DNA of 64,000 nt. It comes from Gammaproteobacteria bacterium (lineage in GTDB: Bacteria > Pseudomonadota > Gammaproteobacteria > SZUA-152). Each line of letters starts with the position of its first letter. Positions within the stretch are counted from its first letter, which is position 1. The DNA lies in NCBI GenBank assembly GCA_011321815.1, contig DROS01000026.1:1-64000 (forward strand), given 5' to 3'. Shown one piece after another: positions 1-64,000 of the stretch. The position numbers and the translations under genes are program-made. The notes below the pieces were generated by a model that was given only the letters and a program-made list of their open reading frames with translations, was not told the DNA's origin and did no database searches.

Positions 1-1892
1 ATCAGCGTGTGGAGGAGTTTCTGGTTGAGGTGGGGTTGTTGGGTGAAGATGAAAGCCTGTACGACGCCGCGAATATCAAACTCATGCACCACGCCAACGC
101 TGCCTTGCGTGCGCACACGCTGTACCAGCGCAATGTGGATTATATTGTCAAAGACAACGAAGTGATCATCGTTGATGAATTCACCGGTCGCACCATGCCG
201 GGGCGCCGCTGGTCTGATGGCTTGCATCAGGCGGTGGAAGCCAAAGAAGGCGTGAAGGTGCAAAATGAAAACCAGACCCTGGCTTCAATCACCTTCCAGA
301 ATTTTTTCCGCCTGTACGACAAACTGGCAGGTATGACCGGTACTGCGGATACTGAGGCCTTTGAGTTTCAGCAGATTTATGGTTTGGAGGTGGTGGTTAT
401 TCCCACCTCTAAAAAAGTTGCGCGAAAAGATCATGCTGATTTGGTGTTTCTGACACCGGAAGAAAAATTTGCCGCTATTGTTGAAGATGTCAAAGACTGC
501 CGTGAGCGTCAGCAACCGGTGCTGGTAGGTACAGCGTCCATTGAAACCTCCGAGTATCTTTCCAGTTTACTGGACAAGCAAAATATCAAACACAATGTGT
601 TGAATGCCAAGTTCCACCAGAAAGAAGCACAGATTATTGCCCAGGCCGGCGCACCAGGTAGCATTACCATTGCTACCAACATGGCAGGTCGTGGTACCGA
701 TATTGTGTTGGGCGGCAACCTTGAAGCCGAACTGGCTGAAGCAGGAGATATCGGCGAAGACAAGCGTCAACAAATAACCGCCGACTGGCAGAAACGCCAT
801 GATACGGTGCTGGCCGCAGGGGGGTTGCATGTGGTGGGTACTGAACGTCATGAGTCGCGGCGTGTGGACAATCAGTTGCGAGGCCGCTCCGGTCGCCAGG
901 GTGATCCTGGTTCCAGCCGTTTTTATCTGTCCCTGCAAGACAACCTGATGCGTATTTTTGCCTCGGATCGTGTTGCTGGGTTGATGCAAAAGCTGGGGAT
1001 GGAGAAAGGTGAGGCTATAGAACATCCATGGGTTAACAAGGCCATCGAAAATGCCCAGCGTAAAGTAGAGGGTCATAACTTCGATATTCGTAAGAATCTG
1101 CTGGAATATGATGATGTTGCCAATGATCAGCGTAAAGTGATTTACAGCCAGCGTGCAGAATTGATGGAAACAGACGATGTATCCGAGTCGATTGCCGCAA
1201 TGCGCGAAACTGTTATTAATGAAGTGATCAGCACCTATATCCCGCCGGAAAGCCTGGAGGAGATGTGGGATGTTGCCGGTCTGGAAAAGGTAATGGCGGG
1301 TGAATTTATGCTTTCTTTACCGATTCAGCAGTGGCTGGATGAAGACGATGATCTGCATGAAGAGACGCTGCGTAAACGTATTCTGGAAGCCGTGGAACAA
1401 AGTTATTTTGAAAAAGAAGCGATGGTTGGCAAAAGCGTGCTGCGTCATTTTGAAAAGGCAGTGATGCTCAAGGTATTGGATGAGCAGTGGAAAGACCATC
1501 TGGGTATGATGGATCATCTGCGCCAGGGTATCCATTTGCGCGGTTATGCACAGAAAAATCCCAAGCAGGAATACAAGCGTGAAGCCTTTGAGTTGTTTTC
1601 GCAAATGCTGGAACGGGTCAAGCAGGAAGTGGTGGAACTGTTGTCGAAAGTACAGATTCAGGCCGAAGAGGATGTGGCCGCCATTGATGAGCAGCGCCGT
1701 AGTACGGCACCGGTTTCTTATCGCCATGAAGCAATAGCATCACCAACGGCGGGCGAAGCACCGGCTGAGGCGAAAGTTGCCGCAGAAACCGAGAAACCCT
1801 TTGTGCGCGAAGGCCGTAAGGTGGGGCGCAATGAGTCTTGCCCTTGTGGTTCCGGTAAAAAATACAAACAGTGCCATGGCCGGTTGGCATAA
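1..1892 (+). CDS. secA: Protein translocase ATPase SecA, C-terminal part (5' end outside window)
   Basis: SecA is the ATPase that drives preproteins through the SecYEG channel. Only about the last 630 residues are present; the reading frame is open to the left edge (codons starting at base 3), so the first Walker region is missing. Visible are the second helicase lobe with the [10 protein letters not shown] and [10 protein letters not shown] motifs (near bases 675-710 and 885-910), the helical wing and scaffold, a linker rich in Ala and Glu, and the C-terminal zinc motif [14 protein letters not shown] that binds SecB and lipids. The gene ends in TAA with no clear T-rich terminator. argJ lies downstream on the same strand after about 440 bases of repeat-like sequence. 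Confidence 0.98.
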
Positions 1893-1945
1893 GGGCAATT
1901 GTAGTGGTGCTGACAAACGGTGAGTTATAGACGCAGAACTGGGTA

Positions 1946-1973
1946 GGGTGGAACCGCTGCGCTTGTTCCACCC
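1946..1973. repeat. Inverted repeat downstream of secA
   Basis: The arms GGGTGGAAC (1946-1954) and GTTCCACCC (1965-1973) are perfect 9-bp complements with a 10-base loop CGCTGCGCTT. No T tract follows, so an intrinsic terminator is uncertain. The loop sequence resembles widely dispersed GCGCAGCG-centred intergenic repeats known from many proteobacteria; that comparison is from memory. Confidence 0.6.
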
Positions 1974-2236
1974 GGGTTTACGCTGTGTTGAATAGAGCGG
2001 AACAAAAAACCTGAAAACACCGTCATTCCGTATGTTTTTAGCCAGAATCCAGGGGTTTGAATACCCGAGCAAGCATTTCAGTACAGTGGGAAGTTATGTA
2101 GCAGTGGTGTTAACGAGTGACGTGTTGTAAACGCAGAGGTCGCAGAGACGCAAAGGACGCAGAGAAAAACATTAAAAACTTGACGTCCTCTGTGTGAAAT
2201 ACCCGGTGATTCTTTAAAAACAGGTATTTTTAGCGC

Positions 2237-2250
2237 TTGATTCACATCAA
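2237..2250. promoter_or_regulatory. FNR/ANR/DNR-type binding site
   Basis: The sequence TTGATTCACATCAA matches the FNR-family consensus TTGAT-N4-ATCAA exactly. Its centre is about 92 bases upstream of the argJ ATG. If it is a class II activator site, transcription would start near 2285. Which gene it controls cannot be told from sequence; argJ is the only downstream candidate on the + strand. Confidence 0.6.
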
Positions 2251-2335
2251 AACGGGGTTATAACGAAAGCCTCCCGTAGATGATTGTCAGCTTTTTATCT
2301 TTCTTCTGCTCTTTCTCTCTTGTATCTTGCCCGCT

Positions 2336-3553
2336 ATGACGTCAAACATTCATACGCTTCCTGTTTTACATTCCGTCGCAGGCCTGCGCCTGGGCACGAC
2401 TTGTGCCAGCATCAAACAACCAGATCGCCGTGATTTAGTGGTGATGGAGTTGTGCGACGACGCTACCGTGGCTGCGGTATTCACACGCAATGCTTTTTGT
2501 GCCGCGCCAGTGATTGTGGCCCGTGAGCATCGGGCGCAAACGTCCTCCCAATATTTGTTGATCAATACGGGTAATGCTAACGCAGGCACGGGCGAGCAGG
2601 GCGTGAAAGATGCCTTGGCTTGTTGTGATGCTGTGGCGCAAGCTACAGGTTGCGCGCGTGAAGCGGTATTGCCTTTTTCTACGGGGGTTATTAGCGAACC
2701 TCTGCAAGTCACCGCCATTTGTGATGCGGTGCCCGCTGCGTTGGCGGCGCTGGATGAAAACGGCTGGAGTGATGCTGCTCACGGTATTCTTACCACGGAC
2801 ACTGTGCCCAAGGGGGTTTCCCGGCAACTGGAAATAGAGGGGCATAAGGTCACTGTCACCGGTATTGCCAAGGGCTCGGGCATGATTCGACCCGACATGG
2901 CGACGATGCTTGCCTATGTTGCTACGGATGCCAACGTGCCGCAAAATGTATTGCAGGTTTGTCTGGCCCGCGCGGTGAATCGATCCTTTAATCGTATTAC
3001 TGTGGATGGCGATACGTCCACTAACGATGCCTGCCTGCTGATGGCAACCGGACAGTCGGCGGCAATTGTCGATCAGGCTGAAGGTGATGTTTTTGAGGCG
3101 CTGTGTGCAGCGGTGGCTGATGTTTGTGAGCAACTGGCGCTGGCCATTGTGCGTGATGGTGAAGGCGCCACCAAACTTATTACTGTAGCGGTGGATGGTG
3201 GTCGTGATGAGGCCGAGTGTCTACAGGTGGCTTATACCATTGCTCATTCGCCGTTGGTGAAGACAGCCTTTTTTGCCAGTGACCCGAATTGGGGGCGTAT
3301 TCTTGCTGCCGTGGGTCGTGCCGGGTTGGTGAATCTGGACATCAGTGCTATTGAATTGTATCTGGGTGATGTGTGTCTGGCACGCAATGGGGGGCGTGAT
3401 CCTGATTACCATGAAGAGCTGGGTCAACGGGTTATGGATCAAGCTGAAATTACTGTGCGCGTGGCGCTGAATCGTGGTGACGCCATGGCTCAGGTATGGA
3501 CTTGTGATTTGTCTTATGACTATGTGCGCATTAATGCTGAATATCGGAGTTGA
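2336..3553 (+). CDS. argJ: Bifunctional ornithine acetyltransferase / N-acetylglutamate synthase
   Basis: ArgJ moves the acetyl group from N-acetylornithine to glutamate, closing the cyclic arginine pathway. The 405-residue product starts at the ATG giving MTSNIHTLP; a TTG three codons upstream is less likely. The family's self-cleavage site is present as [14 protein letters not shown] (near base 2880), where the Thr is the new N-terminal nucleophile of the beta chain. The C-terminal [16 protein letters not shown] segment is also characteristic. A Nudix gene follows 18 bases downstream and may be cotranscribed. The FNR-like box upstream is unusual for an arginine gene. Confidence 0.97.
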
Positions 3554-3571
3554 AAACAAGGAAGAAGAGTG

Positions 3572-4519
3572 ATGGCTACGGAAGTGGTGCAGGTTGTTGC
3601 GGCGGCGGTGTTTGATGGTAAGGGCCGGGTAGCCATCACCCGTCGCGCCGATGATGTTCATCAAGGCGGCCTGTGGGAGTTTCCCGGCGGTAAAGTGGAA
3701 GCGGGTGAAACAGTACGTGATGCTTTGGCTCGGGAGTTGCGCGAAGAGCTTGGTATCAATGTGCAACAGGCGCGTCCGCTGATTCGGGTGTCTTACGATT
3801 ACCCTGATAAATCTGTGTTGCTGGATGTGTGGCGGGTGAATGGCTTCGATGGCGAAGCGCACGGTCGTGAGGGCCAACCGTTGAGCTGGGTGCGGCCACA
3901 GGTTTTATCTGACTATGATTTTCCAGCGGCCAATACCCCCATTGTTACGGCAGTGCAATTGCCGGATTGTTATCTTATTACTCCGGCTCCTGGCGATGAT
4001 CTCTCGGCCTTTCTCGCTCAATTGGAAACCCGTCTGCGTGATGGTATCCGATTGGTGCAGTTGCGCGCCAAAACACTTTCTGAGGACGATTATTTGGTAT
4101 TGGCCAGGCAGTGCCAGCATCTGTGTGAGCGGCATAATGCGGCTCTGATGTTAAATGCTGATCCGGCGTTGGTGATCGAGGTGGGTGCGACGGGTGTTCA
4201 TCTTGACAGTGGACGATTGGAGTCTTTGTCTGAGCGACCGGGTGTTAAGTGGGTGTCAGCATCCTGCCATTCGGCGGAGCAGCTGCGGCAAGCGGAAAAA
4301 CTGGGGGCGGATTTTGTGATGTTGTCCCCGGTGATGGCTACAGCGAGTCATCCCGGCATTGTACCGTTGGGCTGGGCGCAATTTCAGGTGCTGGCAGATT
4401 TGGCAAATTGTCCTGTTTATGCGCTGGGCGGGATGACACCCGCTGACTTGCAACAGGCATTTATCCATGGCGCACAGGGAGTGGCGGCAATCCGGGCGTT
4501 GTGGGGACGTGAGTGCTGA
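3572..4519 (+). CDS. Nudix hydrolase (MutT-like) fused to a ThiE-like domain
   Basis: This 315-residue two-domain protein has an N-terminal MutT-type Nudix domain, with the complete Nudix box at residues 40-62 (G-x5-E-x7-RELREELGI), expected to hydrolyse oxidised dGTP. The C-terminal half from about residue 130 resembles thiamine-phosphate synthase (TenI/ThiE), with RLVQLRAKTLSEDDY and GVHL motifs. This fusion (PRK08999 type) is known in gammaproteobacteria and is usually next to yacG, as here. Whether the ThiE-like half is active is unknown. I chose the ATG at 3572 over the overlapping GTG at 3569; AAGAAGAG upstream serves as ribosome-binding site. Confidence 0.93.
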   Translation: MATEVVQVVAAAVFDGKGRVAITRRADDVHQGGLWEFPGGKVEAGETVRDALARELREELGINVQQARPLIRVSYDYPDKSVLLDVWRVNGFDGEAHGREGQPLSWVRPQVLSDYDFPAANTPIVTAVQLPDCYLITPAPGDDLSAFLAQLETRLRDGIRLVQLRAKTLSEDDYLVLARQCQHLCERHNAALMLNADPALVIEVGATGVHLDSGRLESLSERPGVKWVSASCHSAEQLRQAEKLGADFVMLSPVMATASHPGIVPLGWAQFQVLADLANCPVYALGGMTPADLQQAFIHGAQGVAAIRALWGREC

Positions 4520-4546
4520 CTATGAGGTGGACGAAGCACGCGGTTT

Positions 4547-4759
4547 CTAATGGTGCTTTCCTTCTTGCTCTGTTAAGTGTTCGGTAAAATCTTGTGTTGT
4601 GCTGCCAGGGATGCGATGGCTTTCGTCAGCCCAGGCTCCCAGGTCAATCAGTTTGCAGCGTTCGCTGCAAAAAGGGCGATGGAGGTTTTCCTGTTTCCAT
4701 TCAACGGGTTTTTCACAGGTGGGGCATTTTACTGTTTTTGATTTCATGTTCTTGCTCAT
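4547..4759 (-). CDS. yacG: DNA gyrase inhibitor YacG, zinc protein
   Basis: YacG binds the GyrB C-terminal region and blocks gyrase. The 70-residue product has the family's four zinc cysteines at C12, C15, C31 and C35 (KCPTCEKP and FCSERC) followed by the [10 protein letters not shown] segment typical of YacG. An internal Met at residue 5 could be the true start. It is the last gene of the pilB-pilC-pilD-coaE-zapD-yacG run, the usual gammaproteobacterial order. Confidence 0.95.
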
Positions 4760-4780
4760 TCAACGAAGGCGTCGTGTGTT

Positions 4781-5557
4781 TTATAGCGCACAGCAACTGA
4801 TATGAAATTCCACGTCAGCATCGGTCTGAGTGGGGCGCACGGTGTCGCTGGCACTCAGAAAGCGTGCGGTGAGGCGGTGTTTGCCGGCGCTGATTTCCAC
4901 AAAGAGTGGTGAGTCGGCGGGTAACCAGACGCGGATCAATTGGTAAGGGGTGCCGGTGTCCAGGTTTTGCTGGTAGTTTCCGCCAGTGGCTATTTGCGGT
5001 ATGGCATCGGCGCTTTCGCGGATCAGTTTTAACATCAGTTCCACCGACAGGCGCAAAGTGTCCAGCGTGCTCAGCCAGTAACGTAGTTTTTCGGTACGTA
5101 CGTCAGCTGGCTGCTTTAGCCAGTGACGGTACGGTGGCAGATCAAAATCACACAGACCACCGGGGATGCCGCTGCGCTGGGTTACCAGTTTGAACAGTTC
5201 ATTTTCACGCAGTGCCTGCGCCAGTTGGCCGCTCATGCCGTGCAATTGGGTTTTGAATCCACCGAGAGTGGTGAGCAGCTGGCTGAGGGTGTCGGTATTG
5301 ACGCCGGGGGTTTGTGTGAGCGCGGTGAGAGTGGTGTTGATGCGTTCCAGTTCTTTGATGACCTCGGTTTTCATGTCGATGCGGCTGACGATGCTAAGGA
5401 TTTCCAGCAACGCGGTGAGGCTGTTGTGGCTGTCCCATACAGTGTTGCTGCGCAGGCTGTGGCGGGCAAGGCGAAACAGGAACTCCAGGCGCAGGAAAAA
5501 ACGCAGGCGCTCATTGAGCGGGTGTTCGTAGATGATGGCGGTGGTCAAATTTGGCAT
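4781..5557 (-). CDS. zapD: Cell division protein ZapD
   Basis: ZapD cross-links FtsZ filaments at the division ring. The 258-residue product begins with the family pattern YEHPLNERLRFFLRLEFLF and continues through the alpha-helical domain to a C-terminal beta-rich part (YQLIRVWLPADSPLFVEIS). Length and neighbours (coaE upstream, yacG downstream) fit the family. It is cytoplasmic, with no signal peptide or membrane segment. Confidence 0.95.
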   Translation of the reverse strand: MPNLTTAIIYEHPLNERLRFFLRLEFLFRLARHSLRSNTVWDSHNSLTALLEILSIVSRIDMKTEVIKELERINTTLTALTQTPGVNTDTLSQLLTTLGGFKTQLHGMSGQLAQALRENELFKLVTQRSGIPGGLCDFDLPPYRHWLKQPADVRTEKLRYWLSTLDTLRLSVELMLKLIRESADAIPQIATGGNYQQNLDTGTPYQLIRVWLPADSPLFVEISAGKHRLTARFLSASDTVRPTQTDADVEFHISCCAL

Positions 5558-5613
5558 GCTGGTTTTGCAGGCTCGGGTTTGTCGGTGGTTAATTGGCCGC
5601 CATTCTCCCTGAG

Positions 5614-6228
5614 TTAGCGAGGGTGGGCAAGTTGTTGGTACTGTTGATGCAGGGCGGCTACCTGAGCTTGCAGGGCCGGGAGGTCGGTATCGTTATGAAT
5701 GACGTCATCGGCAGCGGCAAGTCGAGTTTCCCGGTCGATTTGGCTGCGGATTACAGCATTGATGTGCGCGTTGTCGAGTCCGTCGCGTTGACTGGCACGC
5801 TGCTGCTGTTGTGCCGGGGAGGTGTCGATTACCAACACGCGGTCGACCAGATTGGTCCAGCCACTTTCAATGAGCAGCGGCACGCTGAGAATCACATAGG
5901 CCGGTGGGTGGGTGCTTTCGCGTAGTGCAGTGAGTTGTTGTAACGCAGCTTCGCGGGTGCGTGGGTGCAGGATGGCTTCGAGCACTTGGCGTTGCCTGGG
6001 GTGGGTGAAGATACGCTCGCGCAACCGGGGGCGGTTAAGTTCGCCATCTGCGGTCAGTAAATCGGTTCCCAGTTGTCCCGCGATTTCGTTTAAAGCGGGT
6101 TGCCCAGGGGCAACCAGTTCCCGCGTGAGCTGATCGGCATCAATTATCGGGACGCCAAGCTTTTCAAAATATTTGCTGACAGTTGTCTTGCCGCTGCCGA
6201 TGCCGCCGGTGAGTCCAATAATGAGCAT
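5614..6228 (-). CDS. coaE: Dephospho-CoA kinase
   Basis: CoaE phosphorylates dephospho-CoA at the 3' ribose hydroxyl, the last step of CoA synthesis. The 204-residue product starts MLIIGLTGGIGSGKTTV, with the P-loop at residues 8-15. The open frame extends another 54 codons upstream into the pilD 3' region, but the P-loop position fixes the start at 6228. The DVIHND motif near the C-terminus is also typical. It lies about 70 bases after pilD on the same strand. Confidence 0.97.
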   Translation of the reverse strand: MLIIGLTGGIGSGKTTVSKYFEKLGVPIIDADQLTRELVAPGQPALNEIAGQLGTDLLTADGELNRPRLRERIFTHPRQRQVLEAILHPRTREAALQQLTALRESTHPPAYVILSVPLLIESGWTNLVDRVLVIDTSPAQQQQRASQRDGLDNAHINAVIRSQIDRETRLAAADDVIHNDTDLPALQAQVAALHQQYQQLAHPR

Positions 6229-6298
6229 GAGGGGAAGATACCTGAGCGGGAAGGAAACGCCAAGTTGTATGTAAACAGTTGTGCTTTGCCTGCCTCGG

Positions 6299-7180
6299 TT
6301 ATTGCAAACCTGAGAAACGCAGGTAGGCATCGCTGATATCGTGCCCCCATAACAGGGCGATCCAGCCTGCGGCAGCCAAATAAGGACCAAAGGGGATGGG
6401 AATGTTTCGGCTCCGGCCGCGTGCCAGAATGAGTGTAATACCCACCACAGCTCCCACGGCAGATGATAGAAGAATAATCACCGGCAACATTTGCCAACCC
6501 ATCCAGGCACCAAGCAGGGCCAGTAGCTTGAAATCACCATACCCCATACCTTCTTTGCCCGTGATGAGTTTGAAGGCCCAATAAACAGTCCACAGGCTGA
6601 GGTAACCGGCGATAGCGCCAATAATGGCAGTGGGGCTGTCAATGAAAACCGGCCACAGGCTCAGTGCCAGACCTAACCATAAAAAGGGTAATGTAATGCT
6701 GTCGGGCAGTAGCTGGTGGTCGAAGTCGATCATGGTTAGTGCGATGAGCGCCCAGGTGAAAAACAGTGCGGCAAGTGCGGGCCAGCTGAAGCCAAAATGC
6801 CAGGCAACTGCCACGGAAAGCAGTGCAGTGGCCGTTTCGATGATGGGATAACGGGCGGAAATTTTTGCACCACAGTCGGAGCAGCGGCCGCGTAACCAGA
6901 GATAGCTGAGCACAGGAATGTTTTCCAGTGCAGTGATGGCATGCCCGCAATGGGGGCAGCGGGAGCGAGGAGTGGAAAGGCTGAGTTTTTCCTCTGTGTT
7001 TACAGTATTGTCAGCGCCGCCTTTGATCATTTCTGCGCAATGCGTCCGCCACTGGTGTTCCATCATCAGCGGCAGGCGATAAATCACCACGTTGAGGAAA
7101 CTGCCGACTGTCAGCCCCAGTAGCCCGACGACAGAAAAGTAGAATGCCGGACTGGTGCTTAATAGCTCAATGATGGCCAA
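6299..7180 (-). CDS. pilD: Type IV prepilin peptidase / N-methyltransferase
   Basis: PilD cleaves the leader of type IV pilins and methylates the new N-terminal Phe in the inner membrane. The 293-residue protein has the zinc tetracysteine of the methylase loop (C75, C78, C100, C103). The two catalytic aspartates are visible: D152 in TMIDFDHQ and D216 in the GYGDFK motif. About eight hydrophobic segments are visible. It follows pilC by 50 bases and precedes coaE. Substrates include the pilin encoded at 10854-11366. Confidence 0.97.
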   Translation of the reverse strand: MAIIELLSTSPAFYFSVVGLLGLTVGSFLNVVIYRLPLMMEHQWRTHCAEMIKGGADNTVNTEEKLSLSTPRSRCPHCGHAITALENIPVLSYLWLRGRCSDCGAKISARYPIIETATALLSVAVAWHFGFSWPALAALFFTWALIALTMIDFDHQLLPDSITLPFLWLGLALSLWPVFIDSPTAIIGAIAGYLSLWTVYWAFKLITGKEGMGYGDFKLLALLGAWMGWQMLPVIILLSSAVGAVVGITLILARGRSRNIPIPFGPYLAAAGWIALLWGHDISDAYLRFSGLQ

Positions 7181-7230
7181 AACAATGACTTGGTAGTCGT
7201 GATCTGTAAATGTTGCTGGTTTTTCCTTAC

Positions 7231-8448
7231 CTAAACCACCGCGCCCATTTTGAATATCGGCAGGTACATGGCGATAACCAAGCCGCCAATAAGCACACCA
7301 AGCACGGCCATGATCAGTGGTTCCAGCAGGCTGCTGAGGCCATCCACCATGTTATCCACTTCTTCCTCATAGAAGTCGGCGACCTTGGCCAGCATGGAGT
7401 CCACAGAACCGGTTTCTTCACCGATGGCCAGCATTTGCACCACCATATTGGGGAAAAGACCGGTTTCCTTCATGCAGACATTAATCATTTGACCCGTGGC
7501 CACTTCATCTTTCATGCCCAGGATGGCATTGGTATAAACATAGTTGCCTGAGGCATTGGCCACGGTTTCCATGGCTTCCACCAGAGGCATGCCAGCCGCG
7601 AACATGGTCGACAGGGTGCGTGCAAAACGAGCGATGGTGGCTTTGGTGATGATGTCGCCGATGATGGGTAGTTTGAGGATGGCGCGGTCCACTATTTCGT
7701 TGAATTTCCTGGAGCGTTTTTTGAGTTGCACCATGCCATAGATGGCACCACCAAAGGCACCGAAGATGGCCCACCACCATTCCTGGAAAACTTTTGAAAG
7801 CTCAACCACAAATTTGGTTAGCGCGGGCAGGTCACCACCAAAGCTGGTGAACATGGATTCAAACTGGGGGATAACAAAAATTAACAAAATGGCGGTAATG
7901 ATAAACGACACCACAACAATAGCGGCAGGATAGAACAGGGCTTTTTTGATCTTTCCCTTGATGGCTTCTACTTTTTCCTTGTAGGTGGCAATTTTGTCCA
8001 GCAGGGTTTCCAAAATACCGGCTTGTTCACCGGCGTGTACCAAGTTGCAATAGAGGCCGTCGAAGTAAAGTGGGTGCTTGGCCAGCGCCTCGGCCAGTGA
8101 TGAGCCACCTTCCACCGTATTTTTAACGTCCATGATGAGGTCCTGCATGCTGGGGTTTTCATGACCTTTGCCCACAATCTCGAAGGCCTGTACCAGCGGC
8201 ACACCGGCGGACATCATGGTGGCCAACTGGCGGCTGAATACGGAAATGTCGCCAGCAGTGATTTTTTTCTTTTTTGCGCCAAACAGCGATTTGGGTTTTT
8301 TCTTCACTTTGAGGGGCGTAATGCCCTGGCGTCGCAGATCGGCTTTCACCAGAGCAGTCGTGGAGCCCATAAGTTCGCCTTTGGCGCGTTTTCCCTGTTT
8401 GTTCATACCCTCCCAAATATAGAGGTCAGCAGTTGCTTGTTTAGCCAT
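7231..8448 (-). CDS. pilC: Type IV pilus inner-membrane platform protein
   Basis: PilC (GspF family) is the membrane platform that couples the PilB motor to the growing pilus. The 405-residue protein contains two T2SS-F domains, each ending in hydrophobic helices (around residues 170-195 and 375-395), with the AGVPLVQAFE and AGMPLVEAME repeats at equivalent positions. It lies between pilB (42 bases upstream) and pilD, forming a pilB-pilC-pilD operon. Confidence 0.97.
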   Translation of the reverse strand: MAKQATADLYIWEGMNKQGKRAKGELMGSTTALVKADLRRQGITPLKVKKKPKSLFGAKKKKITAGDISVFSRQLATMMSAGVPLVQAFEIVGKGHENPSMQDLIMDVKNTVEGGSSLAEALAKHPLYFDGLYCNLVHAGEQAGILETLLDKIATYKEKVEAIKGKIKKALFYPAAIVVVSFIITAILLIFVIPQFESMFTSFGGDLPALTKFVVELSKVFQEWWWAIFGAFGGAIYGMVQLKKRSRKFNEIVDRAILKLPIIGDIITKATIARFARTLSTMFAAGMPLVEAMETVANASGNYVYTNAILGMKDEVATGQMINVCMKETGLFPNMVVQMLAIGEETGSVDSMLAKVADFYEEEVDNMVDGLSSLLEPLIMAVLGVLIGGLVIAMYLPIFKMGAVV

Positions 8449-8490
8449 AATTTATTCCTGGGTTTTATTCGCATTCTACATCATAAATCA

Positions 8491-10206
8491 TTATTCTTTG
8501 GTGACGCGGTTGACATCTTCGAGGCTGGTAATGCCCTGTTTCACCTTGATCAGACCGGATTGCCGAAGGTCGTTAATGCCTTCCTTTTGAGCCTGATCGG
8601 CCAATTGGATGGCATTGCCCCCTTCCATGATGATGCGGGCCATTGCATCGGAAACGGGCATGACCTGATAGATGCCGACGCGCCCTTTATAACCACTATC
8701 GCATTGATCGCATCCTATTGCTTTGTAAATTTTAAGCCCTGGCAGATCTTCCTCCCTAAAGCCCTCTTCGAGCAAGGTTTCCCTGGGGATGTCAGCCGGT
8801 TTTTTACAGCTGTTACATAACCGGCGTGCCAGGCGCTGGGCGATGATCAGTGATACCGATGAGGCGATATTAAATGGTGCGATACCCATATTGATCATGC
8901 GACTCAGGGTTTGCGGAGCATCATTGGTATGCAGGGTAGAGAGTACCAAGTGACCCGTTTGCGCGGCTTTGATGGCAATTTCACCCGTTTCAATATCACG
9001 AATTTCACCTACCATGATAATGTCCGGGTCCTGGCGCAGAAAGGCCTTGAGGGCAGCAGAAAAGGTCAATCCCACCTTAGGTTCGACGTTGACCTGGTTA
9101 ATACCCGCCAGGTTGATTTCCACCGGGTCTTCCGCCGTGGAGATGTTTTTATCTTCTGTATTAAGGATATTCAGCCCCGTGTACAGCGAAACTGTTTTAC
9201 CGCTGCCAGTGGGGCCGGTAACCAGAATCATACCTTGGGGTTGCTGTAACGCATCCATATAGAGCTGTTTTTGGTCCTCCTCGTAACCCAGGGCATCAAT
9301 ACCCAGCTGGGCGCTGGCCGGGTCGAGGATTCGCAGCACAATTTTTTCACCGAACAGGGTGGGACAGGTGTTAACACGAAAATCGATAGCCCGGTTTTTG
9401 GACAGCTTCATTTTCATGCGCCCATCCTGGGGTACCCGGCGTTCAGAGATGTCCAGTCGTGATAACACTTTTAAACGTGCGGAAATGCGACGATTGAGAG
9501 CCACTGGGGGCGCAGCGATTTCCTTGAGTACGCCATCCCGGCGGTAGCGCACCCGATAGGTTTTTTCGTAAGGCTCAAAGTGCACATCTGAGGCACCGCT
9601 ATTAATCGCGTCCAGCAAAATTTTGTTCACAAAGCGTACCACGGGGGCGTCATCAACATCTGTATCGCTGGTTGAATCATCATCAACTTCGTCGTTACCC
9701 CCGATATCCAGGTCGTCAAGGTCGCCATCCCCTGACATGTCCGCTAGTGTGGTATCAGCACTAGCCATAGCCTTTTCGATGACGTCCTTGAGTTTGTTCT
9801 CCTCAACCAGTATGGCTTCAGTATTGGCTCCTACATGGAATTTGATTTCATCCAGTGCTGTGAGATTGGTGGGATCAGAGACGGCTACAAACAGCCGGTT
9901 GCCACGTTTATAGAGGGGCAAGGCACGATGTTTGCGTATCAGCTTTTCATCCACCAGCTTGGTGATTTCAGCTTCCAGCTCAATGGCCTCGATATCAAAC
10001 ACAGGGATACCAAATTCTTCCGAGGCTGCGGTGGCAATGATTTTCCCATCCAACAGGTTTTTTTCCACTAAATAGCTGACCAGCGGTGATTTTTTCTTGT
10101 CGCTTTCCTCTTGGGCTTTCAGTGCATCGGTTTCAGCGAGGTAGCCATCATTGACTAATCTGCGGGCTAGGCCGTTGAGGGTCATTTGTGTGTTCAATGT
10201 TGCCAT
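8491..10206 (-). CDS. pilB: Type IV pilus assembly ATPase PilB
   Basis: PilB powers pilus extension. The 571-residue protein has an N-terminal MshE-like (GSPII_E) domain that in relatives can bind c-di-GMP, then a very acidic linker at about residues 155-187. The core ATPase has Walker A GPTGSGKT at 331-338 and Asp/His boxes. A zinc tetracysteine lies near the C-terminus (CNSC and CDQC). Length fits PilB rather than PilT. The gene is first of pilB-pilC-pilD and is followed upstream by a long AT-rich spacer toward pilA. Confidence 0.97.
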   Translation of the reverse strand: MATLNTQMTLNGLARRLVNDGYLAETDALKAQEESDKKKSPLVSYLVEKNLLDGKIIATAASEEFGIPVFDIEAIELEAEITKLVDEKLIRKHRALPLYKRGNRLFVAVSDPTNLTALDEIKFHVGANTEAILVEENKLKDVIEKAMASADTTLADMSGDGDLDDLDIGGNDEVDDDSTSDTDVDDAPVVRFVNKILLDAINSGASDVHFEPYEKTYRVRYRRDGVLKEIAAPPVALNRRISARLKVLSRLDISERRVPQDGRMKMKLSKNRAIDFRVNTCPTLFGEKIVLRILDPASAQLGIDALGYEEDQKQLYMDALQQPQGMILVTGPTGSGKTVSLYTGLNILNTEDKNISTAEDPVEINLAGINQVNVEPKVGLTFSAALKAFLRQDPDIIMVGEIRDIETGEIAIKAAQTGHLVLSTLHTNDAPQTLSRMINMGIAPFNIASSVSLIIAQRLARRLCNSCKKPADIPRETLLEEGFREEDLPGLKIYKAIGCDQCDSGYKGRVGIYQVMPVSDAMARIIMEGGNAIQLADQAQKEGINDLRQSGLIKVKQGITSLEDVNRVTKE

Positions 10207-10786
10207 ACCAGGGAAGTTTATATGTCGATTTTAGTTTTAGTATCGTAGTCTAGGAACGCGCCAAATTTTGTGCTGGGGTATTGCTCACAGTAGTCCAGCG
10301 CAATTATTATCCTTTACCATACGCGGTTGTTCTATGATCATGTTTTCAGGCATAAATGTGAACTAAAAGTCATCAATACCAAGGTATTTAAAATCAATTA
10401 TGTATGAATTCCTTTCCCTATATAATATATGTTTTTCGATAGAGTTCTTGGCAAGTGCCTGATTTGGTTTGGTTGTTGGTTCATATTGCAAAGGGTGGGT
10501 GGCTGATCACGGTTATTTTAACAATTGATAATAGATACTGAAAATGGCTTTCTTTTCTTTACAGTCAAACGTCAAAATAATTACGCTCATCTATACTTAA
10601 TTTAGTCATTCTACGGGTTTTTAAAGAAAAATATTCTGTTGAATGCAGCGGCAATACACAAAAATTATTTATGTCCTGTGAAATTAGCGTACAACATGGG
10701 GTTCATCTTTAGGAAAAATTAGTGATTTATAAATGAAGGAGGTATGTAAAGACTGTTTGCAAGCAAGAATTAGAGTTTGTGATATG
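10207..10786. other. AT-rich intergenic region between pilB and the pilA terminator
   Basis: About 580 bases hold no gene that I can support; short open frames lack coding character. It is markedly AT-rich compared with flanks. It must hold the pilB promoter on the - strand near 10210-10300, but I could not identify clear boxes. Confidence 0.5.
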
Positions 10787-10825
10787 TAAAAAATGACGAG
10801 CCCCTCCTTGGGGGAGGGGCTCGTC
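10787..10825 (-). terminator. Intrinsic terminator of pilA
   Basis: A perfect 13-bp stem is formed by GACGAGCCCCTCC (10795-10807) and GGAGGGGCTCGTC (10813-10825) around a 5-base loop. On the - strand it is followed by CATTTTTTAC, a T tract. It lies about 30 bases after the pilA stop codon. Confidence 0.9.
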
Positions 10826-10853
10826 GCTGACTCTCCAGCAATTGCACCAGTGG

Positions 10854-11366
10854 CTAAGGGCGGCAGGCAGCGGAGAGATGTTGAGGCTGAACGGTAGTGG
10901 CACCCACAGCCGCGATGACGCCGCCCCCAGAAGTACCCATGAGGGCCGTGCCTGCGGGGGGAGTGGAAAGACCGCACTGCCAAGTGATGCTTAAATCGGG
11001 AGACTCATAGGGCGTTAAGGCCAAGGTCTGTCCATTGAGTACTGCGTTAGCGTCATTGCCATAGGTGATGGTTATTGTGCCGTTAACGACATCAACTTGG
11101 CTGACATATTTGCCGCTGGTATCTGTGGGATTGGCGGTCATACCGGCGAGTACCCGGGTGGCGGGAGCCTCACCAGAATCATTGAAACTTTCAGTGACAG
11201 ATGCTTTTGCGGCGGCAGCCAAGCTCAAACCTTCGCTCACTTGGGCGCGGATAGTGTAATCCTGGTAGGCCGGAATTGCGATAGCGGCTAAAATGCCGAT
11301 GATGGCGACCACAATCATCAGTTCGATGAGCGTAAAACCTTTTTGTGCTGTTCTTATGTGCTGCAT
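10854..11366 (-). CDS. pilA: Type IV pilin major subunit PilA
   Basis: This is the structural subunit of type IV pili. The 170-residue precursor has a short leader ending KG before [20 protein letters not shown], the class III signal cut by PilD after G10, with E5 of the mature protein present. The mature C-terminal region has two cysteines (in WQCGLS and AACRP) that likely form the disulfide-bonded D-loop. I chose the ATG at 11366, with GGAGG upstream, over one five codons earlier. It is monocistronic with its own terminator. PilS/PilR genes lie upstream, implying sigma-54 control, although I did not find a convincing -24/-12 element. Confidence 0.96.
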
Positions 11367-11875
11367 GGATAAATCCTCCACAGTGTTGCTGTTTATTAAA
11401 TAAAATGGCTATTGCGCACTTCCCGGTTCTGACCGTTTTTTGTTCGAACCCGTGATGCCGTTCGGTGACGTCTTCACTTTTTTGTTCAATTCCACAGAAG
11501 TTTTAGTTTTGCGGTGACTGATCAAAACGAGGAAATCCGCACTCGTTTATGTATATGCACAGGGTGTGCCAATATTTTTTGTCGCATATGATTGTTTGTT
11601 GTTTTGTGCTGCTGATGCATAAAGATTAATTTTATCAGTGGGTTAAAATTTGTCGCTTGTGAGCTTTGTGATCGATATCTTATTTTTTGGCGCAATTGGG
11701 GTGCATACTCATTTCGTTCAGCGTCATAAAGTGACAACCTTGGTCACTTTATGTATTGAGCGGTGATATAAGAAAGCAGTTTTTTCGGACAGCTGAATAA
11801 TAACGGTGTTGTCAGGCGTGAGCAGGTTCCGTTGTTGTGACAGCGGTTGCGTATATAAACAACAAAGAGCCAAGC
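11367..11875. other. Intergenic region between pilR and pilA
   Basis: About 510 bases without a supportable gene. It contains the pilA upstream region, a ribosome-binding site GGAGG just before pilA, a short CCGGTTCTGACCG imperfect hairpin near 11425, and the perfect inverted repeat at 11725-11753. Confidence 0.5.
11725..11753. repeat. Perfect 11-bp inverted repeat upstream of pilA
   Basis: CATAAAGTGAC at 11725-11735 and GTCACTTTATG at 11743-11753 are exact complements with a 7-base spacer. It lies 120 bases past the pilR stop and about 360 bases upstream of pilA. No T tract follows on either strand, so it is more likely a protein-binding site or mRNA hairpin than an intrinsic terminator. 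Confidence 0.65.
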
Positions 11876-13228
11876 CTATTCCAATCCCAACTTTTTCAAT
11901 CGATACCGCAGTGCCCGAAAACTCAGCCCCAGTAGCTTGGCAGCGGCAGTTTTGTTGTATTTGGTTTGCTCCAAAGCTTGCAGGATTGCCATTTTCTCGA
12001 TTTCGCCGAGATGTGCTTCAAGGTGGATTTTACCGGAGTCCAGTGGCCCTGGCATGGGCGGGGTGAGGGTGCTATTGGTGGTTTTAGGCAAGTGCAGGTC
12101 ACGTTGACGAATGATGTTGTCTTCGCACAACGTCAGGGCGCGTTCGAGGATATTTTCCAGTTCGCGTACATTGCCGGGGAAGGGGTAGTGATTGAGGGCG
12201 CTGGCGGCGTCAGGGGCGAGGCTGGGTTTTTCCAGTCCCATTTGCCGCGCAAGTTTGCTCAGTGTGTGTTTGGTGAGCAGAGGGATGTCTTCGCTGCGCT
12301 CACGCAGGGAAGGTATGGGGAGCTGGATAACGTTAATACGGTAAAACAGGTCCTGCCGGAAACGGCCGTTTTCCACCAGCTTACTCAGGTTTTTGTGGGT
12401 GGCGCTGAGGATGCGCACATCTATGGTGGTTTCTCTGGCTTCTCCTACGGGACGAATAGCTTTTTCCTGAATGGCGCGCAACAGTTTAACTTGCATGTGC
12501 AGAGGCAGGTCGGCCACTTCGTCGAGGAACAGGGTGCCGCCGTCGGCGGTCTGGAACAGGCCTTTTTTGTCGGCTACGGCACCAGTGAAACTGCCTTTTT
12601 TGTGGCCGAAGAATTCGCTTTCCATGAGTTCGTCGGGGATGGCGCCGCAGTTAACGGGCACAAAGGGCTGGTTGGCGCGTGGTCCTTTGTTGTGGATAAG
12701 TTTGGCCACCAGTTCTTTGCCGGTGCCGGATTCACCGCTGATATAAATGGGGGCCTGACTGCGCGCGACTTTGGCAATGGTGGCGCGGGTATGCCGCATG
12801 AGTTTGGAGTCGCCGAGTAATTCGTCACGTGAGCGTCGATCCAGCCGCGGGCTGTTTTCTGAAACGCGCAGTGCGGTATTGACCAGGTTGCGCAGAATTT
12901 GCAGATCGACAGGTTTGGAGACGAAGTCAAAGGCACCGGCCTTGAGCGCTTTGATGGCCCATTCCATGCTGCCGTGGGCAGTAATCATTGCCACTGGCGT
13001 CTTGGGGTGGTGCTGTTGGATGTATTCAACCAGTTCCACGCCGTTGCCATCGGGCAATTTCATGTCGGTAAGACAGAGGTCGAAGCGGTATTGGGCCAGC
13101 AGTTCGCGTGCTTGCGCCAGGTCTGTGGCGGAGCGGGTTTCGATATTCATGCGTCCCAGGGTCAGTTCCAGCAGTTCGCAGATATCGGGTTCGTCGTCAA
13201 CAATGAGGGCGTGGGAAGGTGGTGTCAT
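11876..13228 (-). CDS. pilR: Sigma-54 response regulator PilR
   Basis: PilR activates pilA from a sigma-54 promoter when phosphorylated by PilS. The 450-residue protein has an N-terminal receiver (D55 phosphoacceptor, CLTDMKLPDG), a sigma-54 AAA+ domain with Walker A GESGTGKE and the GSFTGA loop (Ser replaces the usual Ala), and a C-terminal Fis-type helix-turn-helix (NKTAAAKLLGLSFRALRYRL). Its start overlaps the pilS stop by 4 bases, so the two are translationally coupled. The location next to pilA supports the PilR assignment over other NtrC-type regulators. Confidence 0.95.
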   Translation of the reverse strand: MTPPSHALIVDDEPDICELLELTLGRMNIETRSATDLAQARELLAQYRFDLCLTDMKLPDGNGVELVEYIQQHHPKTPVAMITAHGSMEWAIKALKAGAFDFVSKPVDLQILRNLVNTALRVSENSPRLDRRSRDELLGDSKLMRHTRATIAKVARSQAPIYISGESGTGKELVAKLIHNKGPRANQPFVPVNCGAIPDELMESEFFGHKKGSFTGAVADKKGLFQTADGGTLFLDEVADLPLHMQVKLLRAIQEKAIRPVGEARETTIDVRILSATHKNLSKLVENGRFRQDLFYRINVIQLPIPSLRERSEDIPLLTKHTLSKLARQMGLEKPSLAPDAASALNHYPFPGNVRELENILERALTLCEDNIIRQRDLHLPKTTNSTLTPPMPGPLDSGKIHLEAHLGEIEKMAILQALEQTKYNKTAAAKLLGLSFRALRYRLKKLGLE

Positions 13229-14898
13229 GAGGTCTCGGGCATGTTGTGGTTTTGTTTGCTGTGTTTCGGTTCTGGTTTTTGTTCGGCAAATTCTACCCGA
13301 AAACAGGCTCCGCCGGTGGGGATGGCCACATAACTGAGTCGGGCCCGGTTGCCTTCACACAGTTCGCGGGCGATATACAGGCCCAGCCCGGAACCTTTGC
13401 TTTCAGTGGTGAAAAAAGGCTCAAAAATATTGCTTATTGCATCCGGTGGCACGCCTGGTCCGTGGTCGATAACGTCGAGAAAGGGTTTGCGTGAGCCATC
13501 TTTGGTACCACCATGCAGCTCCAGTCTGGGTTGCCCAGGGTAATCCTGGCTATGGCGCAAGCCATTTTGACACAGGTTCCACAGTACTTGATGCAGCTGG
13601 GTGGCGTCCATGTGCACGACGGTGTTATCGGGTTCAATGTGCAGGCTGATGTCGGAGGGGTTACAGTTTTGGCTTTGCACAAATTCCTGGAGAAAATTTT
13701 CCAGCCAGGTTTTTAATGGCAGGTCTTCGGGCATGGAGCGGTCGCGCCGGCTTAGCTGTAACACATTTTCAATGATGTCATTGACTCGTGCAGTGTTGGT
13801 GTGAATGATTTCCAGCAGACGGTTGTCAGCGGCGTTGTGGGTGCTTTCCTCTGTCAGCAGTTGTTCCGCGTGGCTGATGGCGCCCAGTGGATTGCGAATT
13901 TCGTGGGCGATACTGGCCGTGAGTCGACCCAGTGAGGCTAATTTTAATTGCTGGGCTTGTTGTGCCATGCGTGCAGTGTCTTCGAGAAAAATCAGTGTGC
14001 CAGCACGTGCTTCGCTGCCTAGGGCTGTCATGTTTGGCAACAACTCCATATTGCTGCCGCCGGGGCGGAACATGCGCGGTTCAGAGAGACCGCCACGGCG
14101 CCAGTCGATCAGTTGTTCGGCCAGTTCTGGAGATATCAATTTGAGACTCTTGTTTTGGCTATTGCCCAGCGATGGCAGGCCCAGCATGTACCAAGCGGAT
14201 TCATTCATCAGGCGTATGTGTTGGTCGGCATCTACGACGACGATGCCGGATTGCATGCGCTGTAATACATGCTGGTTGAGTTGCGCCAGATTGGCCAAGT
14301 CGACGCCACGTTGTGCCGCAAGGGCTTCGCTTTCACGTACCCGCCTGGACAGTACATGGGCAAGGAATGCGGTGGCAAAAAGAGAGGCGCCTAAAATACC
14401 GGCCTGGGTGAAGTTTGCGGTCAATGCGGGGTTTTGTTGTGCAAAGACTTGTTCGGCGAGAATGGCAATGGCCGCGATGGCTGCAAAAAAATTGGCTGCC
14501 CGGCTGCTGAATAACAGGCTGTTGCCAGCAATGGATACGATCAGCAGCATACCCAGGCCAGTCTCAATACCGCCACTGGCACGCATGATCAATGTCAGAG
14601 CGAGTATGTCCAGAACTACCAAACTGTAAGTGAGCAAGCGAAAGTTCAGCCAGCGAAAGTGGATGGCAAAACTGGCAGTTAGTGCGATGCCGAGATAAAT
14701 GAAGCTGACTGTCTGGAAAAGACTGGCATTGTGGCTACCCAGTATCGGAATGTTGCTTTTGAGAAAAACGGCGCTGACAAATAATGCCGCCAGAGTAATG
14801 CGGTAGAGATTCAGAAAGTGCAGAGGCCGCCATGCCTGTTTGCCGGTGAGGCTGGGCAGAGTACTGGTTTCAGTGTTGGAAAAAGTGGATGAAGGCAC
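13225..14898 (-). CDS. pilS: Sensor histidine kinase PilS
   Basis: PilS senses pilin level in the inner membrane and controls PilR. The 557-residue protein has about six N-terminal hydrophobic helices (residues 30-190), a PAS-like segment (about 205-300), a HisKA domain with the phosphoacceptor His in SIAHEIRNPLGAISHAE, and an ATPase domain with DHGPGVP and GSGLGLYIA boxes. It is followed immediately by pilR. Start at the ATG giving MPSSTFSNTE. Confidence 0.95.
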   Translation of the reverse strand: MPSSTFSNTETSTLPSLTGKQAWRPLHFLNLYRITLAALFVSAVFLKSNIPILGSHNASLFQTVSFIYLGIALTASFAIHFRWLNFRLLTYSLVVLDILALTLIMRASGGIETGLGMLLIVSIAGNSLLFSSRAANFFAAIAAIAILAEQVFAQQNPALTANFTQAGILGASLFATAFLAHVLSRRVRESEALAAQRGVDLANLAQLNQHVLQRMQSGIVVVDADQHIRLMNESAWYMLGLPSLGNSQNKSLKLISPELAEQLIDWRRGGLSEPRMFRPGGSNMELLPNMTALGSEARAGTLIFLEDTARMAQQAQQLKLASLGRLTASIAHEIRNPLGAISHAEQLLTEESTHNAADNRLLEIIHTNTARVNDIIENVLQLSRRDRSMPEDLPLKTWLENFLQEFVQSQNCNPSDISLHIEPDNTVVHMDATQLHQVLWNLCQNGLRHSQDYPGQPRLELHGGTKDGSRKPFLDVIDHGPGVPPDAISNIFEPFFTTESKGSGLGLYIARELCEGNRARLSYVAIPTGGACFRVEFAEQKPEPKHSKQNHNMPETS

Positions 14899-15311
14899 GT
14901 TTTAGGTTTTTGCTGTATTTTTTGCGTTTTTTAGTGTGTTCTTAAATAGCAGAGGGGGGCACGAAAGTCATCTGCAAGTTATAGCACTGATAATCCGGAA
15001 TTAATCAATCAGCTGAACTTGCTGAAAATACCGTAAGGTACGGGATCTGATGTGTTATCAGGATGTTTTGGATTGATTGTATGGGGTGTGCCCCTGTCTA
15101 AAATAATCTGAAAAATAGGCCATTTTTTGCATGGTGGTTATTTTTTTCACGATTTAGCTGATCGGCTCGGGATAATAAAAATAGCGGCATTTCCGTGATT
15201 TTTTTCAGTTTTTTGACGGCAGTGCCGACAGGTGTTGCGGAGCTTTGGTGTGTGTGTGCCAGGCCGGTACCGTATACAAGGCCACTTTACTGTAATTAAG
15301 GTGAGAAGGTT
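14899..15311. other. Intergenic region between divergent pilS and response-regulator phosphatase
   Basis: About 410 bases, AT-rich, between two divergently transcribed genes, so it should hold promoters in both directions. I see no gene, repeat or clear operator. The ribosome-binding site for the + strand gene is the purine-rich AAGGTGAGAAGG just before 15312. Confidence 0.5.
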
Positions 15312-16481
15312 GTGAATGAAAAGACCCTGAAAATTCTTGCGGTGGATGATACAGAAATGAACCTTAATTTGCTGGCACGTTTTTTCAGCAGAAAAGGTCA
15401 TGAGATGGTTACGGCCACCAATGGGCAGGAAGCCATTGAGTGTTTTGAAAGAGAGCAGCCAGACCTGATTCTGATGGATGTGATGATGCCGGTGATGGAT
15501 GGTTATGAAGCCACGCGAGAAATCCGCCAGCGCAGTGGTGAGAAATGGATTCCTATTATTTTTATGAGTGCCAAGGCAGCAGTTGAAGATCAGGTGGCGG
15601 GTCTGGATGCTGGTGGAGATGATTATCTCACCAAGCCCGTCAACATGCGTATTTTTGATGCAAAAATCAAGGCTATGCAACGCATTGCTGATATGAGCGA
15701 TGCATTGAGCTTGCAGGCCACTGAGCTGGAAAAATACCGCGCTGCCGCAGAAGAGGAAAAGTATCTCGGCAATACGCTTATGGAACGCATGACTCGTGCG
15801 GGGAAAATGTCAGATGAGTTACTGGATAGTTGGTTATTGCCCGCAGAGCATATGAGTGGTGATTTGGTGGCCGCATGTCGTGGTGGTGATGACCGATTTT
15901 ATGTGATGGTGGCCGACGCCACCGGACACGGATTACTGGCAGCGATGATGCAAATACCCGTGTCGCAAACGTTTTATTACATGACCAGTCGGGATTATTC
16001 ATTGAGCCGCATTGTCCGCTCTATGAACAGCCAGTTGCGGTTGCTGGTACCGCGTGACCGTTTTGTTGCGGCTACGCTGATTATGGTGGATGTACGCAAC
16101 CAGTTGATTGAGGTCTGGAATGGTGGTGGCCCTGAAGCTTTGTTTGTTGATGGGCAGCGCAACATCGTGCATCGTTTTGAATCCAATGCCGCGCCTCTGG
16201 GTATTTTTTCGGATGAAGAATTCGAAGCGCATACGCGAGTTTATCAGTGGCAAATTGCCGGGGAGCTGTTGGCTTATTCTGATGGCGTTATTGATGCCTT
16301 GAGTGATGATGGAGAGCCTTTTGGTGAAGAGCGGCTGGAACACTCTATTTCTCACTGCGGGGACAAAACAGTGTGCGCTGCTGTGGCCGATGCGTTATGT
16401 AAGCACCTGAAAGGCGAACGTGCGCAGGATGACATCAGCGTGATTAGTGTGACCTGCCCGTTGCAGGAAAATAATCAATAA
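15312..16481 (+). CDS. Response regulator with PP2C-type (RsbU/SpoIIE) phosphatase domain
   Basis: The 389-residue protein joins a receiver domain (D56 in LMDVMMP, K around 106) to a short coiled linker (about 135-160) and a C-terminal PPM/SpoIIE serine phosphatase domain. The phosphatase carries [10 protein letters not shown] near its start, VADATGHGL in the middle and [10 protein letters not shown] at the end, giving the metal-binding aspartates. Such proteins dephosphorylate anti-sigma-factor antagonists in partner-switching systems. No antagonist or anti-sigma gene is adjacent, so the target is unknown. Translation starts at GTG (the only start fitting the receiver). It is probably monocistronic; a tRNA gene lies downstream on the other strand. 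Confidence 0.9.
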
Positions 16482-16511
16482 CGCCCCCTAATGTAATCCC
16501 GGTTTTGAAAT

Positions 16512-16588
<77 letters not shown>

Positions 16589-16619
16589 AATGTGTTGTCT
16601 TGAGATACGCCAGCGGCGA

Positions 16620-17639
16620 TCAGTAGGTACGACTGACGGAGAAATCTGCGAGGACTTTCAAAGCGTCAGTGTAGTTGGATGCGGGGATGTTTTGCAGTTG
16701 CGCAATGGCCAAATTGGCCTCTTCCCGTGCTTTGCGCGCAGTGTACGCGATGGCATCAGTGGATTCAATGGCGGCCATGACCTCGGCAATGTTGTTGCGG
16801 CCTCCTGTTTCGATGGCTTTGCGAATCAGTGTCGATTGTTCTTTTGTTCCCTGTCGCATGGCCCGAATCAACGGCAAGGTTGGCTTGCCTTCGGCGAGGT
16901 CGTCACCAACATTTTTACCCATGGCTTCCGAGGAGGCACTGTAATCCAGCACATCATCCACTAATTGAAATGCTGTTCCCAGGTGCATGCCATATTTGGC
17001 CACGGCCTGCTCCTGTTCGGGGGGGGCATCGCAGAGTACTGCGCCCAGTTGTGCGGCAGCCTCGAATAGTTTGGCGGTTTTACAATGGATGACGTCGAGG
17101 TAGCGCTGCTCCGTGGTGTCCGGATCGTTGCAATTGAGTAGTTGCAGGACTTCGCCTTCGGCGATGACGTTGGTGGCATGGGCAAGAATTTCCATCACTC
17201 GCATGCGCTGGGCGTCCACCATCATTTGAAAGGCGCGGGAATAAAGGAAATCCCCCACCAGTACAGCGGCTTCGTTGCCCCACAGGGCATTGGCCGTTTC
17301 CTGACCACGGCGGCGGTCGGAAGCATCTACCACGTCGTCGTGTAGCAGGGTGGCGGTATGGATAAATTCCACGATGGCGGCCAGGTTGAAATGCTGTTCT
17401 TCCTTGTAGCCGAAGGCTCGTGCCGATAGCAAGACCAACACAGGACGCAGGCGTTTGCCGCCACTATGAATAATGTAGCCACTGATCTGATTGACCAATG
17501 CCACTTCTGATTGCAGCCGCTTTTCAATGAGCTGGTTTACCGCAGCCATATCGTTGGCCACAAGCTCGTTGACGTGCTCGATGGTTTGTGGCGTGCCATT
17601 GGGCGCTGTTTCGGTATTGTTAAATGTAGGGCTGAGCAT
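16620..17639 (-). CDS. ispB: Octaprenyl diphosphate synthase
   Basis: IspB makes the C40 (or similar) side-chain precursor of ubiquinone. The 339-residue product has the two Asp-rich motifs DDVVD (101-105) and DDVLD (228-232) and the GGKRLRP segment (60-66). The frame is open 41 codons further upstream, but the extension has no family similarity; a shorter start at the downstream MAAVNQL is possible. It is divergent from rplU, the usual gammaproteobacterial arrangement. The product chain length cannot be fixed from sequence. Confidence 0.93.
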   Translation of the reverse strand: MLSPTFNNTETAPNGTPQTIEHVNELVANDMAAVNQLIEKRLQSEVALVNQISGYIIHSGGKRLRPVLVLLSARAFGYKEEQHFNLAAIVEFIHTATLLHDDVVDASDRRRGQETANALWGNEAAVLVGDFLYSRAFQMMVDAQRMRVMEILAHATNVIAEGEVLQLLNCNDPDTTEQRYLDVIHCKTAKLFEAAAQLGAVLCDAPPEQEQAVAKYGMHLGTAFQLVDDVLDYSASSEAMGKNVGDDLAEGKPTLPLIRAMRQGTKEQSTLIRKAIETGGRNNIAEVMAAIESTDAIAYTARKAREEANLAIAQLQNIPASNYTDALKVLADFSVSRTY

Positions 17640-17892
17640 GGCGATACAGCGGTCAGTCAATGAGTGAGTTTCTATATAATGGCAGAAAAGTTGACCATTA
17701 TGGGGTTTGACGTGCTGTGCTGTAAACGCTAAAATTCGCGGTCTTTGTCCGGCCATTGTCAATTCCGTTCAGGATGGGCTGTGTCTGGGCAGGTCTTGCT
17801 CTCATGTGAATGTAGTCAGTCAAGTGTGATGTGGGAGTTGGGTGAATAAAAACGAATTTTCAGCATAGCAATATTATTTGGAGAATACAGCC

Positions 17893-18204
17893 ATGTACGC
17901 GGTAATTAAAACCGGTGGCAAGCAATACAAGGTTTCAGAAGGTGCGACCCTCAAGGTTGAAAAAATCAATGCTGATGAAGGCGCCATGGTCGAACTTGAT
18001 CAGGTGCTGATGATCGTTGATGGTGAGAATGTGAATGTGGGTTCGCCTTTGGTGGCCGGTGGCAAGGTGACTGCAACCGTCAAGTCCCATGGCCGGGGCA
18101 AAAAAATTGAAATTATCAAGTTCCGTCGGCGTAAGCACCATCGCAAACAGATGGGGCATCGTCAGAGCTACACTGAATTACAGATTACAGGCATTCAGGC
18201 CTGA
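17893..18204 (+). CDS. rplU: 50S ribosomal protein L21
   Basis: Ribosomal protein L21 binds 23S rRNA with L20. The 103-residue product [14 protein letters not shown]... has the C-terminal [16 protein letters not shown] basic segment typical of the family. The ATG at 17893 preceded by GGAGAA is the start; an in-frame TTG upstream is not needed. It begins the rplU-rpmA pair. Confidence 0.98.
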
Positions 18205-18236
18205 TTATCTGGGATACAAAGTTAGAGGAATAAAAA

Positions 18237-18494
18237 ATGGCACATAAAAAGGCAGCGGGCAGTACCCGCAATGGTCGCGATTCGGAATCCAAACGCCTTG
18301 GCGTCAAACGCTATGGCGGTGAAGTGGTCAAGGCGGGCAATATTCTTGTGCGTCAGCGTGGCACCAAATTTCATCCCGGGAACAATGTGGGCTGCGGCAA
18401 GGACCACACTTTGTTTGCCAAAACAGATGGTAAAGTGCTGTTTGCGGTGAAGGGGCCAAAAAATCGCACCTTCATCAATGTGGTGCCTGCGTAG
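18237..18494 (+). CDS. rpmA: 50S ribosomal protein L27
   Basis: L27 reaches into the peptidyl transferase centre with its N-terminal tail ([16 protein letters not shown]). The 85-residue length is normal. It follows rplU by 32 bases with AGAGGAA as ribosome-binding site and is followed by an intrinsic terminator. Confidence 0.98.
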
Positions 18495-18521
18495 CTTGTC
18501 GCGGTGAGCAAAATGATCACG

Positions 18522-18550
18522 AAAGGCCTCGTTGATCGGGGCCTTTTTTG
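18522..18550 (+). terminator. Intrinsic terminator of rplU-rpmA
   Basis: AAAGGCCTCG and CGGGGCCTTT form a stem (one G-T pair) around TTGAT, followed by TTTTGTTTTT. It lies about 28 bases after the rpmA stop. Confidence 0.85.
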
Positions 18551-19915
<1,365 letters not shown>

Positions 19916-20003
19916 CATGTAGACAAGGAGGTAACACTTAAGCGGGAAGCGCAGTTAAAAAACCATACCCTACATTGCTGTGTTGAATTTAAGCCATAAA
20001 AAC

Positions 20004-21137
20004 ATGACACGAACAGAGCTTGAAAAAACCCGTCGCTGCGTGGTCAAGATCGGCAGCGCGCTTCTTACCGCCAATGGTCGGGGGTTGGATCGTGATGCCA
20101 TTGCTGGCTGGGTGGCGCAAATGGCGGGGTTGCGTGCAAAAGGTATTGATGTCGTGTTGGTTTCCAGTGGTGCCGTGGCTGAGGGTATGATGCGCCTCGG
20201 TTGGACACAGCGTCCCCATGCATTATTTGAGCAACAGGCAGCAGCAGCTGTGGGGCAAATGGGGTTGGTGCAGGCTTACGAATCCTGTTTTCAGCAACAT
20301 GGTATCCACACCGCCCAGGTATTGCTGACCCACGAAGACCTCTCTGATCGCCAGCGTTACCTTAACGCCCGCAGCACACTGCGCGCTTTACTTGGCCTTG
20401 GTGTGGTGCCGGTGGTCAATGAAAACGATACGGTGGTTACCGATGAAATCCGTTTTGGTGATAACGATACCCTGGCTGCGCTGGTAGCCAATCTGTTGGA
20501 GGCGGATTGCCTGATTATTCTCACTGATCAGGCCGGATTGTTCGATAAAGACCCGCGTAGTCATGCTGATGCCAAGCTTGTGGACACTGCCCGAGCTGAC
20601 GACACGTCTTTAGAGGCGTTGGTGGGTGAGGCGGGTGCGTTGGGCCGTGGAGGTATGTTGACCAAGCTGCGGGCTGCGCGGTTGGCTGCGCGTTCTGGCG
20701 CGGCAACGGTGATCGCTCATGGACATAAAACCGATGTGCTTGCATCCGTGTTGGCCGGCAAAATGGTGGGCACATTGTTATCGGCAGAAAAGGAAGCCCT
20801 GGCTGCGCGTAAACAATGGTTGGCTGGTCACTTGCAATTGCGCGGTGAATTGGTGTTGGATGACGGCGCGGTGCGCGTGTTGCAGGAATCCGGGTGCAGT
20901 CTATTGCCGGTAGGAGTAATTGCTGTTAGTGGGAAATTTGAGCGGGGCGAGGTGGTTGCCTGCGTGGACCAAAAGGGAGATGAGGTGGCGCGAGGATTGG
21001 TGAACTATAGTGCAACCGAAGCGCAAAAAATCAGAGGGCTGCCATCAGGCAGGCTAGAGGCTGCATTAGGATATGTGGATGAGCCGGAGTTGATCCATCG
21101 GGATAATCTGGTTTTAGTGGATGCCGGCACTTTTTAA
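20004..21137 (+). CDS. proB: Glutamate 5-kinase
   Basis: ProB phosphorylates glutamate in the first step of proline synthesis and is feedback-inhibited by proline. The 377-residue protein has the amino-acid kinase domain ([10 protein letters not shown] near the N-terminus, VNENDTV and FGDNDTLAA in the middle, GRGGMLTKL) and a C-terminal PUA domain from about residue 280. The start is placed at [11 protein letters not shown]; an AAGGAGGT further upstream (about 19925) is not at the right distance for any start I can support. Confidence 0.97.
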
Positions 21138-21274
21138 TCTGGAGGCTCAACTGATTAATTTAGGTTCAACTGAGTTTTCCGGGGGTTAAATGTGGACCGG
21201 TTGTCCAGGCGCTGATTTTCCCGCCTGAAGAGAATGCCGGGAGCATTAGCGCCCGCTGAAAGTCTGAATGTTGG

Positions 21275-21314
21275 ACAATAAAAAAGCCGGTTAAAAAGCC
21301 GGCTTTTTTATTGT
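21275..21314. terminator. Bidirectional terminator between proB and rpsT
   Basis: ACAATAAAAAAGCCGG and CCGGCTTTTTTATTGT form a perfect 16-bp stem with an 8-base loop. T tracts lie on both strands, so it can end both convergent genes. Confidence 0.93.
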
Positions 21315-21327
21315 GTGGCAATGTTGC

Positions 21328-21588
21328 TTACAGTGCGCGAATGCGAGTGTTCAGGCGACTCTTGTGACGGGCACCTTTGTTGGCGCTGATCAGGCCCTTG
21401 CCGGCAGCGCGGTCAATGACCGGCACAGCATCTTTGTACAGGGCCTCGGCCTTGCCTTTTTCGCCAGCGTCGATAGCGTAAATCACCTTTTTCACTGCGG
21501 TGCGGAAAGCGGCACGTTGGCCAGCATTAAGCTGACGACTTTTTTCTGCCTGGCGGGCGCGTTTTCTGGCTTGTGCTGAATTGGCCAA
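21328..21588 (-). CDS. rpsT: 30S ribosomal protein S20
   Basis: S20 is an early 16S rRNA-binding protein. The 86-residue product [19 protein letters not shown]... is basic and helical with the family's [17 protein letters not shown]-type C-terminal pattern. It is convergent with proB and shares a terminator with it. Confidence 0.98.
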
Positions 21589-21730
21589 AGTCTTACTCCA
21601 TCTTGTTGTCTGTTCTGTTCAGTTTGTATGGTACCCGGTATAGAATTAAAGCCGATACCGAAGAGGGCGCACAATATGCGGTTTTATGTGCCATTTGTCA
21701 ACTGTTGTGTGCCGCGATATTGGGCGATGG

Positions 21731-22513
21731 TTATTTTAATTCCAGATGCAGCATTTTGCCGCCGGTCTCAGCAGCCAGCTTTTGGTAATGCCAGTTGGTT
21801 TCCGGGTTGTCGTGACCGATGGGCAGAGTGTAGACCGGGCTGGGGATATGAAAATAGTGAATGCGATCTGCGGGCGGTTCGTCGCCGATAAGTAAGTAGG
21901 CACCGGGTGCAGGAGCGTGGTCCGCAGCGTAGCGAAAACCATAACCGATGGTCTCGTTGGCGCCGGTGAAAGGGGCGCCCTCCATAAGTCGATCAAACAT
22001 TTCACCCATAGTGCCGCGGTAAGTATCAGCCTTGCCGTCGGAGAACCAAGTGAGTGCGTCAAGTTTTTTGCCCGAGCGAATGACGATGACGCGCAATACT
22101 GGTATGAGAAAATCGCTGACCCCGTGCATGGAGCCGGTGGCGTCGATGAGCAGGTGCAGACTGTTGCCAGGCAGGTCGCGCAGACCTTTGACGAACACGT
22201 CGAAGTCTTTGTGGTTCTTGCCTTTGGCCAGCCCAGCGGCGGCCAGCGCTTTTTCCATTTGTTTTTCTGTAGACAGGCTGGCGAGGGTATTCATATTAGC
22301 CAACAGGCGCTTGCGTTCGGCATTAGATTTGTCCAGTTCGATTTGCAGGTTGGCCAGGGCGCTTTTCAGCCGGGGGGCTTGATATTGCTCCGCCATGCGC
22401 GCGGTAATAAGGATGGTGACCAGTAAAAAAATGAAAGTCGCCAACATCAGCAAGGCAATGTCGGAAAACATTTCGTAGATGTTGGGCGGAGCTGAGCGAC
22501 GTTTTCTGCGCAT
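21731..22513 (-). CDS. Membrane-anchored von Willebrand A domain protein with ExbD/TolR-like helix
   Basis: The 260-residue protein has a short basic cytoplasmic N-terminus, one transmembrane helix (about 17-37) and a coiled coil (about 45-75). From about 115 it has a von Willebrand A domain with a MIDAS-type motif DATGSM (D124, T126, S128). An aspartate, D18, sits at the start of the helix in MFSDIALLMLA. That is where ExbD, TolR and MotB carry the proton-carrying Asp. The gene follows an ExbB/MotA-type gene by 29 bases. I infer a stator-like pair in which the usual periplasmic peptidoglycan-binding or TolR fold is replaced by a metal-dependent ligand-binding domain. The function is unknown. 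Confidence 0.8.
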   Translation of the reverse strand: MRRKRRSAPPNIYEMFSDIALLMLATFIFLLVTILITARMAEQYQAPRLKSALANLQIELDKSNAERKRLLANMNTLASLSTEKQMEKALAAAGLAKGKNHKDFDVFVKGLRDLPGNSLHLLIDATGSMHGVSDFLIPVLRVIVIRSGKKLDALTWFSDGKADTYRGTMGEMFDRLMEGAPFTGANETIGYGFRYAADHAPAPGAYLLIGDEPPADRIHYFHIPSPVYTLPIGHDNPETNWHYQKLAAETGGKMLHLELK

Positions 22514-22542
22514 ATTTTCTACGAAACAATTAGTATGAATGT

Positions 22543-23520
22543 TTATTTTTTATGTTTGTCGCCGAACAGGTAGCCCATTACGCCACGTTCAGCCTGTCTG
22601 AGTTTAATTTCCAGCGCCAGGGTTTTTACGTGAGCTTCGCGCAGGCGTACCATCTCCCGTAATTGGTCGAGCTCTATGTCCTGGCCGGGTTGTTTTACTT
22701 CGGTGGCGAACTCGCGCATTGCCCCCCGGGTATCCGTGAGCAATTTTTGCAGATTGGCAATGTTGCGACTCATTATGCTGATTTCAGCATTGATGAGGTG
22801 CAGGTCGCGCTCCAATGACGGTTTGAGGTCTGACGAGCAGTAGACTAAACAAGTGCGTGTCAGGGCATCTTCCAGGCTTTCCACGCCATTTTCATCGATG
22901 TGTGCGAAAATGCGCAGCAGTACGCCGCCCAACACGGCCCCTAATAGTGTGGTGTAAAATGCAGTGCCCATACCGCCCATGGCGCCCCGCAGCCCCGCCA
23001 GCAATTGTGCCTGATCCTCGCCCAAAGCGTCCAGAGAACTGGTCAGGCCGGTGAGGGTTAACGTAAGGCCAGCGACAGTGCCAATCAGGCCCAGGGTGAT
23101 GAGCAGGTTGCCAATAATTTCCAAGGCGTGGGCAATGCGCTGATAGATGGAAAATTCCACATCCACCAAGGCCTCAATATTAAGCTCGCCATTATTGTTG
23201 ACAATGGTGCGTAACGAGTTGAAAAACTCTGCCACACAACCTTTTTTTTCGGTTTGTTCAATACCCAGCCAGCCATCACGTTTGGCAACATTTTCCAATT
23301 CGTCTACTTTGATGGACTCCAGAGTAAGCAGAATAGTCAGAATAAAGCTGGTGGTTACTCCTAGCGCAAACAGGCCAATGATGGCCCAGGTGATGCGGCT
23401 GGGATCATGTTGTACGAAGGTTAATACCTCCGTATCCTGATACAGCCCCAAGTAAATGACAATAGCTGCCGCAGCCCACACGACCCACAATACCAGGGCC
23501 CGGTATCCTCTCTGTACCAT
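22543..23520 (-). CDS. MotA/TolQ/ExbB-type proton channel family protein
   Basis: The 325-residue protein has four hydrophobic segments (about 8-27, 43-66, 132-157 and 185-205). The last two carry the family's glycine-rich LGLIGTVAGL and GGMGTAFYTTLLG signatures. A long C-terminal cytoplasmic helix follows (about 225-310). ExbB/TolQ/MotA proteins form pentamers around a dimer of the D subunit and use the proton motive force to rotate it. The partner here is the VWA protein encoded next in the operon. Cellular role unknown; there are no Ton, Tol-Pal or flagellar genes nearby. Confidence 0.85.
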   Translation of the reverse strand: MVQRGYRALVLWVVWAAAAIVIYLGLYQDTEVLTFVQHDPSRITWAIIGLFALGVTTSFILTILLTLESIKVDELENVAKRDGWLGIEQTEKKGCVAEFFNSLRTIVNNNGELNIEALVDVEFSIYQRIAHALEIIGNLLITLGLIGTVAGLTLTLTGLTSSLDALGEDQAQLLAGLRGAMGGMGTAFYTTLLGAVLGGVLLRIFAHIDENGVESLEDALTRTCLVYCSSDLKPSLERDLHLINAEISIMSRNIANLQKLLTDTRGAMREFATEVKQPGQDIELDQLREMVRLREAHVKTLALEIKLRQAERGVMGYLFGDKHKK

Positions 23521-23873
23521 GCGCGATAAGCTCAGTTTCAGTTAGTGACAAATCCGGCAGGGTGACAGTTTCATGTCGTGCGTGCCAGTGTATAATTTTT
23601 TGTCAGAGTATGTTGCGGGTCCGGGGGTAAGGTCAAATAATGTGGGGGTCCGTTTTGATTTTATACGGGTGTAGTTGTTTTGCTTGGTGCTCGTCTTTCG
23701 ATAACCAAATAAAATAGTCAGGTAAATCAAGACCAATTGAGTCTGGTAACTTGAGGGAAACGTGATATATACTGGCCGTCGTTTGCTTGTCCGGCCGGGG
23801 GTAACCGTGTTATACATGGCGCCGAAATTTTTAAACCTTAATTTTTAAGTTCGAATTTGGGAGGGGAATAAAA

Positions 23874-23963
23874 ATGGGTATTGATGCAACAATTTTTGTT
23901 ATTTATATCGTCGCGACCGTCGTGTCGTTTGTCGTTGCTGGCATGATGATGAAAAGAGGCTGA
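23874..23963 (+). CDS. 29-residue single-helix membrane microprotein
   Basis: An ATG preceded by GGGAGGGGAATAAAA (strong ribosome-binding site) opens a 29-codon frame. The peptide begins MGIDATIFVIYIV, is hydrophobic for about 20 residues and ends MMMKRG. It is similar in size and style to the microprotein at 28252-28341 upstream of the CcoN-like gene. It is the first gene of the respiratory locus. I infer a small structural subunit like CcoQ, but there is no sequence match to claim that. Confidence 0.55.
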   Translation: MGIDATIFVIYIVATVVSFVVAGMMMKRG

Positions 23964-24187
23964 CAAACTCTTTGGGAAGTGAAGAGGTCTTAGGTGGTTT
24001 TTGTATGAGTTTTTGCTGCGGTGAGCTGTGGACAGATACGCATGCATTGTTGGTGAAGCTTGTTGGAAAAGGCTGAGAGGGTGGTAGGCCAGAGCGGGTC
24101 AGTAATAAATTAAAGGTGTTAAGCCGGGCAAAACAAGAATTAAATTGCTTATTACGAATTAACAATTGGTTGGGAGGGAGTGGTCTT

Positions 24188-24913
24188 ATGCATCTCATAA
24201 CAAAAGTATCAACAGTCGCGACACTGTTTGCCGCATCTGCGGCGTTTGCCTCTGTCGGAAGTCAGGGTAATATCGAAAGCGGTAAGAATATTTACATGAA
24301 TGGCAAGGGTGATGTTCCGGCTTGTAACAGCTGCCATGGCCAGGATGCTATGGGTGATGATGCCCTGGGCACGCCGCGCCTGGCAGGGCAGGGCTACGTT
24401 TTTCTGGTCAAACAGCTGGAAGACTTCGCAACAGACAAGCGCATGGATACCACCATGTTTGTCATGAACACCAATGCCAAAGGCCTGAGCGCCCAGGATC
24501 GTGCCGATGTATCCGCCTATGCTGCCAGCTTAAGTAAAGAGCTGGTGTCATCGGATATGGCGCAGGTGAAAGAGTTAGGCAATCCTGTGGGTGTGCGTCA
24601 CCTGGGCAAGGCTCTCGTTATGTATGGTGCAGCTGATCGTGGTATTGCCTCTTGCTATTCGTGTCACGGGTTTAATGGCCGCGGTGCAGCGCCAGTTTAT
24701 CCCATGATCGGTGGTCAAAAATACGTATATCTGGTCAATCAGCTGAAAAAATGGCGTGATGCCAGTCGCGCCAATGATCCCATGGGTCAGATGCGTGCGA
24801 TTGCGAAAAACATGACGGATGAGGATATCCATAATGCAGCAACGTATCTGACGTCGGCTCCTCGTACGACAATGGGCAACTCTCGTGTGCCAGATGACTA
24901 CCCGCACGACTAA
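24188..24913 (+). CDS. Diheme cytochrome c (c4 / c553 family)
   Basis: A periplasmic electron carrier. The 241-residue precursor has a signal peptide (cleaved near ASA-AFA, residue 21). Two heme-binding sites follow, CNSCH (C46, C49, H50) and CYSCH (C156, C159, H160), in two homologous halves that each contain LAGQ/IGGQ plus YxxxQL segments. This is the cytochrome c4 pattern, and c4 proteins donate electrons to cbb3 oxidases. The start is the ATG at 24188 with GGGAGGGAGT upstream; the longer open frame lacks a signal peptide. It has its own terminator. Confidence 0.93.
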   Translation: MHLITKVSTVATLFAASAAFASVGSQGNIESGKNIYMNGKGDVPACNSCHGQDAMGDDALGTPRLAGQGYVFLVKQLEDFATDKRMDTTMFVMNTNAKGLSAQDRADVSAYAASLSKELVSSDMAQVKELGNPVGVRHLGKALVMYGAADRGIASCYSCHGFNGRGAAPVYPMIGGQKYVYLVNQLKKWRDASRANDPMGQMRAIAKNMTDEDIHNAATYLTSAPRTTMGNSRVPDDYPHD

Positions 24914-24938
24914 GCTGTTGCGTTGATCCATATGTGCT

Positions 24939-24967
24939 AAAAAGGGCGGATTTATTCCGCCCTTTTT
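24939..24967 (+). terminator. Intrinsic terminator after the cytochrome c4 gene
   Basis: AAAAAGGGCGGA, TTTAT and TCCGCCCTTTTT form a perfect stem-loop followed by GTTCTTG. It lies 25 bases after the stop codon. Confidence 0.9.
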
Positions 24968-25184
24968 GTTCTTGTATATTTTTATGACCAATTTTCTTAT
25001 GGTCTGATTTTTCTGGTAGAATCCCGATGTCCTGGTGGTTGTTACTTGCACCTTTAGCGTAAGTGGCCGGGGGACGCGTTTTTTGGAGAATGAAGAGCCT
25101 CAAAGCTGTCTGAGAGAGAAATTTCGCTTGATCGGGTGGTTTGGAAATTACGTTGTATTGTTCGGGTGGCGGTAACCATAAAAT

Positions 25185-25829
25185 ATGTCAAAAGAAAAGC
25201 AATCACTGAAAAGTGGTGAAAAGATTTTGTTTGGGATTGTGGCTGTGTTTATCGGTTTGGCTGTTATCGCTTATGCGGCGCTGGAAACCTACCGCATGTC
25301 ACGTACTGAGCCTTTGTTCGATAACAAAACACACTACAATTTTTCGGAGGCGGGGCATTTGGGTTCCCGTTTATTCCGTGAAGCACGTTGTACAGCCTGT
25401 CATCGTGCATTGCGTAATGGCACCAACATGGGGTTGTCGCTGGACGGTGTTGGTTCGGTGCGGACACTGGATTGGCTGGTTGCCTTTTTGGCTGATCCGG
25501 AGGCGACTTATGGAGCCAAAACGTTTGACCATGGTCCTAAACCTAAAGAAGCTGCTTATGTTGCGCAGATGCCGGAAAAAGACCGGTATGCCATTGCGGT
25601 GTTTATTTCTGAGCTGAAGGCAGAGCAGGGCTCGTCATCAGCAGCAATGCCACCGGAAGGGCGTTCAGCTTTTATCGACAACATGGTGGGTGCTTGGGCG
25701 CCCGCCGAGTGGAAAGAGCGTTTTCAGGATATTCGAACCAAGCAGGCGCCTCAAGGAGCCGCCGCTGGGTCAGCGTCTCAGCCGGCGCCGCAAGAGACAA
25801 GTTCGCCAGAAGCCAAAGTCCAGGAGTAA
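25185..25829 (+). CDS. Membrane-anchored monoheme cytochrome c
   Basis: The 214-residue protein has a cytoplasmic N-terminus, a transmembrane anchor (about 13-33), and a periplasmic cytochrome domain with one heme site CTACH (C69, C72, H73). A likely axial Met lies in AQMPEKD (about 131). A Pro/Ala/Gln-rich tail ends the protein. It shares layout and the GEKIL motif before the anchor with the cytochrome at 32444-32932, and both have LDGxGS-(6)-WL after the heme. I infer paralogues that supply the heme part of a split CcoP. It is followed 5 bases later by a half-CcoN gene. Confidence 0.85.
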   Translation: MSKEKQSLKSGEKILFGIVAVFIGLAVIAYAALETYRMSRTEPLFDNKTHYNFSEAGHLGSRLFREARCTACHRALRNGTNMGLSLDGVGSVRTLDWLVAFLADPEATYGAKTFDHGPKPKEAAYVAQMPEKDRYAIAVFISELKAEQGSSSAAMPPEGRSAFIDNMVGAWAPAEWKERFQDIRTKQAPQGAAAGSASQPAPQETSSPEAKVQE

Positions 25830-25834
25830 TTATC

Positions 25835-26371
25835 GTGAGCAGCAGTCATCAGGAACCGTGGGAGCGGGACACGGAATATACACGTTATACTTTGTGGTTT
25901 GTTTACGCATGCATTATTTACAGCCTTATCGGTTTTTCCTGGGGGGCGCTGATGGGCGGTATTTCTGAATTTCGTCATTTTGTAGATCATCGTTTGCACG
26001 GTGACCTGATTGTGCGTGCGCACACGCACGTCAATTTGCTGGGTTGGGTGGAGATGGCGATTTTTGCTGCAGTGTATTACATTATTCCTCGCTTGGTGAA
26101 ACGTCCCATTTACAGCCTCAGACTGGTGAAGCTACATTTTTGGACGCATAATTTTGGCCTGATTGGTATGGTGGTATTTTTTACAACGGCGGGTGTGTTG
26201 GGTGGTTTGACTGGCGAAACCGGTACGCCCGAGCAGGTTGAGGCCGTGGTAAAGCCCATCTTGGCCACTATGGGGATTTTTGGCACTATAGTGTTGCTGG
26301 CAAATTTTATTTGGGCGTACAACCTGTTCCGCACCTGCGCAGGTTGGGAAAAAAACAGGACTAAAGCATGA
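25835..26371 (+). CDS. Half-length CcoN-like membrane protein
   Basis: This 178-residue protein starts at GTG (GGAG upstream; the longer open frame overlaps the cytochrome gene). About four hydrophobic helices are seen. The segment RAHTHVNLLGW followed by a second helix ending YYIIPRL resembles helix X-XI of cbb3 subunit I. There the two histidines bind the high- and low-spin hemes. A later LHFWTHNFGL resembles the next CcoN helices. The CuB histidines and active-site Tyr are absent, so it cannot be a full oxidase. It may bind one heme b or help assembly. Its stop overlaps the next gene. Confidence 0.75.
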   Translation: MSSSHQEPWERDTEYTRYTLWFVYACIIYSLIGFSWGALMGGISEFRHFVDHRLHGDLIVRAHTHVNLLGWVEMAIFAAVYYIIPRLVKRPIYSLRLVKLHFWTHNFGLIGMVVFFTTAGVLGGLTGETGTPEQVEAVVKPILATMGIFGTIVLLANFIWAYNLFRTCAGWEKNRTKA

Positions 26372-26874
26372 AGATATGGCGGTATTTGAGTGTTTTTTTG
26401 ATGGTGACGCTTCTGTCTGGCTGTCTTTTGTTTGATGATGGCAGCTACAAGGTTGGCATGACCGTGCCGAGCTTGCGCACCAAAACATTGGCTGATGTTG
26501 GTGGTGACCTGAGCCGTATCACCAGTTATCGTTACCCCGATAAGCGTATGTACCAGTATTCGCTTGATGACGCCCTGGCCAAGGGGCAGGTGATGGTGCT
26601 GGCTTTTGCCACGCCGGGGCATTGCACACAATGTGACAAGCACCTGCAAATGCTCAAGGGTATAATGGACAAGTATGAGGATAAAGTGCTGTTTTTGCAC
26701 ATGGATCAATACCAGAACCCTGAGGCCTTTAATGCACTTACGGTGATTGGTGATCCGTGGACTTATATTATTGATGGTAAAAACACCATACGTTTGAGGC
26801 GTGCCGGGCGCATGCTTTACCGCGAAGTGGATGCTGTGCTTGCCAGTTTGCTAAAAGAAGAGAAGGCGAGCTAA
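26368..26874 (+). CDS. Thioredoxin-like lipoprotein with CTQC site
   Basis: The 168-residue protein has a lipoprotein signal (LLSGC, lipidated C19) and a thioredoxin-like fold with a CTQC motif (C86-C89) after the strand VMVLAFATPGH. A DPWTYIIDG segment sits where the cis-Pro region is expected. Periplasmic lipid-anchored thioredoxin-like proteins beside oxidases often act in copper delivery (SCO type) or heme-site thiol reduction (CcmG type). The motif is CxxC, but I did not find the distal SCO histidine. Its start overlaps the half-CcoN stop by 4 bases. Confidence 0.75.
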   Translation: MKIWRYLSVFLMVTLLSGCLLFDDGSYKVGMTVPSLRTKTLADVGGDLSRITSYRYPDKRMYQYSLDDALAKGQVMVLAFATPGHCTQCDKHLQMLKGIMDKYEDKVLFLHMDQYQNPEAFNALTVIGDPWTYIIDGKNTIRLRRAGRMLYREVDAVLASLLKEEKAS

Positions 26875-26879
26875 CGGAC

Positions 26880-27332
26880 GTGGCGAAATCTGAGATGTTT
26901 GAGTTGTCACAAGACCGTAAAGGTGTGACTTGGGATGTGTTGATGTATGTGCCCACCGTGGTAGGGTTAGGCATTGGTGCGTTGATGTTTTGGTACGATA
27001 AAAACCAAGGGTTGGCTTACCTGTTGTTTTTTCTGGCCTGTTTCTTCCTTTTTCAAGGGGTGCATCGTATTCTTGGACGTATGCTGGTGCTTCCTCAATC
27101 CCCTGTTTCATTGGATGTATCCAGGCAGCGGGTATCACTGGCGTTACGCAATGGTGAAGTCGTTGAGCTGGTTAAAAACGTACGCTATTTTTCAGATCAT
27201 GCGGGCAAGTCGTTTGGTCTCACCGGCATGGATATGATGGGCTCCAAACGTCAGTATGTTTTTCATAAAGGCCAGTTTGCTGATGTCGTTGCTTTTGGCA
27301 GGGTGGCGGATGCGCTAAAAGTGTTTGCTTAA
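26880..27332 (+). CDS. Two-helix membrane protein of unknown function
   Basis: A 150-residue protein starting at GTG (5 bases after the previous stop). It has an N-terminal cytoplasmic stretch and two hydrophobic helices (about 20-38 and 45-62). A soluble C-terminal domain of about 85 residues is beta-rich and contains SVSLDVSRQRVSLALRNGE. I do not recognise the family. Its place directly after the thioredoxin-like lipoprotein indicates cotranscription with the cytochrome and half-CcoN genes. Confidence 0.7.
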   Translation: MAKSEMFELSQDRKGVTWDVLMYVPTVVGLGIGALMFWYDKNQGLAYLLFFLACFFLFQGVHRILGRMLVLPQSPVSLDVSRQRVSLALRNGEVVELVKNVRYFSDHAGKSFGLTGMDMMGSKRQYVFHKGQFADVVAFGRVADALKVFA

Positions 27333-27351
27333 CCCGCTCGCGAGGTTTGCG

Positions 27352-27546
27352 TTAACGTTGTCTGCGCCGCCGGACAATGTCCCACCCCATGAATGTCAGT
27401 ATGGCCACGCCAATCAGGCAGGCACCTGCGATGATCCATTGTTCGGTTGTTTTCGAAACCAGTCCTCCAATCAGCATGTGTATGGAATAGCCGAGAATAA
27501 AGATAGAGCTGACAGCCACGGAAATGAGGATGATTATTTCTTTCAT
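27352..27546 (-). CDS. Small two-helix membrane protein
   Basis: A 64-codon frame on the - strand, convergent with the preceding operon. The product MKEIIILISVAVSS... has two hydrophobic helices separated by GGLVSKTTEQW and a basic tail RRRRQR, a regular two-helix hairpin. No strong ribosome-binding site is seen. I call it at moderate confidence because the pattern of charges and helices looks protein-like; no family recognised. Confidence 0.5.
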   Translation of the reverse strand: MKEIIILISVAVSSIFILGYSIHMLIGGLVSKTTEQWIIAGACLIGVAILTFMGWDIVRRRRQR

Positions 27547-27936
27547 TTGAGTATGGTTTTTTTAGAGCAGATCTGTGTCGAGGCGGGTAGCTTAACAGAA
27601 AACACAGGACGCACAGAAACTTAGATTTTCATACCGATTGTCTCGGGTATTCGTTTGATTTATCTATGAAATTGTCAAAATTTTGTCAGGGGTTAAAAGC
27701 CGTTCTGTTTTTCCCTGTGGAGGCTTGACCCTTGCTATGACATGTGACACTCTCTTTCGTCATGATTCTCCGGGTTATTATGCGGGCGAATGTTAGGGAG
27801 GGGGGACTTCCCAAAAAAAATTAGGTCATAGAGCACGGGGTGACATGGACAAATGGCAACATTTTATCGTGTCCTGCGGTCTCCGCCAGACCCTAATAAA
27901 ACAAAATGTAATGTTGGTTATTTCAGGAGGTGAGGG
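27547..27936. other. Upstream region of the CcoN-CcoO operon
   Basis: About 390 bases with no supportable gene. It should contain the promoter of the oxidase operon. I see a GGACGCACAG fragment near 27610 like the repeat unit downstream of secA, a partial FNR half-site TTGATTTATC at about 27656, and GGTCA-N11-TGACA at about 27822-27846, none strong enough to call. The ribosome-binding site CAGGAGGTGAGGG is just before 27937. Confidence 0.5.
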
Positions 27937-28194
27937 ATGAAAAATCCACTAATGCTTTCTCTTGTTGGGGGAATGCTAACTGGGATGGGTAACGGCAGTG
28001 TGTTTGGTGCCGCGCTCATGTGCTTTCTTGGCCGTGGTCAGTTTAGTGACTGGGGAGGATGGGGCAGTCAGGCATATGATCCCAGCACTTTCACGGGATT
28101 TATTGACTGGGCGATGATTGTATTCGGTATTGCCTTTTTCATTATCCTCAAGGTTGCGGTTGGCCGCCATTTAGAGATTGAAGCCAAGGCGTAG
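27937..28194 (+). CDS. Small two-helix membrane protein at the head of the oxidase operon
   Basis: The 85-residue protein has two hydrophobic segments (about 6-31 and 55-75). They are joined by a Gly/Trp-rich loop (QFSDWGGWGSQ), and the tail is charged. The ribosome-binding site AGGAGGTGAGGG is very strong. It precedes the microprotein and CcoN-like gene on the same strand. I do not recognise the family; an accessory subunit of the oxidase is the likely role from context. Confidence 0.75.
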   Translation: MKNPLMLSLVGGMLTGMGNGSVFGAALMCFLGRGQFSDWGGWGSQAYDPSTFTGFIDWAMIVFGIAFFIILKVAVGRHLEIEAKA

Positions 28195-28251
28195 TCAGTC
28201 TTGTTTCTATTTTGATAATTCTTGATTTAATAAATTTAGGGAGGAGTTGAC

Positions 28252-28341
28252 ATGGCTACCTTTGCGGGAATGATGGGGATTTTGTTAGCACTGAGTTTTA
28301 TGTGGTTCAGCTGGTTTTTGCTGATGCCTCGTAGCAAGTAA
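28252..28341 (+). CDS. 29-residue single-helix microprotein upstream of ccoN-like gene
   Basis: GGGAGGAGTTGAC precedes an ATG opening a 29-codon frame. The peptide begins MATFAGMMGILLAL, is hydrophobic and aromatic (FMWFSWFLL), and ends MPRSK. It lies 57 bases after the previous stop and 35 bases before the CcoN-like start. The strong ribosome-binding site and positive C-terminus support a real membrane microprotein. Confidence 0.65.
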   Translation: MATFAGMMGILLALSFMWFSWFLLMPRSK

Positions 28342-28376
28342 ATAGTTGATTCAGAAAATAACCTGGGAGGGTAAAG

Positions 28377-29783
28377 ATGTTTAAATACCTATTTGCGAAA
28401 GCGGAAGATATCCCGGCTGGGTCAGCCGCGATTTACTTCGGCTATTCGTCGATTATTTGGTTTGTAATTGGAACTGGTTTGGGTTCCTTTAATGCCGCCA
28501 AGCTCGCATTTCCGGACTTTGTCACGGGCAGCGAGATTTTGTCGTTTGGGCATATGCGTCAAGTTCACGTTCTGGCTGTTATCCTTGGCTGGATATCCAT
28601 GGCCTTCGCCATGGCAATGATGTACATCACACCGGCGTTGGGTAACACCAAGCTCTGGTCTGAGAAGCTGGGCGTCTGGAACTGTTTTATCTGGAATATT
28701 GGACTGTCTCTGGGACTGTTCCTGTTATGGCTGGGCGTAAGTTCAGGTCGTGAATATTCCGATATGCCGTTTTTCATTGACGTAGTGGTTATTCTGGGTA
28801 TTTTGACACCACTGTGTGTTAACGTGTTCATGACGATCAAAACTCGTCGTACACAGGGTATCTACACCACCAACTGGTTTTTTGGTGCCGCCACTTTCAT
28901 GGTCATCATCGTGTTTTCTGTGGGCAACTCACCTGAGTTCTTTCAGTTGACAGGTCTGACTGAGGCATACCTGACATGGTGGTTCGCTCACAATGTGTTA
29001 GGTCTGTGGATTACCCCGGTTGCTGCGGCTATTTCGTACTACGTTGTGCCAAAAGTAACGGGCAATCCATTGTACTCGCACCGTATTGGCCACTTGCACT
29101 TCTGGTCGGTTGTGGTGTTTTATTCAACGCCGGCTGCTCATCACCTGATGTCTGCTCCTCTGCCAGAATGGCTGAAGTCTTTTGCCTCGGTGGAAGGTGT
29201 GCTGATTCTGGTGCCAGCCATCGCCTTCGTGTCGAACTTGCTGCTCACTATGACAGGCAAGTGGCGCATGTTTGTGGAAAATATTGAGATCAAATTCACC
29301 ATTACAGGTGTGTTGATGGCGATTCCGCTAAACATGCAGGGTGGTTTCCAGCAGACTCGTGCAATTAACTGGTACATTCATGGTACTGGCTGGATTGTTG
29401 CCCATGCTCATCTGGCGTTGTTGGGCTTTTCCACTTTCCTGGAAGCCGCTGCCGTATACTATGGCTTGCAGACACTGTTGCGTCGTAAACTGTACTCATT
29501 AGGCTTGGCCAACTTCCATTTCTGGATGTTGCTGGTTGGTTTTACCACCTACTGGGTATCTATGACTATCGCTGGTTTGATTCAGGGCGCAGGTAAAATC
29601 TACGAAGTGCCTTACATCGATGTCGTGATTGCTGAACATCCTTACATGATTGCACGTTGGGTGGGTGGCACCATGGTGTTCCTCGGAAACTGCGTATGGC
29701 TGTACAACATGTATATGACTGCTCGTGTCGGTACTGCGATCCCAGCGGGACGCCTGCCACATGAACTGGCCTACGAACGTTAA
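28377..29783 (+). CDS. ccoN: Divergent cbb3-type (C-family) heme-copper oxidase subunit I
   Basis: Catalytic subunit for reduction of O2 (or NO). The 468-residue protein has about 12 hydrophobic helices. Ligands seen by comparison with cbb3 CcoN are: low-spin heme H64 (RQVHVLA) and H345; CuB H205 (FAHNV), H255 and H256 (AAHHLM); high-spin heme H343 (AHAHLA). The C-family cross-linked Tyr sits six residues before the HH pair, as Y249. The Glu that cbb3 enzymes carry 22 residues before the b3 His is Gln here (Q321). NorB-type glutamates are not evident. It lies in an operon with the CcoO-like cytochrome. The symbol denotes the family only, since the protein is clearly divergent. Confidence 0.88.
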   Translation: MFKYLFAKAEDIPAGSAAIYFGYSSIIWFVIGTGLGSFNAAKLAFPDFVTGSEILSFGHMRQVHVLAVILGWISMAFAMAMMYITPALGNTKLWSEKLGVWNCFIWNIGLSLGLFLLWLGVSSGREYSDMPFFIDVVVILGILTPLCVNVFMTIKTRRTQGIYTTNWFFGAATFMVIIVFSVGNSPEFFQLTGLTEAYLTWWFAHNVLGLWITPVAAAISYYVVPKVTGNPLYSHRIGHLHFWSVVVFYSTPAAHHLMSAPLPEWLKSFASVEGVLILVPAIAFVSNLLLTMTGKWRMFVENIEIKFTITGVLMAIPLNMQGGFQQTRAINWYIHGTGWIVAHAHLALLGFSTFLEAAAVYYGLQTLLRRKLYSLGLANFHFWMLLVGFTTYWVSMTIAGLIQGAGKIYEVPYIDVVIAEHPYMIARWVGGTMVFLGNCVWLYNMYMTARVGTAIPAGRLPHELAYER

Positions 29784-29809
29784 TAGAATAATAAGGGGAG
29801 GTAATTACC

Positions 29810-30760
29810 GTGGCTTTTAGAGAATATAAAATCGGTTCCCGAATGTTCGGTTTGGCGTTCGGTACATCGATGTTCATTACTTTGTATATGCCGGCAGTGG
29901 ATATTCAGAATGTATCCGCAACGTCTATTGCAATGGATCGTCAATTGTCCTTTGGCCGGGTAGGTGGCTTCAGTTATGAAGACCCTTTCCTGCAAGGGTG
30001 GGCAAAACCTATTACGGTGCAGATAAACCAGGACCCGAAGACGGGGGCTACTATTGAGTCGACACGTGCTTTTGTGTACGAAAAAGGTGTGCCGTTTCCC
30101 AATGGTATTCGTCATCCGCGGATTCTTGGCAAAGTGCCGGCTGCTGCGAGCGAATCAAAAGGGCGGATTAATGAGGCATCTGAAGATCAGGGTGCCGTGT
30201 TTATCGTCCGGGAAGAAGTTGATGGTGGCGTGATGGTCCCGTACATCGAAAATGCGACGGCGACTCGTGGTTGGTTGCCCAGCGCAACGCTGGCAAAGGC
30301 AAGTGAGTCACAGCGACTGCATGTGGGTAAAGGCAAAATCATGTTCGTTCGTGAAGGCTGCTGGTGGTGTCATACCTTACTGCCTGAGCAGACTCAGGAT
30401 TGGCAGTATTTTGGCGCACCGCCTATGCTGGGCGACTTTAATGGTGAATCACCAACGGCGTTTGGTTCTGATCGTAAGGCGCCTGACTTGACTCATGTGG
30501 GGTCTCGCAACTCTTCACGCGAATGGATGATGATGCACTTTTTTAATCCTCGTCTGGTTCAGTCGCATTCCATCATGCCTCGTTATGACTATTTGTGGGG
30601 TGAAAAGGACGCAAACGGCAATACTATCGACTATGATGGTTGGCGTGCGGCCTATACAGCGTATGCTGACGGAAAGTCAATTTATCCACCTGAAGTCCCT
30701 GTACCGGCTGCTGATAGTGAAGCCCGTGCATTGATTGACTTCGTTCTGAATCTGAAATAA
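29810..30760 (+). CDS. ccoO: CcoO-like membrane-anchored cytochrome c, enlarged
   Basis: A monoheme electron-transfer subunit. Translation starts at GTG with AGGGGAGGT upstream. The 316-residue protein has one N-terminal helix (about 11-30), a heme site CWWCH (C184, C187, H188) and an axial Met in SIMPRYDYLW (M256), which matches the CcoO pattern of MPxYxWL. DPFLQGW and KAPDLTHVGSR segments are also CcoO-like. Between anchor and heme there are about 150 residues, more than in usual CcoO (total near 200-240). It lies 26 bases after the CcoN-like gene. Confidence 0.88.
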   Translation: MAFREYKIGSRMFGLAFGTSMFITLYMPAVDIQNVSATSIAMDRQLSFGRVGGFSYEDPFLQGWAKPITVQINQDPKTGATIESTRAFVYEKGVPFPNGIRHPRILGKVPAAASESKGRINEASEDQGAVFIVREEVDGGVMVPYIENATATRGWLPSATLAKASESQRLHVGKGKIMFVREGCWWCHTLLPEQTQDWQYFGAPPMLGDFNGESPTAFGSDRKAPDLTHVGSRNSSREWMMMHFFNPRLVQSHSIMPRYDYLWGEKDANGNTIDYDGWRAAYTAYADGKSIYPPEVPVPAADSEARALIDFVLNLK

Positions 30761-30774
30761 AAAGGGGAGTAGAT

Positions 30775-31398
30775 ATGGCTTGGAAATTTGATAACCCACT
30801 GCACACCCTGTGTACGGACGATCAGAACGAAGCGGCGAAGGCTGTTTGGGAGGGTGAGAGCCTGGGTGGTATTACAGAAGATAATAATCGCCTACCGCCT
30901 CCCATCATTGGTATCTTGGTGCTGACGATTGTTACCGCGTTTTTGATTACTTTTCCGTTGTGGGGTCAACGCCCTACTGCGGCGATTTACGAGGAATACA
31001 TTGCATTAATGGATTCCCCGGCGATTCAGGGTAAAAGTGACGCGGAGGCAATGGAATACATCGTTAATCAGGTGAAGGCAAGTGGTTCCAAATGGGCACC
31101 TTTACAGGAACGTCATCCGCTGGAAATGGACGATTTGCGTCTGATTAAAGATGCTATCATCGAGTTGCAGCGTAATGGATCGGACTTGCGTGAGTTTACG
31201 GTGCTCGGTGATCGTCTTGTGTTGGCGAACTTTGAAGGCAACTTGAAAGCTGACGGCACCAAGGAACGCATTCAGCCTTGGTGGGACAAAGGTTATACCA
31301 TCGATATTTTCTTTATCGTTATTTTCTGTCTTGGCGTGATGATTGTTGTGAAGCGCTTGCCTGACTACGGTTGGGAACCAAGCCACCACGGCCATTAG
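30775..31398 (+). CDS. CcoP-like membrane subunit lacking heme motifs
   Basis: A 207-residue protein with a cytoplasmic N-terminus, one helix (about 44-62) ending PLWGQRP, an extended periplasmic region of about 90 residues, and a second helix near residue 178-197. The N-terminal part (DNNRLPPPIIG before the helix) resembles the DNPLPRWW-plus-helix segment of CcoP, but there is no CxxCH. It shares the PxWGxRP motif with the protein at 39310-39810. I infer a split CcoP in which the membrane part is separate from the cytochrome domain. It follows the CcoO-like gene by 14 bases with AAAGGGGAG. Confidence 0.72.
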   Translation: MAWKFDNPLHTLCTDDQNEAAKAVWEGESLGGITEDNNRLPPPIIGILVLTIVTAFLITFPLWGQRPTAAIYEEYIALMDSPAIQGKSDAEAMEYIVNQVKASGSKWAPLQERHPLEMDDLRLIKDAIIELQRNGSDLREFTVLGDRLVLANFEGNLKADGTKERIQPWWDKGYTIDIFFIVIFCLGVMIVVKRLPDYGWEPSHHGH

Positions 31399-31428
31399 AC
31401 TAGTAAGAGAGAAAACAGGAGAATTATT

Positions 31429-31560
31429 ATGATTGATTTGGATAATGGCCCACTGGCGATGTTGATTTGGATTTTGCTGGTTTATACAGCACCATTCATC
31501 TACAGCTTCTATGTTGATAAAACGGATCAGGACAAGCCTGGCATTGGCGACTACGGTTGA
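31429..31560 (+). CDS. 43-residue single-helix microprotein
   Basis: ACAGGAGAATT precedes an ATG opening a 43-codon frame. The peptide starts MIDLDNGPLAMLIWILL, has one helix, then an acidic/basic tail YVDKTDQDKPGIGDYG. It is the last gene before a strong terminator, 30 bases after the CcoP-like gene. Position and shape are like CcoQ, the small cbb3 subunit, but I see no clear sequence match. Confidence 0.7.
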   Translation: MIDLDNGPLAMLIWILLVYTAPFIYSFYVDKTDQDKPGIGDYG

Positions 31561-31599
31561 TTTAATGCTCGTCTGATCCGTGTTTGGAAGCAGTAAAGC

Positions 31600-31634
31600 A
31601 AGGCCACATCCTTAATCCGGGTGTGGCCTTTTTT
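31600..31634 (+). terminator. Intrinsic terminator of the CcoN-CcoO operon
   Basis: AAGGCCACATCC and GGGTGTGGCCTT form a 12-bp stem with one G-T pair around TTAATCC, followed by TTTTATG. It lies 40 bases after the microprotein stop. Confidence 0.88.
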
Positions 31635-31815
31635 ATGAGGCTTTTTAAACAGCGCGCCTTCGAATGCCTCTAAAAACTTTACGAGAGAGGCGTCACCCTC
31701 GCAGTGTCACTGCCCAAGTTTTATTGGCTGTGAAGCGCGCAGCCATGGTAAAGTGGCTTTTTCATGGTGGCGTTTATCCGTATTTCTTTTGTGTTCCCGA
31801 TGCAGGTTACTGGTG

Positions 31816-32157
31816 ATGGTTTCTGAGGTGTTACAGCATATTTTTGGCAGTATGGTTGCTGCTGCATATTCATTGAATTTTCCGTACCTGAATTTGTCGA
31901 TAAAGGAAAGTTCCGGCCCGTTTGGAATTGACACCAGCATCGAAGGGATGAAATCGCAGGAGTTTAGCGTAGGGATTTTTTATTTTCTGATTGCCTCTAT
32001 CGTTGTATTTACCGTTTTTGTTTTTATGTTTATGACGAAGGGGAAAACAGAGAACCTTAAAAAAGGTGAAAAAATTCTTTTTGTCTGGATTCTGTTGGGC
32101 GTTGTGGTCGCAGTAGTGTTCGGTGCGGCACAAATGCTTCATGGGTATTTGTTTTAG
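31816..32157 (+). CDS. Three-helix membrane protein of the oxidase locus
   Basis: A 113-residue protein, starting most likely at the ATG giving MVSEVLQHIFG (the longer frame starts inside the spacer). Hydrophobic segments lie near residues 8-22, 50-71 and 84-107. Before the last helix is KKGEKILFVW, the same GEKIL motif found before the anchors of the two membrane cytochromes (25185, 32444). No metal motif or family is recognised. It begins a second run of overlapping genes that contains CcoS. Confidence 0.65.
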   Translation: MVSEVLQHIFGSMVAAAYSLNFPYLNLSIKESSGPFGIDTSIEGMKSQEFSVGIFYFLIASIVVFTVFVFMFMTKGKTENLKKGEKILFVWILLGVVVAVVFGAAQMLHGYLF

Positions 32158-32168
32158 GAGGAATAGTG

Positions 32169-32447
32169 ATGGCGGATTTTTTTAACTCATTTGAAGATGG
32201 CTGGACCATTTATCTTTGGTTGGTTGCGGGTGCGGCGATTGTTTTGACTGCAATTTATTGGGTGCGTTGGGCTGCACATAATGATCAGTTTGACGAAGAT
32301 ATAAAATATGTCGTTTTTGATGAAAATGATAAAGATAAAATGGCTCCTGAAGAGTTTGAAAAAGCGATGAAGGTAAATAAAGCCCAGGAGGAGTTGCGCA
32401 AGGAGTATTTGGAAAAAGAGGCCGAGCGCAAACAGCGAACCTCATGA
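32169..32447 (+). CDS. ccoS: CcoS-like cbb3 oxidase maturation protein
   Basis: CcoS (FixS) is needed to insert cofactors into CcoN. The 92-residue protein has one helix (about 15-34) followed by WAAHNDQFDED...VVFDEND, which matches the CcoS pattern W-x-x-x-x-x-QFDD...ILFDDD. The charged helical C-terminus (about 57-92) is longer than in common CcoS. I start at the ATG at 32169 with GGAGGAATAG upstream; a GTG one codon earlier is possible. The stop overlaps the next start (ATGA). Confidence 0.82.
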   Translation: MADFFNSFEDGWTIYLWLVAGAAIVLTAIYWVRWAAHNDQFDEDIKYVVFDENDKDKMAPEEFEKAMKVNKAQEELRKEYLEKEAERKQRTS

Positions 32448-32932
32448 AGAAGGGTGAAAAGGGCATTTTAATCGGTATAACGGCTTTTGTTTTGGTGGCG
32501 ATGGCCGTGAAGGGTTGGATGGTTTCGCAGGAAGAAGAAAAAGATCCAGGTATCCCGTTTTATAGCACGGCGTCACCGGAGTTTGCAGCCAAGGCGTCGG
32601 TACTTTACCGCAAATATAATTGTCGTGATTGTCATGCGTTGTGGGGGCTGCGTAATATTATGCAGGCGGTTCCTGCACCTCCGTTGGATGGAATGGGCTC
32701 ATTACGTGATGAAGAATGGTTGTATAACTATTTTTCTGCAGAGGATCCCCAGTCAATAATCCCGTCGCGACTGAAGCCACGTTTTCGCATGCCGTCGTTT
32801 GCCAAGATTCCTGAAGAAGATCGCCGAATGCTTGCCAGCTATATCAGCAGTCTGAAAGTTGAAGACTGGTATCTGGAAGAGACCAAAAAGACGGCCTATG
32901 AAAAACTGACGGGTAAGGAATATCAGCAATGA
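32444..32932 (+). CDS. Membrane-anchored monoheme cytochrome c
   Basis: The 162-residue protein has a short basic N-terminus (MKKGEKG), an anchor helix (about 8-27) and a periplasmic cytochrome with CRDCH (C60, C63, H64). A probable axial Met lies in FRMPSFAK (about 125). Its LDGMGSLRDEEWL after the heme aligns with the cytochrome at 25185-25829, so the two are paralogues. Both overlap or abut their neighbours, indicating tight translation coupling. Confidence 0.85.
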   Translation: MKKGEKGILIGITAFVLVAMAVKGWMVSQEEEKDPGIPFYSTASPEFAAKASVLYRKYNCRDCHALWGLRNIMQAVPAPPLDGMGSLRDEEWLYNYFSAEDPQSIIPSRLKPRFRMPSFAKIPEEDRRMLASYISSLKVEDWYLEETKKTAYEKLTGKEYQQ

Positions 32933-33423
32933 GATTCCGGGTGCGTTGGTTTTCTTTTTGGGTGGCGATATTTGTCGGTTGTCTGGTGAACTTTTTGGGT
33001 GACTGGCTGCTTGGTATTCGCATAGAGTTGTTTTGGGGGTTGGATACGTTTAATTTTTTCTGGTTTTTGCAGTTGTTTATTTTGCCGGTATTGGTGGGCA
33101 TTTCAGTGTCATACATTTACGGGCTGGGTGGTAAGTGGATTGCTATATTTCCACCACTTATTGTGCGCTTTGCGGCGTATTATCAAACTGTTGAATACTC
33201 TGGTGTACCACGAGGCGCGGAGTTGATGCCGCTGGGTTGGTGGGGGTTTTTCGTGATTCTGGCGATGGAAGCCTCAATGATTGGTGGTGTGCTCGGTGAA
33301 ATCATGAACAAACGGGTCTATGGGTGGAAAAAGGCGGTACATGTTTCGGATAACGACGTATCGCCTGAGATGTTGTCCGGCCAGGCAAAGTCTGCCGAAA
33401 AAGCTGTTACTAAGACTGAGTGA
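32929..33423 (+). CDS. Four-helix membrane protein of unknown function
   Basis: A 164-residue protein whose start overlaps the cytochrome stop by 4 bases. Hydrophobic helices lie near 7-27, 42-65, 70-90 and 101-125. A charged tail of about 35 residues is cytoplasmic. Tryptophan and phenylalanine are abundant (FWGLDTFNFFWFL). No heme or copper ligand pattern stands out. Probably an accessory or assembly factor of the oxidase by context only. Confidence 0.7.
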   Translation: MRFRVRWFSFWVAIFVGCLVNFLGDWLLGIRIELFWGLDTFNFFWFLQLFILPVLVGISVSYIYGLGGKWIAIFPPLIVRFAAYYQTVEYSGVPRGAELMPLGWWGFFVILAMEASMIGGVLGEIMNKRVYGWKKAVHVSDNDVSPEMLSGQAKSAEKAVTKTE

Positions 33424-33432
33424 GGCTTGGGT

Positions 33433-34506
33433 ATGGCACCGCGGTATCAGTCAAATCTGAGCGCTGATGAGCGTCGTAAGCGTGAGCGTTATCTGGCAGC
33501 GACCGTTATTACCTGTATTGCGGCAGCGGTGATATTTGGTGTGATGCATGTGGTAAAACTGGGCGCGAATCGTATGGCTGACATGAGGGATAGGGCAACT
33601 TATGATTTGGCGGATATGAAGGATCATATACGCGCAGCAGGGGAGGATATCACCCGGCACCGTGTGCATGAATCACGGAAGAAGGCGAAAAAAGTTTACC
33701 AATGGAACGAGCTGGAGGCCCTGTTGACGGCTGAGCAGTGGCAAGAGCTTGCGACTATGGTGACTATTCCAGCAGGCGATTTTTTAATGGGCACTGATTC
33801 AGAGCGTGCCGATAAGTTTAATCGTCCTCAACATACGGTGTTTTTGCCGGAATATAAAATTGATAAATATCCTGTTACACATGCGCAGTTTGCGCAGTTT
33901 GTTGTTGCTACGCAACATCGTCCACCATTGGACTGGGTCGATGGTAGTATCCCGGATGGAAAAACACAGTACCCTGTTACTATGGTGACGTGGTATGACG
34001 CGGTGGATTATTGCAAGTGGAAAGAAAAACGCTTGCCCACTGAGGCAGAATGGGAGAAAGCTGCACGTGGTACTGATGGCCGCCGTTGGCCTTGGGGTAA
34101 TCAGATGGACGCAAGCCGCCTGAACACTTATTACCACGTTGGTTCGAGTACCGAAGTGACGACGTATAAAACCGGGGTGAGCCCATATGGGGTCTATGAT
34201 ATGGCTGGGAATGTCAGCGAATGGACAGCAAGTGACTTTCTTCCCTACGAGGGGTCGGCGGCTGTTGCAGACACATTCCAGCCAAAAAAGGTGCAGGCGG
34301 CGACGCCTGAAGACCGTGCTTTAAAAGTGGCGGACCTTGTCGCTGTAGAGGGTGTTTATAAAGTGCGTCGCGGTGGTTCGTGGAAAAGTGACCCGTTTTC
34401 AACGTCGGTTTATCACCGGAATTTTTCAATGCCTTATTATGCGTCAGATTTTTTTGGCTTCCGCTGTGCAGTTACGGTAGCAGACATAAACCAGGCAATA
34501 AATTAG
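33433..34506 (+). CDS. Membrane-anchored formylglycine-enzyme-like (FGE-sulfatase fold) protein without catalytic cysteines
   Basis: The 357-residue protein has one N-terminal helix (about 18-38), a helical stem, and a periplasmic FGE-sulfatase domain. The domain begins MVTIPAGDFLMGTDSE and includes YPVTHAQF, LPTEAEWEKAARG, YDMAGNVSEW and the terminal RRGGSWK...FGFRCA. In true formylglycine enzymes two cysteines follow the GGS segment; here those positions hold other residues, so oxidation activity is unlikely. Similar proteins (NirV type) accompany nitrite and nitric oxide reductase genes, and their role there is unresolved. I use the ATG at 33433, not the TTG at 33427. Confidence 0.85.
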   Translation: MAPRYQSNLSADERRKRERYLAATVITCIAAAVIFGVMHVVKLGANRMADMRDRATYDLADMKDHIRAAGEDITRHRVHESRKKAKKVYQWNELEALLTAEQWQELATMVTIPAGDFLMGTDSERADKFNRPQHTVFLPEYKIDKYPVTHAQFAQFVVATQHRPPLDWVDGSIPDGKTQYPVTMVTWYDAVDYCKWKEKRLPTEAEWEKAARGTDGRRWPWGNQMDASRLNTYYHVGSSTEVTTYKTGVSPYGVYDMAGNVSEWTASDFLPYEGSAAVADTFQPKKVQAATPEDRALKVADLVAVEGVYKVRRGGSWKSDPFSTSVYHRNFSMPYYASDFFGFRCAVTVADINQAIN

Positions 34507-34519
34507 CGAGAGTCGCGTA

Positions 34520-34744
34520 GTGAGTAAAATATCCCGTTCGTTCGTATTTTTGATGCTGCTGGCAACAACATGTTCTGTGTATGCGGTGGATAGTTACCGT
34601 TATGCACATGTTACCATTGAAACGCCTTGGGCAATTTTCATTTTTTTGTTGCTTATTATTCTTTTTCCGTTTGTTCTTATGGCAATACTGTATTGGTATT
34701 TTGCGGTTAAAAAATCAGAGATTAAAGATGCAGAACATGAGTAG
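34520..34744 (+). CDS. Small secreted/membrane protein of the oxidase locus
   Basis: A 74-residue protein starting at GTG. A signal-like N-terminus (about 6-22) is followed by a short periplasmic loop and one helix (about 36-60) and an acidic end (KDAEHE). No family recognised. Its 3' end overlaps the start of the next gene. Confidence 0.65.
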   Translation: MSKISRSFVFLMLLATTCSVYAVDSYRYAHVTIETPWAIFIFLLLIILFPFVLMAILYWYFAVKKSEIKDAEHE

Positions 34745-35099
34745 GGCATTTTTTTGTTTATGCACATGGTTGATGTTGAGTGTGGCTGCGCCAGGTTATG
34801 CGGATGGCTCTGTGGAAGAGAAAACGGAGCAGCAAAGCGCGGGAGTGATACAGGCCTTCACGAATGACAGATCAGCAAAGAGCGAGCTGGTTGCCATTGA
34901 TGAGAAAACCAAATATCTGGTTATGTTTTTGATGGGTGTTCCTCTGTTGTTGCTCATTATTACTACAGTGGCGCTTGGTGTTGCCATGGTTGTATATGGC
35001 AAGCGCGTGTTTGTTGCCCACATGGTGTGTGCTGGGCTGAGTTTGACGTTGGCGCTAGGGCATGCTGTGGTGGGTATTGTCTGGTTTTATCCTTTTTAG
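34737..35099 (+). CDS. Small membrane protein with signal peptide and two helices
   Basis: A 120-residue protein with a signal peptide ending near APGYA, a charged periplasmic stretch (SVEEKTEQQSAG...), and two helices near 60-84 and 94-116. A second possible ATG lies 9 bases upstream at 34728. The longer open frame to 34581 overlaps the preceding gene and is not needed. It ends the CcoS-cytochrome-FGE gene run. Function unknown. Confidence 0.65.
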   Translation: MSRAFFCLCTWLMLSVAAPGYADGSVEEKTEQQSAGVIQAFTNDRSAKSELVAIDEKTKYLVMFLMGVPLLLLIITTVALGVAMVVYGKRVFVAHMVCAGLSLTLALGHAVVGIVWFYPF

Positions 35100-35238
35100 C
35101 TGGTCCACTGACCTTGGGGCTCTCGAATAAATCAAGGGCGATCTGAGCAGTTGTTGTCATAAAAAATTGAGCTGGGCGATTACTTAAACGAGTGTGGGCA
35201 GGGTTGTCAAATGATTGTTAACGCCTCTTAGACATTCA

Positions 35239-37860
35239 ATGCAAAATATTCCTGCATTACGAAGGCTTGGTCTGTTTCTTGTTTGTTTATATCTGATCTC
35301 CGGTGCCGCCAGTCTCTCCTACGAAATTCTCTGGACGCGCATGTTGTCCTTGCAATTTGGGGTCAGCATCTTTGGTGTGGTTGTTACGGTAACTGCCTAT
35401 ATGGCGGGCTTGGGTGCGGGCAGTTTTTTAGGTGTGCACTGGAGTCGTTTGACGGGCCGCCCTTTGCGCCTGTTTGCTTGTATTGAATTATTTGTTGCTG
35501 CTACAGCCGTATTGCTTCCCACATTGTTCCAAATGGTAGATACACAGTTTGCCGTTATCGCGGGCAGTATCAGTTATTCCGGTTGGATTGCGTTGCAAAT
35601 TTTTATTGTTACGCTGGTGTTGATGATTCCTGCCATGGCTATGGGTGCCGGCTTCCCGTTAATTTTATCCGCAGTACAAGGTGCAAAAGTTTCTCTGGGT
35701 AGTATCTATGGGATCAATGCCCTTGGGGGGGCTTTGGGGGCATTATTACCGCTATGGTTGTTGCCTATGTTGGGCTGGCTGTCATCACTGAGGGCTGTCG
35801 CATTAATCAGTTTTGTGGTTGCGGCGGTTTTGTTTTTATTGTCCTGGCGGTTTGAGTCGGTGCAGAAAAAAGAAAAGGTGGAGCCTCTGGTTCGCCCCCC
35901 CACAAAATGGCTGCTGATTTATGCGGGGATAGGAGCTGGTGCGCTTTTGCTGGAAATTGGTTGGGCGCGTTTATTCGGTATGGTGATGTTGCGTACTGAG
36001 TATGTGTTGGCGATTATTTTGGCCGTATTTTTGCTGGGTATTGGTTTTGGCAGCCTGTTGGCTCGATTACTGGTGAGCAAACGTTGGTTCAGCGTCTTGC
36101 CGGTTGTGGCTTGTGGATTTGCTTTATTGAGTTTGTGGTGGTTGCCGACACTTTCAGCCTGGATTGAACAGGCGCATTTTTCTTCTTTGTTTGCCGCATT
36201 ATGGTTACAGGGCTCGGCAATCATTATGTTGACCTTGCCAGTGACGTTGGTGCTGGGCGCCTGGCTGCCGTTGCTGGCAGAGCGCGTGGGTAACCGTTAT
36301 CAAAGCGGAATGTGGTTGTATGGGGCTAATTCACTCGGGGCTGCATTAGGCACGCTGTTGGCCGGTTTTGTTTTTATTCCGAGCATTGGCAGTAGCAGCA
36401 CGGTTGCTCTGGGAGCGATGTTGTTATTGATTTTAGGGCTGGTATTGGCACAGGGATGGGCTTCCCGGCCTGCCTGGGCCTTGGTCATTGTGATGGGGTT
36501 GCTGAGTATGACGGTGGCGGATATGCCGCCGGTATCCCGTTTATTGCCGCAGGCTTATGCACAGGCAAAAACGCTTTCCCTGCACGAAGATGCTATTTCT
36601 ATCACCCATGTTGTTGCAGGCCCGGATGGCCAGCGACAGTTATTGGCCGACATGCGGCGCATGGATGCCTCGTCGGAGCCCACTGCTGTAGAGGCGCAAA
36701 AAAATCAGGCACGATTACCGTTGTTGTTGCATGCTGAGCCACAGCGGGTTTTGTTTTTGGGTTTAGGGACGGGGATTTCTGCGTCAGCGTCTTTGGCATT
36801 TCCCGGGTTGCAGCGCACTGCCGTTGAATTATCACTGGGCGCAATTAACGCCGCACAAAAGGAGTTCCGGCCAGTCAATGGCAGCATTACCGATTATTTA
36901 AAAATTGTGCGTGATGATGCCCGCCACTTTTTATTGAGCGATTCTGAACATTATGACGTGATTGTTGGCGATCTGTTTCACCCTGATCTGGTGGGGCGTA
37001 GCGCGTTGTTGTCCCGTCAACAATTCATTCGTGCACAAAAACGCTTGTCACCCGGTGGTGTTTTTGTGCAGTGGCTGGCGCTGAATCAATTTGATATCAA
37101 TAGTCTGCAAGTGGTTTTGGCGACCTTCAAAGACGTATTTCCGGACGCTGTTATTTTTGTGGATGCTTTTCGGTTGGCGATGGTCGGTGTACGTGATGGC
37201 AGTATTGGTAGTGTGCAGTTATTGGGTAATGTACAGCGGCTAACGGATGGACAGGCCGAGTTGGCAACGGGAGGGGAGGGGGCGTGGACATGGCTGGGAC
37301 GTTATTGGGGGGGGATTCCTGAATTTGATGTACCGCGACAGGATGAGTGGGCTCCAGTGATTGAATATCAACTGCCAGAGGCTCGCTACGATGGCCAACT
37401 GGATATTTCCAAGATATTGTCATGGTTATTATCTATTCGTTCTCCGTTGGGTGCGGCAGCCAGTTATCTTGGTGTCAGTGAGAATAATTTCCCTCAATTT
37501 GAGCGCGCATATATTGCCACGGAATTAGGGCATCGCAGTTGGTTGGCTTTGTTGTATGGGAAGGCTGCGGAAGGCCAACGGTTGCTACCGCTAGCTTATC
37601 AAGCCAACCCAAAAGACCGCTGGGTAGGTTTTGCATTGGCGGATGCGGTTTTGCAGGATCGTGCTGCGGCAGAGGCGCGCGGGCTGAATGAACGGCAGTT
37701 GTTGGAATCGGTGCTGCGTATACGGCCGGATCATGCAGAGGCATTGCGTCGCCTGTGGGAGCTGGCGGAATTGGCGGGGAACCGTGAGCAGGCCGCCGTT
37801 TACCGGCAGCGTTTCGCGGCGTTGAACCCACTGGATTCTGCGGTGCAAAAAACTCAGTAA
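35239..37860 (+). CDS. Fused membrane (MFS-like) spermidine-synthase-like methyltransferase with C-terminal TPR-like region
   Basis: The 873-residue protein has about twelve hydrophobic helices (residues 10-430). The motif LYLISGAASLSYEILWTRML near the start is typical of fused MFS/spermidine synthases. A Rossmann domain follows with the AdoMet loop LFLGLGTGIS near residue 505 and VGDLFHPDLVG near 580. The last 120 residues are Ala/Leu-rich helical repeats resembling TPRs. Polyamine synthesis is not proven, since such fusions often lack the SpeE catalytic residues. It sits inside the oxidase locus between two gene runs. I prefer the ATG at 35239 to a TTG at 35215. Confidence 0.85.
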   Translation: MQNIPALRRLGLFLVCLYLISGAASLSYEILWTRMLSLQFGVSIFGVVVTVTAYMAGLGAGSFLGVHWSRLTGRPLRLFACIELFVAATAVLLPTLFQMVDTQFAVIAGSISYSGWIALQIFIVTLVLMIPAMAMGAGFPLILSAVQGAKVSLGSIYGINALGGALGALLPLWLLPMLGWLSSLRAVALISFVVAAVLFLLSWRFESVQKKEKVEPLVRPPTKWLLIYAGIGAGALLLEIGWARLFGMVMLRTEYVLAIILAVFLLGIGFGSLLARLLVSKRWFSVLPVVACGFALLSLWWLPTLSAWIEQAHFSSLFAALWLQGSAIIMLTLPVTLVLGAWLPLLAERVGNRYQSGMWLYGANSLGAALGTLLAGFVFIPSIGSSSTVALGAMLLLILGLVLAQGWASRPAWALVIVMGLLSMTVADMPPVSRLLPQAYAQAKTLSLHEDAISITHVVAGPDGQRQLLADMRRMDASSEPTAVEAQKNQARLPLLLHAEPQRVLFLGLGTGISASASLAFPGLQRTAVELSLGAINAAQKEFRPVNGSITDYLKIVRDDARHFLLSDSEHYDVIVGDLFHPDLVGRSALLSRQQFIRAQKRLSPGGVFVQWLALNQFDINSLQVVLATFKDVFPDAVIFVDAFRLAMVGVRDGSIGSVQLLGNVQRLTDGQAELATGGEGAWTWLGRYWGGIPEFDVPRQDEWAPVIEYQLPEARYDGQLDISKILSWLLSIRSPLGAAASYLGVSENNFPQFERAYIATELGHRSWLALLYGKAAEGQRLLPLAYQANPKDRWVGFALADAVLQDRAAAEARGLNERQLLESVLRIRPDHAEALRRLWELAELAGNREQAAVYRQRFAALNPLDSAVQKTQ

Positions 37861-37934
37861 TTTAATCGGCTATATCATCTGTTTTGAAGGGCGTGCGCAA
37901 TGAATAAACAGGTTTACAGTGGTAGTATGTGGCT

Positions 37935-39263
37935 ATGAGCGGTAACGATACCTTGAGTAAAATCCCCATCAGAGTAGAAGCTGCCAATGCCGGTGTCAGC
38001 TTTCACTGGCGTCGTCGGTTGGCGCAATTTTTGTTCATTGCCATTGCCGTGATTATTCCGGTGAGTGGATTGCTGCGTATTGATTTGGTGGCAGGTGCCT
38101 TTGTGGTGCTGGGGCATCAAATTTGGTGGGCCGACTTTTTTCTGATTTTTGGTTTATGGATGCTGCTGGCCAGCGGCATGGTGATGTTGTACTCCACGGT
38201 GGGCACAGCTTTCTGTGGTTGGGCTTGCCCACAAAACACCTTGTCAGAGATAGCCAATGAATGGACTTACCGTCTGCTTGGCAAACGTGCGGACATGAGT
38301 GTTTCCGGCGCAAAAATGAAAGTGGCCGACAGTAAAAACCGCCTGTTGAATTGGACGTTATTGGGGGCGATTTTACTGGCCATGTCCATGTTGCTGGCGT
38401 TGATCCCCCTGCTTTATTTTTATCCGCCAGACGTCATCTGGTCTTTTATGACTTTCCGGGATGATGAGCGTCTGGCGAGTTCATTGCATTATATTTACGC
38501 CGTTTTTGTGATACTTGTTTTGGTCGATGTGAGTGTCATTCGTCATTTCTGGTGTCGCTTTATGTGCGTTTACCGTGTGTGGCAACATGGCTTCAAAACC
38601 AAGCAGACATTGAAAATTGCCTATGACGATACACGCTCTTCCCAGTGTGAAAAGTGCAATTATTGCAGTACCGCATGTTTTATCGGGCTTGACCCGCGCA
38701 ACACGGACATGTACGACAGCTGTATTAATTGTGGTGAATGTATTGATGCCTGTGCTCAGCTACAAGGCAAAAAAGGTGAAACAGGTTTGCTGTCTTTTGA
38801 AAGGGGCGCATCGGGAAAATCATCCGCTTTACGCAATCTGGCCTCGATCTCCTTACGTGTGCGCTGGACTCTGCCATTTTCTGCACTAGGTTTGGGGATG
38901 TTTATTTGGGGGTTGTTAACGTATAACGGATATCATTTGGCGGTTTATCGTGCCGACCAACAATTTGGCTCAGTGATTCGTGACTATCGCATTGCCGTTT
39001 CCAACAAACTGTATCGTCCTGCAGAGGCCACGTTACGTATTGAAGGTTTACCAGAAAACAGCTATTCGATACCGGAAAAAGTACTGCGTTTTGATAGTGC
39101 CGGGCGGATTGATGTAAATCTGCGCATTGAGCCCAATGTGCCACCTGGTTTGCATATGTTTTTGGTGCATGTGGATACAGCGGATGGCTGGCATAGTGTT
39201 TTTCGTGTACAACATTTTGTGGCGGAAAATGTTGCGCCCGAAGTAGAAAATAGCGCTTTTTGA
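37935..39263 (+). CDS. ccoG: CcoG/FixG-type polyferredoxin membrane protein
   Basis: CcoG reduces copper for cbb3 oxidase assembly. The 442-residue protein has membrane helices near 30-50, 65-85, 138-160, 190-210 and 300-320. It carries the FCGWACPQ motif (93-100) characteristic of CcoG/RdxA, and two 4Fe-4S cysteine clusters (CEKCNYCSTAC and CINCGECIDAC) around residues 236-275. A C-terminal periplasmic Ig-like domain follows. I use the ATG at 37935 over the GTG two codons earlier. In standard loci CcoG is followed by CcoH and CcoI; neither is seen here. Confidence 0.92.
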   Translation: MSGNDTLSKIPIRVEAANAGVSFHWRRRLAQFLFIAIAVIIPVSGLLRIDLVAGAFVVLGHQIWWADFFLIFGLWMLLASGMVMLYSTVGTAFCGWACPQNTLSEIANEWTYRLLGKRADMSVSGAKMKVADSKNRLLNWTLLGAILLAMSMLLALIPLLYFYPPDVIWSFMTFRDDERLASSLHYIYAVFVILVLVDVSVIRHFWCRFMCVYRVWQHGFKTKQTLKIAYDDTRSSQCEKCNYCSTACFIGLDPRNTDMYDSCINCGECIDACAQLQGKKGETGLLSFERGASGKSSALRNLASISLRVRWTLPFSALGLGMFIWGLLTYNGYHLAVYRADQQFGSVIRDYRIAVSNKLYRPAEATLRIEGLPENSYSIPEKVLRFDSAGRIDVNLRIEPNVPPGLHMFLVHVDTADGWHSVFRVQHFVAENVAPEVENSAF

Positions 39264-39309
39264 TATACCCGGAAATGCTGTATTTATGTATTAAACTGTG
39301 GACCTGCCA

Positions 39310-39810
39310 ATGAATAAAACTGAAGATACACCCAAAGTCGAAGATGAGGAAAAAGATCCTCCACCTCCCGGTAATCTTAAAGATACCCAATGGGGTGAAT
39401 TGCCAGCCGATAATTTTGGTTATGCCTCCGATGAAGAACGCCGGGCCAAACGGGGTCTGGAAGACTGGGAGTTGGTGGAAAAAATTCCCGAGTCACAACA
39501 GCCTGTGCCACGCTGGTTTATTGGTATTATTGTTGCCGTGATGTTAGTGGCAGTAGGGCTCAGCTTTCCTTTTTGGGGGGACCGTCCCGGTTATGAACGT
39601 GAGTGGATTAATTGGGGGTTTGGTGCGGCGCTGTTGTACACTGCCGTGTTTGGTACTTTCGTTTATTTTATGGTGAATTTTTACGGCTCCAAAGTGGCGG
39701 GGCGTTTGGATACGGACAAAGAAAAAAATGCAGAGTCACCCACAGACAGTAAAGAAGCCAGCAGCAAAAAAAATGCAGCACACCCGACGTCCAAATCTAC
39801 AGACAAATAG
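39310..39810 (+). CDS. CcoP-like membrane subunit lacking heme motifs (second copy)
   Basis: A 166-residue protein with a long charged N-terminus rich in Asp, Glu and Pro. Then QPVPRWF leads into helix 1 (about 75-95), which ends PFWGDRP; helix 2 is near 108-128 and a charged Ser/Lys tail ends the protein. The PLPRWW-then-helix pattern of CcoP is recalled by PVPRWF, but there is no CxxCH. It shares PxWGxRP with the 30775-31398 protein. The next gene starts inside its 3' end. Confidence 0.7.
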   Translation: MNKTEDTPKVEDEEKDPPPPGNLKDTQWGELPADNFGYASDEERRAKRGLEDWELVEKIPESQQPVPRWFIGIIVAVMLVAVGLSFPFWGDRPGYEREWINWGFGAALLYTAVFGTFVYFMVNFYGSKVAGRLDTDKEKNAESPTDSKEASSKKNAAHPTSKSTDK

Positions 39811-40096
39811 CTGTTTCGGTTTAATGGCGCTGTTGTTGTCGGCCTGTGATATCCCCAACGAGCCATTGGTGTACCCTGATGCTGATTCGTCAGCAGCGCA
39901 GCTTTATCAGGCGAAATGCGCCAGATGTCATAATGCGCCGCAGCCTCATGCGCATACTGCACAGGCATGGCCTGCTATTTTGCAGCGCATGCAGATGCGC
40001 ATGAAAACAAAAGGGGCGACACCGTTGAATAAAAATGAATTAAGCGAAGTGCTGGATTATCTTCAGCGACATGCCGCACCGGTAGAGTTGAAATGA
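39773..40096 (+). CDS. Monoheme cytochrome c lipoprotein
   Basis: A 107-residue protein with a lipoprotein signal (LLLSAC, lipidated Cys near residue 25) and one heme motif CARCH (about 48-52). A Met-rich stretch QRMQMRMK may hold the axial ligand. Small c-type lipoproteins act as periplasmic electron donors held at the membrane. Its start lies within the preceding gene in another frame, and its stop overlaps the next start. Confidence 0.8.
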   Translation: MQHTRRPNLQTNSCFGLMALLLSACDIPNEPLVYPDADSSAAQLYQAKCARCHNAPQPHAHTAQAWPAILQRMQMRMKTKGATPLNKNELSEVLDYLQRHAAPVELK

Positions 40097-40527
40097 AACA
40101 ACAATTTTCTGTTTGTTTTGTCCGTTGTTTTAAACGTTCGTTTTTTATTATGTTGTGCGCAGGATTGTTGTCTGCCTGCTCTAACGAGCAATCGGTCATT
40201 CTTGGCCCGCAGCAGTGGCAAGACCTGGGATTCCGGGTGGAAACACGGCCCAGTCCCCTGCGGGTAGGTATGAATGAATTTATTGTTATTGCCAGCCGCG
40301 AGGAATACAAACCCGGTGTAGGATTGGTGGTAATGCTACGGGTGGGGGAAGACAAAGAATGGCGGCAGGCGATCCAGGACGGTTTTACCGGCGTGTATCG
40401 TCGCGCTGTGAAAGTGGATGACCCTGCAACACAATCATTAGCAGTGCATGTGCGTCGGGCGAAAAGTGACGATAAAAATGATGAAACGGTGTTGTTTTTT
40501 CCGTTGAGTCAAAATCGGGCAAATTAA
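40093..40527 (+). CDS. Lipoprotein of unknown function
   Basis: A 144-residue protein starting in an ATGA overlap with the cytochrome lipoprotein gene. The N-terminus has a basic start, a hydrophobic stretch and LLSACS, a lipobox (lipidated Cys about residue 27). The remainder is beta-rich with no heme or copper motif that I recognise. Its position after CcoG and cytochrome genes is where CcoH often sits, but I see no sequence reason to call it CcoH. Confidence 0.65.
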   Translation: MKQQFSVCFVRCFKRSFFIMLCAGLLSACSNEQSVILGPQQWQDLGFRVETRPSPLRVGMNEFIVIASREEYKPGVGLVVMLRVGEDKEWRQAIQDGFTGVYRRAVKVDDPATQSLAVHVRRAKSDDKNDETVLFFPLSQNRAN

Positions 40528-40639
40528 TCATTTTAACTATGAAACAAACCCACAGCAGGCTGGCGGACGATTAACACCGTAATGTCCCCAGCGGAAGGTG
40601 TCGGAGTGTTGTGGGTGTGCTGTGCGCCGGTGATTTGAT

Positions 40640-41149
40640 TTATTGTTGGGTCTTGGCTGCCAGACGGCGACTGCTGCGCCAGCGCCGTAATAATAAAATG
40701 CGCTCTCCGCCACGGGTATCACAGCAGGTTGGGCAGGTGAGGTACGCCAAATACATTTCTTTGGGCATGCGACCACTGTCCAATAACAGCATTTGCTGCT
40801 CACGCACGCTGGTGCGCAGGGTTCCAATGCCGCCCTCGTGTAAAAAACCCTGTAATTGGAAATCAGCGGGCAGATGTAAAAAATGGCGTGAAGGTGATTC
40901 ACCTTTTTCCAGTAACCGAATCATTTTCCCGCGCAGCCAGCCAGTGCGTGTTAATGCAAAACCGGGCCAGCGCTCGCGTAATTCCAACTGCTCAATTTCG
41001 TTTTGTTGACGCTGCTTGTAGGTTTCATATGACAGCGGCATGTGCAGGAAGCTGGCAATGGGTAATGCGTGCGCAGTGTGGTGGGCCAGATCAACATCCT
41101 GTTTGTGCCAATCAGGGTATTCGCCAGGGCAGCCGCATTCAAGCATCAT
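40640..41149 (-). CDS. Unknown cysteine/histidine-containing protein paired with half-CcoN
   Basis: A 169-residue soluble protein. It begins MMLECGCPGEY, has HHTAHALP near residue 23, and CPTCC near 138, so a metal site is possible. The middle is helical and basic. Its start overlaps the stop of the half-CcoN gene by 4 bases, so the two are coupled. It is convergent with the + strand oxidase genes. I do not recognise the family; a cofactor-handling role is only a guess from context. Confidence 0.65.
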   Translation of the reverse strand: MMLECGCPGEYPDWHKQDVDLAHHTAHALPIASFLHMPLSYETYKQRQQNEIEQLELRERWPGFALTRTGWLRGKMIRLLEKGESPSRHFLHLPADFQLQGFLHEGGIGTLRTSVREQQMLLLDSGRMPKEMYLAYLTCPTCCDTRGGERILLLRRWRSSRRLAAKTQQ

Positions 41150-41715
41150 GACTGTTTTTCGGAACTCAACTTGTTGCGGATTTTGCGGAAAGTCAAAAAT
41201 ATATTGGCAAAATAGACCCAGAAACCAATACCCATGATGGTGGAAACGGTGGCGATAGTGGGGCCGTAAAAGCGATGAATATTGTCCACCGAATCGGGGT
41301 CTTCCAACAGGGCAATGCCCTCAAGAATGCCGAAGGTCATCAGGGTGCTGTAAAAGCCGGCGATACCGAGGCTGGTCCACCAAAAACTGTGTTGTACCAA
41401 GCGCCTTGAGTAGAGGCGGACGCCGCCCATTTTGGGTAACAGGTAATATGAGGCGCCCATGAGAAAAATCACCACGCCGCCAACTACGTTGATGTGGGCA
41501 TGAGCCAGTGGGTCGATGAGATGTCCGGGGCCGCCGTAGGGGCTGCCGATACTGTCCAGCCATGCGCGCACCGGGCGGATCACTTGCAGGACACCGTGTA
41601 CAGTGCCAATGAACAGGCACAACGCGGATACCATCAGATATTTAACAAGATAGGCGTCATCATCTGACGCGGTGGACGGATTGTTTGGTTGGTGTGGTGT
41701 TTGCATGAAGTACAA
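41146..41715 (-). CDS. Half-length CcoN-like membrane protein (second copy)
   Basis: A 189-residue protein with about four to five helices. The segment LAHAHINVVGG followed by a helix ending YYLLPKM matches the helix X-XI region of CcoN-like proteins, as in the copy at 25835-26371. An extra His lies in the first helix (TVHGVLQVIRP) and another in QHSFWW. The CuB His-His pair and Tyr are absent. A Met three codons in (41706) may be the true start. It may bind heme b as a scaffold or quinol/NO-related partner; function is unknown. Confidence 0.75.
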   Translation of the reverse strand: MYFMQTPHQPNNPSTASDDDAYLVKYLMVSALCLFIGTVHGVLQVIRPVRAWLDSIGSPYGGPGHLIDPLAHAHINVVGGVVIFLMGASYYLLPKMGGVRLYSRRLVQHSFWWTSLGIAGFYSTLMTFGILEGIALLEDPDSVDNIHRFYGPTIATVSTIMGIGFWVYFANIFLTFRKIRNKLSSEKQS

Positions 41716-41834
41716 CTGTCTTTATATGTAGAAGGTCCAGAGGAGGGTGCATGCCGCACGCTCAGGTACTGTGTTTGTTTACAGCCCCTGATTGTGGGTG
41801 TTTTTTATCCGTGACGTGCATGCAAAGGCCGCAC

Positions 41835-41863
41835 AAAAAAGCCCGGGAAATCCGGGCTTTTTT
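41835..41863. terminator. Bidirectional terminator-like hairpin
   Basis: AAAAAAGCCCGG, GAAAT and CCGGGCTTTTTT form a perfect 12-bp stem with A/T tracts on both sides. It lies about 30 bases past the - strand microprotein stop and upstream of the half-CcoN gene. Confidence 0.88.
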
Positions 41864-41893
41864 GCATTCGGGGCCAGGAGCCCCGTATTTGTT

Positions 41894-41998
41894 TTATTTC
41901 TTGCGGGCGTCAGCAGCAGCATCACACCCCATACCACCCAACATGGTGGTAGAGACGAGAATGAACAAAAACACAGTAATTGGTACGATGATGGCCAT
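41894..41998 (-). CDS. 34-residue membrane microprotein
   Basis: On the - strand an ATG follows GAGGAGAATTTTTG (good ribosome-binding site) and opens a 34-codon frame. The peptide starts MAIIVPITVFLFILV, is hydrophobic for about 20 residues, contains one Cys (GGMGCDAAAD) and ends in two Lys. A terminator follows, so it appears to be a stand-alone expressed gene, the fourth microprotein of the locus. Confidence 0.62.
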   Translation of the reverse strand: MAIIVPITVFLFILVSTTMLGGMGCDAAADARKK

Positions 41999-42172
41999 CA
42001 AAAATTCTCCTCAGAATCCCTCCCCCCACAGGAGGTTTGGTAAAAATCAGCCCCGAGTCTACCCAATTGGCCGGGGGCGTGCAAGTTTCATTAAGCGTAG
42101 CAGGCCCGGGCATTTATATTGATTGTTTGTCCGGGCTAAATTGGTGAGCGGGCAGGGGATAAACCGGCTGTA

Positions 42173-42972
<800 letters not shown>

Positions 42973-42992
42973 GAGGTGATTGTCGCACGAAT

Positions 42993-44557
<1,565 letters not shown>

Positions 44558-44667
44558 TTACACCACGAGGGCGGATATTGCGATGCCGGGTCTGGGAAGC
44601 ACAGCGGCGGCACCTCACCTGCGTGGTAGTACGTGGGGACGCTGCGCTGTGAATCATCCTGGCCAGC

Positions 44668-45105
44668 TTAGAGTGTACTCAGTATTGCCCAGGCGAGCAC
44701 CATTTGGGCACCGAACCCAACCAGGAATGAAATAACCCGCAGTGCCGGGATGGCCAGGGTGAATGCCACCACATGTACCAGTCGTGCCGTAAAATAGACG
44801 GCGCAAGCTTTCAATGTCACCGGCGTGGAAAAATTGACTGCATGCAGAATCAACACCAATGGGGCAAATACAGCCAGGTTTTCTGTTGCGTTTTCATGCG
44901 CCTTCAGCATGCGTCGCGCCCATGCCGCCCGTGCCTGACTGTGGTCATATTCCGTGGGATTCCAGATGGCGGCAACGAAGCCCTTTTCCACGATCCAATT
45001 GGTGATGTAGGGCAACCAGAGTAGCGCGGTCATGGTGGTGGTGGCGGTCAACCAGAATAGTTCGCCGGACAGCAAGGTATTTGCAGAGGACAATATTTCG
45101 GGCAT
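44668..45105 (-). CDS. MAPEG family membrane protein
   Basis: A 145-residue protein with four hydrophobic helices and the MAPEG pattern RAxxAxxNxxENLAxFAP (here RMLKAHENATENLAVFAP). MAPEG proteins include glutathione-dependent detoxifying enzymes; the bacterial ones are mostly uncharacterised. It is the third gene downstream of tetR, after a tautomerase and a carboxymuconolactone decarboxylase-like gene, which suggests a role in handling electrophiles. Confidence 0.88.
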   Translation of the reverse strand: MPEILSSANTLLSGELFWLTATTTMTALLWLPYITNWIVEKGFVAAIWNPTEYDHSQARAAWARRMLKAHENATENLAVFAPLVLILHAVNFSTPVTLKACAVYFTARLVHVVAFTLAIPALRVISFLVGFGAQMVLAWAILSTL

Positions 45106-45161
45106 GTTTTGCTCCTTGTTTTTGGGGAAATGGAAAAGTGAGAATTTCCGGGAATGGTGGT

Positions 45162-45710
45162 TTAATATTTTTCCCAGCTCATTGCGGCAAACTGCCTGTC
45201 CAACGGTGTGTGGGCCAGATGATTGGTGTAATTGCTCAGTGTCTTCAACGCCACAACAGTCAAGATATCCAGCATGTGCTGTTGTGTGTAACCGGCTATT
45301 TGGAATGCCTGTAGGTTTTTCGTTGGTACCCAGCCCCGGTGTTCCAGCACCGCGAGGGTGTATTGGCGCAAAGCTTCAAGGCGAGCATCAGATAAGGGTT
45401 GCTGTTGTCGCAGTTGTTGCAAGGTATCGGCAGGCATTTGCACCATGTTGGCGATAACGGAATGTGCAGCAACGCAATAATCGCAGTTATTTTTTATGCT
45501 TACGGTCAACGCGACGATTTGCTGCTCTACCGGTGTCAGCGCACAGTGTTTCAGTGCTTCGTTGATGGCGGCATAAGCAGCGATGGCTGTCGGTGATTCG
45601 GCAAATACGCCGTAAAGATTAGGGATGAAGCCAAAGGCTTGTTCTGTTGCCACCATGATGGGTAACGATGCGGCAGGTGCAGTGGTTTTGTTATGTATGG
45701 TGAAAGACAT
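45162..45710 (-). CDS. Carboxymuconolactone decarboxylase / AhpD-like protein
   Basis: The 182-residue protein has the AhpD/CMD motif with CDYCVAAHS (Cys-x-x-Cys plus His), the redox centre of alkylhydroperoxidase-like proteins. The start at 45710 has GGAG seven bases upstream; the longer open frame lacks similarity. It lies between the tautomerase and MAPEG genes in a likely TetR-controlled operon. Peroxidase or quinone-related reductase activity is inferred. Confidence 0.88.
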   Translation of the reverse strand: MSFTIHNKTTAPAASLPIMVATEQAFGFIPNLYGVFAESPTAIAAYAAINEALKHCALTPVEQQIVALTVSIKNNCDYCVAAHSVIANMVQMPADTLQQLRQQQPLSDARLEALRQYTLAVLEHRGWVPTKNLQAFQIAGYTQQHMLDILTVVALKTLSNYTNHLAHTPLDRQFAAMSWEKY

Positions 45711-45784
45711 TTTTTGTCTCCTGTTGATTATTGTTCTGGTCATTAACCCGGCAACGCTGATTACTGGGTTAATGACCCACAAGG

Positions 45785-46003
45785 TTATTTTTGGGCCGCC
45801 ATATCGCGGATTGTCTCAGTGGTGACGGGGACTCCTGCCACCCCCCATTCACCCGAATTGACATCTTCGATGATCACCCAGGTCACTGGACGCACACCTT
45901 CGCCTTCCACGGCGACGATGGCATCCGTTACCCGACGAATAACCTCCTGTTTTTGCGCAATGGACAGACATCCGCTGATCCCTTTTATTTGTGCTAATGG
46001 CAT
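45785..46003 (-). CDS. 4-oxalocrotonate tautomerase family protein
   Basis: A 72-residue protein. After Met removal the N-terminal Pro (PLAQIKGISG) is the catalytic base of this family; the typical QKQEVIRRVTDAIV helix follows. It is the first gene after the operator at 46069-46082. Small tautomerases act on reactive dienols or acrylate-like compounds; the substrate is not known here. Confidence 0.88.
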   Translation of the reverse strand: MPLAQIKGISGCLSIAQKQEVIRRVTDAIVAVEGEGVRPVTWVIIEDVNSGEWGVAGVPVTTETIRDMAAQK

Positions 46004-46068
46004 GTGTTTCTCCTCTGTTTACGTTAATGGGTACTGCTGTTTGGCGCTGTGAGTCAGCACTACAATAA

Positions 46069-46082
46069 GGACCAATTGGTCC
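46069..46082. promoter_or_regulatory. TetR-type operator upstream of the tautomerase operon
   Basis: The perfect palindrome GGACCAATTGGTCC shares its half-site (GGACCNATTGGTCC) with the site at 46698-46719. It is 66 bases upstream of the tautomerase ATG and 19 bases past the tetR stop, on the - strand path from tetR to the operon. Confidence 0.8.
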
Positions 46083-46100
46083 AAAATAAGGTAAAAAAAA

Positions 46101-46688
46101 TCAGTCCAGGGCGCTCAAGGTAATTTTCACAATCTCTTCCAGCGTTTTGCGCGCCGTTCCTGCCTTGGCCATGGTGCGCAACCCGCCCATGCTGCTAAGC
46201 AGATAGCTGGCCAGCGCCTCTGGGTTTTTATCGCCAGGTATTTCACCGTCTGCCTGCGCCCGTTTGATGGCATGTAAAAACACAGTATGTATTTTTTCTG
46301 TTCCTGTACGAACCAGCTTGGCAACGACCGGGTCATCCTGAGCAAATTCGCTGGCAGTGTTCATGATCAGGCAACCAAACTGACCGTCGCCGTCCTGGCC
46401 GTTGTCACTGATAGCGCGAAAGGTGGCATCAATGAATTGCCGGGCGGAAGGGCTTTTTTGCAAATGGGCCAGCATGCTGTCTTCCAGCGTATTGCGATAA
46501 TGTTCCATGCAGCGTTGGAAAAGTGCATGTTTGCTGCCGAAGGTCTGGTAAAAGCTGCTCTTGGAAATTTGCATGGCTTTGAGCAGATCTTGCAGTGAGG
46601 TAGCTGTGTAGCCTTGTTGCCAAAACTGGTGCATAGCCGCCGCCAGCGCCTGGTTGGTATCAAATTCTCTGGGGCGTCCCGTCGTCAT
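46101..46688 (-). CDS. TetR family transcriptional regulator
   Basis: A 195-residue protein with an N-terminal TetR helix-turn-helix (FDTNQALAAAMHQFWQQGY...ISKSSFYQTFGSK) and a variable ligand domain. The Met at 46688 fits the family; an earlier in-frame start lies within the operator. One operator covers its own promoter and another the downstream operon, so it should repress itself and the tautomerase-CMD-MAPEG genes, released by an unknown electrophile or drug-like ligand. Confidence 0.92.
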   Translation of the reverse strand: MTTGRPREFDTNQALAAAMHQFWQQGYTATSLQDLLKAMQISKSSFYQTFGSKHALFQRCMEHYRNTLEDSMLAHLQKSPSARQFIDATFRAISDNGQDGDGQFGCLIMNTASEFAQDDPVVAKLVRTGTEKIHTVFLHAIKRAQADGEIPGDKNPEALASYLLSSMGGLRTMAKAGTARKTLEEIVKITLSALD

Positions 46689-46697
46689 GAAAAATAC

Positions 46698-46719
46698 AAT
46701 AGGACCGATTGGTCCTATT
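46698..46719. promoter_or_regulatory. TetR-type operator in the tetR promoter
   Basis: AATAGGACC at 46698-46706 and GGTCCTATT at 46711-46719 are exact 9-bp complements around GATT. It lies 10 bases upstream of the tetR ATG and shares the GGACC/GGTCC half-sites with 46069-46082. Confidence 0.85.
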
Positions 46720-46772
46720 GTCAACGGTGATTCGATGGGATGGGGATTTCACGGGTTAATGTGTTCACTTGC

Positions 46773-47447
46773 TTATATTTCACTCCACCTGCGCAGCAGA
46801 TTGGCGTAGGCGCGGTTGACCTGTTGACTGGTGAGGTCGGCAGCGTTTTGTCGGAGCAGTGCGTTTCGCGCCTGATCCAGTTCGTACAATAATTCACGTT
46901 TGGCGGAGTCACGCACCATGCTCTGAATCCAGGTTACGGCGACGAGGCGTTCGCCGCCTGTCACTTCTTTTACCCGATGCAAGCTGTTGGCAGGGTAAAG
47001 CACAGCATCACCGGCAGCATATTTCACTTGTTGCTCACCAAAGGGGGAGTGAATCACCAGCTCGCCGCCATCGTAATCCTCCGGAGGGTTGAGGAATACC
47101 GTGACAGCGACATCGGTACGAAATTTTTCCAGACCGTTGCCCATAACAGGGTCGTCAGTATGATCGCCATAACGCATGCCCGTGCGGTAACGGGCAAACA
47201 CGGGCTGAGCGACACGAAAAGGCAATGCGGCACTACGAAAATCAGCATTTTCCGCCAAACTGCCCATGACCAGTTGGTCAAGATATTGCGCCTGTTGTGT
47301 GTCTTGGCGCATCTCCAGGTTGTTTTTGACCTGTTTGGCGGCTGTGCCTGCGCTGTGTTTACCATCAATAAACGGCGCCTTATTGAGCATTTCACGAATA
47401 TTATGCTGTTTGGCTGTGTCGAGGATATTTTTGAGATGTAATAGCAT
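46773..47447 (-). CDS. PKHD-type Fe(II)/2-oxoglutarate hydroxylase (PiuC/YbiX)
   Basis: A 224-residue prolyl-4-hydroxylase-like dioxygenase with the iron facial triad HTD (in GDHTDDP) and the distal His (NSLHRV), plus the 2-oxoglutarate Arg in GGERLVAVTW. PiuC proteins are usually next to TonB-dependent siderophore receptors and iron-regulated; no receptor is adjacent here. Monocistronic, directly upstream of tetR on the same strand. Confidence 0.92.
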   Translation of the reverse strand: MLLHLKNILDTAKQHNIREMLNKAPFIDGKHSAGTAAKQVKNNLEMRQDTQQAQYLDQLVMGSLAENADFRSAALPFRVAQPVFARYRTGMRYGDHTDDPVMGNGLEKFRTDVAVTVFLNPPEDYDGGELVIHSPFGEQQVKYAAGDAVLYPANSLHRVKEVTGGERLVAVTWIQSMVRDSAKRELLYELDQARNALLRQNAADLTSQQVNRAYANLLRRWSEI

Positions 47448-47707
47448 GTGAGTTTTTAACTCATTGATTAAAAAGGTATTGTTTGCGTGGCCTATGCAAG
47501 CTTTGTTTTGTGTCTAGACTGTTGGTACCCCTCCGGTGCGGTACTGCGTACGGTGCGCTGGCCTGGATGGGAAAAATGGGGCTTTGCAGGGTGCGCAGGC
47601 TATCCTGCTGCGCACAAAACCAATTGCAATACACGTTTGTTAGCGTATTATAAGCATAGACTAATCTTCTGTAATACTGAAATTGATCAGCGGGGAGAAA
47701 AGATAGA

Positions 47708-47905
47708 ATGAACGAAGACTATTACGCCGCCATTGATAAAATGGAAAAAGCCAACGTTTCCCGTGAATATATTGTCGGTTGGGCCAGTGGTTTTTTACAA
47801 AATCCCAAGCTGGAAGAACAGCGCGTGAATGATGCCTATGAAGCGGGTTATGCGGATGGTGAGGACAAAAACGACAGCAATTTCTCTGCGTGGGAAGGCA
47901 AATAA
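47708..47905 (+). CDS. Small soluble protein of unknown function
   Basis: A 65-residue acidic protein with a good ribosome-binding site (GGGGAGAAAAGATAGA). The sequence MNEDYYAAIDKMEK... contains VGWASGFLQNP and YEAGYADGEDK, the last recalling the AYxxGY segment of ribosome modulation factor, but too short to claim. Convergent with the Sel1 gene downstream, sharing a hairpin. Confidence 0.7.
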   Translation: MNEDYYAAIDKMEKANVSREYIVGWASGFLQNPKLEEQRVNDAYEAGYADGEDKNDSNFSAWEGK

Positions 47906-47923
47906 CGCAGCCAGGTAAAGTGC

Positions 47924-47978
47924 GCAGGCACAAAAAGCGGGCTGCTTGTGTAAAAGGCAGTCTGTTTTTTGTGCCTGC
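47924..47978. terminator. Long-arm inverted repeat between convergent genes
   Basis: GCAGGCACAAAAA (47924-47936) and TTTTTGTGCCTGC (47966-47978) are perfect 13-bp arms with a 29-base loop that itself contains CTGC/GCAG pairing. It sits between the stop codons of two convergent genes, so it probably ends transcription from both sides. Confidence 0.65.
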
Positions 47979-48406
47979 TAACGGTTTTTGTCAGCCAGGT
48001 TATACCAGCGGCGCGCTTCGACTTCGTTTTTTTCCACGCCCTGACCATTTTCGTACATCATGCCGAGAGTCATTTGTGCCCCAGGCAGACCCTGCTCGGC
48101 GGCGCGGCGGAACCACTCCAGTGCGGTGGTTTCATTTTTTTCCACACCTTCGCCGTAGAGATACATTACCCCCAACCCGTGTTGCGCATAGGCGTGTTGC
48201 TGGTCTGCGGCGGCGCGCATCCATTGAGCACCCAACGCAGTATTTTTTACGCGCCCCAGACCGTTTTGGAACATCATGCCCATACGGTATTGTGCTTCGG
48301 CGATACCCTCATCGGCCAGCGGTGAAAGCAAGCGCAGGGCGCTGGTAAAATCTTTGGCCTCGAATGCTGCGATGCCGCTTTGCAAATCAAAATCGGTGTC
48401 ATTCAT
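47978..48406 (-). CDS. Sel1-repeat (TPR-like) protein
   Basis: A 142-residue protein with three Sel1 repeats (AEAQYRMGMMFQNGLG, AYAQHGLGVMYLYGEG, PGAQMTLGMMYENGQG). Sel1 repeats form solenoids for protein binding. The Met at 48406 fits the first repeat; the frame is open further upstream. No signal peptide. Upstream is a CTAG-containing palindrome. Confidence 0.88.
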   Translation of the reverse strand: MNDTDFDLQSGIAAFEAKDFTSALRLLSPLADEGIAEAQYRMGMMFQNGLGRVKNTALGAQWMRAAADQQHAYAQHGLGVMYLYGEGVEKNETTALEWFRRAAEQGLPGAQMTLGMMYENGQGVEKNEVEARRWYNLADKNR

Positions 48407-48721
48407 GAGCGCGCCCCGGGATGGCCAAAGTGTTGATAGTGTTTCAGCAAAAACCCTAGGGGGGTAACAATCATCCCCTAGGGATGAGACAGCTTTTTGC
48501 GCAGACTTCGGCGAGGTGTTTTCAAGTCGGGCACTGACCATCCTGACCACAGTCTAACGAGTCCGTGGGATACTGAAAACCACCCAAATAAGGTATTTGC
48601 CATACAATAAAAATACTGTATGGCAGCGTAAATGCAGTGCTGTCAGGCTTAAGGGGCTGTTATTCAGAATACGAGGCCAGCATCATACTGCGCACACGAC
48701 GTTTTTACGGGAGAAATATAT
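48407..48721. other. Divergent intergenic region with CCCTAGGG palindromes
   Basis: About 315 bases between divergent genes. CCCTAGGGG at 48454-48462 and CCCCTAGGG at 48475-48483 are exact complements around a 12-base spacer, and each half is itself near-palindromic around CTAG. The rest shows nothing I can call. Confidence 0.55.
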
Positions 48722-49306
48722 ATGGCTGTTCGTATTAGAACCCGCTGGCACCGTTCGCAACGCTCTGAGCGAAACCGTGAAGGCTCGCAGCGCGCCAAAA
48801 CACAGGAGAACCTGTGCAGTGTGGCGGCTATTAATATCTGGAAGCTGGCAAAAGAGGCTTTCACGCACATGGAAAAGGAAAATTTTCGTTTTCGAGAGGA
48901 TACCCAGGCCATTGACGTGATTGCCGAATTTTGTATTTTTTTGTTGCACATCGCGGACAGAATGATTTACGGCAAGTTGAGTGAAGAGGCGCGTGAATCA
49001 CTGGTTAACGGTATCGCAAAAGAAATTGCAGCCACGATTGAGGGTAACCAGATTGACCTGTTGGGGCCGGGTGACTATAAAGCACTGTTTATCGACAGGC
49101 TCAACGAACGACTGGCCAATTATGCCGAGTGTGGTTTTGATGAAAACGGTCCAGCCTACGATTTTTTACGTTATCTGGCCCAAAATATCGCGGATATTAT
49201 GTCGCTCAGTGATGATAAGTGGGTGCTGGAACAGGTGATGGATATTGAAGCACCGGAGCTGGTGCAGCGTTTTCAGCCGGTGGTGCGTGATGTATTTGCT
49301 TTATAG
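48722..49306 (+). CDS. Conserved-looking soluble protein of unknown function
   Basis: A 194-residue protein with a very basic N-terminus (RIRTRWHRSQRSERNREGSQR) and then an alpha-helical acidic body. Several amphipathic helices are visible (TQAIDVIAEFCIFLLHIADRM, GDYKALFIDRLNERLANYAE). Ribosome-binding site GGGAGAAATAT. The basic tail suggests nucleic-acid or ribosome contact, by inference only. No family recognised. Confidence 0.75.
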   Translation: MAVRIRTRWHRSQRSERNREGSQRAKTQENLCSVAAINIWKLAKEAFTHMEKENFRFREDTQAIDVIAEFCIFLLHIADRMIYGKLSEEARESLVNGIAKEIAATIEGNQIDLLGPGDYKALFIDRLNERLANYAECGFDENGPAYDFLRYLAQNIADIMSLSDDKWVLEQVMDIEAPELVQRFQPVVRDVFAL

Positions 49307-49322
49307 GACGGGTGACTTTGTT

Positions 49323-49502
49323 TTACACCATTTGAATTAAAAACATCACAAACAATCCCACCACCAGTAAAATCAACAGGTAGTTAAGCCATTCTTTGTT
49401 GCTGCCCTTGCGTCCGTGTTTTACCGCCTGGCGCATACTGGGGAATAAATACACCAACATCATGATCAGGAAAATTGCGGAACCTATTTTTAGCCAATCC
49501 AT
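49323..49502 (-). CDS. Small two-helix membrane protein
   Basis: A 59-residue protein on the - strand with GGGAGAT upstream. It starts MDWLKIGSAIFLIMMLV; two hydrophobic helices flank a basic loop with RQAVKHGRKGSNKEW. This helix-basic loop-helix pattern is common in small conserved gammaproteobacterial proteins. It lies downstream of the BI-1 gene. Function unknown. Confidence 0.7.
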   Translation of the reverse strand: MDWLKIGSAIFLIMMLVYLFPSMRQAVKHGRKGSNKEWLNYLLILLVVGLFVMFLIQMV

Positions 49503-49551
49503 TTTTTATCTCCCGGGTTGTGTATAAAAGCCGTTGCAGAAAAAGGTAGTC

Positions 49552-49580
49552 AAAAAAAAGCCCCGTGGGCCGGGGCTTTC
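49552..49580 (-). terminator. Intrinsic terminator of the BI-1 gene
   Basis: On the - strand GAAAGCCCCGG, CCCA and CGGGGCTTTTTTTTG form a stem-loop with a T tract. It lies about 20 bases past the stop of the gene at 49601-50266. Confidence 0.88.
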
Positions 49581-49600
49581 AGGGTGAGCGCTACACCGGT

Positions 49601-50266
49601 TTAGTCGTCGCCACTGAATGCGCCGAGCAATTGCAATAACGCGGTAAACAGGTTAAGGACCGATAAAAACAGGCCGGCGGTAGCCATGATGTAATTGGTT
49701 TCACCACCGTGAATCAGCGATGAGGTCTGAAACAGGATGAAGCCGCTCATGATCATGATTACCGCGACATTCACCGCCAGAAACAGGGCGGGGATAGCAA
49801 AGAAAATATTCAGCAGTGCCGCACCGATCACGACAAACAGGCCCACCATCAGGAAACCGGCGAGGAAGCTGAAATCCTTGCGAGAGGTCAGGGCATAGGC
49901 TGACAGACCCAGAAAAATGGCCCCGGTACCACCTAATGCCGTCATTACAATACTGGGGTTAACCGAAAGGTAGTAACTCAGGATCGGACCCAGGCCCAGG
50001 CCCAGCAGGCCAGTGAAGCCAAAGATGACAGGAATACCCATCGCTGAGTTTGCCGTGCGGGGCAGTACAAACCACAGCAGGGCAATGGCAGCGATATCCG
50101 CCACCAGGGCCATCCCCTGGGAGATATGCATAAACACACCCACCGCAGCGGCCAGCGCGCTGAATAATAGCGTCATGGACAGCAACATGTAGGTATTGCG
50201 AATCAGCTTGTTCGTTGCTAACGCCGAGGATGAGGCGTGGCCAGCAACAGAATAATTAGGGTTCAT
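49601..50266 (-). CDS. Bax inhibitor-1/YccA family membrane protein
   Basis: A 221-residue protein with seven hydrophobic helices. The start MNPNYSVAGHASSSALATNKLIRNTYMLL and the end in helix plus acidic GAFSGDD match YccA/YbhL-type BI-1 proteins. E. coli YccA modulates FtsH; others act as pH-sensitive calcium leaks. The upstream 250 bases (50267-50516) contain its promoter and nothing else I can identify. Confidence 0.93.
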   Translation of the reverse strand: MNPNYSVAGHASSSALATNKLIRNTYMLLSMTLLFSALAAAVGVFMHISQGMALVADIAAIALLWFVLPRTANSAMGIPVIFGFTGLLGLGLGPILSYYLSVNPSIVMTALGGTGAIFLGLSAYALTSRKDFSFLAGFLMVGLFVVIGAALLNIFFAIPALFLAVNVAVIMIMSGFILFQTSSLIHGGETNYIMATAGLFLSVLNLFTALLQLLGAFSGDD

Positions 50267-50516
50267 CAGGATTAAACCTCCATGGTTTGTCAGTGTTTTA
50301 AAACGTAAAATCTCGAACTCTTAGACCTGCATGGGAGTATAAGTTCCGCCTATGCAGGGGTCAATGCAGCTCTCACTGGCAATGCCCTCGCTGATTCAGT
50401 ATCATTGCCCGCCTTGTCTGAAGTGGGGGTAGATGAGCCCATCTTCAAGGATAAAAATCCCCTTTTTGTAATGGCGCTATTTGTGCTGTCACACGGTGGG
50501 CGTGCAGGCAAGTAAC

Positions 50517-50604
50517 GGAGAGCTGGCTGAGTGGTCGAAAGCGGCGGTCTTGAAAACCGTTGACGGGAAACCGTCCGGGGGTTCGAATCCCTCGCTCTCC
50601 GCCA
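50517..50604 (+). tRNA. tRNA-Ser (anticodon TGA)
   Basis: GGAGAGC pairs with GCTCTCC; D-arm CTGGCTGAGTGGTCGAAAGCG. The anticodon stem CGGT/ACCG carries loop CTTGAAA with anticodon TGA at 50551-50553. A long variable arm (TTGACGGGAAACCGTCC) and T-arm GGGTTCGAATCCC are present, with CCA encoded. The class II tRNA structure fits serine. Confidence 0.98.
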
Positions 50605-50606
50605 TA
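50594..50606. repeat. Direct repeat, tRNA-Ser 3' end copy (att-like, left)
   Basis: The 13 bases GCTCTCCGCCATA at the tRNA 3' end recur exactly at 51439-51451. A shorter copy (TCCGCCATA) is at about 51479-51487. Integrases of the tyrosine family often use tRNA 3' ends and leave such copies. Confidence 0.6.
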
Positions 50607-50652
50607 GGCGTTCGGAATTTTGTGATAAAAACGCAGAATTTCGACAACAAAC

Positions 50653-50690
50653 AAAATAGGATAGCGGGAAAACCCGCTATCCTATTTTTT
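50653..50690. terminator. Strong terminator after tRNA-Ser and ParE
   Basis: AAAATAGGATAGCGGG, AAAA and CCCGCTATCCTATTTT form a perfect 16-bp stem followed by more T. A tracts precede it, so it can act in both directions, for the tRNA and for the convergent parDE operon. Confidence 0.9.
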
Positions 50691-50727
50691 TGCACGGAAT
50701 AATAGGAAGTTAAGGTGTCACTCCCCA

Positions 50728-51027
50728 TTACATATCGATATACGAAATGATGTCCATGCTTTGGTGGGGTAACCCGATGATCTCGATTCCCTCTTCACCA
50801 AGAAGATAGAACACAATGTGCTGCCCTTCAGGGAAACTAAAATAGCCGGGCTTAACATCATCACGGGTTTTACCCGCGCGGGGGTTATTCGCAAGCCAAC
50901 TAAAGCGATCGATAAGGGCACGTGTATAGTGGTCTGCCTGGTCAACGCCCCATTGCTCGAAGGTATATAACCAAATGGCTTCCAGCTCAGCGATAACACT
51001 CTGCCTAACCGTATAGGCTGGTTTCAT
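50728..51027 (-). CDS. parE: ParE/RelE-superfamily toxin
   Basis: A 99-residue ParE-type toxin. It has the [27 protein letters not shown] start, [28 protein letters not shown] core and short C-terminus of the family. ParE poisons DNA gyrase. Its start overlaps the parD stop by 4 bases. Located next to tRNA-Ser within a short region bounded by a tRNA 3'-end repeat. Confidence 0.92.
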
Positions 51028-51269
51028 TTCAGGTGCTGCTTGTGCATATTCTGAAGAAATGTCTCGCCATCAAAGTCGCTGGCCACGGGACTATTTTCAC
51101 CAGCCTGTAGCTTGGCTCTCAACACCTCCAACTTTGCTTCGTTCTCTTCCAGGCTGCGCAGACCTGCTCGAACGACTTCGCTGATGGACTGAAAGCGTCC
51201 CTGGCGAATTTTTTCGGTGACGAATTCGTCAAAATGTTCACCCAGGGTGACAGAGGTATTTCTCGGCAT
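51024..51269 (-). CDS. parD: ParD-type antitoxin
   Basis: An 81-residue protein with an N-terminal ribbon-helix-helix (NTSVTLGEHFDEFVTEKIRQG, SEVVRAGLRSLEE) and a flexible toxin-binding tail. It binds DNA as a repressor and neutralises ParE. A palindrome directly upstream (51288-51310) is the likely operator. Confidence 0.93.
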   Translation of the reverse strand: MPRNTSVTLGEHFDEFVTEKIRQGRFQSISEVVRAGLRSLEENEAKLEVLRAKLQAGENSPVASDFDGETFLQNMHKQHLK

Positions 51270-51287
51270 GGAAAGGCTCCCGTAATT

Positions 51288-51310
51288 GATGTATTAAATA
51301 TTAATACATC
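51288..51310. promoter_or_regulatory. Palindromic operator of parDE
   Basis: GATGTATTAA and TTAATACATC are exact 10-bp complements around ATA, located 18 bases upstream of the parD ATG. ParD-type antitoxins bind such repeats at their own promoters. Confidence 0.8.
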
Positions 51311-51438
51311 CTGCGGCGCTGTCAACAACACTAGGATATGAGCCATATATAACGAATAAATCACCAATCAAAGATTGTCTTAACCTATTGATATTTAACT
51401 GCTATTGAGAAGCCATATCACAAATTTCCGAACGGCTA

Positions 51439-51451
51439 GCTCTCCGCCATA
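51439..51451. repeat. Direct repeat, tRNA-Ser 3' end copy (att-like, right)
   Basis: The exact 13-base copy GCTCTCCGCCATA of the tRNA-Ser 3' end, 845 bases downstream of the original. The parDE module lies between. A third partial copy CCGCCATA is at 51480-51487. Confidence 0.6.
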
Positions 51452-51491
51452 TTTTTCAAGGTTTGACCCCTTTGTTTTTCCGCCATACGCA

Positions 51492-51519
51492 AAAAGAGGC
51501 CCCATTTGGAGCCTCTTTT
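51492..51519 (-). terminator. Terminator of the Sel1 gene
   Basis: AAAAGAGGC (51492-51500) and GCCTCTTTT (51511-51519) are perfect 9-bp arms with a 10-base loop. On the - strand a T tract follows. It is 40 bases past the Sel1 protein stop. Confidence 0.85.
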
Positions 51520-51558
51520 CATTTGTCATATTGCAGCCGCAAATCGTGTATTGAATGT

Positions 51559-52536
51559 TTATCGCTGTAACTTGATTTTTCGCAGCTTGTTTTTGGTGCA
51601 GGTCAGGGAACGGTCGTTTTCAAATTGGCAGGCCAATTTATGGTCAGCATCCTGCCAGCCGAGGGTAACGGGCACTTTGCGACCGGATTCAGCGAACTCG
51701 GGATCAGTGATCGTGATTTTGACGACGTTATTGCGATAAGAAATTTTGAATGCCCCGTCGTCTTTAAAGTCAGACAAGACAGCCTTGGTGGTGTAGCTGA
51801 CATCGGCCATACCAATGCTGCGGGAGATGTTTGCAGACAGACATTCCACGCGGTCCGTTTTGTCTTTGCACTGGGTAAGCGAAGACGGGAGGTATTCGAC
51901 GGGTTTATTACGTCTTTTCCAGCCGCCAGCCAGTACTTTTTCTTTGGTGGATTTGATTTTTGGTGCAGGTTTCGGTTTTGGTGCGGGCTTTGGTTTAGCC
52001 GCTTTTATTGCGGCAGCGCGGCGTTCCTGTCCCGCAGATTTTTGTGCTTTGACGACCCGCTTGATGCCTTCGGATGCGCTGCCGTAACCGCCAGCCAGTG
52101 CCCGTTTGTACCAGTTGAGGGCTTCGTCGTAATTTTTTGCTACGCCCTGGCCATTTTCATACAGGATGCCTAGGTAGTATTCAGCGCGCACATATTTTTT
52201 ACTGGCGGATTTTCTGAGCCAGTCGTGTGCTTTCCTGTAATTTTTGCTAACACCTTTTCCGTCCAGGTAGGCCCGGCCGACTTTGTAGGCTGCCTTTTTG
52301 TCATTTTGTTTCGCCGCCTTGCTGTACCATTCAAAGGCCTTTTTGGTGTCTTTAGCAGTACCTTTGCCTTTTTCAAACATTTCGCCGATGGCATATTGTG
52401 ATTTTCTGTCACCTTGCTCTGCTTTGGACAGGGCTTTTTTAAATTTTTCTTCCCAGATGTAATCGTCAACAGCAAGGGCTTGTGAGAAAAGGCTGGTGGT
52501 GACAATTAGTAGTATGATTCCAAAAAAATTTTTCAT
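51559..52536 (-). CDS. Secreted Sel1-repeat protein with a C-terminal domain
   Basis: The 325-residue precursor has a signal peptide (cleaved near SQALA, residue 22) and three or four Sel1 repeats (about 40-165; AIGEMFEKGKG, KVGRAYLDGKG, YLGILYENGQG). A Lys/Pro/Ala-rich linker (about 180-200, repeated PKPAPK) leads to a C-terminal domain of about 115 residues with four Cys (TQCKDK, VECLS, LACQF, LTCTK), likely disulfide-bonded. Periplasmic location expected. Function unknown. Confidence 0.88.
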   Translation of the reverse strand: MKNFFGIILLIVTTSLFSQALAVDDYIWEEKFKKALSKAEQGDRKSQYAIGEMFEKGKGTAKDTKKAFEWYSKAAKQNDKKAAYKVGRAYLDGKGVSKNYRKAHDWLRKSASKKYVRAEYYLGILYENGQGVAKNYDEALNWYKRALAGGYGSASEGIKRVVKAQKSAGQERRAAAIKAAKPKPAPKPKPAPKIKSTKEKVLAGGWKRRNKPVEYLPSSLTQCKDKTDRVECLSANISRSIGMADVSYTTKAVLSDFKDDGAFKISYRNNVVKITITDPEFAESGRKVPVTLGWQDADHKLACQFENDRSLTCTKNKLRKIKLQR

Positions 52537-52728
52537 AAAGCATTCTCTTGGCTATAGCCGACGCTGAATAAGGTGTGTGTATTTACCTTTACGGTATCGG
52601 CAGCGGGGGGAAGGGACTTTAACAACGAAAGGTGCTTTTACTTATGTTACCGGGTGTTAGCGAATTTGTTTCAATGATAGCTTAAAAAATAACCAATAAA
52701 CACCAGGAGAGTGATGAACCGGTATGGA

Positions 52729-53184
52729 TTAGCTGTCGAGGGGCTCTGTTGCTGTGTGAAAGACACAGCCCATACGCAGGCAGTGATCCAGCCATTCACC
52801 TAAAAACTGATTGATTTGCCATTTTTCGTTGCATTGGAACATATCGCGGTTCGGGTAACTGTAGCGTGCGTTGAGGCGGTGTTTGTGTTGAAAGGCCAGC
52901 ACTTCAGTGACGCCGGCATCGTAATAGTTGCGGATTTTCATGTGCAGGCCGGGTAGCCAGGGTTGCCCGGTGGCGTGCTCCAGGTGCAGTGAAAAAGTTT
53001 TGGTGTATTTACTGGTTTCCAGAATGCGCAGGGACAGCTGCATTCCATTGGTGTCTTGTGCGGTGGTGGTTGTTTCCAATGTGAGCAGGGCGGGGACCAC
53101 GCGTGCGAGTTTTCTGAAGTTTGCTTCGTGCAGGGCAGTGGCATTATGTCGCTTGCGTTTGGCGATGAGAAAAGGGTGCACCAT
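52729..53184 (-). CDS. DUF1249 (YqiB-like) protein
   Basis: A 151-residue soluble protein. The pattern NFRKLARVVPALL near the start, LHMKIRNYYDAGVTEVLAFQ and the NQFLGEWLDHCLRMGC end match the DUF1249/YqiB family, normally found next to cpdA or nudF in gammaproteobacteria. Here it follows fliA. No known activity. Confidence 0.8.
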   Translation of the reverse strand: MVHPFLIAKRKRHNATALHEANFRKLARVVPALLTLETTTTAQDTNGMQLSLRILETSKYTKTFSLHLEHATGQPWLPGLHMKIRNYYDAGVTEVLAFQHKHRLNARYSYPNRDMFQCNEKWQINQFLGEWLDHCLRMGCVFHTATEPLDS

Positions 53185-53220
53185 AAAAATGTATTTTGAA
53201 CCTGAGTTTTGAGTCAGTGA

Positions 53221-53937
53221 CTATTGTTGCGCAATCCAGTCTCGCATGCGAGCCCGCAGACGGATATGGGCCTGACTTAATAATTGGCTGATGCGTGATT
53301 CGCTGACATTCATCACTGAACCGATTTCCCGCAGGTTGAGTTCAGATTCGTAATACAGGGAGACAATCATTTTTTCACGTTCGGGTAATGAGGAGATGGA
53401 GTCTGACAGTTTTGCCTGAAAGTGCTGCTTTTCCAGTTGGTCATGTACGCTGGTTTTGTTATCGCCAGCACTGTGTCCAAAGGCGTCTTCGTCGATGCCG
53501 ATTTCGTCCCAGCTCAAGACTCGGTGGCTGGAAACATCTTGCAAGGTTTTGAAATATTCATCGCGGGAAATGCCCAACAATTCGACGACTTCTTCATCGC
53601 GGGCATCGCGTCCTTCGCGGTGTTCAATGGTGCGAATTGCCTGGGTAATATCGCGGATTTTGCGGTGTACGGATTTGGGCGCCCAGTCGTTACGACGCAA
53701 CTCATCGAGCATGGAGCCGCGAATACGAATGCCTGCATAGGTCTCAAAGCTGGCGCCCTGGCTCGCATCGTACTTGCGTGAGGCTTCCAGCAGGCCGATC
53801 ATGCCGGCTTGCAGCAGGTCGTCCACTACCACGGTTGCGGGCAGGCGTGCTTTTAAATGGTAGGCAATACGCTTTACCAATGGCGCGTATTTGGTGACCA
53901 GTTCGTCGTGGCCTGCATTTTCAAGGTTATCGTACAT
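53221..53937 (-). CDS. fliA: RNA polymerase sigma-28 factor FliA
   Basis: A 238-residue sigma factor with regions 2 (DDLLQAGMIGLLEASRKYD...RIRGSMLDELRRNDWAP), 3 (RKIRDITQAI) and 4 (LREIGSVMNVSESRISQLLSQA). The RNDWAP segment and length match FliA rather than SigB-type factors. FliA drives late flagellar and chemotaxis genes. It is normally beside flhF-flhG and cheY; none of these is in this window. Confidence 0.93.
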   Translation of the reverse strand: MYDNLENAGHDELVTKYAPLVKRIAYHLKARLPATVVVDDLLQAGMIGLLEASRKYDASQGASFETYAGIRIRGSMLDELRRNDWAPKSVHRKIRDITQAIRTIEHREGRDARDEEVVELLGISRDEYFKTLQDVSSHRVLSWDEIGIDEDAFGHSAGDNKTSVHDQLEKQHFQAKLSDSISSLPEREKMIVSLYYESELNLREIGSVMNVSESRISQLLSQAHIRLRARMRDWIAQQ

Positions 53938-54087
53938 GCCTTCCTCAGCAATCGCACAGGCGTGTTGTACCTTTCACGTTGTAATGAACGAGGCCTGTGG
54001 GGGTTCTCTTGAAATTACGGCAGGAGGGGGGGAACCTTTAATGGTGGGTGGCAAGAAAAGCGGTGATTTATGGTGGTGAAAAAAGCG

Positions 54088-54684
54088 CTATAGCTGACGT
54101 CTGCCGGAAAAGGCGTGGGAAAGGGTTCCGCCATCGACATATTCCAGTTCACCACCCAAGGGTACGCCGTGGGCGATGCGTGAACTGGTAACACCATGCA
54201 CTTTGGCCATTTCGTTGATGTAGTGGGCCGTGGCCTCGCCTTCGACAGTGGGGTTGGTGGCGAGAATAAGTTCGCGGACAACCCCTTCGGCGAGCCGGTT
54301 GTCCAGTAAATCCAGGCCAATCTCGTTGGGACCAATGCCGTCCAGTGGCGAGAGATGACCCATTAACACAAAATAGCGGCCACGATACGGCGTGGCTTGC
54401 TCGATGGCGCGTACATCCGCTGGGGATTCCACCACACATAACAGGTGTTGTTCGCGGCCAGCGTTGGCGCACAGGGGGCAGAGATCTGTTTCACTGAGCG
54501 TGCGGCATTGTGTGCAGTGGCCAACCTGCTCTGAAGCGTCGGCCAGTGAGCGGGCCAGTGCCAGGGCCCCTTCGCGATTACGTTCCAATAGATGGAAGGC
54601 CATGCGCTGCGCCGACTTGGGTCCGACGCCGGGCAGGCAACGCAGGTCTTCAATCAGGCGATTGATCAGTGGGCTGAATTCCAT
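54088..54684 (-). CDS. recR: Recombination protein RecR
   Basis: RecR works with RecF and RecO in gap repair. The 198-residue protein has an N-terminal helix-hairpin-helix ([17 protein letters not shown]), a zinc finger (CTQC and CPLC) and a Toprim domain ([10 protein letters not shown] onward). It follows ybaB by about 50 bases, the usual pair, but dnaX is about 7.7 kb away instead of adjacent. Confidence 0.97.
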
Positions 54685-54733
54685 GGGGATTAAGCTAAGA
54701 GGGGGGCAGGCTGCTGTCAGTTCGGGGTGTGGC

Positions 54734-55060
54734 TTAAAACGGCATTTTGAAGCCGCCGGGCAGGTCCAGCCCCGCAGTCATGCCGGCCATTTTTTCCGAT
54801 GAGGTGCTTTCCACCTGACGCACGGCGTCATTCACTGCCGCCGCCAGCAGGTCTTCCAGCATTTCTTTGTCGTCTCCCATCAGGCTATCGTCAATGCTCA
54901 CACGCTTTACATCGTGCCGGCCGGTCATCACCACTGAGACCATGCCGCCGCCTGCCTGACCGGTGACTTCCATATTGGCCAATTCTTCCTGGGCCTTTTG
55001 CATATTGGCCTGCATTTCCTGGGCCTGCTTCATCATTTTACCGAGACCACCTTTTATCAT
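54734..55060 (-). CDS. ybaB: YbaB/EbfC nucleoid-associated protein
   Basis: A 108-residue DNA-binding dimer. [20 protein letters not shown] and the C-terminal LPGGFKMPF are family signatures. It is normally cotranscribed between dnaX and recR. Here it is the first gene, with its own upstream region starting at 55061. Confidence 0.97.
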
Positions 55061-55348
55061 GATATTACTCCTACCTGAATTGATAACGGAAAACCGGGAA
55101 CGGGTGTGGATTATACATGAGAGCGCCGGGGAACGTTTCCAATTGTTCTGAAAATTCTGCCAGGTTTTCCGATGATTGCGGTTGCTTTTTGTTTGTGCAC
55201 AATCAGTTTATCATCAGGCAGGTTTTTTACATGTCGTCAAAGGATGCACCGCCCAGAGTCGGTGGCTCCATTGTTGCACCCACTGGCAGCGCTGCCGGTA
55301 TTTTCTGCGCACTTTGAAATATCCGGAAATCAGAAAGCGACTAACCCC

Positions 55349-57634
55349 ATGGCCAGGCAGTTTTCTCCGAGTATCAAATCACACAGTATGCTGACGTTTG
55401 GTTTTGCGTTATTGCTCGCTACGGTGGGGCTGCTGGTTTATGCATTACCGGGCGGTTTTGATCTGGAAGAAAATGTGGCGCTGGATTTTTTGTTCAAGCA
55501 GCGTTCACAGAGCCCTCCGCCGGATAATGTCATGCTGGTCTCTATCGACAAAACAGCCGCACAACAATTGGGGCTGGATAATGACCCGGGAACCTGGCCG
55601 CGTGAATTGCACGCGCGTTTGATCGACCGGTTATCTGCGGCAGGGGCCGCAGTGATTGTCTTCGATGTGTTTTTCAGCCAATCCAAGACACCCGGGCACG
55701 ATGCGCGTCTGGCGCAGGCCATGCGACAGGCGGGCAATGTTGTGATTTTTGCCAGGCTGCAACGTGAGAAACAGAGCCTGGAAGGCGGCGGTGAATATAA
55801 CCTGGAACGTTTGCTTTTGCCGCTGCCCATGTTCCAGCAGGCTGCGGCTGCCTATGCCCCCTTTGCCTTGCCCAAAGTACCCATCAAGGTTAACCAGTTC
55901 TGGGCTTTTCACACCTCGGCCGGTGGTCACCCTTCATTGCCGACTGTGGCCCTGGAACATTATGTGGCGCAGGATCATGGAGCGTTATTTGACATTCTGG
56001 CCAGGGTTTCCCCGCAGCAGGCAGCCGTATTGCAGGCATCCCTTGAGGGTCGATTCCGACGTGAGCGCATCGCGCAGATACGGGCTTTTTTAAAACAACA
56101 AACCGTTACCACCCAAGCCATGCTGGAAACATTGCGTGAGTCCGCAGGGCCGGTGACTGACCCGGAAACCAACCGGCGTCTTCAGGCCTTGCTTACGGTG
56201 TATCTCGGGCCGGAGCGTCGCTATCTGAATTTTTACGGGCCGCCGCGCAGCATTCCTACGTGGTCTTATGGTGAAGTGCTGTCTGCGACAACGGAGCAGC
56301 TTGCCCCTTTTTTCAAAGGCAAGGTTGTGTTTGTCGGTTTTTCCGAAGAGCGCCAGCCGGAGCAAAAAGACAATTTTTACACAGTGTTTTCTCAAACCAA
56401 CGGGCTGGACCTAAGTGGTGTGGAGATTGCCGCCACCGCCTTTGCCAATCTTGCGGCACCGTTGTCAACGTCCATTCTGACATCTCTTGCAGATCCTTTT
56501 CTAGCGCAACAAAGCCTGCGTCTGCCGGAACCGGCGGTCTATGCCGCCATCATCATCGGCTTCGGCTTATTGCTGGCCTGCCTGGGCAGGCTGTCCAGCG
56601 CCAGCGCATTTGTGCTCCTGAGTCTGTTCACTGCCGGACTGTATACGCTGATCAGCCTGCAATTATTTGCCCGTTCAGCAATCTGGTTACCACTCTTTGT
56701 TCCGGTTTTGCTGCAGACACCGCTGGCATTGTTTATCGGGCTTTTATGGCGCTATCGACAGCTTAACCGTGAGCGTAGCCGGATTCGTCAAGCCTTTGGT
56801 TATTATCTGCCCGACCATGTGGTTGAAAATCTGGCGCGCAGCTCTCAACACCTGAGAGCCCTGAGTGAGCGCATGTTTGGTGTGTGCATGGCAACGGATG
56901 CCGCGCAATACACCCGGCTGGCTGAATCACTGACACCCGAAGCCCTCAATACTTATATGAATGATTATTACGAACGCCTGTTTAAACCGGTGCGCGTGCG
57001 TGGTGGCATTATTTCTGATGTGGTGGGCGATGCGATGCTGGCAATCTGGTCTGCGCATCAAGAGGAAGGCAGCCTACGTCGGCGGGCTTGTGAAGCGGCC
57101 CTGGAGGCATTGCGTGTCGGGCAGGAGTCTGCACCTGACTCCGATCTACAGACGCGCATTGGTTTGCACGCAGGTGAAATCATGCTGGGAAACATTGGTG
57201 CCCTGGACCACTACGAATACCGTGCTGTAGGCGATATCGTCAATACCGCCTCGCGTATCGAAGGACTCAACAAACAGCTCGGCACCACCCTGCTGGTTTC
57301 TGATGCAGTGCTTTCGGGGCTGGATGGTTTTATCAGTCGCGAACTGGGTGCATTCCGCATGGCTGGTAAACAAAAAGCCATTGTGATTCATGAATTGCTG
57401 GGCTGGCAGGAAGACGGTGATCAACAGCAACATTATTTATGTGAGTGTTTTGCTGAGGGACTGTACGCTTATCAGCGGCATGACTGGCAGGCCGCAATGG
57501 ATTGTTTTCAGCGGGCGTTTGAATTCTCGCCGGGGGACGGCCCCAGTCGTTACTATCTTGAACGCTGTAAATTGCATGAGCAAAAAATGCTGCCCCTGCC
57601 GCAGGATGGAGTGATTGTGATGCAGAAAAAATAG
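55349..57634 (+). CDS. CHASE2-domain adenylate/guanylate cyclase
   Basis: The 761-residue membrane protein has an N-terminal helix (about 15-33), a periplasmic CHASE2 sensor domain (about 35-410; DNVMLVSIDKTA...FDVFFSQ), and three helices (about 420-490). A class III cyclase domain follows (about 540-705) with the metal aspartates in ATDAAQYT and DVVGDAMLAIWS, and IGLHAGE. A TPR-like tail ends it. It should sense something outside and make cAMP. The frame is open further upstream, but the Met at 55349 precedes the first helix. It faces away from ybaB and toward the FecR gene. Confidence 0.92.
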   Translation: MARQFSPSIKSHSMLTFGFALLLATVGLLVYALPGGFDLEENVALDFLFKQRSQSPPPDNVMLVSIDKTAAQQLGLDNDPGTWPRELHARLIDRLSAAGAAVIVFDVFFSQSKTPGHDARLAQAMRQAGNVVIFARLQREKQSLEGGGEYNLERLLLPLPMFQQAAAAYAPFALPKVPIKVNQFWAFHTSAGGHPSLPTVALEHYVAQDHGALFDILARVSPQQAAVLQASLEGRFRRERIAQIRAFLKQQTVTTQAMLETLRESAGPVTDPETNRRLQALLTVYLGPERRYLNFYGPPRSIPTWSYGEVLSATTEQLAPFFKGKVVFVGFSEERQPEQKDNFYTVFSQTNGLDLSGVEIAATAFANLAAPLSTSILTSLADPFLAQQSLRLPEPAVYAAIIIGFGLLLACLGRLSSASAFVLLSLFTAGLYTLISLQLFARSAIWLPLFVPVLLQTPLALFIGLLWRYRQLNRERSRIRQAFGYYLPDHVVENLARSSQHLRALSERMFGVCMATDAAQYTRLAESLTPEALNTYMNDYYERLFKPVRVRGGIISDVVGDAMLAIWSAHQEEGSLRRRACEAALEALRVGQESAPDSDLQTRIGLHAGEIMLGNIGALDHYEYRAVGDIVNTASRIEGLNKQLGTTLLVSDAVLSGLDGFISRELGAFRMAGKQKAIVIHELLGWQEDGDQQQHYLCECFAEGLYAYQRHDWQAAMDCFQRAFEFSPGDGPSRYYLERCKLHEQKMLPLPQDGVIVMQKK

Positions 57635-58010
57635 GTTTCCAGTCACATTTCCGACAGTGCCATTGATGTGAACATTTCACACATTACAGCACAACTATTA
57701 CATAGTATTGCGATGGCAAAGGGAGTAGCTTTCTCTCTGTGCCAAAGCAAATTAACATCATGCGCAATACATAATAACTATAAATAGTTATCTTTAGACA
57801 AGGTATAATTTGTGGTGGAGCGACAGGGCTATCACCCGGCATCATAAAGGTGTTGATCGAGCGCCTTGGGTATTACTACTTGGTGTGTACCATGCGGTAT
57901 CGCTTGAATGAAAGCAAAATAAAGAGGATCATACGGCGCATCCCGGTTAATCAGCAGTATACCGGCAGTAAATCAGATTTACCTCTACATAATAAAAACA
58001 GGATTGTAAA
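57635..58010. other. Intergenic region before the FecR-barrel gene
   Basis: About 375 bases, AT-rich, no gene seen. Holds the promoter region for the FecR-TPR-barrel gene; no operator or riboswitch recognised, and no clear terminator for the cyclase gene. Confidence 0.5.
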
Positions 58011-61000
58011 ATGAACAGGGTGAGTGTCTTGGGTCGTTTTGGTTCCGTTCGCTGTGGTTTGCTTTTACTACCGGTATATTTTTTTGCATCTGTGGCGATG
58101 GCAGAGGAATGCGCCGAAAAAATGGCCACGATCATCTCCATTCAGGGGACTGTGGAAAAGCGCCAGAAATCCGGCACAGTGTGGGAAAAAGTGACGGCAC
58201 AAGATACCTTTTGTGTTAACGACATGGTGCGCACCCAGATGAACAGTCGCGCCGCACTTTATCTCAATAACAATTCCATATTACGTCTGAACGAACTGTC
58301 CACCGTTATCTTCACAGGCCCATCTTTACAGGATGCAAGCCGGCTGGATCTGAGAAAGGGCATTGCGCACTTTATCAGCCGTATCAAGCAACGCTTTGAA
58401 GTGCTGACCCCCTACGTTAATGCCGCCGTTGATGGCACAGAGTTTGTTGTTGCCGTCGATGCGGATCAAACCCGTGTCACCGTGCTCGAAGGCCGGGTAC
58501 GGGTCAGCAATGAGCAGGGTGAAATCAACCTGACCCAAGGGGAAACCGCCTTGGCCCAGGCGAGAAAAGCCCCCGCTTTGCAAACACGGGTAAAGCCCTG
58601 GAACGAGGTAAGCTGGGCCTTGTATTACCCCGCAGTGAGTGATTTTTCCACACTGGTGGTGGCTGCTGAAGAGCTGCCTGAACCATGGCGCGCCCGTTTG
58701 CTGCAATCCGTTGAACACTATCAGCTGGGGCGTGCATCAGCAGCGCTAACGGAACTTGAAGCGTTACCGGACGATATCCTGAACGGCAACATCTACGTTT
58801 ACCGCGCCGCGTTATATCTGGCGGCAGGTCAGGATGTGCAGGCCAGCATGGACCTGGAGCGTGCATTGAAACGGGATGCTGGAAATGGAGAAGCCCTTGC
58901 ACTCAAGTCTGTCATCGCCGTCACGCAAAACCGCGCTGACCAAGCTGTAACGCTGGCCCGGGAGGCCACCGATGCCAGTCCGAAAAGTGCCGCCACCTGG
59001 TTGGCTTATTCCTACGCGCAACAAGCCGTATTCGATCTGAAACAGGCTCGCCTCAGCGTCAAGCAGGCAGTAAGACTGGCGCCGGAAAATGCCCTGGCCT
59101 GGGCACGGCTGGCCGAACTCCACCTGATGTTTGGTGAGCTTGATCAGGCGCTGTGGGCAGCGCGGCGTGCGGCAGAAATTGCGCCCCGGTTGGCGCGCAC
59201 GCAAAGTGTACTGGGATTTGCTTACCTGACACAGATTAAAATCGCGGCGGCAGAGCGGGCTTTTAATCAGGCCATCAAACTTGATCAGGCGGCCCCCTTG
59301 CCCCGGCTAGGGTTGGGACTGGCGATGATCCGTCGTGGCGAGCTGGCATCCGGACGTCGCCAGATCGAAATCGCCGCCAGTCTGGCCCCGGCAAATTCGT
59401 TGATTCGCAGTTATCTGGGTAAAGCCTATTATGAGGAAAAACGTGGCCCACTGGATGCCACGCAATTTGCCATGGCCAAAGAGCTGGACCCCAATGACCC
59501 GACGCCGTGGTTTTATGATGCGATTCGCAAACAAACTGAAAATGATCCAGTTGGTGCGTTGCAGGATTTAAACAAGTCGATAGAACTTAACGATAATCGT
59601 GCGGTATATCGCTCGAGTTTCTTGCTGGACAGTGATGAGGCTGCGAGAAGCGTCAGCCAGTCCCGGATATACAAGGATCTTGGATTTGAACAGCGCTCCT
59701 TATTGGAAGGTTGGAGGTCTTTAATATACGACCCCAGCAATTATTCTGCGCACCGGTTGTTGGCAGATTCGTATTCTAATTTACCCCAGCATGAAATTGC
59801 CCGTGTCAGTGAACTATTGCAATCCCAGTTATTACAGCCAATAAATGCAAATCCCATCCAGCCTCAACTCGCAGAAAGTAACTTGGGCATATTGGATGGG
59901 GCCGGGCCCTCTGGTCTTGGATTAAATGAATTTAATCCATTGTTCATTCGTAACAGCGCCAGCGTTCAAATGGATTTCACAAACGGCAGCAATGGCACAT
60001 CAGGTGACAGTTTAATACTTTCAGGTATTCAGAATGACTTCTCATTTAGTTTTGGGAAGTTTCGTTATGAAACCGATGGGTTTAGAGAAAATAATGACGC
60101 CGCATATGATATTTACAATTTTTTTGCTCAGGCACGGGTAAGTAACAGGGCAAATATACAATTTGAATATAGGGATACTGAAAGAAATAACGGAGATGTC
60201 AGGGTTAACACTTTTAGACCCGAGTCATTTAAGCCTACCTTGCGTGAGCGCACCGAGACCGATCTTTTTCGTGTTGGGTTGAATTATAAATTAAATCCAA
60301 ATGCTGTTTTTCTGGCATCACTGGCGACCAACTCTGCTGATTTTGTTTCATCAGATTTCGAATCAGGCTTAACGCGGAATGATGAAGGTGACAGTGTCGA
60401 GTTGGTATATCTGGGCAACTATGCGACATTTAACACTGTTTCAGGAATCGGTTCATTTAAAGGCAGCACAAAAGATAAGCTTGTTTTGTATGAAGACCCT
60501 GCTATTTGCATATTAATTGGTGGGTGCGAAAAAAGCTCGGAAGAAACAATCAGACATAACAATTTTTTCTTTTACGCTTATCTGGATTTGGATGATAAAG
60601 GCTCAAAAATCATCACAGGCTTGACCGTAAACGATGTAAAAAATGATCTTGAAAATGACAGTTTTGTAAATCCAAAGCTTGGTGCTATTATTAACATTAA
60701 TCGTGATAACATTTTACGCTTTGCGGCATTTAAAACCACTAAAAGAGATTTGGTGAACAATCAGACTCTTGAACCAACTCAAATAGCAGGGTTCAACCAG
60801 TTTTTTGACGATTCAAAATCTGCCGAAAGCCGCTTGTATGGCATTGGGTATGATACAAAGATGTCGGGTAGCACATATGCGGGACTAAATTACTATAATC
60901 GAACGATTGATTTTTCGTTTATAAATGGAGATGTAATAGATTCAGTGGAATGGACAAGCAAAAACGGTGGGTTATACGTTTATAGTCAGCTTGATGATAA

Positions 61001-61400
61001 TTTTAATTTCAGTGCTGAGTTTCAATTTGACCGGTTTGAGGCGCCAACGGAATTTAATACGGGAATTTTAGAGTTAAACACTTTTTTGGCCCCGGTTTCA
61101 CTTCGTTACTTTAATTCAAATGGGTTATCAGCAAATATTACTGTGGTGCATGTGAATCAGGATGGAAAGTTCTTTGATTCGACTATTCCCCCATTTGGGG
61201 AGAAGGTAAATGACAACGATAACTTTATAATGACGAACGTGAGCATGGGTTACCGGCTTCCAAAGCGATTGGGGATTTTGACCTTGGAAGTCAATAATTT
61301 AACAGATAAAAAATACAAATTTCAGGATATACAAGCTTCACCGGCTATCTTTTCGCCCGAAAGATATGTTATCGGGAAGTTTACTTTAAATCTGCAATAA
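58011..61400 (+). CDS. FecR-TPR-outer-membrane barrel fusion protein
   Basis: The 1129-residue precursor has a signal peptide (about 1-31). A FecR domain follows (about 40-175; ATIISIQGTVEKRQ...VNAAVDGTEFVVAV...GRVRVS), then a long TPR region (about 230-590, at least eight repeats such as ALALKSVIAVTQNRADQAVTL). The C-terminal part (about 640-1129) alternates polar and aromatic residues and ends NLTDKKYKFQ...GKFTLNLQ, like a TonB-dependent receptor or porin barrel. FecR domains usually relay signals to sigma factors in the inner membrane; here it is fused to an apparent outer-membrane barrel. The 3' part is AT-richer than the 5' part. Confidence 0.82.
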   Translation: MNRVSVLGRFGSVRCGLLLLPVYFFASVAMAEECAEKMATIISIQGTVEKRQKSGTVWEKVTAQDTFCVNDMVRTQMNSRAALYLNNNSILRLNELSTVIFTGPSLQDASRLDLRKGIAHFISRIKQRFEVLTPYVNAAVDGTEFVVAVDADQTRVTVLEGRVRVSNEQGEINLTQGETALAQARKAPALQTRVKPWNEVSWALYYPAVSDFSTLVVAAEELPEPWRARLLQSVEHYQLGRASAALTELEALPDDILNGNIYVYRAALYLAAGQDVQASMDLERALKRDAGNGEALALKSVIAVTQNRADQAVTLAREATDASPKSAATWLAYSYAQQAVFDLKQARLSVKQAVRLAPENALAWARLAELHLMFGELDQALWAARRAAEIAPRLARTQSVLGFAYLTQIKIAAAERAFNQAIKLDQAAPLPRLGLGLAMIRRGELASGRRQIEIAASLAPANSLIRSYLGKAYYEEKRGPLDATQFAMAKELDPNDPTPWFYDAIRKQTENDPVGALQDLNKSIELNDNRAVYRSSFLLDSDEAARSVSQSRIYKDLGFEQRSLLEGWRSLIYDPSNYSAHRLLADSYSNLPQHEIARVSELLQSQLLQPINANPIQPQLAESNLGILDGAGPSGLGLNEFNPLFIRNSASVQMDFTNGSNGTSGDSLILSGIQNDFSFSFGKFRYETDGFRENNDAAYDIYNFFAQARVSNRANIQFEYRDTERNNGDVRVNTFRPESFKPTLRERTETDLFRVGLNYKLNPNAVFLASLATNSADFVSSDFESGLTRNDEGDSVELVYLGNYATFNTVSGIGSFKGSTKDKLVLYEDPAICILIGGCEKSSEETIRHNNFFFYAYLDLDDKGSKIITGLTVNDVKNDLENDSFVNPKLGAIININRDNILRFAAFKTTKRDLVNNQTLEPTQIAGFNQFFDDSKSAESRLYGIGYDTKMSGSTYAGLNYYNRTIDFSFINGDVIDSVEWTSKNGGLYVYSQLDDNFNFSAEFQFDRFEAPTEFNTGILELNTFLAPVSLRYFNSNGLSANITVVHVNQDGKFFDSTIPPFGEKVNDNDNFIMTNVSMGYRLPKRLGILTLEVNNLTDKKYKFQDIQASPAIFSPERYVIGKFTLNLQ

Positions 61401-61429
61401 CTGTTCTACTTATAACTGGAGGGATAATA

Positions 61430-61708
61430 ATGACTACAAAAGAGTGTGTTGCCATGCGGTCTGATCTGAATGAAATTGTGCCTGATAACATGCAGGTTGG
61501 GATTTTTTATTTAGATGATGGAAGGATGATTGTCATAGATTCGCAGGGCACTGTTATTAAGCCTCATCAGGAGTGCGATTTATTCCCCCTGTGTGATGTA
61601 AAAGAGGTTGAAAAAATTGAATGTACAACAACAGTTACAGTGCGCGGTTCCCACTATAAAGTTAAGAGAATCGGGGATAAATATTATAAAATTCCGCTGC
61701 CCCATTAA
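61430..61708 (+). CDS. Small protein of unknown function downstream of the FecR-barrel gene
   Basis: A 92-residue protein with ribosome-binding site GGAGGGATAAT, 29 bases after the barrel gene. No signal peptide. A beta-rich sequence with four cysteines (residues 5, 49, 54 and 65 approximately; HQECDLFPLCDV and IECTTTV). AT-rich like the barrel-encoding part, suggesting the two arrived together. Family not recognised. Confidence 0.7.
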   Translation: MTTKECVAMRSDLNEIVPDNMQVGIFYLDDGRMIVIDSQGTVIKPHQECDLFPLCDVKEVEKIECTTTVTVRGSHYKVKRIGDKYYKIPLPH

Positions 61709-61800
61709 ATCAAATAAAGCGCACGCAACAGCGTATTTGTGCGCGAAACCCTGCTGGTGCTGACATAGTACGCTGGGTTGCTTTAACGCATTTATTGATT

Positions 61801-61832
61801 CCACATCGGGGGAAAATTGTCCCCCGATGTGG
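61801..61832 (+). terminator. Hairpin downstream of the small gene
   Basis: CCACATCGGGGG and CCCCCGATGTGG are perfect 12-bp arms with an 8-base loop AAAATTGT. There is no T run, so it may be a Rho-assisted or bidirectional terminator between the convergent genes at 61708 and 61897. Confidence 0.65.
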
Positions 61833-61896
61833 ATGATGCCAAACCCCACAGCCAATCATGATGCCTAAAATGCATCATGATTTTTTGTGCGATGCC

Positions 61897-62382
61897 CTAA
61901 CGGGTGAAATTAAACAGGAATCGTGTGATTTTCCATGTGTTGTCGTTTTTTTCCAGTACAAAAAACGCACGATAGGACTCAGTGGAAACCACTTTGCCTG
62001 TTTCCAGAATGTTAAGCTGGCCTTCCGAGCGAGTGCGGGCAAAGGCCATGTTTCCATTCTGTACCACTTCATCAAAAACAATGTTTACATCCAGGTCAAT
62101 GATTTTGAATTCGTGTTCGTAAGCGGCTTTGATTTGCGTTAATCCTGTTGCCGTCGGTTTTCTTGCGGGCATAAATACCGCGTCTTTTGTGTACAGCGAT
62201 AAAACACCGTCAACATCGGAGGCATTCATTGCCCTGCCATAAGCCAGGATCACTTCTTTGATGTGTTGCGTTTCTGTGGCGGGAGTCTTTGTTTGGGTAT
62301 TGGGTTGCGCATGGGCTGTGGTGCTTGCAATAGTTATGAATAGTGCGGAGGCCAGTAATACGGTTTTTGTGAGCGTTTGCAT
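61897..62382 (-). CDS. Secreted SnoaL/DUF4440-like (NTF2-fold) protein
   Basis: The 161-residue precursor has a signal peptide (cleaved near THAQ, residue 25). A SnoaL-like domain follows (HIKEVILAYGRAMNASDVDGVLSLYTKDAVFM...), ending WKITRFLFNFTR. This NTF2-like fold in secreted form often binds small molecules or acts as an isomerase-like enzyme; substrate unknown. It faces away from dnaX's 3' end across a 390-base gap. Confidence 0.85.
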   Translation of the reverse strand: MQTLTKTVLLASALFITIASTTAHAQPNTQTKTPATETQHIKEVILAYGRAMNASDVDGVLSLYTKDAVFMPARKPTATGLTQIKAAYEHEFKIIDLDVNIVFDEVVQNGNMAFARTRSEGQLNILETGKVVSTESYRAFFVLEKNDNTWKITRFLFNFTR

Positions 62383-62769
62383 GATTACGTCCTGTGGTCG
62401 GTAGGGAAAAAAATAATTCAGACTTATGGTTTGGTTTACACCTCAGGTTAAACGATGTCGTTGTCCGGGGTAAGTGGCTATTATTGGGAATCATTATTCC
62501 AGTGATGGGGAAATGACATGCAGCCTGATTTGAATGCTTTGTTTAATCGTTATGGGTATATACCTGTAGCGATTGAGATTTAGGTCTGATGGCATGCTCT
62601 GTTTGTCCCATAGCTGCATTGTTGTCCTTGCCATAGACCGGCTATTGCGCGTCATTTTGCCTGGCCATGAAACAAATATGACGCACGCTTAAACCTAAAT
62701 CCCAAACGTCTCGGGTATAATATCCCGCCAGTTTGTTTTAAGGGCGCACTGTTGGTGTTGCGCGATAGT
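62383..62769. other. Intergenic region between the SnoaL-like gene and dnaX
   Basis: About 390 bases. Contains the SnoaL-like promoter region and the dnaX 3' end; no clear terminator for dnaX, no gene or repeat that I can support. Confidence 0.5.
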
Positions 62770-64000
62770 TTATTTCAGCGGTTGCACTGATCCCGGTTTT
62801 ACCTGCCCGTCGAAGGCCTCGATAATGGCCTGTACGGTTGCGTCGTTACTGATGGTGGATTCCGCCTGACTTTGACGGGCATCGACACGTTCCTGTTGAC
62901 GTTCTGCCGGGGTTGCCGTGCTGGCGCCTTCCAGCACGATGTTGAGCGTTATACTTTGCCCCAGATGTTGGCTGAGTGCTTTCGTTAAACCTTCTTCGCG
63001 GCTTTTGCTTAACAGATATTTATGGTTAGGTGACATGCTGAGTTGGAAATTGTTGCCATCCCGTTGGGTCAGGGCACAGTTGGTGGCCAGTTGCAGCAAC
63101 ATGCCGGAGAGGTTCATGGCTGCGACCATATTTTCCCAGTCATCGGGGGTGCCTGATGTGGGCGGTGCTGCTGGCGGGGTGGGTGTGGTCGGTGGTGCCG
63201 ATTCTGCCACACCGGTGAACGCAGGGGCCGGTGTGGGGCGGGTAGTGGTTTGCGCTGGTGTGGCAGGTGCCGGTGCCGCGCTGGCGTGGGTCGGGCGAAA
63301 TGCCAGCATGCGCAGCAGCACCATCTCGAAACCATCACGGGCATCCGGGGCCAATGGCAGGTCGCGACGGCCAATGAGGCCGATCTGGTAGTAGAGCTGC
63401 ACATCTTCCGGTGTTATTTGCTGTGCCAGCGCTACGATGGCTTCACGATCGCCCAGCCCGTCGTCGATGGCTTCGGGTGCGGTTTGCGCCAGGGCAATAC
63501 GATGCAGGGTGGAAATCAGTTCTGCCAGTACACCCGCAAAATCCGGGCTGTGTTGCGCCAGTTCGCCGATGCGCGCCAGCAGACCGGGGGCATCGTTGGC
63601 CGTCAACAGGTGTAACAGGTCGATGACGTGGTCTTGTTCAATGGTGCCCAGCATGGCGCGTACGTCCGGTTCATTCACTTTGCCGCTGCCGTAGGCAATG
63701 GCCTGGTCCAACAGGCTTAATGCGTCACGCATGGAGCCGTCGGCAGCGCGGGAAATCAGCGTCAGTGCGGCAGTTTCAAAGTCGATTTTTTCGTCACCCA
63801 GCACGCACTCCAAATGGCCACGGATCTGTTCCAGGGGCAGGCGTTTGAGGTTGAATTGCAGACAACGGGAAAGAATGGTCACAGGCAGTTTTTGCGGGTC
63901 GGTGGTGGCCAACAGGAATTTAACATGAGGCGGTGGTTCTTCCAGGGTTTTCAACAGCGCGTTGAAACTGTGGTTGGAGAACATGTGCACCTCATCAATG
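62770..64000 (-). CDS. dnaX: DNA polymerase III subunit gamma/tau (5' end outside window)
   Basis: The C-terminal 410 residues of the clamp-loader subunit. At the right edge the frame reads IDEVHMFSNHSFNALLKTLEEPP, the Walker B/sensor region, so about 125 N-terminal residues lie outside. Domain III follows, then a long Pro/Thr/Ala-rich linker (about 62950-63300 region) and the tau C-terminal domain. No programmed frameshift site (A-rich slippery run) was seen in the visible part. It is separated from ybaB-recR by the cyclase/FecR segment. Confidence 0.97.
   Translation of the reverse strand, partial: IDEVHMFSNHSFNALLKTLEEPPPHVKFLLATTDPQKLPVTILSRCLQFNLKRLPLEQIRGHLECVLGDEKIDFETAALTLISRAADGSMRDALSLLDQAIAYGSGKVNEPDVRAMLGTIEQDHVIDLLHLLTANDAPGLLARIGELAQHSPDFAGVLAELISTLHRIALAQTAPEAIDDGLGDREAIVALAQQITPEDVQLYYQIGLIGRRDLPLAPDARDGFEMVLLRMLAFRPTHASAAPAPATPAQTTTRPTPAPAFTGVAESAPPTTPTPPAAPPTSGTPDDWENMVAAMNLSGMLLQLATNCALTQRDGNNFQLSMSPNHKYLLSKSREEGLTKALSQHLGQSITLNIVLEGASTATPAERQQERVDARQSQAESTISNDATVQAIIEAFDGQVKPGSVQPLK

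Follow-up and report, generated by a model that had tools for sequence, protein, structure and literature searches.

A channel protein and a von Willebrand A-domain protein encoded side by side form a putative ion-driven motor that co-occurs with a small lipoprotein

The minus strand of the 64,000-nucleotide stretch of gammaproteobacterial DNA analysed here (the window; contig DROS01000026.1) carries an open reading frame for a 325-amino-acid (aa) channel protein (22543-23520), followed 29 bases on by one for a 260-aa protein with a von Willebrand A (VWA) domain (21731-22513). We refer to the two products as the A and B subunits. A preliminary description of this DNA had placed a channel gene and a single-helix VWA gene here, and both are confirmed, each on the minus strand. 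The identification of the A subunit as a MotA/TolQ/ExbB-type channel draws on the reading frame, Pfam, alignments, hydropathy, AlphaFold2 and Foldseek, and that of the B subunit as a pore-helix and VWA protein on the reading frame, alignments, AlphaFold2 and Foldseek.

The A subunit matches the Pfam family MotA_ExbB with 30.6 bits, above the curated cut-off of 22.9, which bears out its earlier description as an ExbB/TolQ/MotA-type channel. Hydropathy and an AlphaFold2 model place four membrane helices at about residues 5-28, 43-70, 129-159 and 184-208, and the model adds a C-terminal helical tail of some 90 residues (about 229-318). The closest solved folds found by Foldseek are ZorA (rank 1), ExbB and PomA; a sequence search of solved structures gave weak MotA matches, and profile searches of the same structures returned mostly coiled-coil chance matches. 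The pore-lining threonines expected on helices 3 and 4 of the MotA/TolQ/ExbB family are present. T148 on the third helix (codon 23077-23079, minus strand) lies in a GLIGTVxG motif, which corresponds in alignments to GTVMG in solved MotA proteins, T191 on the fourth (22948-22950, minus strand) lies in FYTTLLG, and both are threonine in 59 of 59 relatives; position 186 is variable, with threonine in 31 of the 59.

In the AlphaFold2 model of the B subunit (62-row alignment; mean pLDDT 77.5, the VWA part mostly 80-92), a basic N terminus leads into a hydrophobic helix from D18, a long helix ending near residue 78, then two short helices and, from about residue 118, an alternating alpha/beta domain. 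D18 (codon 22460-22462, minus strand), the proposed proton-carrying residue of the pore helix, aligns with the pore-helix Asp of Escherichia coli MotB, ExbD and TolR and is Asp in 61 of 62 relatives; a single N-terminal helix with a proton-site Asp is the arrangement of the MotB/TolR/ExbD family. Pfam MotB_plug is matched weakly by 43 of the 62 proteins (best E value 9e-4). The preliminary description had assigned D18 to the ExbD/TolR/MotB proton site and had made its reading depend on conservation of this residue and on a helix topology not opposite to that of ExbD. The assignment stands, and no sign of the opposite topology appeared: 53 of 62 proteins have an N terminus of more basic character than the segment following the helix, which fits an N-in, VWA-out orientation as in ExbD, judged from charge and homology only. 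The sole exception at position 18 has Ala and comes from a draft assembly (L047:1492-2277) in which the pair is still present and whose genus relatives retain Asp; a sequence error and a dead motor are alternative explanations that we suggest for it.

Searches of Pfam, NCBIfam and PADLOC gave no usable match for the B subunit of the window, so that the VWA assignment required a comparison of folds. Nor did a sequence search of solved structures match it; the Pfam VWA model did not reach its cut-off with the window protein and matches few relatives, weakly, and Pfam found neither an OmpA nor an ExbD domain, the VWA fold standing in their place. The best Foldseek matches of the model are von Willebrand factor A2, the VWA domain of NorD (second-best), TFIIH p34/p44 and CMG2 (best E value 7e-5, probability 1.00), which confirms a VWA fold in the predicted model. 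VWA_CoxE is matched weakly by three relatives (best E value 8e-4) and VWA_4, also weakly, by a few; with the MotB_plug matches, the VWA_CoxE matches give each module of the B subunit some independent sequence support. The metal site begins with D124-A-T-G-S128. D124 (codon 22142-22144, minus strand) and S128 are invariant in 62 of 62 proteins and position 126 carries T in 55 and S in 7, leaving D124-x-T/S-x-S128 unbroken throughout. T188 (21950-21952, minus strand; T in 59, N in 2, S in 1) and D211 (21881-21883, minus strand; D in 62 of 62) are the proposed second- and third-loop residues, which by their spacing would complete the site; E212 is also invariant. The four positions D124, S128, T188 and D211 would together provide the DxSxS, T and D elements of a VWA metal site. 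The earlier proposal of a VWA domain with a DATGS metal site is thus supported by the predicted fold and by a complete-looking, strongly conserved site. Conservation of the metal-site residues and of D18 was a check that the same description had called for.

The pairing of the two genes extends well beyond the window. In all 41 neighbourhoods examined, a channel gene on the same strand precedes the VWA gene by about 0.9-1.1 kb, which argues that their adjacency is not due to chance, and 48 of the 53 pairs measured have intergenic gaps between -8 and +48 bases. The search across genomes and neighbours that had been proposed for the pair thus found the two genes adjacent wherever a locus had sufficient flanking sequence. 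There is one VWA gene per channel gene in the neighbourhoods read, and no tolR, exbD or motB gene was noticed in the neighbourhood maps read. No constant neighbour beyond the pair was found, and no other gene adjoins it in most loci. Sequence distances of the A and B subunits correlate (r = 0.84 over 54 pairs), much of which is expected from common ancestry alone. The VWA protein occurs in 11 of 12 genomes of its own genus and in 34 of 369 sampled genomes of its own class (about 9%). Elsewhere in a phylum sample of 399 genomes it is restricted to three families (f207, f227 and f240), all of one second class, in which the pair occurs in 44 of 78 genomes and is present more than once in some; one of these genomes has two near-identical copies about 92 kb apart (G481:C3:1294312 and G481:C3:1386042) and two copies of the lipoprotein described below. 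The named close relatives of the VWA protein are from uncultured Gammaproteobacteria, and in the plasmid collection searched neither the pair nor the two-VWA locus described below had any relative.

Two kinds of VWA protein have been linked to motors of this type (PMC12204202, Mol Biol Evol 2025, section 8, Fig. 4c-d). The first are transducers encoded next to tolQR-like genes. The second, termed TPH-vWA, have a TolR/ExbD-like pore helix with a conserved Asp and are encoded beside tolQ-like genes without tolR or exbD; they were modelled inside the pentamer, where rotation was proposed, their function was left open, and they are "predominantly found in heterologous pairs", not universally (PMC12204202; reference organism, Idiomarina). 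The statement in the preliminary description that known members end in TolR/ExbD or OmpA-like domains therefore does not hold, since that paper already describes VWA proteins whose pore helix is TolR-like. The pair described here has the adjacent tolQ-like gene, the pore-helix Asp and the threonine ring of TPH-vWA motors, and no tolR or exbD was noticed beside it; the predominant form with two heterologous VWA genes was not seen, the neighbourhoods read containing one VWA gene. One locus in our own-class sample (L132, genome G048) encodes a 264-aa channel without the tail together with a 335-aa and a 349-aa VWA protein, and is probably of the published type. Its channel is related to the A subunit (BLASTP E value 8e-14) and its pore helix is related as well (E value 1e-5), the strongest matches in a phylum search with this locus are the one-VWA pair family, and a tree of A subunits groups the two at 84/95, a value that we use with caution given long branches and 89 columns. 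From the channel similarity, the phylum matches and the tree grouping, the one-VWA family looks like a sister of the published two-VWA type. A lipoprotein-like gene (172-912, 'ILFASCATQ') precedes the motor genes of the two-VWA locus (L132:172-5473). Our literature search found no other paper on the one-VWA family. A motor with a VWA output has thus already been described in general; the compact one-VWA form and its link to a lipoprotein look new.

Weak channel matches in other genomes were considered as members of the pair and rejected, as they turned out to belong to other motor types. One of these types combines a 227-252-aa channel with a pore-helix protein of about 200 aa ('DPFTDLLFN...'), whose C-terminal domain has no Pfam match and which is often followed by a membrane protein of about 172 aa (L133:2868-4243, L134, L140, L141, L142, L179 and L181-L185). 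Another, seen in both classes, has a channel gene followed by one whose product ('SFTDIMTV...') combines a pore helix and a long coiled coil (L138:2462-4968 and L148-L151). At a further locus (L144:2078-4704), a MotA-like gene lies between genes that by eye resemble FHA-domain and phosphatase genes, suggesting a phospho-signalling motor.

The gene for a small lipoprotein of about 145 aa adjoins the pair, on one strand or the other, in several lineages, and usually lies elsewhere. The window holds no such gene; the copy of the same genome lies on another contig (G000:C40:48170-48577). A profile (A5) run over 158 own-class genomes gave strong matches (E value below 1e-13) in 13 genomes; two further matches, near 1e-5 and with partial profile coverage, were left out of the count. 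On this basis the lipoprotein is present in 12 of 13 pair-carrying genomes versus 1 of 145 others (Fisher 5e-16), with membership of this sample partly inferred (G000, G013 and G024-G179, 13 of which were counted as pair carriers). In the second class, a wider profile (A6), which includes one second-class sequence (L125) and is not wholly independent of the first test, found the lipoprotein in 41 of 44 genomes with the pair versus 4 of 34 without (Fisher 6e-14); like the first, this value treats genomes as independent though they are not. Among second-class genomes at least 90% complete the counts are 24 of 24 versus 2 of 18, and within one genus (g353) they are 14 of 14 versus 2 of 9. By genus, which is a fairer view than genome counts, 13 genera of the second class have both pair and lipoprotein and 5 have neither. 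Completeness is 67-86% in the three second-class genomes, all drafts, that have the pair and no lipoprotein; of the four with the lipoprotein and no pair, one has a stop codon in the gene. In that fragmented assembly (L203; G496:C232:9590-9997) the stop is in frame and the pair was not found, as if the pair had been lost first and the gene were now degrading. Of 26 lipoproteins examined, 25 have the lipobox Cys; Asp directly follows it in only two, and under the E. coli sorting rule this suggests an outer-membrane location. No acidic residue is strictly invariant; the best conserved is E117 (22 E and 2 D of 26). We regard the lipoprotein as probably an outer-membrane partner of the pair. Common descent may account for part of its co-occurrence, which nevertheless raises the likelihood that the VWA motor has a ligand in the periplasm or outer membrane.

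Taken together, we think it fairly probable that the pair is a 5:2 ion-driven motor of the MotAB/ExbBD/TolQR type whose VWA dimer engages this lipoprotein; earlier, independent models of such an architecture (PMC12204202) speak for the motor. By analogy with the family of the A and B subunits, from which we infer stoichiometry and rotation, five channel copies would probably surround the helices of two VWA proteins, and protons passing D18 and the threonine rings would turn or cycle these two helices. In the model, the long rigid helix (about residues 13-78) would carry the VWA pair into the periplasm, by its estimated length roughly to the height of the peptidoglycan. The VWA metal site would there bind a partner, most likely the lipoprotein, as its co-occurrence and adjacency suggest, and the motor would grip, tension or release that outer-membrane protein; a single B protein would do the work that is split between TolR and TolA or between ExbD and TonB. 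Homodimerization, proton coupling, metal binding and lipoprotein contact are thus predicted properties, and the VWA output could perform the energised, metal-dependent binding or pulling imagined in the preliminary description. A more complete picture, which we offer tentatively and consider possible rather than probable, is a three-part machine spanning the envelope, in which a proton-driven pentamer turns the VWA dimer and the metal site catches and releases the outer-membrane lipoprotein without transducers of the TonB/TolA type.

Divergently from the pair, the plus strand of the window carries a cbb3-like oxidase cluster (24116-30760) that is kept beside the pair in its own genus and in several other families. 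It comprises two cytochrome c genes and a gene for a thioredoxin-like protein, a gene (25694-26371) for a short CcoN-like protein whose match to CcoN is confined to the C-terminal third, a full CcoN (28377-29783) and a CcoO-like gene (29810-30760); a CcoG-like gene lies further along the window (37929-39263).

Several other readings of the pair were weighed. The link to the lipoprotein might reflect shared ancestry only, the motor with its VWA output having another partner such as peptidoglycan or a different envelope protein. Pair and lipoprotein do both follow genera in the second class, where they were counted without a control gene; concordance within a single genus, the recurrence of the pattern in two separate classes and the repeated adjacency on different strands make this account somewhat unlikely. 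The VWA domain might instead handle a cbb3-type or NO-reductase-like complex from the periplasm, as a proton-driven counterpart of NorQ-NorD in the maturation or repair of respiratory oxidases. The pair stands back to back with a cbb3-like cluster in its own genus and at five further loci (L092, L093, L094, L102 and L109), CcoG-like genes lie beside it in both its own class (L106 and L107) and the second (L119, L120, L123 and L126), and NorD supplies the second-best fold match. Against this, such genes are missing from the stretch covered at most loci, the loci were counted without an enrichment control and the lipoprotein co-occurs far better with the pair; we consider the oxidase device very unlikely, while the oxidase genes found nearby in some lineages leave room for a respiratory role.

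Two further readings concern the mode of action. A ligand of the VWA domain could open or shut a gated proton channel and the signal could pass to the cytoplasm through the A-subunit tail (about 229-318), as has been proposed for Zorya but here without its effectors. Such a device would accord with the helical tail and with ZorA being among the best matches (PADLOC E value 1e-6; first in Foldseek), yet PADLOC gives ZorA-like similarity only and nothing for the B subunit, the tail is far shorter than that of ZorA and no nuclease or helicase was recognised beside the pair. Moreover, presence in 11 of 12 own-genus genomes and absence from the plasmids searched are unlike a patchy defence gene, and we judge the sensor improbable. 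A Zorya defence system proper was rejected, the long ZorA tail, the peptidoglycan-binding domain of ZorB and ZorC/D or ZorE all being missing. Finally, VWA transducers beside tolQR-like genes are on record (PMC12204202, the first of the two kinds), and the B helix might likewise dock outside a separate TolQR or ExbBD motor in the manner of TonB or TolA. In the alignment, however, the pore Asp is present on this helix and an SHLS/His motif is missing from it, the dedicated channel gene is always adjacent, and neither tolQR nor a tolR/exbD-like gene was noticed beside it in the neighbourhoods, which leaves a transducer scarcely credible. The 5:2 motor with a VWA output that engages the lipoprotein is the reading that we retain.

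To our knowledge, few of the outputs of ion-driven 5:2 motors have an established function. A motor with a single B protein and a metal-dependent grip, kept across two bacterial classes, would offer a simple system in which to study how proton flow becomes force on the envelope. The lipoprotein would turn the question of what VWA motors act on, left open in 2025 (PMC12204202), into a concrete binding and deletion test.

Among known systems, the pair shares with the MotA-MotB and PomA-PomB stators a four-helix A subunit and a pore Asp on B, but its B subunit has no OmpA-like peptidoglycan-binding domain and it lies outside flagellar loci. With ExbB-ExbD and TolQ-TolR it has the channel family and the pore Asp in common, and it differs in its four A helices, in a VWA domain that replaces the ExbD/TolR fold and in that no TonB/TolA partner was seen. 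ZorA-ZorB of Zorya resembles it in the helical tail of the A subunit and in fold and PADLOC similarity, whereas the pair has a short tail, a VWA domain in place of the periplasmic domain of ZorB, no ZorC/D/E genes and conservation within its genus. NorD and CoxE have a VWA fold with a metal site and operate with a MoxR-type ATPase, whereas the VWA domain here is joined to a proton channel. The closest likeness in architecture, a VWA protein with pore helix and Asp beside a tolQ-like gene, with a threonine ring and without tolR/exbD, is to the TPH-vWA motors (PMC12204202). These mostly have two different VWA genes per channel, whereas the pair has one, implying a homodimer and setting it apart by the published description; it further combines a channel bearing a C-terminal helical tail with a co-occurring lipoprotein, the latter unmentioned in that paper.
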